A stretch of DNA of 33,687 nucleotides, taken from assembly GCA_945906965.1 (NCBI GenBank), contig CAMDRP010000023.1:1-33687 (forward strand). Reading direction: 5' to 3'. The notes beneath the pieces are model-generated. The model had not been told where the DNA came from, made no database searches, and saw only the letters and a program-made list of their open reading frames with translations. Every line of letters starts with the position of its first letter. Position 1 is the first letter of the stretch. This DNA comes from Opitutus sp. GAS368. GTDB taxonomy: Bacteria; Verrucomicrobiota; Verrucomicrobiia; Opitutales; Opitutaceae. The position numbers and the translations under genes are program-made. Below, piece after piece: positions 1 through 33,687 of this stretch.

Positions 1-2
1 CC

Positions 3-119
3 GTCCGCGCCTCGGGCAGCTTTAACGTGCAGACCCAGCTCGGGGTCGTGCAAGGTATCGCCCACCGCTTTTGCTCCCTAGTCCAACGCGCTGACGGCTA
101 CGCCTACTCACCAGCTTAA
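3..119 (+). CDS. C-terminal fragment of an unrecognised protein (5' end outside window)
   Basis: The frame starting at base 3 is open to a TAA at 117-119 and encodes 38 residues with a plausible protein composition, including the stretches SFNVQTQLGVVQGI and LVQRADGYAYSPA. The other two plus-strand frames hit stops sooner (bases 23-25 and 88-90). I do not recognise the family; the fragment is too short for a functional call. It is followed by a 90-bp gap before the DUF2911 gene on the same strand. That it is coding at all is inference from the open frame and residue pattern. Confidence 0.45.
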   Translation, partial: VRASGSFNVQTQLGVVQGIAHRFCSLVQRADGYAYSPA

Positions 120-209
120 TCTCGTTCCGATTCCTTCCCACACTCCAAACAATTATGCGTGGCTTCTTCCCGGTCCTAAAGGGCCAGGTTTCCGCCACGT
201 CTCCCAAAG

Positions 210-773
210 ATGAAAAAAATCGCCTCGCTCGTCCTCGCCTTCGCCGCGCTCGTCGTCGGCTCGCTTCCCCTCGCCGCCCAACAAAAACGCACCAGCCCGC
301 ACGAGAGCATTTACACGCGTTACGGCACGCGCCCCAACGTCACCCTCGTCTCCATCACCTACGGTCGGCCATTTTCCAAAGACCCCAAAACCGGCGAACT
401 GCGCAAAATTTGGGGCGGCCTCGTCGCCTGGGGCAAAGCCGATCGCCTCGGCGCCGACGAAGCCACCTTACTGCTCACGCAAAAAGCCCTCGTCTTTGGC
501 GAAACCACCGTTCCCGCCGGCGCCTACACGCTTTATCTCGTCCCCTCCGAGACCGGCGCCACCCAACTCGCGATCAGCACCAACATCGGCAAATGGGGCG
601 TCCCCGTGGACGAGAAAAACGACCTCGCCCGAGTGCCCCTGACCAAAGGCGCCCTCGAAACCTCCGTCGACCAACTCACGCTCGCCCTCGACAAAAACCC
701 TGACGACACCGGCACCCTCAAAATCATGTGGGAAAAAACCGTCTACTCCGTCGGCTTCAGTGTGAAGAAATAG
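210..773 (+). CDS. DUF2911 domain-containing secreted protein
   Basis: This 187-residue protein starts at an ATG followed by a Sec signal peptide (basic MKKIA, hydrophobic segment to about residue 22, then PLAAQQ), so the mature protein is probably periplasmic or exported. The mature part shows the hallmarks of DUF2911: an early SITYGRPFSKDP segment (strand plus conserved YGRP), KIWGGLVAWGKADRLGADEAT in the middle, then TVPAGAYTLYLVPSETG and NIGKWG. The family is common in Bacteroidota and Verrucomicrobiota, and its function is unknown. Length matches the family. No Shine-Dalgarno sequence precedes the start. It is 90 bp from the upstream fragment and is followed by repeat copy A, so it probably stands alone or ends an operon. 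Confidence 0.9.
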   Translation: MKKIASLVLAFAALVVGSLPLAAQQKRTSPHESIYTRYGTRPNVTLVSITYGRPFSKDPKTGELRKIWGGLVAWGKADRLGADEATLLLTQKALVFGETTVPAGAYTLYLVPSETGATQLAISTNIGKWGVPVDEKNDLARVPLTKGALETSVDQLTLALDKNPDDTGTLKIMWEKTVYSVGFSVKK

Positions 774-814
774 TCCAAGCCGTCGCCACCACGCGCGACT
801 CTTTCTACCGCATC

Positions 815-943
815 ACAAGGTTAGTGACGTATATCGACACTAACCTCGTTGTTCAAATTGCGCTATTAAATGCGACAGGCGAAAAAAGCGCGCCAAATTA
901 CCACGGCGATATCAACCGTCTGGCAGGGGTAAAACTTTGTTTT
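815..943. repeat. Direct repeat copy A (left flank of toxin-antitoxin island)
   Basis: This 129-bp element aligns with 1670-1799 at about 88% identity (16 differences including one gap, by hand). It starts at ACAAGGTTAGTG and ends at ACTTTGTTTT. Its left part forms a perfect hairpin with 9-bp arms AGGTTAGTG (818-826) and CACTAACCT (838-846) around an 11-nt loop. It lies 41 bp after the DUF2911 gene. No reading frame is conserved between the copies, so it looks like a non-coding repeat. Confidence 0.85.
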
Positions 944-1022
944 ATGACTAACTGCTTCAAACAGTCCGCACTGGCCGTGGCATTAGCCAGCCCCTTCCCC
1001 CTGGCTCCCCCAACCCGGTTGC

Positions 1023-1087
1023 TTTAAAATAGGAAAACTTCCAATACTTTAAAATCATGGGTCTTGAAAAACGTATTGCTTTTCAAG
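1023..1087 (+). promoter_or_regulatory. Candidate promoter/operator region of the toxin-antitoxin module
   Basis: The stretch holds an AT-rich octamer TTTAAAAT twice (1023-1030 and 1048-1055, 25 bp apart), a small inverted repeat GGAA-AAC-TTCC between them, and a perfect 8-bp inverted repeat CTTGAAAA (1063-1070) / TTTTCAAG (1080-1087) just before the toxin frame. Type II antitoxins usually bind palindromes in their own promoter, so this is the natural autoregulatory site. Assignment to promoter elements is inference; no clean -35/-10 pair stands out. Confidence 0.4.
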
Positions 1088-1392
1088 CAAAAAGGGGCCC
1101 TTTGTATTTCGTGACCTTCGAATGGGAGCCCCAGAAAAACACGGCTAATATAGCCAAGCACGCCGTTGCATTTTGACTAGCGGAAAAAGCCTTCGAAGAT
1201 TCAAAGGCTGTGGTTGCCTTCGACCAAGATCACAGTGGGCCTATAGAGCTACGTTGGTGGCTGTTAGGCAAAGTAAAGGGTCGGGTAATGTTGGTTCGAT
1301 ACACTCACAGGCCTAATGGACGCATCCGAATTATCGGTGCTGGATACTGGCGGGCCGGAAAAGAAATTTATGAAAAAGCACAACAAGTCTGA
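1057..1392 (+). pseudogene. brnT: BrnT-family ribonuclease toxin, interrupted by an in-frame TGA
   Basis: The frame reads VTFEWEPQKNTANIAKHAVAF, then TGA at 1174-1176, then continues without shift as LAEKAFEDSKAVVAF...RVMLVRYTHRPNGRIRIIGAGYW to a TGA at 1390-1392. This matches BrnT toxins (FEWDxxKAxxNxxKHGVxF-xxAxxVFxD ... VxxTxRxxxxRIISARxA), which act as RNA-cleaving type II toxins. Family members normally start just before the FEW motif, suggesting GTG 1111; an in-frame ATG at 1057 would add 18 residues. The premature stop comes after 21 codons from GTG 1111 and removes the first strands and helix, so the product should be inactive unless the stop is read through. The 3' end overlaps the antitoxin start by 23 bp, the usual toxin-first order of brnTA. 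Base composition is AT-richer than the neighbours, suggesting acquisition. Confidence 0.75.
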
Positions 1393-1651
1393 AGCTCCTG
1401 TATTCGACGCGGAAGGGTATCAGCTCAACATAGCGGATCTCAATGGTGAGGCCCTTCCTGAGCCGGATAAAGTCGGTTTCAAGCCATTGGCTCATGGTGG
1501 GGCCAGGCAAGGTGCAGGCCGTAAAAACAAGGGCAGAAAACCGCTTCTTCTTCGGTTGAGTCCCAAAATAATCGCTCGGTTAAAAGCGAAAGCGAAGGCC
1601 ACTCACAAATCAGTTTCTGATGTAGCTGAAGAATCGCTCTCAGTGGGTTGA
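1370..1651 (+). CDS. Antitoxin of the BrnT-type module (ribbon-helix-helix-like DNA-binding protein)
   Basis: The ORF is intact and encodes 93 residues from ATG 1370 (MKKHNKSE). An in-frame ATG at 1316 exists but lies deep inside the toxin frame and adds a stretch with no family character. The C-terminal half has the basic HGGARQGAGRKNKGRKP linker followed by a strand-helix-helix pattern (LLLRLSPKIIARLKAKAKATHKSVSDVAEESL), typical of small ribbon-helix-helix repressors and antitoxins. Its N-terminal segment would be the toxin-binding part. It overlaps the toxin gene by 23 bp, which implies translational coupling, and is followed 18 bp later by repeat copy B. It is not a textbook BrnA sequence, so the family call rests on position and fold pattern. 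A weak purine stretch (GGAAAAGAA) precedes the start. Confidence 0.7.
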   Translation: MKKHNKSEAPVFDAEGYQLNIADLNGEALPEPDKVGFKPLAHGGARQGAGRKNKGRKPLLLRLSPKIIARLKAKAKATHKSVSDVAEESLSVG

Positions 1652-1669
1652 GCAAAGAGGTAGCGAACG

Positions 1670-1799
1670 ACAAGGTTAGTGACGTAAATCGACACTTAAC
1701 CTCGTCATTCAAATTCCGATATGCAATGTGACAGGCGAAAAAAGCGCACAAAATTACCACGGCGATACCAACCGTCCGGTTGGGGCAAAACTTTGTTTT
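1670..1799. repeat. Direct repeat copy B (right flank of toxin-antitoxin island)
   Basis: This is the second copy of the repeat at 815-943, same orientation, 855 bp downstream. The hairpin is kept with one bulged base: AGGTTAGTG (1673-1681) against CACTTAACCT (1693-1702). The best conserved blocks are GACAGGCGAAAAAAGCGC and AAATTACCACGGCGAT. It starts 18 bp after the antitoxin stop codon. The pattern gene-repeat-gene-repeat resembles a cassette unit, but I see no convincing integron attC core sites. Confidence 0.85.
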
Positions 1800-2069
1800 T
1801 TAGGACATTCGACGGCTTCATTTTAAGGGCCATGCCTAATCTGGAATGAGGTTTGCCCCCGTGTCCCAAAGCGGAGGTTAGAGAGTAGGTTCACCTGCAG
1901 TATTCCAAGAAACTCAGTGACGGAAAGCCAGGTCCCACACAGGTCAAAATATAGCCTGGTTATGCCAAGCATACCCGGCGGGACCAGAGGTCCCGCACTA
2001 CCTTCCGCCAGCCACCGGTTGCGCCTTTCTGTTTGTCGGGCTGCGCGCGTCGGCTGAATATCCAGTCCC
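1800..2069. other. Non-coding gap with a perfect GC-rich hairpin (1978-1996)
   Basis: No credible gene is seen in these 270 bp. It contains a perfect inverted repeat GCGGGACC-AGA-GGTCCCGC at 1978-1996, not followed by a T-run on either strand, so it is more like a dispersed palindromic repeat than an intrinsic terminator. An 82-codon frame on the minus strand across this stretch has no recognisable protein character. Confidence 0.55.
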
Positions 2070-3311
2070 ATGATCGACTCTGCCGACCTCCTCGCGCGTT
2101 TCCTCCGCTACGTCCAGATCGACACACGCAGCGATGCCTCCAGCCCGACGACGCCGAGCACTCCCGGCCAATGGACGCTCCTGCGCTTACTCGAAACCGA
2201 ACTTCGCACGCTTGACGCGAGCGATGTCACACTCACGCCGGCCGGTTTCCTCCTCGCCACGCTTCCCGCCACCGTCGCCCATCCCGTGCCCGTCGTCGCG
2301 TGGTGCGCCCACGTCGATACCGCCACCAATCTCCCCGGCGCCGCCCGGCCGCTCGTCCATCGCGCCTACGCCGGCCAACCCATTGTGTTGCCCGATGATC
2401 CCACACAGACGCTCACGCTCGAAAATTCCCCGCGCCTGCGCACCGCGCTCGGCCACGATGTCATCACGGCCAGCGGTAAAACCCTCCTCGGCGCCGACGA
2501 CAAAGCGGGCGTCGCCGTGATCCTCGCGACCGCGCGCCATCTGTTGCTCCATCCCGCAATCCCCCACGGGAAAATCCGCCTCTGCTTCAGCCCCGACGAA
2601 GAAATCGCCACCGGTATGAACCACCTCGACCTTGCCCAACTCGGCGCGGAGGCCGCTTACACGCTCGACGGCGAATCGCCCGGCGAGATCGACGACGAGA
2701 CCTTCAACGCCGACGCCGCCACGCTCGAAATTCACGGCGTCGCCTCGCATCCCGGCTGGGCGAAGGACGTCATGGTCAACGCGCTTCGCCTCGCCGCGCG
2801 CTGGCTCGACGCCCTGCCCACCGAACTCTCGCCCGAACGCACCACGGGCCGCGCGGGCTTCATTCATCTCGTCGAAGTCACCGGCACCGCCGAACTCGCC
2901 ACAGTGCGCCTCATCCTCCGTGACTTTGAACTCTCCGGCCTCGCCGCCCATCGCGCCCTCCTCGCAAAACTCACCGCCGAACTCCGCGCCGCCGAACCCC
3001 GCGCTCGCTGCGTCCTCACGTTTACCGAGCAATACCGCAACCTCCGCTACGGCCTCGAAAAAGATCCGCGTCCCCTCGTCCACGCCCGCACCGCCCTGCG
3101 TCGAGCCGGCCTTACGCCCGTCTCGAATCCCATCCGTGGCGGCACCGATGGTTCCAATCTCACCGCCCGCGGCCTGCCCACGCCCAATCTGTTTGTCGGC
3201 ATGCACGAGGTCCACAGCCCTCGCGAATGGGTCAGCCTCCAAGACATGGAAAAATCCGCCGAAGTCCTCGTCCACCTCGCGCAAGTCTGGGCTGAGTGCA
3301 CCGCGAATTGA
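2070..3311 (+). CDS. pepT: Peptidase T (tripeptide aminopeptidase, M20B)
   Basis: This 413-residue cytoplasmic metallopeptidase removes the N-terminal residue from tripeptides. Length and motifs match PepT closely: the first zinc site AHVDT (H81, D83), the bridging aspartate in LLGADDKAGVAV (D143/D144), the catalytic glutamates in FSPDEEIATG (E177/E178), the zinc aspartate in YTLDGE (D200), NPIRGGTDGSNL, and the C-terminal zinc histidine in VGMHEVHSPREW (H379). The dimerisation (lid) domain lies between about residues 205 and 320, with HPGWAKDVMVNA typical of PepT. There is no signal peptide. The gene stands alone on the plus strand, convergent with the minus-strand DUF1501 gene 48 bp away. 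No Shine-Dalgarno sequence precedes ATG 2070. Confidence 0.93.
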   Translation: MIDSADLLARFLRYVQIDTRSDASSPTTPSTPGQWTLLRLLETELRTLDASDVTLTPAGFLLATLPATVAHPVPVVAWCAHVDTATNLPGAARPLVHRAYAGQPIVLPDDPTQTLTLENSPRLRTALGHDVITASGKTLLGADDKAGVAVILATARHLLLHPAIPHGKIRLCFSPDEEIATGMNHLDLAQLGAEAAYTLDGESPGEIDDETFNADAATLEIHGVASHPGWAKDVMVNALRLAARWLDALPTELSPERTTGRAGFIHLVEVTGTAELATVRLILRDFELSGLAAHRALLAKLTAELRAAEPRARCVLTFTEQYRNLRYGLEKDPRPLVHARTALRRAGLTPVSNPIRGGTDGSNLTARGLPTPNLFVGMHEVHSPREWVSLQDMEKSAEVLVHLAQVWAECTAN

Positions 3312-3313
3312 TT

Positions 3314-3351
3314 GGCGATCGCCGACGCGCCACGTCGCCGCAGAAATTTTT
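3314..3351 (+). terminator. Candidate terminator between convergent pepT and DUF1501 genes
   Basis: A palindrome GGCGATCGCC (3314-3323) is followed by a hairpin CGACG-CGCCA-CGTCG (3323-3337, sharing one base) and, 9 nt later, a T5 run (3347-3351). This sits right after the pepT stop. The stem is short and the T-run is displaced, so efficiency is doubtful. Confidence 0.3.
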
Positions 3352-3359
3352 AGTTTAAC

Positions 3360-4829
3360 TCACGCCAAAATCTCGCGCACGACGCGCGCGGGCTCGACGC
3401 CGGTGAGACGTTGGTCGAGGCCCTGGGCTTTAAATGAGAACTTGGCGTGATCGACGCCGAGACAGTGGAGCAGCGTGGCGTTGAGATCGTGGAGACTCAC
3501 GGGATCGCGCACGATGTTGTAGGAAAAATCGTCGGTCTCGCCGTGGACGACGCCGCCCTTCACGCCACCGCCCGCGGCCCACACGCTGAAGCAACGCGGG
3601 TGATGATCGCGGCCGTAGTTGGTCTGCGTGAGCGTGCCCTGCGAATAAACCGTGCGGCCAAATTCGCCGGCCCAGACGACGAGCGTGTCGTCGAGCAAGC
3701 CGCGTTGCTTGAGATCAGTAACGAGCGCGTAGCAGGCTTGATCGGTGTCGAGACACTGGAGGCGATGATCGCCGGGCAAGTTGCCGTGCTGATCCCAGCC
3801 GCGATGGAGGATTTGCACGACGCGCACGTTGCGCTCGGCCATGCGGCGCGCGAGCAAGCAACTCGCGGCAAACGAACCGGGCGTCTTCACATCGGGCCCG
3901 TAGAGATCGAGCGTCGCGGGCGATTCGTCAGCGAAGTTGGTGAGATCGGGCACGCTCGTCTGCATGCGAAACGCCATCTCGTATTGTGCAATGCGGTTGA
4001 GCGTCTCGGGATCGCCGTGGCGGGCCTGCGCGTGGTGGTTGAACTTGGCGAGGCCATCGAGCATCGCGCGGCGCGTGGTGGCATCAACGCCGTTAGGGTT
4101 TTCCAAGAACAGGACCGGATCGCCCTGCGCGCGCAGCGCGACGCCGTTGTGCCCGCCGGGGAGAAATCCGCTGCTCCACATTCTAGTGAACAACGCCTGC
4201 GCGGAGACCTTGGAAGAAAATTTCGGTGTGAGTACGACAAAGGCCGGCAAGTCGTTGTTCTCGCTGCCGAGGCCGTAGGAGATCCACGAGCCGATGCTGG
4301 CTTTGCCGGGGATTTCGCTGCCGGTCATGAGAAACGTGCAGGCCGGATCGTGGTTGATGGCGTTGGTATGGACGGAGCGCACGATAGCGATGTCGTCCGC
4401 GAGCTTCGCGGTCCAAGGGAGCAAATCGCTGACCCACGCGCCGCTGCGGCCGTGTTGCGCGAATTTAAAAATCGAAGGCGCGACGGGAAACTTGGCCTGC
4501 CCGCTCGTCATCGTTGTGATGCGTTGGCCGGCGCGAATCGAGTCGGGCAGCTCGACATTGAACTGCGACTGGAGGCCGGGCTTGTAGTCAAACGTGTCGA
4601 GCTGCGAAGGCCCGCCGTTCATGTGCAGGTAAATGACGCGCTTCGCCTTAGGCGCGAAATGCGGCAAGCCCGGCAACGCGGGATGAATACGCGCGCCGGC
4701 CTTCGCCGTGACGGCGCCGCGCAAGCGGGGCGCGAGCAAGTTGAGGGCGACGCCACCCATGGCGAGACCAGCGCCCGCGAAAAATTGTCGGCGCGTGAGT
4801 TGGTTCAAGTAATCGTGGCAAGGATTCAT
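3360..4829 (-). CDS. DUF1501 domain-containing protein (Tat-exported, sulfatase-fold family)
   Basis: This 489-residue protein begins with a twin-arginine signal ([22 protein letters not shown], residues 11-32), so it is exported folded. Diagnostic DUF1501 motifs are [18 protein letters not shown] (68-84), [29 protein letters not shown], and near the C terminus [15 protein letters not shown] with [21 protein letters not shown]. The family adopts an alkaline-phosphatase/sulfatase-like fold but its activity is not established. It follows the PSCyt/PSD1 gene with a gap of 7 bp, the pairing seen throughout Planctomycetota and Verrucomicrobiota, so the two proteins very probably act together. It is the last gene of the minus-strand run. 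Confidence 0.95.
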
Positions 4830-4836
4830 GGCAGGC

Positions 4837-7800
4837 TCAGTTGCGGGTGACGGCTTCGTCTAGATTAAGGATGAGATTGGCGACCAAGGTCCACGCGGCG
4901 ATTTCGGGCGCGGGCTGCGCGGCAAAGGCTTTGCTTTCGCCGTTGGTGAGGATTTTAGCGGCGGCCGTGGGATCGGCGGCGAAGTGCGTGCGGTGCGTGG
5001 CGAGAGCTTCGGCGAGCAAGGTGCGCTCCGTGCGATCGGGGACACGGGCCGTGACCGAGCGAAACGCAAGCGCGAGTCGTTGCGCGTCGTCGCCCGGCTG
5101 CACGAGGAGACGCTCAGCAAAAGCGCGCGCAGCCTCGAAGTGTTGCACATCGTTCATGAGCGCGAGGGCTTGCAGCGGAGTGTTGGAGCGACCACGAACG
5201 ACGCAGAGGTTTTCGCGCGAAGGCGCATCAAAGGTCGAGATCGCCGGAGCGGGCGCGGTGCGTTTCCAAAACGTATAGAGGCTGCGGCGATACAAGGCAT
5301 CGCCGTGGTCTTGGACGTAAGTCTTGGTGTTGCTACCGCCGAAAGCTACGGGTTCCCAGATGTTGATCGGCTGGTAAGGCCGCACGGGCGCGCCACCGAT
5401 TTCAGGACGCAACAGGCCGCTCACGGCGAGGGCTTGATCGCGAAGCACTTCGCCGTCGAGCCGCAGACGGGGACCGCGGGCGAGGAGTTTATTGGCGGGA
5501 TCGAGTTCGAGGAGCGCGGGATCGACGCGGGAATCCTGCCGATATGTGCGCGACGTCACGATGAGGCGGACGAGGTGTTTTACGTCCCAGCCGCTCGTCA
5601 TGAATTCGCTCGCGAGCCAGTCGAGCAATTCGGGATGCGTGGGTGGATCACCCTGCGCGCCGAAATCGCCCGGCGTGCGCACGAGCCCGGCGCCGAGGAG
5701 TTGTTGCCAAAAACGATTCACCGTCACGCGCGAGGGCAACGGGTTTTTTGGGTCGACGAGCCAGCGAGCGAGATCGAGTCGGCTGGCGCGAGCGCCACTG
5801 GCGATGAGCGGCGGCAGAAACGCCGGCGTGGCCGGTTGGACGCGTTCGCCGGGTTTGTCGTACTGGCCGCGGATGAGAATGTGCGCGGGGAGCGGCTCGG
5901 GGAGCTCGCGCGCGATCAACGAGGCATCGAGGGTGAGTTCGTAGTGAACCTGCTCAGCGAGGAGGCGACGCACGACGTGGACCTCGGGCTCCAGCGCACC
6001 CCGCGTCGGGCCGTAGATGTAATCGCGATAATAATCCTCGAGCCGCTTTTTCTCGGCGTCGTTTTGCTGGGTCGAGGAAAGACCGAGGAGAAAAACAATG
6101 TCGTTGGGTAACGGCACTGTCGTCAAGTCGCGGGCATTCGACTGCATGAAGCGCACCCACGCGCTCTTAGTGAGGAGCGGATCGTCGATGGCCTTGGCGC
6201 TCGTGCACGTCGCGCCCGCGTGATCCCACCACGCCGCGCCATCGCTTTGAGTGAGACGAAGACCGCGGTAGGCCTTTTTACGCGCGAGACCGGCGGCCAG
6301 CGCCGGAATCTCCAGTCGCGCGTAAGCTCCGGCCGCTGGCATCGGGCCCACGACGACGTCGCCGTCAGCCGCTGGACGCAGCGCAGCGGGATCACCCCAG
6401 ACGTAGCGCTTGGTTTTTTCGGCCGAGACAAATTCTAGACTCACCGCGCGCGGCGACCGGGCGGGATCGGCGTTAAAGTGCACGAACGCGACCGCCTCTT
6501 GATTGACCACGAGCGGAGTTTCGCCGGTGGCAAACGTGAAGACCCGCTCGTTCACCGCGCCTTCGAGGCGCAAGGCGCGTTGCCCGCCGACCACGGGAAC
6601 GGCCGGACCGGAGCGCCATTGGCCGGCGGGCGCGGGCGCGCCAAAATTCGCCGCCACTGGCATATCGCCATCCTCGGCCCAAACAACCTCGTAGGTGATC
6701 GGCGTGGGCTCAGATTTTTGCTCCGATTTATCCGCAGAGACGTTGTTCGACGTCGCGGGTTTCTCGGCTGCGGCGACGGGAGCGGGTAATGTCATCGGCA
6801 GCGTCTGGGCGCGGGCTGAGAGCGCCGCCTGCAACGGAGGTAATTCGCGGGCGATCGCCTCGATCCGCGCTTGCTGCTCAGTGTTGGCGAGCAAAACGAT
6901 CGGGCCGGGCTTAGGAATGTTTCCATCCCAACAGCGGTCCGCGAGGCCTTTGAAGAACGCGCCGAACTCGTAGTACTCGCGCTGGGTGAGCGGATCGAAT
7001 TTGTGGTCGTGACACGACGCACAGTTAGCCGTGAGGCCGAGCCACACGGCGGCGGTGGTGTCGGCGCGGTCCCCGGTGTTGCGCGCCTCAGCTTCGGCTT
7101 CAATGGCGCCGCCTTCGGAAGTCGTGAGATGAGAGCGGTTATAGCCGGTCGCGACGAGTTGATCGATGCGCGGATGCGGGAGTAAATCGCCGGCGAGTTG
7201 TTCGAGGGTAAATTGGTCGTAGGATAAATTGCGGTTAAACGCCGACACGACCCAATCGCGGTAGGGCCAGAGGTTGCGGACGTTGTCGAGGTGCAGGCCG
7301 TGGGTGTCGGCGTAGCGCACGACGTCGAGCCAGTAGCGAGCGAAGTGTTCGCCGTAGCGCGGCGAAGCGAGTAGACGCGTGACGACACGCTCGTAGGCGT
7401 CGGGCGCACGGTCCTTCAAAAACGCATCCACTTCCTGCGCCGTGGGCGGCAGGCCCGTGAGATCAAGCGTGACGCGGCGCAAAAGCACCTCGCGCGAAGC
7501 CTCGGGCGCGAGCTTGAGTTTTTTATCGGCAAGTTTGGCGCCGACGAAACGATCAATCGCAGCGTCTTTGACTTTGGCACCGCCGGCGGCCTTGGGTAAT
7601 TCGGGCCGAGCGACGGGTTCGTAAGCCCAGTGGTTTTGATAGACGGCGCCTTGCTCGATCCAGCGCTTGATCAAGGCGCGTTGCTCGGGCTTGAGCGGAA
7701 GCTTGTGCGAGTCGGGCGGTGGCATGACTTCTTCAGGGTCATCGCTCAGGATGCGTTGCCACGCTTCCGACTCGGCAAGGTCGCCGGGCGCAAACGCGCG

Positions 7801-8031
7801 AATACCGTCACGCGACGCAAGCGCCTCGGCGCCTTGATCTAGACGGAGTTTAGCTTTGCGGTGGCCGGCATCGGTGCCGTGGCAGGCGAAACAGTTGTCC
7901 GAAAGAATGGGACGGATGTGCTCGTTGAACGAAATATTTTCCTGTGTCCCTGCCACGCCCGCTGCAGTCGCTGTGGCTACTGCGAAACTGAAAACTAAAA
8001 TGGGGCGAAGCGACGGCACGGAGTTGAACAT
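4837..8031 (-). CDS. PSCyt1-DUF1549-DUF1553 (PSD1) planctomycete-type cytochrome c protein
   Basis: I start this at ATG 8031 (MFNSVPSL), giving 1,064 residues with a clean signal peptide (hydrophobic to about residue 25). The frame is open further upstream, but that stretch overlaps the aminotransferase gene and has no protein character. Domains in order: PSCyt1 with haem motif CFACH (C47, C50, H51) and MPP (about 103-105) as possible axial methionine; DUF1549 from about residue 160, with a second CASCH (C337, C340, H341) and [15 protein letters not shown]; then DUF1553 over about 740-1,030, opening with [22 protein letters not shown]. The family is periplasmic, probably haem-binding, of unknown reaction. 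It begins 7 bp after the aminotransferase stop and ends 7 bp before the DUF1501 start, so the three genes are almost certainly co-transcribed. Confidence 0.94.
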
Positions 8032-8038
8032 GGAATTA

Positions 8039-9280
8039 TTAAGCGGGAAACAGTTCATGGTGCACAGCGATGATCGAGACGGCGATATGATCGGCGTCCT
8101 CCATCGTGTAGAGCCAGCCGAGCGGAATGGCGACGAAACACCGCGTGAGTTGCTCGGTGCGCGGGAAATCTTCGGCGCGGTAACCGGGCGCGGGCCAGGG
8201 TTCGAGTCCACGAAACGGTGACGCACCAGGCGAATGCGCGCGGCCGTTTTTAACGTAATCGCGGTGATACTGCGGATACGTCCCGGTGCGTTGGCCGCAG
8301 TTCACGTTGCGCGCGTCGAGCTTTGCACGGAACGCCGTGGCCTGAGCAGCATCGGCCAAAAACAAATACAGCTCGAAGCCAAAATCGCCCGCCGGATCCG
8401 GACTGCGCCGCAACGTGAGCCCGCGCAGACTCACGACGCGCGGCGTGATCCGCTCGTGCAGCGCCCGACAATGCGCGCGCAGAGTCTCGAGCTTACGCAA
8501 CTGCGCGAGGGCCACCGCCGCGGTAAGTTCCGACATCCGAAATTGTCCGCCTGCAAACGCTTCGCCGGTCGCGGGGCGAATCGCCGTGTGGTAAGGCCGG
8601 TAGTTGCCCAGATCGTGAAAGCGTACGGCGCGTTCGTAGAGCCAGCCGTCGCGCGTAACGACCATGCCGCCTTCGCCCGAAGTCATGGTTTTATTCGCCT
8701 GAAAGCTGAAGGTCGCGATATCGCTCCACGTGCCGACTTTGCGGCCACGATAGCTTGAGCCGATCGACTGCGCGCAATCTTCGATCACAAACAACCCGCG
8801 ACGATGCGCTTCGAGTTGGATGCGTTCCATGTCGGCGGGCACGCCTTGATAGTGAATTACCAGCACCGCCCGCGTGCGCGGCGTCGTCAGGCGCGCAATT
8901 TCCGCAGAGTCGAGGTTGAGCGTGTCATCAATCTCCGCCAACACCGGACGCGCGCCCACGCGCACAATCGCCGTGAAGCACGCGATCCAACTCCACGCCG
9001 TCACAATCACCTCATCGCCCGGCCCGATGCCCGCCGCCGCCATCGCGACTTCCAAAGCGCCCGTGCCGCTGCTCACCGCCAACGCGTAGTCGGTACCAAT
9101 GGTTTCGCGAAATTCTTTTTCGAGGCGCGCCGTCATCGCGGGCGGCACCGCGGGATCGAGCCCCGCGTAGCGAAACAACGCCTTGCTCCGCAGGACCTCG
9201 AGGACGAGCGCCTCTTCTTCTGCTCCGATGGCGGCGAGGCCAAGACCGGGCACAGGGCGGGGACGAGGTTCAGCGTTCAT
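8039..9280 (-). CDS. DegT/DnrJ/EryC1/StrS-family PLP-dependent aminotransferase
   Basis: This 413-residue cytoplasmic protein belongs to the fold-type I PLP enzymes that usually aminate keto-sugars. Visible landmarks: SSGTGALEVAM (phosphate-binding loop, 70-80), WSWIACFTAIVRVGARPVLAEID (about 96-118), the PLP-ring aspartate in VIEDCAQSIGSSYRGRKVGT (D168), and the Schiff-base lysine in FSFQANKTMTSGEGGMVV (K197). The C-terminal half carries RMSELTAAVALAQLRKLE, typical of the family. It lies 18 bp after the cysteine-hydrolase gene and 7 bp before the PSCyt gene. No sugar-nucleotide biosynthesis genes accompany it, which is unusual: most StrS-type enzymes sit in such clusters, so its substrate here may be a monosaccharide or other small ketone or aldehyde (inference). 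Confidence 0.9.
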   Translation of the reverse strand: MNAEPRPRPVPGLGLAAIGAEEEALVLEVLRSKALFRYAGLDPAVPPAMTARLEKEFRETIGTDYALAVSSGTGALEVAMAAAGIGPGDEVIVTAWSWIACFTAIVRVGARPVLAEIDDTLNLDSAEIARLTTPRTRAVLVIHYQGVPADMERIQLEAHRRGLFVIEDCAQSIGSSYRGRKVGTWSDIATFSFQANKTMTSGEGGMVVTRDGWLYERAVRFHDLGNYRPYHTAIRPATGEAFAGGQFRMSELTAAVALAQLRKLETLRAHCRALHERITPRVVSLRGLTLRRSPDPAGDFGFELYLFLADAAQATAFRAKLDARNVNCGQRTGTYPQYHRDYVKNGRAHSPGASPFRGLEPWPAPGYRAEDFPRTEQLTRCFVAIPLGWLYTMEDADHIAVSIIAVHHELFPA

Positions 9281-9298
9281 CTTGGTTTCAAATCGGAT

Positions 9299-10111
9299 TC
9301 AACGCGACGCTACGAGCGCGCCGATGAAATTATCGGCTTCAAACACAAAACCAAATTCGAGCGCGACGCGCCACAAGGCCTGTTGCTTCTCGCGTTCGTC
9401 GCGCGCCGTCTCGCAATTTTCCACGGCTGTGACCGCTTCACGAATGGTCGAACACATCACGCCATAACGCTTCATATCCACCATGCCGCCGGGTGACATG
9501 AGCAGGCACCAGTTGATCGCGAAGCCCACGTACACGAGGTGATTCACGCTATGCGCACGGCACAAGGCCGCCAGTTGCGGACCGTTCTCCGCGATGCCTT
9601 CCTCGCCCAGCGGCCGCGCGGCCGGCGCAAAATCGAGCTGCGCGAAACCAGCCTCAACGTCGGGTCGATTGTGCGGGCCGACAAAAACGTTTTCCGCGCG
9701 AAACGCCTCCAATCGTTCGTAAGCCGGATCTTTCGGGATCGGTGTCAGCGCGGTCGTCGGTCCCGCCAAACGTGCCGCCCGCTGATATCCCGGCAGGTGC
9801 GAATAATAATCCCGCCCGCCGACCACATGAAACACGGGCAATGACGACGCGCGCACCGCCGCCAACAGCGGCGGGAACACCTCGGCCAAGATTTTCAAGG
9901 CGCGCGGATGGTATTCGACGGCGCGACGCCAGCCCGGCCATTGCGCCATCGTGCCCGCTTCCCAAGCGTGCATTACGACGAGAGCGGTGTGTTGCGATGC
10001 GATTTCAACCTCACAGCTTTGCCAACCGCCAAAGTTTTCCGCGGGCACTTCGCGTCCGTAATCGGCGTCGAATTGCTGGTAGGTATGGGCGCGTAGGCGA
10101 ATGGGTTTCAT
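9299..10111 (-). CDS. Cysteine hydrolase / isochorismatase-like protein with atypical active site
   Basis: From ATG 10111 the protein has 270 residues. The start overlaps the symporter stop as ATGA, which fixes it and implies translational coupling. The Rossmann-like pattern of the isochorismatase-like hydrolases is visible: first strand TALVVMHAWEAG (42-53), VFHVVGGRDYYSHLPG (93-108), then HLVYVGFAINWCLLMSPGGMVDMKRYG (191-217) with nucleophile C202 in place of the usual ATNxCV. The catalytic aspartate that normally follows the first strand (hhDhQ) is absent; the position reads VMHAW, with H48. The enzyme may therefore use a different triad or act on another amide or ester. Large insertions between strands (about 105-185) exceed the family norm. 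The neighbours suggest a role in processing an imported compound. Confidence 0.75.
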   Translation of the reverse strand: MKPIRLRAHTYQQFDADYGREVPAENFGGWQSCEVEIASQHTALVVMHAWEAGTMAQWPGWRRAVEYHPRALKILAEVFPPLLAAVRASSLPVFHVVGGRDYYSHLPGYQRAARLAGPTTALTPIPKDPAYERLEAFRAENVFVGPHNRPDVEAGFAQLDFAPAARPLGEEGIAENGPQLAALCRAHSVNHLVYVGFAINWCLLMSPGGMVDMKRYGVMCSTIREAVTAVENCETARDEREKQQALWRVALEFGFVFEADNFIGALVASR

Positions 10112-11868
10112 CGGCGCGGGCGTGAGATTACCCACAAAATTCCAGCGATAATAAACAACAAAAATCCGGCGATAGCATTGATCATCGGCGGCGCCAACGG
10201 CGACGACGGCAAAAGCGCACAGACGCACAAGACCACGGCCAACAACGCACAGACACCGGCTAGCATTTGGAAGTCGCGCAGGCCACCGCTCGGCGCGGCG
10301 GCATCGGCCGGCACGGGGGTACGCAGGTCGACGTCGAGCTTCTGCGCTTCGGCGCTACGAGGATCATCGGAGCGGTAATAAAACGCCGAGATCACAAACA
10401 CCAACACCGCGGCCGACGAGGCGCTCAGCATGTTGCGTTCGTAAGCATGTCCCGGCCACAGGTCCAAGGCCATGCAACCAAACGCCGCGATAAACGCCGC
10501 CGAACACGAAGCCATGCCCGACCACCAAGGCGTTTTTCGATAAATCATTCCCAATAACACCGGCATCATAAAACCCGGACCGGTCATAGAGTAATATTTG
10601 AGCCCAAAATCAAAAGCTCCACCCGTCCGTGCGATGAACATCGCCGCGACGATGCCGAGTACGCCGATCACGAGCATCGTGAGTTGCGCGACGTGCATCT
10701 GATGTTTATCCGTCGGCACCGTCAGACCGAGGCGACGGCGCAGCGGTACGTAAATGTCGCGCGTCGTCGTAGCCGCGAGCCAGTTGAACCCGTCACTCGC
10801 TTGCCCAAGCGTTGCAGAGAGAATCGCGGCCACCACAAACCCGATCATACCGTGCGGCAGCAACAGCATCGCGAGACTCACAAACGCCGTTTCCTCGGGC
10901 GCCTTCACTCCCGGCCACATGGCGGCGAGATCGGGGAAAATCACGCGCGCACCCATCACCGGGACGATCCACAACAACGGCCCCACGACGGAAAGCCCCG
11001 CGCAAAGGAGCGCCATTTTACGTGCTCCTTTTTCATCGGGCACGCTCTGGTAACGCTGCACCTGCCACCAAGCGACGTTGTAGCCAAGGAGCACGTTGAT
11101 CGCGTAGCTAAACAAAAACCACGGCTGCGCCGCCTGCCCTTGCACGGTGAGCATCTCCGCCGGCACATCTTGAACCATCTTGGCCAAACCTGCGCCGATC
11201 CCTTCGCCACCGCCGAGGTAGCGAAAGGTCACTGGAAAAATCAGCACCGAGGTCACTAGAATGATCACGCCTTGCACCGCGTCGCTCAACACCGCGGCCC
11301 AAAGTCCGCCGATCACCGTGTACAAAATCATCACGACTCCGACGGTGAGCATCGTGAGTTCGAGTCCGCTGAATTCAAACCCGAGGACCAAATGCGCTTC
11401 CTTGGAAAACCCCAGTGCCGTGGCGACGAAGATACAGAGCACATAAAGTCCCTGCCCGATGCCGATGATCTGAGGCACGATCGCCGTCACGGTGTAAAAA
11501 TACGTCGTCGACGGTGAAAAGCGTCGCGTCAGAAATTCCAGCGGCGAGTTGATTCGCGCCCGCCGCCAGCGGCCGGCGAAATACCAAGCGCCGATAAGAT
11601 AAGCCCACGCGGCCGACGTAAATATCACGGCCGCCCCGATCCCATTTTTATAAGTAAAACCAGCCGCCGCAACGAACATGAAGGCCGAGAAACCCGAAAC
11701 CCAGTTGGAAACACCCGCGAGAAACCACGGGATTTTTCCTCCACCTTTGAAGTAATCGTCCGTGTTTTGATTTTTACGCGCCGAGTACCAACCGACAAAA
11801 ATCACGATCCCAAAATAGAGTGCGATGAGCGCGTAGTCGTAGGCGTTGACGATATTGAGATGAAGCAT
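10108..11868 (-). CDS. Sodium:solute symporter family (SSS/SGLT-type) transporter
   Basis: This 586-residue inner-membrane protein shows about 13 hydrophobic segments and the SSS hallmarks: YFGIVIFVGWYSARKNQNTDDYFKGGGKIPWFLAGVSNWVSGFSAFMFVAAAGFTY (18-73), AWYFAGRWRRARINSPLEFLTRRF, and VMILYTVIGGLWAAVLSDAVQGVIIL. Members import sugars, sialic acid, amino acids or carboxylates using the Na+ gradient. Position between the heparinase-like genes and a hydrolase suggests import of the lyase products (inference). It starts 12 bp after the upstream heparinase-family stop and overlaps the next gene by 4 bp. The last two helices (about 520-580) follow a hydrophilic linker rich in Asp, Pro and Ala. Confidence 0.92.
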   Translation of the reverse strand: MLHLNIVNAYDYALIALYFGIVIFVGWYSARKNQNTDDYFKGGGKIPWFLAGVSNWVSGFSAFMFVAAAGFTYKNGIGAAVIFTSAAWAYLIGAWYFAGRWRRARINSPLEFLTRRFSPSTTYFYTVTAIVPQIIGIGQGLYVLCIFVATALGFSKEAHLVLGFEFSGLELTMLTVGVVMILYTVIGGLWAAVLSDAVQGVIILVTSVLIFPVTFRYLGGGEGIGAGLAKMVQDVPAEMLTVQGQAAQPWFLFSYAINVLLGYNVAWWQVQRYQSVPDEKGARKMALLCAGLSVVGPLLWIVPVMGARVIFPDLAAMWPGVKAPEETAFVSLAMLLLPHGMIGFVVAAILSATLGQASDGFNWLAATTTRDIYVPLRRRLGLTVPTDKHQMHVAQLTMLVIGVLGIVAAMFIARTGGAFDFGLKYYSMTGPGFMMPVLLGMIYRKTPWWSGMASCSAAFIAAFGCMALDLWPGHAYERNMLSASSAAVLVFVISAFYYRSDDPRSAEAQKLDVDLRTPVPADAAAPSGGLRDFQMLAGVCALLAVVLCVCALLPSSPLAPPMINAIAGFLLFIIAGILWVISRPRR

Positions 11869-11880
11869 CGCGTTGAAATT

Positions 11881-13962
11881 TTAGAGAGTGAGCACGGGCA
11901 CGTCAGTCGTAGTGACGAGCGTTACTTTGATCGAACGGCCTAAGTGCGTTCCGCTCACCCGCCAACCCTTTGATGTGCGTTCGGTCACGAGAGCGCCCGG
12001 CGATGAACCCGTCGGAGCGGCAGCGCTGACGGTGATAAATTCATGGTCGAGCGCGGCTGCACTTTCGACTTCGCCGAAGGGATGTACGCCCTCGGCCTCG
12101 GGCAACTCCAAGTTACCCGCGCGCACCGAGAGGTTGCCCACCCCGCTGACGGTCGCAGTGAGTCGGGCACCCGGCCGCTGCGTCGTAAACGAACGATCAT
12201 TCGCTACGACTCGACCTTGATCGTCGTCATTGAACGCTTGGAACCGCGCCTGCACGGGCAGCGGTGCTCCGGCGAGCTTCACGCGGTCGAGCACGAGCAG
12301 CACATCGGGTTTTAGGAAAACGAGCGTGCGCACAACGCGACGCACCTGCGGCAACACGAGTTGATAAGCCTCGGTCGCGTCGCTGGTGACGCTCATCCAG
12401 TTCGGACCGGTACGAAAATCGCGGACGTGCGCCCACGCCCAAGATGCGTTCGTGCCTTCGTGGCCGTCGTGATATTGATGACCCTTGCCGCCGATCAGCA
12501 GCGCGGAGTGAGCTTCGGTTTGCCGGAGCAACCAACGCGGATGATTCGGAATGTACGCCGCCTTGAACGGATCGTGAAAGAGGCGTTCGCCGTAGGCTTT
12601 AAAAAGGACGCTGTTGCGGTCCGCGTGTTCGTGATTGGCCGGACCGCCGCTGCGAAACGCCACCACACTGTCTGCGACCGCCCAGCCCGTGCGCGAAATC
12701 ACCAGGCCGTTGGTCAGATTTACGTCCAATAATTCCGGCCCCGGCGCAGCGAGCGCGGCATCGGGCCGGAACCACACGGCGGCCGGCCACAATTCCAAAC
12801 TCCCGATCGTGCGCGCCACCTGATCCGACAACGGATCCGCGTGCACCCGACCGATCCACGAAGCGATAGACGTGTCGATCGCGGTTCCCGAATCGCCGAA
12901 ATTCACCAAGCCCTTGGCCGGATCGATTTCGCCCTTCGGCACCGCGGTGTATTCCTTTTTCTCCTTTGGATTCACGTAAACCGCGCCCGCCGTGGGCATC
13001 GCGAGACTGAGCGCATAACGCACGGTGCCGCGGTAATTGATCAGGCTGCGCTGATCGATCCCCAGTCGGCGGTATTGCGCCTCGGCGAACAAAATCAGGT
13101 GCAACGTCGTGTAACCCCAATAGCCCGCGCCTTCATCGAAACTGCCGTCGCTGCCGTACATCGTCGCAAAGGACTGCGCGCTCTGTTGCGCCAATTCGAG
13201 CCAACGCGCCGCATCGGGGTGACGGCCTTGCAGACAAATCGCCGCGAGGCCGAGCGCGCACGTGGGGATGATTTTGAGATTCGTGGCGTTGAGAATCAGC
13301 GGCCAACGCGAGAGATCCATTTTCCCTGGGAATTTTTCCGCCGGGTCCATCGACCAGCCGCGCACGCGATCCGGGTACTTCATACCGTAGAGAGAGAGAA
13401 AACACGCAGGGGCACCTTTAGTCGCGATCTGTTCTTCCATCGCGGCGCGCTCAGCGGCACTCAATTCCGCGCCCAGCCAGTCGAGGGCGAGGCAAAACGC
13501 GATGGTCGTCTCCGGCGCACGTTGCAAGCCTATGACCTGCGTGCCGCCCTCGAGAAAATAATCCCACGCCGCGTACGCGCCCAGCCGTTGAATCGCCAAG
13601 CGCGCGAGGGCGAGTTCGCGTTTTTCACCCGTGAGCGCATAGACCAACGCGGCGTGCTCGAGAATGCCGCGCGCCTTGGCTTGATCCATGATGTGATCGG
13701 TAAGCTTGATCTCATCGCGCAAAAACAATTCTTCGGCGGCGAGATCACGGCCAAAAAGCTTGGCGCGCAACGTCGCGAAACGCGGCAGTTCCAGATTCGC
13801 ACGGATGCGCGGTATATCCGCGTGGTCAAAAAATAAACCGCTCATCAATGCGGGCGCCGCCGCTGGGACCGGCGTTGCCGCCACGGTGGAATTCGCCCGA
13901 TTAAGCGCGCAGACACCGGCGAGTGCGGTGGCGGTTTTAAGAAAAGAACGACGCGTGGACAT
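11881..13962 (-). CDS. Heparinase II/III-family protein 1 (Tat-exported polysaccharide-lyase-like)
   Basis: This 693-residue protein has a twin-arginine signal (STRRSFLKTATALAGVCAL, 2-20). The N-terminal two-thirds form the expected alpha-toroid region (GLFFDHADIPRIRAN at 42-56; NATNLKIIPT at 225-234; MYGSDGSFDEGAGYWGYTTL at 268-287). The C-terminal beta-sandwich carries the family signature PANHEHADRNSVLFKAYGERLFHDPF (441-466) and LLRQTEAHSALLIGGKGHQYHDG. Asn/His/Tyr residues at such places are catalytic in characterised heparinase II, III and alginate lyases; candidates here are N228, Y281/Y284 and H444/H446. The members cleave uronic-acid polymers by beta-elimination, but the substrate is not predictable. 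It is a close paralog of the next protein upstream, with a 13-bp gap between the genes. Confidence 0.88.
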   Translation of the reverse strand: MSTRRSFLKTATALAGVCALNRANSTVAATPVPAAAPALMSGLFFDHADIPRIRANLELPRFATLRAKLFGRDLAAEELFLRDEIKLTDHIMDQAKARGILEHAALVYALTGEKRELALARLAIQRLGAYAAWDYFLEGGTQVIGLQRAPETTIAFCLALDWLGAELSAAERAAMEEQIATKGAPACFLSLYGMKYPDRVRGWSMDPAEKFPGKMDLSRWPLILNATNLKIIPTCALGLAAICLQGRHPDAARWLELAQQSAQSFATMYGSDGSFDEGAGYWGYTTLHLILFAEAQYRRLGIDQRSLINYRGTVRYALSLAMPTAGAVYVNPKEKKEYTAVPKGEIDPAKGLVNFGDSGTAIDTSIASWIGRVHADPLSDQVARTIGSLELWPAAVWFRPDAALAAPGPELLDVNLTNGLVISRTGWAVADSVVAFRSGGPANHEHADRNSVLFKAYGERLFHDPFKAAYIPNHPRWLLRQTEAHSALLIGGKGHQYHDGHEGTNASWAWAHVRDFRTGPNWMSVTSDATEAYQLVLPQVRRVVRTLVFLKPDVLLVLDRVKLAGAPLPVQARFQAFNDDDQGRVVANDRSFTTQRPGARLTATVSGVGNLSVRAGNLELPEAEGVHPFGEVESAAALDHEFITVSAAAPTGSSPGALVTERTSKGWRVSGTHLGRSIKVTLVTTTDVPVLTL

Positions 13963-13975
13963 GGTGATTTAGATA

Positions 13976-16078
13976 TTAAACCGTGATCACCGGTGCGCCG
14001 ACGCTGGCGACGGTGAGAGTGATTTGCATTTTTTGGCCCGCATGAGTGCCGCTCACGCGCCAGAAGCCGGCGGTGCGTTCAATCGCAAGCGCACCGTGCT
14101 CGGAGCCGGTCGGTCGCGCGGAACACACGGTGAGGATTTCATGATCCAGCGCAGGCGCGTCCGCGATCTCCGCAAACGGATAAATGCCGTCTTTCTCTTC
14201 GAGTTTAAGTCGATCAACCTGTACGACGCGGCCGGTAGCCGGCGCGATGCGGGCGAGCAGCGACGCGTGAGGACGCTCGATGCGGAAAGTGTCTCCGGTG
14301 GCGGAGACCTTGGCGGCGTAATCTTCGTGATTAACCTGAAAACGCACCTGCACAGTGGCGGGATTTTTTGTCAGCACGACGCGGTCGAGGAACACGACGA
14401 TGTCGGGCTTGAGAAACACCAACGTGCGTTGTACGCGGGCGACGTCGGGGTTCACGAGTTGATAGGCGTCGGTCGCGTCACTGGTGACACTCATCCAACC
14501 AGCGCCGGTGCGGTAATCGGACACGGTGGCGACGGCCCACGAAGCGTTAGTGCCCTCGCTGCCGTCGTGATATTGATGACCCTGGCCGTTGATGAGCACG
14601 GCGGTATGCGCCTCAGTCTGGCGAAGCAGCCAACGCGGATTGGTGGTCACGTAGGCGGCGCGGAACGGATCGTGCAAGAGGCGTTCGCCGTAGGCTTTGA
14701 AAATGACGCTGTTGCGGTCGGCGTGTTCGTGGTTGCCGGGGCCGCCGCTGCGCAACGCGAGCACGTTATCCTGCGCCTGCCAGCCCGTGCGCGAGACGAC
14801 GATGTCGTTGGCCATGCGATGATCGAGCAACGCCGCCTCGGGCGCCGCCGCTTTCGCCGCCGGATCGTACCAGACGAGGCCGAATAGCGACTTCGCTTCA
14901 CCGATGTCGCGCGCGACGAACTGCGCGACCGCGTCGCCCTGCGTACGAGCGATCCACGCCGCGACGGAGACATCGACCGCGCCGTTGGCGTCGCCGTGAT
15001 TCACGATGTCAAACGCCGGTTTCACCATCGGCATCGTGTAGCCTTTGACGTGGGTGAAGTCCGTGACTTTGCGGTGATCGTCGATCGTGGGCATTGTCAT
15101 CATCAGCGCGTAGCGCACCGAGCCCGGGTAGTTGATCAACTGCCGGTCATCGATGCCCTGCGTGCGCCACAACACCTCGGCAAACAGCGCCATGTAGAGC
15201 GTCGTGTAGCCCCAATAACTCACACCCTCATCGTAGCAGCCGTCGCTACCGTACATCGTAGAAAAAGCCTTCGCGCTCGAGCGGGCGAGTTCGAGCCAAC
15301 CCTCGGCTTCGGGCCGACGACCGCGGAAATAACACGCCGCGATCCCCAGCGAAGCCGTGGGAATTATTTTGAGGTTAGTGGCGTTGAGGATGATCGGCCA
15401 CCGCTTCAGGTTGATGTGGCGAAATTCATCAACTTGGCTGCGCGGATTCCAGCCCCAGCCTTGGACGCGGTCGGGATACTTCATCCCGTAAACCGCGGCG
15501 CGACACGCGGGCACGCCTTTCTTCAGGACGGCTTGCTCGACCGCCTCGCGTTCAAGGGCGCTCACGTCGTCGCCGAGCCAATCGAGCGCCATGAGTAAAG
15601 CTACGGTGCCTTCCGTGGCGCGCTGCATCCCGAGAATGTACCGGCCGCCCTCGGTAAAACTGTCCCATTCCGGATAATCTACCATGCGCTTCATCGCGAG
15701 TTTCGCGAGCGCGAGCTGAGCAGGATCGCGATTCACGACATAAATAAACGCAGCGCGCTCGAGAATCCGCTGCGCGCGCAACAAGTCGATCACGTGGTTA
15801 TTCAGCCGAATTTTGTTTTCGAGAAAATCCGTGTCAGCTGCCACATCGGCCTGCAGCTGCGTTTGCCAAAACTCCGCGAAACGGGGATCGCCGGCGTTGG
15901 CGCGGATCCGCGGTAAATCCGCCGCATCAAACAGCAACCCGCGACCGGCGTCCCCCACGGCTTCTTTGGCGGTGCGGCCCACTGGCGACTCGGCGCCGGC
16001 AGCATTCAGCCGTACCAGCGGCAACGCGGCGGCGAACAAGGTGGTCGATTGCAGAAAAGCGCGGCGCGAGGTAGGCAT
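13976..16078 (-). CDS. Heparinase II/III-family protein 2 (Tat-exported, paralog of the adjacent gene)
   Basis: I choose ATG 16078 (MPTSRRAFLQSTT), 700 residues, because the next in-frame upstream start is a TTG at 16099 and the Tat motif follows directly. It shares its whole length with the preceding entry: GLLFDAADLPRIRAN, NATNLKIIPT (232-241), MYGSDGCYDEGVSYWGYTTLY (275-295), GNHEHADRNSVIFKAYGERLLHDPF (448-472), and the same C-terminal beta region. By eye roughly half the residues are identical, so this is an old tandem duplication, with the two copies probably specialised for different linkages or ends. It is the second gene of the ROK-led run, 119 bp after the kinase stop; a hairpin lies in that gap. 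Confidence 0.88.
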   Translation of the reverse strand: MPTSRRAFLQSTTLFAAALPLVRLNAAGAESPVGRTAKEAVGDAGRGLLFDAADLPRIRANAGDPRFAEFWQTQLQADVAADTDFLENKIRLNNHVIDLLRAQRILERAAFIYVVNRDPAQLALAKLAMKRMVDYPEWDSFTEGGRYILGMQRATEGTVALLMALDWLGDDVSALEREAVEQAVLKKGVPACRAAVYGMKYPDRVQGWGWNPRSQVDEFRHINLKRWPIILNATNLKIIPTASLGIAACYFRGRRPEAEGWLELARSSAKAFSTMYGSDGCYDEGVSYWGYTTLYMALFAEVLWRTQGIDDRQLINYPGSVRYALMMTMPTIDDHRKVTDFTHVKGYTMPMVKPAFDIVNHGDANGAVDVSVAAWIARTQGDAVAQFVARDIGEAKSLFGLVWYDPAAKAAAPEAALLDHRMANDIVVSRTGWQAQDNVLALRSGGPGNHEHADRNSVIFKAYGERLLHDPFRAAYVTTNPRWLLRQTEAHTAVLINGQGHQYHDGSEGTNASWAVATVSDYRTGAGWMSVTSDATDAYQLVNPDVARVQRTLVFLKPDIVVFLDRVVLTKNPATVQVRFQVNHEDYAAKVSATGDTFRIERPHASLLARIAPATGRVVQVDRLKLEEKDGIYPFAEIADAPALDHEILTVCSARPTGSEHGALAIERTAGFWRVSGTHAGQKMQITLTVASVGAPVITV

Positions 16079-16111
16079 GGGGTGGTGCTCTGAAACCAAC
16101 GCGCAACCAGC

Positions 16112-16130
16112 TGCTCGTCGATCACGAGCA
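16112..16130. promoter_or_regulatory. Inverted repeat upstream of the heparinase-family pair
   Basis: A perfect inverted repeat TGCTCGT-CGATC-ACGAGCA with 7-bp arms and a 5-nt spacer lies 34 bp upstream of the chosen start of heparinase-family protein 2, in the only sizeable gap of the eight-gene run. It could be an operator (dyad symmetry of the right size) or an mRNA hairpin tuning expression after the kinase gene. No T-run follows on the minus strand, so a terminator is unlikely. Confidence 0.45.
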
Positions 16131-16196
16131 ACCTAAGTCAGGCCGCAGCGCTGTCATGGCCAAAAACACAGCGACCCCGGAATTTTTACGGAATAA

Positions 16197-17126
16197 TCAA
16201 ACCCCAGCGTGATACCGCGCGATAGCGACGGCGGCGTAACTTCCGATCTCATCACCGAGTACCGCAGGAACCACAGTGCAAACCTGCGCGCTTTGCGGCA
16301 AAGCCTCGCGTTCCAACGCCGCCTGCATCGCCGGCGCGACGAAGCGCTCGCACCGCGCATAAATACTCCCGATCACGAAACGCTCCGGGTTCAGCACATC
16401 GACCAGCAACGCGAGAGCTTCTCCCAATTTTTCCCCGACATCGCGCCACAGCTCGAGTGCGAGCGCATCGCCCGCCACCGCGGCTTCGCCTACAAGGCGC
16501 GCGGTGAGTTCTGCCGGTGGAACGGACTGCAACACGCTTTTACCGGTGAAACTTGCCACGCGTCGCCGAGCCAGTTGCGCGATGCCTCCGCCGGAGCAGA
16601 AGCCCTCAAACGAGCCTTTTTTATTATAACCCAGCGGGCCGTCCGGCGCGAGGCGCAGGTGGCCAACCTCACCGGCATTGCCGTTGGCGCCTTCGAACAG
16701 GCGACCATCGAGAATCAGACCGGAGCCCATGCCGGTGCCCATCGTGAGGAAAACCATATTCCGACATCCGCGCCCGGCGCCAAACTGCCACTCGGCGAGC
16801 GCGCAGGCGTTGGCGTCGTTCATCAAAAAAGCCCGGCACCCAAAGCGCGCCGTCAACTCGGCGCAAATGGCGATGCGATCCCAGCCGGGGAGATTGGGTG
16901 GCGACAAAATTAAACCCTGCGTCGCATCCAGCGGCCCGCCGCACGACACGCCCAACACGGTCGCGGCCGTCGGCTGCAGTTTGGCCACCTCGGCGTAAAT
17001 CCGAGTGAGCGTCGCGTGGACATCAGCCGTCGTCCAACGCGCCACTTCGCGCACGCGCGTCGGGCCGTCGGGGATGCTCACGGCGCACTTGGTGCCGCCG
17101 ATATCGATACCGATGAAATTCGTCAT
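16197..17126 (-). CDS. ROK-family sugar kinase
   Basis: This 309-residue cytoplasmic kinase has the ATP-binding motif GIDIGGTKCAVS (6-17), LGVSCGGPLD (58-67), the catalytic aspartate in FLMNDANACALAEW (D104), the second phosphate loop LTMGTGMGSGLILDG (127-141), and the substrate motif GNAGEVGHLRL (149-159, E153 and H156). It lacks an N-terminal helix-turn-helix, so it is a kinase rather than a NagC/XylR-type repressor. The zinc-binding CxCGxxGCxE is not conserved: the three cysteine positions are L165, Y167 and S172, while H156 and E174 remain. It probably phosphorylates a hexose or N-acetylhexosamine released by the pathway (inference). It heads the minus-strand run and is divergent from the peptide-binding lipoprotein gene. 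Confidence 0.9.
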   Translation of the reverse strand: MTNFIGIDIGGTKCAVSIPDGPTRVREVARWTTADVHATLTRIYAEVAKLQPTAATVLGVSCGGPLDATQGLILSPPNLPGWDRIAICAELTARFGCRAFLMNDANACALAEWQFGAGRGCRNMVFLTMGTGMGSGLILDGRLFEGANGNAGEVGHLRLAPDGPLGYNKKGSFEGFCSGGGIAQLARRRVASFTGKSVLQSVPPAELTARLVGEAAVAGDALALELWRDVGEKLGEALALLVDVLNPERFVIGSIYARCERFVAPAMQAALEREALPQSAQVCTVVPAVLGDEIGSYAAVAIARYHAGV

Positions 17127-17229
17127 GGGGTGGTCTTGGGTAGGACTCGTGCTTTGAAGCCTAGACTCGCGCTGGCAAGCCGCTTTCTTTATGTGGGCGT
17201 CTGTTCCCCACGCGATTCTCCCCTACCCC
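17127..17229. promoter_or_regulatory. Divergent intergenic region, ROK kinase / peptide-binding lipoprotein
   Basis: These 103 bp must hold the promoters of both the eight-gene minus-strand run and the lipoprotein gene. I could not pick a convincing -35/-10 pair or a strong palindrome. Both start codons are preceded by C-rich pyrimidine tracts (CCACCCC and CCTACCCC) rather than a Shine-Dalgarno sequence. Confidence 0.5.
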
Positions 17230-18852
17230 ATGAAAACTCTTTTCCGTTCCGTCGTCCTTGCGTTTGCGCTGCTCAGTCTGATCGCTTGTGGCAAGCGTGA
17301 GACGAAGGTCGACGCGGGCAACCGCACGCAATCGATCCACATCGGCAACCTCGGCGAGCCCAACGATCTCGATCCGCACATCCCCGACAGCCAAAACAGC
17401 GCCACCGTGGTCATGGCGTTTTTCGAGGGCCTCACCCAATACGATCCAAAAACCAGCCAGCCCGTGCCCGCAGTCGCCGAGCGCTGGGAGGTCGCCGCGG
17501 ATAATCTCACTTGGACCTTCCATCTGCGGCCCAACGCGAAATGGTCCAACGGCGATCCCGTCACCGCCGGCGATTTTGTTTTCGCCTTTCAGCGCATGCT
17601 CTCGCCGAGGCTCGGCGCTGAATACACGTACATGCTTTTTGCGCTGAAAAACGGCGAAGCCTTCAACACTGGTAAAATCACCGACCCGGCCCTCATCGGA
17701 GCGCGCGCCGCCGACGCCCACACGCTCGTGCTCACGCTTTCGCATCCTGTGCCGTATTTGCCTTCGATGCTCTGCCACACGTCGTGGTATCCGCTTCACC
17801 GTGCGACGATTGAAAAATACGGCGCCTGGGACCAACGCGGCACCGCTTGGACGCGCCCGGGCAATCTCGTCGGCAACGGCTACTTCACGCTTACGGAATG
17901 GAAACCCAACCAATACGTGCGCGGCACCAAGAGCGCTACGTACTGGGACCGCGCCGCAGTGAAGCTCAACGAAGTCTTTTTTTACCCCATCGAAAGTGAA
18001 GACGCCGAGGAACGCACGTTTCGCTCCGGTCAACTTCACGTCACGAGTACGATTCCCATCTCAAAAATCGCCGTTTATCGCAAAGACCATCCCGAGCTGT
18101 TTCATCCCGAGTTATTTCTGGGCACCTATGCCTATCGTTTCAACGTCACGCGCCCACCGTTTAACGACGTGCGCGTGCGGCGGGCGTTGGCGATGGCCAT
18201 TAATCGCGAACAAATCGTACGCGACGTGAGCCGCGGTTATCAGGTTGCAGCCGGCCACTTTAGTCCGCCCGGCATCGCCGGTTTCACCGCTCAAGCTCAA
18301 GTGCCCTACGACTTGGCCGCGGCCAAAAAACTTCTCGCTGAGGCCGGTTTCCCCGGAGGCGCCGGTTTCCCGAAAGTCGAAGTCCTGATTAACACCAACG
18401 AAGGCCACCGACTCATTGCCGAGGCTATTCAGCAGATGTGGCGCAAGGGCCTCGGCATCGAGGTCGGTATTTTTAATCAAGAGAGCAAGGTCTGGGCGAC
18501 GTCGATGCGTTCACTGAATTACGACATCGCGCGCTATGCGTGGATCGGCGACTACCTCGACCCGAGCACGTTTCTCGACATCATGGCGAGCGACAGCGGC
18601 AATAATCAGACCGGTTGGAAAAATGCTGAATACGATCGTTTGCTCAATGCCGCGAAAACCACCGCCGATCCGGCGCAGCGCTACGCCTATTTCCAACGCT
18701 GCGAAGCGATTCTTGCCGAGGAATGCCCTCTTGCCCCGATCTATTTTTACAGCCGCAACAACCTACGCTTAACCAGCGTCAAGGGCTGGTACGGCAACCT
18801 CCTTGATTTCCATCCGCTCAAGGGCGTCACCCTCGAAGCGGATGCGAAATAG
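17230..18852 (+). CDS. ABC transporter peptide-binding lipoprotein (OppA-type, SBP family 5)
   Basis: From ATG 17230 the protein has 540 residues and a lipoprotein signal ending LSLIAC, with lipidated C20; an in-frame ATG at 17191 would put 13 extra residues before the signal and is rejected. The family 5 solute-binding signature is clear: GNLGEPNDLDPH (39-50), VPAVAERWEVAADNLTWTFHLRPNAKWSNGDPVTAGDFVFAFQRML (79-124), later RAGSATYWDRA-like (KSATYWDR), RFNVTRPPFNDVRVRRALAMAINRE, and IYFYSRNNLRLTSVKGWYGN near the end. Length equals OppA. Such proteins capture oligopeptides in the periplasm. No permease or ATPase genes are next to it, so it either uses transporters encoded elsewhere or has another role. 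It is divergent from the ROK gene and convergent with a TonB-dependent receptor. Confidence 0.92.
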   Translation: MKTLFRSVVLAFALLSLIACGKRETKVDAGNRTQSIHIGNLGEPNDLDPHIPDSQNSATVVMAFFEGLTQYDPKTSQPVPAVAERWEVAADNLTWTFHLRPNAKWSNGDPVTAGDFVFAFQRMLSPRLGAEYTYMLFALKNGEAFNTGKITDPALIGARAADAHTLVLTLSHPVPYLPSMLCHTSWYPLHRATIEKYGAWDQRGTAWTRPGNLVGNGYFTLTEWKPNQYVRGTKSATYWDRAAVKLNEVFFYPIESEDAEERTFRSGQLHVTSTIPISKIAVYRKDHPELFHPELFLGTYAYRFNVTRPPFNDVRVRRALAMAINREQIVRDVSRGYQVAAGHFSPPGIAGFTAQAQVPYDLAAAKKLLAEAGFPGGAGFPKVEVLINTNEGHRLIAEAIQQMWRKGLGIEVGIFNQESKVWATSMRSLNYDIARYAWIGDYLDPSTFLDIMASDSGNNQTGWKNAEYDRLLNAAKTTADPAQRYAYFQRCEAILAEECPLAPIYFYSRNNLRLTSVKGWYGNLLDFHPLKGVTLEADAK

Positions 18853-18889
18853 ATCGGGGCGCTGGGGCGGGACGTGTTTAGCCTCCGAT
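18853..18889 (+). terminator. Weak hairpin after the peptide-binding lipoprotein gene
   Basis: Immediately after the TAG stop, ATCGGGGC (18853-18860) can pair with GCCTCCGAT (18881-18889) with one bulged base around a 20-nt loop, followed by TAAATTCT. The loop is large and there is no real T-run, so it is only a candidate for termination between these convergent genes. Confidence 0.3.
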
Positions 18890-18903
18890 TAAATTCTCTG
18901 TGA

Positions 18904-21900
18904 TCAGAGTTTCAACGTGAGTTGAAAGTTATAGCTGATCGGTTGTTTAAGGGCGAAGGAGATCGGAATCGTTTCACGCGCCGGGGATCGATAATCGCCG
19001 CCCAAGGGGCGCAGCGCTGACGCAGTCTGCGCAATTGAGGAATATTGAGGGCCGCGATCATTGAGGAGATTGTTAATGACGAGATTAGCCTGCAATTCAC
19101 GACGGCTTTTTAAACGCCAGGTGTAGCTCATCGTGGAGGTCACGATATAATAATCCTCGGGCGTGTAGACCGGGGTGTAGGCATCGACGTTGGGATTATC
19201 GATCGCCCGCAAGGGATTTGACGGATCGACAATCGTATCGGAGCCGCGCGACCCGATGATCTGCTTGTCCCGCCAGCGGACGCCGGCGCCAAGACGGAGC
19301 CCTTTGAGCTTCGTCGCCTGCAGCGTGTAGTCGGCAAAAAGATTCATCACCGGCTGGTCTTGGCTGCGGCGTTTGCCGTCCACAATGTTTTGGCGGAACG
19401 CGACGATGTTGTTGTAGGCGTTGGTCGCGTTGGTCGCGTCGGGCGAGCGCTGGTTGATCGGGATCGAGAGGTCCACGCTGGCCACGTTGGTGGAGCTGAT
19501 GAGCACGCCGGCATCGGTCGCGATTTGGCGAAAGAGACCGGCGTTCCGGTCGATATAGGCTTTAACATCGGGGTAGAGATTCGACTCGTAGACTTTCGGA
19601 AAGCTTAGGCTACCGGTCAGGCGAAACGCTTTGTTCGGATTATAAACCACCTCGAACTCGAGACCGTCGCCCGCGCGCGTGCGGATGTCGCGGTATTGCG
19701 CGGGCAACAGACCGGCGCCGCGGATGTTTCCTCCCACCGGGCTGAGATCGCCGACGATATTGGAGTTGTAGAGCGCGTTAAAAAAGTTCGGGCCGTCTTG
19801 CGGGATCGCGCCGTTGATTTCTTCCGTTTGGTAATAGGTGAAATTCAGGTTCAGCCGGTTTTGGAAGAGTTCCATGCGCAGACCGTAGTCCGTGCCCTTC
19901 GAGACGGTGGGCTCGAGTTGTCGTCCGTCGATGCGCACGATGCTGCCGGGGGGATTAAAGGTCTCGGCAAAGTTGATCGAAGGGTTGAGCCAATTGGTGA
20001 GATGGAGCACCGAACCGACCGAGCGCGTGATCTGGCCGCCCTTAACCGGGGGAGGATTGAAGTCATCCTTGAAACGGTCGTTCGCGTAGCGCGGGTCACG
20101 GTCGCCGTTGGGCGCGATGCGGGGGCGAATGTCGGCCTCTTGAGCGGGGCCGATCGGGTTGCCGGCGGCGTCGCGTTGGCGATAGGTGAGACCGGCATAG
20201 TCGGCGGGGGCCGCCGGCCGGAGAATGCGATAATTGCCATTCCAGTTGAGGGGATAATCACCTTTGTCGAGTTGCTGGCGGGTGCTGAAATCAAAGGAAT
20301 CGTAACGCACGGCCCCGAGCACGATGAGGCGGTTCTTGAAGAACTTCGCGTTGATCGAGCCTAGGATGTATTTGAAGTCCGAGACGTTAATCGCCTCGGT
20401 GTCGCGCCGGGAAATATCGATCACCCACTTGGGTTGGATGGTCGTGTTGGTCCCGGTGTTGGGGTCGATGTAACCGATTGTGCCAAGGGCAAGATCGGGG
20501 ATCGGCCGGCTGCTTTGGTTAAAGTAACGGCGGATACGCACGTTCTGCGTCGCCGGGGACGAGAGAAAACCCCAGACGCGTTGGTCGGCGCCTTGGGCCA
20601 CGCTCAGGTAACGAAAGGTGCTGATGCTGGTATTCTCGTTGATGCCTCCCAGGGTGTTGAACGCGAAGTTACCCCACTTGGTGTCGAGCACGTAGGCGGC
20701 GGCGCCACGCAGATTCTTAAAATCCACCGTGCGAAAACTACGCGCGAACTGACCATCCGTGTAGGGTTGAAGGAAGTTGGGATTGGAGCGTCCGTCGGGT
20801 GTGACGCGATTGATGTCGATGTAGGTGTTATTGCTGCCGCGGTTTTGCTCACCGTTAACGAACGAGTTTCCGCGGTTCACATCGCCGGCGACCTCGAAGT
20901 AGAAATTGCCGAGCCGCTGGTTGAGCGTAATCTGCAGGTCCTTAAAGCGCTGTTGGAGGATGGGTGCATCAGGCGAGATCGTGAATTCCTCCGAGAGCGG
21001 CCGAAAAAACGAATTGGCGATTGCGATGTCGTAGCGGTTGCTCGGGATATTGACCGCGTGCAACAACGTCGCGCCGGCGCTGTTGAAGGCCGGTAACGAT
21101 CCCTGCACAAAGCCGCCGATGGGCGTGGTTGTGCTGTTGCCGCCCGGCAGGGTGATGGGGTCATTCTGGTAGTTGATGATCGCCTTCGATGCACCAAAGT
21201 GATCGTAAACGAAATAGTTGGCCCCACGGCGCCCAATCCCGAGAGCGTTGGCGTTGGTCGGGAGCGTGGTGGCGGCGGCGGGCGCGTTGAAGACCGTCCG
21301 CCCATCCCAGCCGGAAAAACGATCGTCGAGCGTCGTGAAGCCCGATTGACGTGAATTGACGCCATACTCGCCCTCGATCCGAATTTCGGTGCCGGAGAAC
21401 GGCTTGAGCGTCGTGGTCAGAAACGCGGCTTTGCGCCGGTCGAAATCCTTGAGCCGCCAGCCGTCGCTGTCGCCCCAGACGCCGGCGGCGCGGACGGCGA
21501 ACTTCGGATTCAGGCGGCGGTTCACATCAAACGTAGCGCGGTAGTTTTGCCACGAGCCAACGCTCAGCTGCACGGTTTGGAAATCGCGGTTCGTCTGCGC
21601 GCGCTTTGTGGTCGAGGAACTGATGCCGCCGAGCGAGCCATTGCCGAAAAGGATCGAGTTTGGCCCACGACCGAAGTCGTAGCGCTCAAGGTTGAAACTG
21701 TCGCCGTTGTTGGTTTGCGGGAAAAAATTCCTCTGCCCACGGCCCGAACTCACACCGCGGATCGTAAAATTGACCGGCGAGTTAAAGAAATTCTGCTGGC
21801 CGTTGTCGACGTTGAGCGTGCTGCTTGTCGCCCATTCGGCCGCGGCCTGGAGATCGGTGATGCCGAGCGCATCGATGAACTCGCGGGTGATCACCGAATA

Positions 21901-22161
21901 AGCGACCGGCGTGTCGCGCAGTTCACTGGCGAGGCGACCCCCTGCCAGCGAACCGGCGGCAGCAAAGCCGTTGTCCTTATCCGTGCTCACTTCAAAAGGC
22001 GTGAGTACCACCGCATCGCTCGGAATCTTTTTTTCCTCAATTTCCTTCTTTGGCAGAACCGTCGAGGCCGCCTGCCCATAAACCACCGCGGGCAACAGGA
22101 GTGCTAACCATAAAACGTTCAGGGTCGAGCGCACGGCAGGAGTCGATGCAGTAATCTTCAT
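18904..22161 (-). CDS. TonB-dependent receptor 1
   Basis: I start at ATG 22161 (MKITASTP), giving 1,085 residues with a signal peptide ending near VVYGQA (residue 31). The N-terminal region shows the Opitutaceae-type entry VVLTPFEVSTDKDNGFAAAGSLAGGRLASELRDTPVAYSVITREF (51-95), followed by the plug with IRGVSSGRGQRNFF and RYDFGRGPNSILFGNGSLGG. The rest is a 22-strand barrel with alternating patterns, QRLGNFYFEVAGDVNRGNSFVNGEQNRG, DDFNPPPVKGG and a late RGSDTIVDPSNPLRAIDNPNVDAYTPVYTPEDYY block also found in the other two receptors. It imports a scarce nutrient across the outer membrane; the substrate is not predictable. The last residue is Leu (TLKL), not the usual terminal Phe. It is separated by 107 bp from the PhoD-like gene and may have its own promoter. 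Confidence 0.93.
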   Translation of the reverse strand: MKITASTPAVRSTLNVLWLALLLPAVVYGQAASTVLPKKEIEEKKIPSDAVVLTPFEVSTDKDNGFAAAGSLAGGRLASELRDTPVAYSVITREFIDALGITDLQAAAEWATSSTLNVDNGQQNFFNSPVNFTIRGVSSGRGQRNFFPQTNNGDSFNLERYDFGRGPNSILFGNGSLGGISSSTTKRAQTNRDFQTVQLSVGSWQNYRATFDVNRRLNPKFAVRAAGVWGDSDGWRLKDFDRRKAAFLTTTLKPFSGTEIRIEGEYGVNSRQSGFTTLDDRFSGWDGRTVFNAPAAATTLPTNANALGIGRRGANYFVYDHFGASKAIINYQNDPITLPGGNSTTTPIGGFVQGSLPAFNSAGATLLHAVNIPSNRYDIAIANSFFRPLSEEFTISPDAPILQQRFKDLQITLNQRLGNFYFEVAGDVNRGNSFVNGEQNRGSNNTYIDINRVTPDGRSNPNFLQPYTDGQFARSFRTVDFKNLRGAAAYVLDTKWGNFAFNTLGGINENTSISTFRYLSVAQGADQRVWGFLSSPATQNVRIRRYFNQSSRPIPDLALGTIGYIDPNTGTNTTIQPKWVIDISRRDTEAINVSDFKYILGSINAKFFKNRLIVLGAVRYDSFDFSTRQQLDKGDYPLNWNGNYRILRPAAPADYAGLTYRQRDAAGNPIGPAQEADIRPRIAPNGDRDPRYANDRFKDDFNPPPVKGGQITRSVGSVLHLTNWLNPSINFAETFNPPGSIVRIDGRQLEPTVSKGTDYGLRMELFQNRLNLNFTYYQTEEINGAIPQDGPNFFNALYNSNIVGDLSPVGGNIRGAGLLPAQYRDIRTRAGDGLEFEVVYNPNKAFRLTGSLSFPKVYESNLYPDVKAYIDRNAGLFRQIATDAGVLISSTNVASVDLSIPINQRSPDATNATNAYNNIVAFRQNIVDGKRRSQDQPVMNLFADYTLQATKLKGLRLGAGVRWRDKQIIGSRGSDTIVDPSNPLRAIDNPNVDAYTPVYTPEDYYIVTSTMSYTWRLKSRRELQANLVINNLLNDRGPQYSSIAQTASALRPLGGDYRSPARETIPISFALKQPISYNFQLTLKL

Positions 22162-22268
22162 AGTAGGGTAAACGCAGCGGACGCTTAGGCGCCGCATCGC
22201 GCTAGAGATTTGAGGGTGGGGTTATGCCAAAGAGTTCAGCCCACAAAAACCGTGTCGAGGCGAAACCT

Positions 22269-23738
22269 TCAGCGAGGGCTAAGATTATCGGCACTAAACA
22301 CAACGGTTCCCGCGGTATCGTGGAGTCGCAGCGACAGCCTCACGCCTTTATCACTCGGCCGCACCTCGCCCGACAGAAAACCGCCGAAGCCGGTGCGCAG
22401 GAAACGATGCGCGGGGCGCGGGGTTTTTTCGTCCCAGCCGCCGGCGTGCGCGTTGGTCGCGGCACCCACGCTCCACTCTTCGATGCCCGTCACAGCATCA
22501 CGCGACACGTACTGCCAATGCCGATCACCCGTGATCACGGTGAGGTTTTTGTACCGCGCGAGAAGCTCGCGGATTTTTGACCCTTCAACTGCGTAACCGG
22601 TGTTCGAATAATTATCATCCTTTGAGGCCCGATCCGGGCCGACCATCGGCGTCGGCGTGATCACGATGCGAAAGGTCGCATCGGAGGCCGCGAGCGTGCG
22701 CTCGAGCCAAGCGATCTGCTCCACGCCTAAAATCGTCGGCGTCTGCGTGCGATCGTGTTCCCGCGTACTGCGGTCATCGCGGCCCTCTAAAAGCCAAACT
22801 TCGACGTGACGCCCCCAGCGCACGGTACGGTAAGACGGCTCGGAGGGAGCGGTTTGTTCACGAAACGTCCGCAGCCCGTCGGCAAACGTGAAATTACCCG
22901 TCCGCGCGCCGGGATGCGAATCATCCGTGAGCGTGTCGTGGTCGTCCTTTATAAAGAAACTCCCCACCTGTCGGTGAAAATCTCTTAGCGTCGTAAAACT
23001 ATACATCCGCGCCCAATGGTAGCGCGCGAGCGCAAGCGTGAGCGCGTGCACGGGGCCGTGGTCGTAATAAACGGCGTCGCCCGTGTTCACGAAAAAATCA
23101 GGCCTGAGAGCGAGCATCGCCGGATAAATTGCAAAGCCATCGGGCCGGTCGCGGTCTTCGTATTGCTGGCAACTCATGACACAAAACGTGGCACCCGCAT
23201 CGGCCTTCACATCGGGCGCGGTGACAAAACCGCCCGTCGTCATGCTGGTCGGAGCTGCGTCGGCGCTCGCGCGGTCTTCGACGATGATCTCGTAACGCGT
23301 CGCCGGAGTGAGCGCGCTCAGCGCAAACGTCGTGGTGAAATCTCGCGTGGGCTCGACGTCACGCCAAGCGGTGGACAACCACTCGGTTTGCCCGACGCGG
23401 CGGTATCGCACCCGCGTTTGGCCAGGCGCACCGACCGCGGCGCCGCGGATCGAACCGAGATCAGCGCCCGCGGGAAACGTAATCACGGGGCGGCCATTGG
23501 GATACGCGGCGTTGTCGCGTAGGCGGAGCGCTTCACCCGTCGTGCGGTCGAAAATTTGCGTAATCGGCAAAGGCCGGTCATCGGCCGCGCGCTCAGCGTC
23601 GCGCGTGATCCGCGTCCACACGGTAATCCCGGAGGCGGTGGGCTCGGTGAGCTTGAAGCCCGTAGCTTGGTGCGCTCCGGCCGCTGTCACCAACGCGAAG
23701 TACAATGAAAACAACGGGACGACGCGGCGGAGGCACAT
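22269..23738 (-). CDS. PhoD-like metallophosphatase (alkaline phosphatase D family)
   Basis: This 489-residue protein starts with a Sec signal peptide (hydrophobic to about residue 20, AAGAHQ). An N-terminal fibronectin-like PhoD domain covers about 25-175 (KLTEPTASGITVWTRIT; LSALTPATRYEIIVEDR). The metallophosphatase domain follows with metal ligands in FVNTGDAVYYDHG (217-228), FFIKDDHDTLTDDSHPG (261-277) and VITGDRHWQYVSRD (401-414). These are the family's metal-binding clusters, although the cysteine-linked Fe3+-Ca2+ site of Bacillus PhoD is not obvious. It probably removes phosphate from a mono- or diester in the periplasm. It lies 11 bp after the FAD oxidoreductase gene in the same run, so the two are probably co-expressed. 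Confidence 0.88.
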   Translation of the reverse strand: MCLRRVVPLFSLYFALVTAAGAHQATGFKLTEPTASGITVWTRITRDAERAADDRPLPITQIFDRTTGEALRLRDNAAYPNGRPVITFPAGADLGSIRGAAVGAPGQTRVRYRRVGQTEWLSTAWRDVEPTRDFTTTFALSALTPATRYEIIVEDRASADAAPTSMTTGGFVTAPDVKADAGATFCVMSCQQYEDRDRPDGFAIYPAMLALRPDFFVNTGDAVYYDHGPVHALTLALARYHWARMYSFTTLRDFHRQVGSFFIKDDHDTLTDDSHPGARTGNFTFADGLRTFREQTAPSEPSYRTVRWGRHVEVWLLEGRDDRSTREHDRTQTPTILGVEQIAWLERTLAASDATFRIVITPTPMVGPDRASKDDNYSNTGYAVEGSKIRELLARYKNLTVITGDRHWQYVSRDAVTGIEEWSVGAATNAHAGGWDEKTPRPAHRFLRTGFGGFLSGEVRPSDKGVRLSLRLHDTAGTVVFSADNLSPR

Positions 23739-23749
23739 AGAGGTAGAAT

Positions 23750-25396
23750 TTACGTGGGCTGAGGGTTCGTGGAAGTCGGACGTTCGACCTTTACGCCGAG
23801 GTCGCGCAATTTCGAGCGCAACGTGGCGGTGTCGACTTGTTGCGCGGGCAAATCACCTTGCAGCGCCATCGCGGCGGCGACGCCGGACGCCTCGCCGAGC
23901 GTCATCCAGACCGGTTCCATGCGGATTGAAGTCATCGCGATGTGGCTTGCCGAGCAGCAGACAGGGACAAACAAGTTGAGACATTCGCGGGCGGTGGGCG
24001 TAATGGCGCGATACGGGATTTTGTAGATGCCGCGGTGGCTTTCCTCAAGATAGAGCATCGAATATTCGCCACCTTGAAGCGCGATTTTTCCGTCGATCGG
24101 GTGCATCGCATAGGGCCAATCGTCTACGCCGTAAGAGGCGAGGCCGACGGAATCGCCGGGGTCGGTTTTACCCTCCATGTCCTGCTGGGTGACGACGTAG
24201 CTGGAAACCATACGGCGCGCTTCCCGGACGTAGAGTTGGTGCGGCCAGCCGGCGGTGTCGTCGAATTGGCCGGGGTCGAAGCCGGCGATGAGGGCACGCG
24301 TTTTGAGTTTTTCGGGCGCGGAAGGATCGGTGCGCAGGAAGTGCGTGATACCGCGCAAAAAGTCTTGGTGAAATTTCCAGATGCGGGCGCGCTCGGGCCA
24401 GTCGCCGTCGGGATAGGCGGCGTTGCAGCCGAAAACGGTGGGCGCGATCAGGCTGCGCGAGAGATTGCCGGCCCCGGGATAATGGATGCCGCCGGTGGCG
24501 AACTCGTATTCGCCGAGCTTACGCATGCGGCGACCGTTGAGGTTGAGTTTTTTGGTAAACGCGCGTCGGTAGATCTCGAAAGTAAACGGGTCGTAATCCT
24601 CGGGCGGCTCGATGGGGATTTGGTTTTTATCAAGGGTAAATTTCCAGCGGAAGCCGTAACCCATGGTGAGTTTGTCGGCACTGCCAATCGGGCCGGGCGT
24701 ATAATCCTGCAAGAGCGGGAGGAGCCCGCTGCGCGCATCACCGGGTTTCACGTAGGGGTCGATGTCGTAGACGGCGAGTGGGGGGCGCACGCCGGCAAGA
24801 TTTTCGCCGTAGTGGTCGCGGGATTCACGACCAAAGGTGTAGGTTACACCAGACTTCGCCATGAGGTCGCCCTCGTAGGAACAGTCGATAAACATGCGCG
24901 CGTTTACCGTCACGGCACTGACGGTTTTGGGCTGGGCGATCGGGCAGCCGAAGCGGTCAGGGGGAGCGTAGTCCAAGACGAGGGACGTGATCGTGGCGCC
25001 GGTTTTTGTCACCGAGGCGACCCGGTGCTCGTAAAGAATTTCGACGCCGTGCTGCTTCGCGAGGTCGGCGAACATGCGGCGGTATTGTGGATCGGTGAGG
25101 CCGTCTTTGAGGATTTTTTTAGCCGAGCCGCCGGCGGCTTCCGAGCGACCCCAATCGATGTGAATCAGGCCGCTGCCGGTCATGCCGCCGAGCCAACGAC
25201 TAGGTTCTACGACGAGCACACGACAGCCCTCACGGGCGGCGGCGACCGCGGCGGCGATACCGGCGGCGTTGCCGGCGTAGACGCAGACATCGGCGATGAG
25301 CGTGCGCGGTTCAGCGCCCCGGAGAGGCAAGAGAGCGCCAAGCGAGACAAGACTACCCGTCCGAATGAAATCGCGACGGTTAAGGTGGGGATTCAT
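23750..25396 (-). CDS. FAD-dependent oxidoreductase (FAD_oxidored / xanthan-lyase-associated family)
   Basis: This 548-residue protein has an N-terminal RRDFIRTGSLVSLGALLPL (7-25), a twin-arginine-type export signal. The FAD-binding Rossmann fold follows: ADVCVYAGNAAGIAAAVAAAREGCRVLVVEPSRWLGGMTGSGL (35-77), with the dinucleotide motif as GNAAG rather than GxGxxG. RMFIDCSYEGDLMAKSGVTYTFGRES and the C-terminal block CLNLFVPVCCSASHIAMTSIRMEPVWMTLGEASGVAAAMALQ are diagnostic of the family annotated as FAD-dependent oxidoreductase (PF12831). The reaction is unknown; members often sit in carbohydrate-use loci of Bacteroidota, Verrucomicrobiota and Planctomycetota. The gene lies 38 bp after TonB-dependent receptor 2 and 11 bp before the PhoD-like gene. 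Confidence 0.88.
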   Translation of the reverse strand: MNPHLNRRDFIRTGSLVSLGALLPLRGAEPRTLIADVCVYAGNAAGIAAAVAAAREGCRVLVVEPSRWLGGMTGSGLIHIDWGRSEAAGGSAKKILKDGLTDPQYRRMFADLAKQHGVEILYEHRVASVTKTGATITSLVLDYAPPDRFGCPIAQPKTVSAVTVNARMFIDCSYEGDLMAKSGVTYTFGRESRDHYGENLAGVRPPLAVYDIDPYVKPGDARSGLLPLLQDYTPGPIGSADKLTMGYGFRWKFTLDKNQIPIEPPEDYDPFTFEIYRRAFTKKLNLNGRRMRKLGEYEFATGGIHYPGAGNLSRSLIAPTVFGCNAAYPDGDWPERARIWKFHQDFLRGITHFLRTDPSAPEKLKTRALIAGFDPGQFDDTAGWPHQLYVREARRMVSSYVVTQQDMEGKTDPGDSVGLASYGVDDWPYAMHPIDGKIALQGGEYSMLYLEESHRGIYKIPYRAITPTARECLNLFVPVCCSASHIAMTSIRMEPVWMTLGEASGVAAAMALQGDLPAQQVDTATLRSKLRDLGVKVERPTSTNPQPT

Positions 25397-25434
25397 CGGG
25401 AGCGGGGGTTTTTGGGGCGGTTGGGTGCGAGGAA

Positions 25435-28400
25435 TTAAAACGTCTTGGTCGCCGAGAGGCGGAAGCTGCGCGGCGTAGTGTAGCTGAAGTAACGCGGATA
25501 GCTGACCCGGGCGGGCGAAGCGAGGTCGCCGTTGGCGGCGCGGAGGCCGCTGTTGTTGTAGAGCGGCGTGTCGTAGTTGAAGAGATTCGTGATCGAGAGA
25601 TTGAAGTCGATTTTGTGGCGACCGATTTTCACCGGGTAGCCAACCGTCGCGGTGCCGAGGAAGTAGGCTTTCTGCCAGACCACGGTATACGCATCGGCGT
25701 TCGGATCATCAATGGCAGTGGCGGGATTGGCGGGATTCACGATGGTGTCGGCGCCGCGGTAGCCGATCACTTGCGGACCGCGGAATTGCATGCCGTAACC
25801 GACACGTAGACCGTTCAATTTACCCCGGCTGAAGCGATAGTCGGTGTAGACGTTGGCGGTGTACTTGGTGAGGCGGTTGAGGAGCTGCGTGCCGCTGACC
25901 CAGTTGGCGCGATTGGCCTGAAGAGAGTTCCACGCATTGACGGTGTTCGTGAGATCCGGCGAATTAGCGGTGGTGATGTCGGGCTTGGCGCTGGCGAGTC
26001 CGGCGGCGTCGAGCTGGATACCCGAATCGCCGAGAATCTGCTTAAAGATGGGGGTCTGGGCGTCCACCCAAGCACGGGTTTGGCGGTAGGCATCGGTCTG
26101 CGAGGCATTGGCGAGGCCGAAGTTGAGCGTGAGGCGCCAGTGCGGAGTAAGGTTGGCAACGGTCTCAAATTCGTAACCGCGACTCTTGCGGTCGAGGGTA
26201 TCGTTCCACGCGATCGGCACATCGCCGAGGCCGCGGCGGTTGCGGCCATCAGAGCTGAGGTCGTCGACCGCATTGGCGTTGATGAGCGTTTGAATGCTGC
26301 TGAAACCGGAGGGCTGAGAGATCGAGGCGTCGTTTTCCTTCGACTCGTAGCGGCTGAGGGTGACGTAAAGTTTAGGACCGAAGGAGACGCGGAGGCCGTA
26401 GTCCTTACCTTCGGAAACTGACGGCGGCGGAGTGCCGTAGTCGATGGTCGTCTTGGAAAAATCCGTGGGGTTAAAGGTTTGGGCGAAGTTACCCCAAACC
26501 GAGACGCCCCAACCCACATTGAAAATACCGCCGATCGATTTCGTGGGCTTTTTGGTGCTGGTGGGTGGCGGGTTGAAGTCGTCCTGGAAGCGGTCGCGGG
26601 CGTATTGGGGCTGCGCGAGGCCGGTGGTCGTGTCGCGAGGGCGGGTGGCGGGGGCGAGTTGCGATGGGCCGGTGGCCACGCCTGCGGCATTTTTTGGGAC
26701 GTAGGTGAGTTTGAAGTAATCGGCGGGGGCGTCGGGGCGGTAGATAAAATGCTCGCGGGTGAGCGCGCCGTAGCCGGACGGATGGTCGAGCGGGCGCAGG
26801 AAGAGTCGCTGGCTGCGGTCGACTTGGTCGGCGCGGAAGGCGCCGAGGAGAATCAGGCGTTTCTGCCAAAACGAAACCGTGGCGGACGCCTGGTAATACT
26901 TGGTGGTGGCGTCACTGAACGTGGTCGCATCATTGCGGTCGGAGCCCAGCACCCAAAGGGGATTGTAAGTGCGCGAGGTGCCGGCAACAGGATCGACGAG
27001 GGCAATCTCCTTCATCTCGGTCAGCTCGCGCTCGCGCTGGTCCCAGTAGTAGCGGTAACGCAGCGTCTGCGTGCGGGTGCTCGTGACAAGGCCCCACGCA
27101 CGGGGATCAGCGTCGACCGGAATCATATAGTATTCGCGGGAGCGAAAGAGCTGCTGATTCTCAACCGCGCCGATGACGTTGGCGCGGAGATCGAACCAGC
27201 GCGTGCTTTTGGCGTAGGCGATGGCAAAACGCGCGGCTTTATTCGTCGTGTCGACTTTCTGGCGCTCCGGGCGGCTGAATTCGTTGTACGGCTTCAGGAG
27301 ATTCGGGTTGGTCGCGCCGTCGGGCAGGAGGCGGTTGATGTCGATGTAGGTATTTTGGTAACCCTGATTCGTGTAGTAATCGATGAGGCCGTAGCTGAAC
27401 AGTTTGTTCACGCCACCGGAAAACTGAACATTGACCGATTCGCCGATCCGCTGGTCGAGGAAAACGGTGACATCGCGAAAACGGTTAATCGCCGTGGGAT
27501 TCGGCCCGATGTTGGTGAACGAACGGCTCGGCACGCGGAAGGTAGAGCCGGCAATCGCGGCGTCGTAGATGCCCGGTGTGATGATGGACGCGTCGATGAG
27601 CGGACCGCCATTGAAGCCTAGATTGGAGCCGCTCACGGCCGTGACGCCGTTGATCGGGCGGTTGGCGCCGAAGGTATTGGTCTGCATCATGCCGGTGTAG
27701 CTCAGAGCGGTGTTGAAGCCACGTCCGGAGGCGGGCGAAACGATCCAGGCGTTGGCGCCCACTCGGGACGCGCCGAAGGCGGACTGGCTCGGCAGCGTGG
27801 TGGCCTGGAATCCGGAGTAGACGGTCTTGCCGTCCCATCCGGTGAGAGAGTCGTTCAGCGCGTTCATCCCGGCCGTGGCCTTCTGCTCGTAATAGTCACC
27901 GATGACCGACACGCGGGTGTTGCGCGTGAGTTCGACCGTGAGCGACGGCGAAACGCCACGACGCTGGGTGCGCTCCCAGTCGCGGTAGGTGTGGGTATCC
28001 TGCCACGTGGTCACGACGCGGGCGGCAATTTTGCTCTTCAAAGAGTAGTTGGCGTCGACCGTGGCCCGGAGCGAATCCCACGAGCCATACTCGGTGCGGA
28101 CCTCGGTGGCATTGCGACCGAGGCGGGCGCTTTTGACGACCGCATTGGAGGTGCCGCTGATGGTGCCGGTGCCGAAGAGAATCGAGTTGGGGCCGCGGGC
28201 GTAGTCCATGCGCTCGAGGTTGTAGGTCGAGGGATTGGTGCCGCCGGTGAAGAAGTTGCGGTTAACCGCATTGGAGCTGACGCCGCGGATCGTGCTGCTG
28301 CCGGTGCCGCCGAAGAGCTGCCCACCGCCGTCGTCGGGCGTTGTCGTCGCACTCACGGTCCAGTTGATCGCTTCGTTGAGATCACTCAAATTGAGCGCAT

Positions 28401-28665
28401 CGAGAAACTCACGGGTCTGCACCGAGTAGGCGACGGGCGTCTCGGCGAGATCGCTGGCGAGGCGACCGCCGGCGAGCGAACTGGCAGCGACAAAGCCTTG
28501 GTCGCGCGACGTATTCACTTCGAAGGGCGAGAGTTTTACCGCAGGTGCAGCCGCGGGCTCGAACGACGATACGGCAGTGGTTTGAGCAAAAAGTTGCGGC
28601 AGGGCAAGGGCCGCGACAAGGGCGATGAAAAAGCGGGGTGAGCTAAGCGGGGAGCAGGATTTCAT
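25435..28665 (-). CDS. TonB-dependent receptor 2
   Basis: This 1,076-residue outer-membrane receptor has a signal peptide ending near LPQLFAQ (residue 28), the entry AVKLSPFEVNTSRDQGFVAASSLAGGRLASDLAETPVAYSV (42-82) and a plug with IRGVSSNAVNRNFFTGGTNP and RMDYARGPNSILFGTGTISG. The barrel includes YGLIDYYTNQGYQNTYIDINRLLPDGATNPN, QDDFNPPPTSTKKPTKS and GYRGADTIVNPANPATAIDDPNADAYTV, and ends in the usual aromatic (SATKTF). It is the second gene of the LacI-linked run, 165 bp after receptor 3, and is followed at 38 bp by the FAD oxidoreductase gene. The ligand cannot be predicted. Confidence 0.93.
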   Translation of the reverse strand: MKSCSPLSSPRFFIALVAALALPQLFAQTTAVSSFEPAAAPAVKLSPFEVNTSRDQGFVAASSLAGGRLASDLAETPVAYSVQTREFLDALNLSDLNEAINWTVSATTTPDDGGGQLFGGTGSSTIRGVSSNAVNRNFFTGGTNPSTYNLERMDYARGPNSILFGTGTISGTSNAVVKSARLGRNATEVRTEYGSWDSLRATVDANYSLKSKIAARVVTTWQDTHTYRDWERTQRRGVSPSLTVELTRNTRVSVIGDYYEQKATAGMNALNDSLTGWDGKTVYSGFQATTLPSQSAFGASRVGANAWIVSPASGRGFNTALSYTGMMQTNTFGANRPINGVTAVSGSNLGFNGGPLIDASIITPGIYDAAIAGSTFRVPSRSFTNIGPNPTAINRFRDVTVFLDQRIGESVNVQFSGGVNKLFSYGLIDYYTNQGYQNTYIDINRLLPDGATNPNLLKPYNEFSRPERQKVDTTNKAARFAIAYAKSTRWFDLRANVIGAVENQQLFRSREYYMIPVDADPRAWGLVTSTRTQTLRYRYYWDQRERELTEMKEIALVDPVAGTSRTYNPLWVLGSDRNDATTFSDATTKYYQASATVSFWQKRLILLGAFRADQVDRSQRLFLRPLDHPSGYGALTREHFIYRPDAPADYFKLTYVPKNAAGVATGPSQLAPATRPRDTTTGLAQPQYARDRFQDDFNPPPTSTKKPTKSIGGIFNVGWGVSVWGNFAQTFNPTDFSKTTIDYGTPPPSVSEGKDYGLRVSFGPKLYVTLSRYESKENDASISQPSGFSSIQTLINANAVDDLSSDGRNRRGLGDVPIAWNDTLDRKSRGYEFETVANLTPHWRLTLNFGLANASQTDAYRQTRAWVDAQTPIFKQILGDSGIQLDAAGLASAKPDITTANSPDLTNTVNAWNSLQANRANWVSGTQLLNRLTKYTANVYTDYRFSRGKLNGLRVGYGMQFRGPQVIGYRGADTIVNPANPATAIDDPNADAYTVVWQKAYFLGTATVGYPVKIGRHKIDFNLSITNLFNYDTPLYNNSGLRAANGDLASPARVSYPRYFSYTTPRSFRLSATKTF

Positions 28666-28830
28666 GGCGGTAAAAATGATGATGAAAAATTAAAACGGAC
28701 CAAAGAGAAATTTGCCGTGAAGGCGGAGAGCGGTGACGGCGAGAGAGCGGATTTAAAAGCGAAGCGGGAGCGAAGGGTTTCACGCCGTTCACACCCCGCT
28801 CAAAACCAACCGGAATTTAGTTTACCAAGA
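28666..28830 (-). other. Gap between receptors 3 and 2, with a hairpin at 28768-28801
   Basis: No gene is seen. On the minus strand GAGCG-GGGT (28801-28793) pairs with ACCC-TT-CGCTC (28778-28768), leaving a 14-nt loop and a 2-nt bulge; a short TTTT lies about 12 nt further on. It could be a weak terminator or an mRNA-stabilising hairpin after receptor 3, giving partial read-through into receptor 2. Just before the receptor 2 start the DNA is AT-rich (about 28674-28700), where a separate promoter could sit. Confidence 0.35.
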
Positions 28831-31800
28831 TCAGAAATCGAGACGGGCGGAGAGCGTCCAGTTGATGGGCGTGCGATAGGAGAAGCCGGCCGGCACGGTG
28901 TAGACGGCAGGCGAGGTGACGTCGGCGTTGCGGTTGCGGAGGATGGTATTGGTAGTCTGGCCGCCGGGGAGATTCACGAAATACATCGGCGTGGTGTTGT
29001 TGAATAAGTTTTGGATATTGAGGTTCAACTGCACGGTGCGACGGTCGCGAAGCTTCCAAGTGTACCCGAAGCGCGCGTCACTCGTGGTGTAGGATTTGGA
29101 GTAGACCGGCGTGTAAGCGTCGACCGAAGGATCGTCGATGGCGGCGGCAGGGTTGGCGGGGTTCACGATCGTGTCGGCGCCGCGGTAGCCGACGACCATC
29201 TTGCCGCGATAGTGTAGACCGAAACCAGCGGAGAAGCCTTTGAGTTTGCCTTCACGGAAAGCGTAATCGGTGCCGAGGTTGGCGGTGTAGTCGGTGGCGC
29301 CGGCGAGTTTTTGGGTGCCGGTGACGAGGTTGGGAATAGTCGTCGTCTGGAGGGAATTCCAGGAGTTCACGGCGTTATTGACGGCGGAGACGTTGATCTG
29401 CGCGGGGTCGTTGTAAGCCGGGTTAATCGAGGCGACGTTGGAGGAGCTGATGACAACACCAGCGTCGGCGAGGATTTGGCGAGCGACCTTGTCCTTATCG
29501 GCGATGAAAGCGCGGCTATCGGGCGCAATATTTCTTTGGGTGCCGTCGGTGTGCGCGGCGTTAAAGAGTAGGCGCCAGGAGCGGGTCAGGTTGGCGGTGA
29601 TTTCAAATTCCACGCCCTTGGACTCTTGGGTCTGCGTGTCGCGGACGACCGTAGGCAGGAGGCCTTCGTTGCGAATGTTGCGGCCGCCAGGGCTGAGGTC
29701 ACCGATGATGGGAGTATTGAAGATAGTGTTAAAACTACCAATTAGGCCGCCGGGGGCGTTCACGGGGGAGAGATTTTGGTAAGAGGTAAACCAACCGAGG
29801 CTCATCGAGATACGGCCGCCGAGTGGATTCAGCCGGATGCCGGCATCGGTGCCACGGGCCGCTGAAGGAGGGAGCAACGAGCTATCGAGGCGTTGGACAA
29901 GGAGGTTGGGATTAAACGTGGTAGCGAGGTTGCTATAGATGCCGAGCCACGGGGTAACGTTGTACGTGGCACCGACCGAGAAGGTATTAGAGGCGACGTT
30001 GAGCGCGGGCGGGTTGTAATCGTCGCGAAAGCGGTCAGCGGCGTATTGCGGCTGCGCGAGGATGCTGCTAGCGGCCACGTTGGTGGTGGCGGGAACAGTC
30101 AGGCGCGGACGAGAATCGGCGGGCTGGGCAGGACCGGTGGCGACGCCGGCGGCATTTTTTGGAATGTAGGTGAGCTTGGCCCAGTCTTGGGGCGCGGCGG
30201 GCTTGAAGGTGATGTTACTGCCGCTCCAACCGGCAGCGTAATCGCCCGGGAGCACGGTGTTTTTGGTTTCAAGATAGGTGAGGTCACGACGGAGCGCACC
30301 GATGAAGACGAGCCGGTTTTTAAACATGCTGAAATTACCCGCCGTCATAATGTGTTTAAATTTGGTGATGTTGTCGGCGCTGTTATCTTTGCGCGTGGCG
30401 TCGAGGACGCGCTGGGGCGTGACATTGGTTACGGTGCCGTCGGTGTTGCGCAGGGTGAGCGAACCGAGGTTGGTGTTATAGAAATCACGACCGCCTTGAT
30501 TCATGTAGAGGCGGTACCAGAGCGCGGTGCTGTTTTGGGACGCATCCCAGTAGCGGGCGTCGGGGCCGATACTTTGGAGGGGCAACAAATAAAGATAGCT
30601 GCGCTTGGACTGGAGTTGATCATTAAGACCGCCACCGACGGCGAGCTGAAGTTTACCGATCGGCGTTTCTTTGATGTAAGCGGCAGAGGCGCGGAGACTC
30701 TTGAGCTCGTAGCTGCGGAGATTTTGGTAATCCCAGAATTCGCTGTAGGGTTTCTTGAAGTTCGGGTTGGCGGTGCCGTTAGGGAGATTTTGCGTGATGT
30801 CGATGAACACGGTGTTGGCGCCGCGGTTGATGGCGTTGTTGCCGTCGATTTTGACCTTGTTGGTGTCGCCCGCGATTTCGAAGAAGAGCGACTGGCCGAT
30901 GCGGTGGCTGAGGGTGAGGGCGAAGTCCTTGGCGACTTGGGCCTGCGTGGGTTTGCCGCTGGTCCAGAGATTAGTGGTCGATTGCGAAGGAACTTTGAAA
31001 CCGATGGCACCGGCGAGGGCGTTGTCGTAGCGGCCGGCGGGAACTTCAAAACCGTCGATCATCGGCTGGCCGGCGTAACTCACGCTGGCGCTGGTGATGG
31101 CTTTGCCGCCAATGAAATTGCGGTTGGCCGCAGTACCGTTGCCTTGCGCGCCTTTCGTGCGGAAGACGTTGGCGAAATTCAGGACGTTACCCGTGCCGAA
31201 GGCCGTGGGATCGTAGACCCAGAGCGGCGAGAACAGCGGATTGGCGTTGTTGGTGCCGTAGCTGATACCGGCGGCGGCTTGCTGCGCGGCGGTGGGTGCA
31301 TTGGCGGGCAAAACGGAGTCGGTGAAGGTGGTCTTGCCATCCCAGGCGGACACTTGGTCGGTGAGGAAGGTCGGGAAAGTTTTCTGCTTTGTCTCGGCGT
31401 ATTCGCCTTCGGCGCGGAGCGTCGTGGCGTTGGTGAGATTATACGTGCCCGCGACGAAGAGGGCTTTCTTACGCCGCCATTCGTTTTCGCGGTAGGTGTC
31501 AGCGTCTTCCATCATGCCGGCGACGCGGATAGCGGCCTTGTCGTTGATCGGGCGATTCAGGTCGAGGGTGCCACGGTATTTTTGCCAAGAGCCGAGCTGC
31601 ACTTGGACTTGGTTGATCGTCTTGGTGGTAAGCGCTTGCTTGGTCACGGCGACCGGCGTACCGCCGAATTGGGCGGCGCCGAAGAGAATGGCGTTGGGGC
31701 CGCGGGCGAAGTCGAAACGGTCGAGCGCATAGCTATCGGTGTTGTGATTAAACGGGAAGAAATTGCGCATCGGGTAATTCGATTCGCCGGGAGCGGCGCC

Positions 31801-32223
31801 GCGGATCGTGATGTTGAGCGCGGGCGAGAAGCCGAAGCCTTGGTCGACGTTGTTGCCAGGATTGTAGGTGGTGTTCACGGACCACTCCATGGCTTGCGTG
31901 AGATCAGTGATGTTGAAGGCGTCGAGAAATTCCTTGGTGAGCACCGAGTAAGCAACGGGCGTGTCCTTGAGATCGGTGTTGAGGCGGCCGCCGGCGAGGG
32001 CGCTGGAAGCGACGAAACCTTCATCACGACTGGTGTTCACCTCGAAGGGCGAGAGTTTGACCGTGGTTTCCGAGGCGGCTGAGGCGGAGGGAGCAGGCGC
32101 AACTTGGGCGTGGGCCAAATTTAAAGTCAGAGCGACGACGGCGAAACGACCGATAAAGTTGGGAGTGAGGAAGCGCAACGCCTTCAGGAGCGACAAACGG
32201 GAGGGGCAATGATGCAGGTGCAT
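28831..32223 (-). CDS. TonB-dependent receptor 3 (first gene of the LacI-linked run)
   Basis: This 1,130-residue protein begins at ATG 32223 with a long signal peptide whose hydrophobic core ends at LNLAHAQ (residue 40). The entry TVKLSPFEVNTSRDEGFVASSALAGGRLNTDLKDTPVAYSV (54-94) is nearly identical to that of receptor 2. The plug has ITIRGAAPGESNYPMRNFFPF and RFDFARGPNAILFGAAQFGG; the barrel shares NRGANTVFIDITQNLPNGTANPN, RDDYNPPALNVASN and GYRGADTIVNPANPAAAIDDPSVDAYTPVY, and ends in Phe (SARLDF). It is divergent from the LacI-type gene across 172 bp that hold two palindromes, so it is the prime candidate for control by that regulator. Confidence 0.93.
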   Translation of the reverse strand: MHLHHCPSRLSLLKALRFLTPNFIGRFAVVALTLNLAHAQVAPAPSASAASETTVKLSPFEVNTSRDEGFVASSALAGGRLNTDLKDTPVAYSVLTKEFLDAFNITDLTQAMEWSVNTTYNPGNNVDQGFGFSPALNITIRGAAPGESNYPMRNFFPFNHNTDSYALDRFDFARGPNAILFGAAQFGGTPVAVTKQALTTKTINQVQVQLGSWQKYRGTLDLNRPINDKAAIRVAGMMEDADTYRENEWRRKKALFVAGTYNLTNATTLRAEGEYAETKQKTFPTFLTDQVSAWDGKTTFTDSVLPANAPTAAQQAAAGISYGTNNANPLFSPLWVYDPTAFGTGNVLNFANVFRTKGAQGNGTAANRNFIGGKAITSASVSYAGQPMIDGFEVPAGRYDNALAGAIGFKVPSQSTTNLWTSGKPTQAQVAKDFALTLSHRIGQSLFFEIAGDTNKVKIDGNNAINRGANTVFIDITQNLPNGTANPNFKKPYSEFWDYQNLRSYELKSLRASAAYIKETPIGKLQLAVGGGLNDQLQSKRSYLYLLPLQSIGPDARYWDASQNSTALWYRLYMNQGGRDFYNTNLGSLTLRNTDGTVTNVTPQRVLDATRKDNSADNITKFKHIMTAGNFSMFKNRLVFIGALRRDLTYLETKNTVLPGDYAAGWSGSNITFKPAAPQDWAKLTYIPKNAAGVATGPAQPADSRPRLTVPATTNVAASSILAQPQYAADRFRDDYNPPALNVASNTFSVGATYNVTPWLGIYSNLATTFNPNLLVQRLDSSLLPPSAARGTDAGIRLNPLGGRISMSLGWFTSYQNLSPVNAPGGLIGSFNTIFNTPIIGDLSPGGRNIRNEGLLPTVVRDTQTQESKGVEFEITANLTRSWRLLFNAAHTDGTQRNIAPDSRAFIADKDKVARQILADAGVVISSSNVASINPAYNDPAQINVSAVNNAVNSWNSLQTTTIPNLVTGTQKLAGATDYTANLGTDYAFREGKLKGFSAGFGLHYRGKMVVGYRGADTIVNPANPAAAIDDPSVDAYTPVYSKSYTTSDARFGYTWKLRDRRTVQLNLNIQNLFNNTTPMYFVNLPGGQTTNTILRNRNADVTSPAVYTVPAGFSYRTPINWTLSARLDF

Positions 32224-32340
32224 AGGGTGTTTTGGTGAAACGGTCAGGTTGGAAACAAGAGTCTGGAAAGAGATCGATCAGAAGACTGACGGGGGTAACG
32301 GGGGTTAAAAACTCCGGCGGGGTAACTGAACACACATGGA

Positions 32341-32353
32341 ATTAGATTCTAAT
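32341..32353. promoter_or_regulatory. Palindrome ATTAGA-T-TCTAAT in the receptor 3/LacI intergenic region
   Basis: A perfect 6-bp-arm inverted repeat around a single T lies 118 bp from the receptor 3 start and 43 bp from the lacI-type start. Being AT-rich it may overlap a promoter -10 element (TAGAAT on the minus strand) or be an accessory operator. Its role is inference. Confidence 0.35.
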
Positions 32354-32373
32354 AATGTTTTCGACACCTTTAA

Positions 32374-32390
32374 TGCGTTAACGTAACGCA
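32374..32390. promoter_or_regulatory. LacI-type operator TGCGTTA-ACG-TAACGCA
   Basis: This is a perfect inverted repeat of 7-bp arms around a 3-nt spacer, ending 5 bp before the regulator's ATG. LacI-family operators are palindromes of this size with a CpG-containing centre. The position suggests autoregulation and, on the other strand, control of receptor 3: TTAACG within it could act as a -35 with CATTAT 18 bp further as -10 (weak). Confidence 0.65.
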
Positions 32391-32395
32391 ACTCC

Positions 32396-33391
32396 ATGCC
32401 CGCCCCTACCCTTCGCCAAATCGCGGCGTTGGCCGGCGTGAGTCCGATGACCGTGTCCCGCGCAATCGTTGGCCGCGGCCGGATCGCCGAGACCACCCGT
32501 CAACGCATCGTACAACTAGCCCGCGAACACGGCTACACGCCCGATCCCGCGATCGCGAAACTCATGCACCATCTCCGCGGCCGGCGCGCCCAGCGCTTCC
32601 AGAGCCTGATTGTCGGGCTGTCCACGCGTCGGGCCGACGACCCGGAAGTCTATTTTCGCATGATCAGCCGTGGGGCCAAAACGCGTCTCGCCGAGCGCGG
32701 CTACAGTTACGAACCCATGCATATCCCATCCAACCCGGCGGATTGGGCCGGCCTCCAACGCACGCTCAAAAGCCGTGGTGTCGAGGGTGTTTTGATTTTA
32801 CCGCAAGCCGCGCCGATCGACCTCACGCCCGTGCTCGATTGGAGCCAGTTTTGCGTCGTCGCCGCCTCCGCCAGCGCGACGCTACCGGGGGCGCATCGCG
32901 TCACACCGCACCACTTTGCCAACATGCTTTTGTTGTGCCGCACGCTTAAGCAGCAAGGCCACCGCCGCATCGGTCTCGTGATCACATCGGATCACGATCG
33001 ACGCACCGAACACGGTTTCACCGCCGGCGTCACGTGGCACGGGCTCAACGAATCGGCGCATTTCGTGCCGCCTTACATCAGCCACCAAAATAACCCAGCC
33101 GAGCTGCGCGCCTGGTTCGCACGGGAAAAACCCGATGTGATCATCACGAGCCAACTGAGCACCGCGCGCGCCTGCGCCGCCGACCTCCGCTGCAAGCTCC
33201 GTGGCCCTGTGCGCTTCGTGTGCACCAGCCGCTTACCCACCCGCGCCGCGCAGATCGCCGGCATCGACGAACGCCCGGAACTCATCGGTGCGGCGGCGGC
33301 CGATCGACTCGCGAGCATGGTCGAGCGCCGTAAACCCACGCTCACGCAAGCCCCGCAATCCACCCTACTCACGGGTCGCTGGATGGATTAA
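32396..33391 (+). CDS. LacI-family transcriptional regulator
   Basis: This 331-residue protein has a classical LacI helix-turn-helix at the N terminus (TLRQIAALAGVSPMTVSRAIVGRGRIAETTRQRI, residues 5-38, recognition helix SPMTVSRAI). The hinge segment is atypical: YTPDPAIAKLMHHLRGRR (48-64) replaces the usual YxPNxxARxL. The C-terminal periplasmic-binding-like effector domain (about 70-330) includes GVEGVLILPQ, LKQQGHRRIGLVI and GIDERPELIGAAAADRLASMV. It probably represses or activates the receptor/oxidoreductase/phosphatase genes in response to a sugar-like ligand and its own gene through the palindrome 5 bp upstream. It is divergent from receptor 3. Confidence 0.93.
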   Translation: MPAPTLRQIAALAGVSPMTVSRAIVGRGRIAETTRQRIVQLAREHGYTPDPAIAKLMHHLRGRRAQRFQSLIVGLSTRRADDPEVYFRMISRGAKTRLAERGYSYEPMHIPSNPADWAGLQRTLKSRGVEGVLILPQAAPIDLTPVLDWSQFCVVAASASATLPGAHRVTPHHFANMLLLCRTLKQQGHRRIGLVITSDHDRRTEHGFTAGVTWHGLNESAHFVPPYISHQNNPAELRAWFAREKPDVIITSQLSTARACAADLRCKLRGPVRFVCTSRLPTRAAQIAGIDERPELIGAAAADRLASMVERRKPTLTQAPQSTLLTGRWMD

Positions 33392-33626
33392 TACAGCCGG
33401 CCTAAGCTAGACATCTAAAGCCATAAAGTTCTGCTCACGAGTCTGACTACACCAACCTGACTGACGGCCTCGAGCCAAACCTAAGACGCACACAGCCGCA
33501 TTTAGGCCTAGTCGAAACGGAAAAAAGTTTCCGGCGCTGGTTTTGCACACAAAGCCACTCGACACCCCTCGGAGCCGCTGCCTTTAACACGTGCCAACTC
33601 CCCGCCTTCACCCCCCAAGGCCCCTC
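33392..33626. other. Intergenic gap after the LacI-family gene
   Basis: I see no gene in these 235 bp. A small hairpin CGGAAA-AAAG-TTTCCG lies near 33519-33534 but has no T-run after it. The promoter of the gene starting at 33627 should lie here; none could be assigned with confidence. Confidence 0.5.
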
Positions 33627-33687
33627 ATGTCATCTGTCCAACAAGCACGATGGTTTTACGAGCACGTGCAACCCCACGAGCCAGCCT
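33627..33687 (+). CDS. Start of a gene, possibly an ECF-type RNA polymerase sigma factor (3' end outside window)
   Basis: An ATG at 33627 opens a frame that runs off the window after 20 residues, including ARWFYEHVQPHEPA. This resembles the first residues of ECF sigma factors of the Opitutaceae, which often read ARWF...VQPHEPALR before region 2. With so few residues this is a resemblance from memory, not a domain match. Such factors are frequently followed by FecR-like anti-sigma and TonB-dependent receptor genes, which would suit the neighbourhood. Confidence 0.45.
   Translation, partial: MSSVQQARWFYEHVQPHEPA

Follow-up and report, generated by a model that had tools for sequence, protein, structure and literature searches.

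We found that the gap between a DUF2911 gene and an M20 peptidase gene in Opitutus sp. GAS368 probably holds a decaying, horizontally exchanged BrnTA-type toxin-antitoxin module, flanked by two diverged palindrome-headed repeats, and that this gap between core genes is insertion-prone and shaped by ordinary recombination. Filled, single-repeat and repeat-free alleles of the gap exist among close relatives, and the histories of the two flanks differ. A recombinase-driven cassette is possible; nothing requires one. The locus lies in the window, i.e. the whole stretch of 33,687 nucleotides of contig CAMDRP010000023.1 that was analysed.

The DUF2911 gene (210-773, forward strand; PF11138, E 2.5e-29) forms the left conserved flank and the M20 peptidase gene (2070-3311, forward strand; PF01546, E 4.4e-14) the right one. 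The G+C profile and the alleles in relatives mark an AT-rich, insertion-prone region between them (unstranded, approximate limits 780-2020). G+C content was 44-53% over about 800-2000 and 59-70% outside, in agreement with the AT-richer island described in a sequence-only reading of this DNA. That reading had placed a single toxin-antitoxin unit between two direct repeats of about 130 bp headed by the same hairpin, and this layout was confirmed. Repeat A (815-943, 129 bp) and repeat B (1670-1799, 130 bp), both on the forward strand, were recovered in a search of the own genome as direct repeats with 88% identity (E = 6e-40). One BrnT/BrnA-type pair is bracketed by them, and repeat B follows the antitoxin stop after 18 bp, as had been described (stop at 1651, repeat B from 1670). 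The hairpin arms AGGTTAGTG/CACTAACCT were found at the head of both repeats, with one extra T in copy B. The hairpin extends to an imperfect, unstranded palindrome of ~45 bp, CGAATGACGAGGTTAGTGACG-N5-CGTCACTAACCTCGTCATTCG, located at about 810-854 in repeat A (core arms at 819-829 and 835-845, 5 bp apart, conserved in other genera) and, with a one-base bulge, at about 1665-1710 in repeat B. Similarity between the copies weakly continues beyond 943 and 1799, with an alignment score of 44 against a mean of 17 and a largest value of 40 for shuffled sequences. In the congeners G236 and G227 similarity to the window begins right at the first codon of DUF2911 (210) and does not extend into 1-209, which means that Opitutus sp. 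GAS368 has another upstream neighbour there. A G+C-rich, GTAG-headed hairpin at about 1975-2001 was rejected as a REP family, being a single copy in 434 kb.

Between the repeats, a brnT-like toxin gene (1111-1392, forward strand) starts with GTG at 1111 and is followed by an antitoxin gene in the brnA position (1370-1651, forward strand) with an open frame of 93 aa. Translation and comparison with G236 revealed an in-frame TGA at 1174-1176 in brnT, and the toxin is therefore broken. The BrnT domain (PF04365) was recognized behind the stop with 41.7 bits (Pfam cut-off 34.5, E 1.5e-10), and BrnT of G236 gave 63 bits to the same domain. For the antitoxin a weak ribbon-helix-helix signal was obtained, with RHH_1 (E 0.018) and DUF6364 (E 0.0034) both below the Pfam cut-off, and no above-cut-off match was found in NCBIfam. 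Its frame is also open in G236, with 7 nonsynonymous and 5 synonymous differences. The pair resembles BrnT/BrnA type II systems in that the toxin gene overlaps the downstream antitoxin gene and matches the BrnT domain, but differs in its stop-broken toxin and in the weakness of the ribbon-helix-helix signal. In G236, brnT runs into sequence that recurs at the ends of several contigs of the own genome and is probably a mobile element. Together, the stop codon and the disrupted brnT of G236 show that the module is decaying. The multi-copy sequence was located at own-genome contig ends (L004-L008) and, after the truncated brnT, at 3211-3359 of L019 in G236. A 17-bp match, CATCNCAAGGTTAGTG, at own-genome contig ends was set aside because it belongs to an unrelated multi-copy element.

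The sequence-only reading had proposed a repeat family that captures toxin-antitoxin genes, and had suggested a search for further copies. There was no third copy of the 130-bp repeat in the own assembly (3.26 Mb, 97% complete). Among 252 family genomes the repeat was present only in two congeners, G236 and G227, in both cases in this same DUF2911-M20 gap. Orthologues of repeat B were found in both of them. No case was found of the 130-bp repeat bracketing other genes, and the whole island gave no match in plasmid and phage collections. The proposal was supported in part: the hairpin has relatives elsewhere in Opitutaceae, but the 130-bp repeat forms no dispersed cassette family. The repeat body is confined to one locus in three species and has no other own-genome copies, which would also suit a single tandem duplication of 130 bp of intergenic DNA, with brnTA landing between the two copies by accident. 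We consider that account very improbable, because the palindrome is scattered over other genera, where bases on both sides of it are shared as well.

The gap itself was found to vary among the relatives. Of the 13 genus genomes searched, 11 had a match to DUF2911 and 12 to the M20 peptidase. G236 carries a filled allele, spread over two contigs and consisting of repeat A (with 5 differences), the genes and repeat B. G227 has exactly one repeat (L021), with the left flank of A, the right flank of B and no genes, which is the empty site that the sequence-only reading had proposed to look for in relatives. G232, although about 95-96% identical in its flanking genes, is repeat-free, with an ordinary terminator and 274 bp between these genes, and G225 and G233 have a repeat-free gap of about 90 bp, likewise with an ordinary terminator. 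A different gene pair, of which the first gene is DUF433, occupies the gap in G228 and G229. These filled, single-repeat, repeat-free and DUF433 alleles indicate that accessory genes enter and leave the gap, in which small gene pairs seem to have landed repeatedly. The DUF433 gene and the second small gene lie at 3030-3750 of L050 (G229) and at 527-1238 of L051 (G228).

The two flanks gave conflicting groupings. In the left flank (DUF2911) the window's genome groups with G236 (12 differences in 605 bp, compared to 21 and 26 with G227), and in the right flank G236 groups with G227 (47 differences in 1521 bp, compared to 107 and 109 with the window's genome). From this conflict we infer that alleles were exchanged by homologous recombination through the flanks, and for that reason parsimony cannot separate gain from loss in G227. 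According to the preferred reading, alleles would move between strains by homologous recombination through the conserved flanks, and homologous recombination or slippage between the direct repeats would remove the module and leave one repeat, a process for which no dedicated recombinase would be required. The G227 allele supports this reading in being the product expected from recombination between A and B, and such a recombination is the most likely cause of module loss in G227. Copies A and B of G236 have a patch in common, GCGCTGTTAAATGCG, that is different in G227 and in the window's copy B, which suggests gene conversion between the two copies in G236.

The switch from A-type to B-type sequence in G227 lies inside 17 bp that are identical in A and B, in the left palindrome arm (815-831). 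This position fits a site-specific event, and it fits homologous recombination equally well because the tract is among the three longest identical tracts of the A/B pair. That a site-specific event at 815-831 would look alike counts against the preferred reading, although a switch within 17 of 129 bp is not improbable. The preferred reading also leaves the origin of the second repeat copy unaccounted for.

Besides the window's locus, the palindrome was found at five further places (G227:C440, G044:C6, G048:C12, G038:C195 and G148:C267) when searched for by patterns with mismatches and a reversed-pattern control. This amounts to six palindrome loci in four Opitutaceae genera (g1, g14, g16 and g35), and most relatives lack it. 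Pairing of the arms is maintained by compensatory changes: counted from the centre, A-T is replaced by T-A at step five and by C-G at step seventeen. Sequence outside the stem is shared as well (G038 and G044 are 85% identical over 67 bp, E 1e-13), and an independent origin is therefore unlikely. The 5-bp centre is fixed in length and differs in sequence between A and B and between loci, and four TGACG-like half-sites are arranged in a fixed layout. Beyond the window's locus the palindromes were single, with no bracketing pair found. Pattern matches in G104 (inside coding sequence) and in G078 and G148:C217 (flanking bases missing) were not counted as members. A scan of GTDB contigs with the palindrome core gave matches outside Opitutaceae that had no flanking CTCGTCATTC bases and mostly resembled chance matches in coding sequence. 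Only sub-threshold chance matches, in phages, were obtained in the search against phages and plasmids, and viral contigs gave chance matches or none. Some frames through the palindrome are open (MTRLVT...), but they are interrupted by stops in copy B, in G227 and in G048, and coding sequence is not favoured.

Accessory genes, among them defence genes, adjoin the palindrome at several loci. It adjoins BrnTA in the window's genome and in G236, a DUF4143 protein (ATPase) at G227:C440, BilBCD in G048, and, in G044, Wadjet JetD accompanied by a WYL protein and by a large gene upstream. In G038 a methyltransferase operon with LexA lies on one side and a KAP NTPase on the other. In G044 and G048 a tRNA-Glu immediately precedes the palindrome, a position at which the remaining genomes of that genus have different sequence. 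Accessory genes are common beside tRNAs; for this reason, and because the loci are few, the link to defence genes is suggestive only. Palindromes beside defence genes in other genera show that the element is more than a local duplication, which counts against the preferred reading. Two further repeats were observed. In G038 (L195) a 79-nt direct repeat at 677-755 and 4497-4575, 75% identical, flanks the KAP NTPase segment; its frame ends ...HESHCAKE/G, and one of the copies is some 50 bp away from the palindrome. In G047:C9 (L136, L146 and L124) three copies of the tRNA-Glu 3' end are tens of kilobases apart, probably as stacked integrated islands.

The palindrome may be a recombination site, a protein-binding site or a transcript-end structure. 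The preferred reading would make it a rare Opitutaceae palindromic element near accessory genes, perhaps a protein-binding or transcript-end element. It stands behind gene 3' ends at most loci (DUF2911, brnA, BilD, WYL, tRNA-Glu and DUF4143), and this, with the compensated pairing and the fixed layout of the half-sites, would suit a conserved binding site or transcript-end structure that is carried by accessory genes and doubled around brnTA only incidentally. We regard that account as rather unlikely, since no T-run follows the palindrome as in a standard terminator, Rfam gave no match, and most relatives lack the element. The palindrome was rejected as an intrinsic terminator also in the terminator scan, which picked other stems.

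Alternatively, a recombinase of the tyrosine or another type, with its gene elsewhere, could use the palindrome as its core site, so that repeat A and brnTA (855 bp) would form a mobile unit, mobilized in trans and inserted at a single ancestral repeat as in G227. The exact one-repeat empty site, the G227 junction inside the left arm, and the fixed centre length with arms conserved at six loci in four genera are consistent with this, as are the copies beside BilBCD, Wadjet, methyltransferase and DUF4143 genes. A tRNA is a usual integration target, and two of the copies directly follow tRNA-Glu. The own genome contains four tyrosine recombinase (PF00589) genes, two of them Xer-like and two phage-type integrases. 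However, no transposase or recombinase gene was found nearby, as the sequence-only reading had noted, and no bracketing pair of palindromes was found elsewhere. Tyrosine recombinase sites normally need matching spacers, and the centres of A and B differ, as do those of the other loci. For the pdif sites of Acinetobacter matching spacers have been reported (PMC13141974). Taken together, we think such a cassette unlikely. It is more doubtful still that Opitutaceae possess an undescribed system which recombines at the ~45-bp palindrome and would insert and remove toxin-antitoxin genes and defence genes, acting in trans and with no integron-type sites.

The locus was also compared to known element types. 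The longest attC sites are ~130 bp, like the repeats here, and integron cassettes and CALINs share the gene-repeat-gene-repeat order. Integrons are known in Verrucomicrobiota (PMC8618304). However, no RYYYAAC...GTTRRRY core-site pair was found over either repeat, in keeping with the sequence-only reading; the only pair in 780-1830 lies at 1423-1561, inside brnA. The bottom-strand folding that the reading had proposed as a check for attC-like structure gave a local hairpin of ~40 nt only, the remainder folding differently in A and B. In addition, none of the four PF00589 genes of the own genome (97% complete) passed the IntI cut-offs (TIGR02249). An integron cassette or CALIN remnant is hence hardly credible. 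The pdif (dif) modules of Acinetobacter are small and often consist of toxin-antitoxin pairs between short recombination sites, and the pdif sites, 28 bp long and inversely oriented, consist of distinct halves for XerC and XerD around a 6-bp spacer (PMC13141974). A small toxin-antitoxin module is bracketed here as well, but by long repeats in direct orientation, headed by a symmetric palindrome of ~45 bp with a 5-bp centre. REP-type and other small palindromic intergenic repeats are similar in being short intergenic palindromes, often at gene 3' ends, but differ from the present element, which occurs in one or two copies in few genomes rather than in hundreds, has no GTAG head and has no established RAYT link. 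Islands with tRNA-anchored attL/attR sites likewise have direct repeats around accessory genes, and the palindromes of G044 and G048 stand behind tRNA-Glu, but the repeats of the window are not tRNA-derived and have no integrase between them. An insertion sequence or MITE was rejected, as there are two direct copies at one locus and no target duplication was seen in comparison to G232.

Another array was observed in the own genome at 9560-13520 of G000:C7 (L204), where a tRNA-Ser(CGA) is followed by three accessory segments with no integrase beside them. The segments contain HigB and an HTH gene, ParE and an Unstab_antitox addiction-module protein on the other strand, and a DUF4143 ATPase. Each is closed by a direct repeat of ~50-60 bp ending like the tRNA 3' end (CTCCGCCA), of which a fourth copy lies behind DUF4143 in G227 (L197:977). 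This array is closer to the cassette idea of the sequence-only reading than the DUF2911-M20 locus is.

If the DUF2911-M20 locus is ordinary, it is a clean example of small toxin-antitoxin genes coming and going between core genes via flanking repeats. Should the palindrome prove to be a recombination site, it would represent a new route of defence-gene shuffling in Verrucomicrobiota and give a sequence handle for finding such genes.
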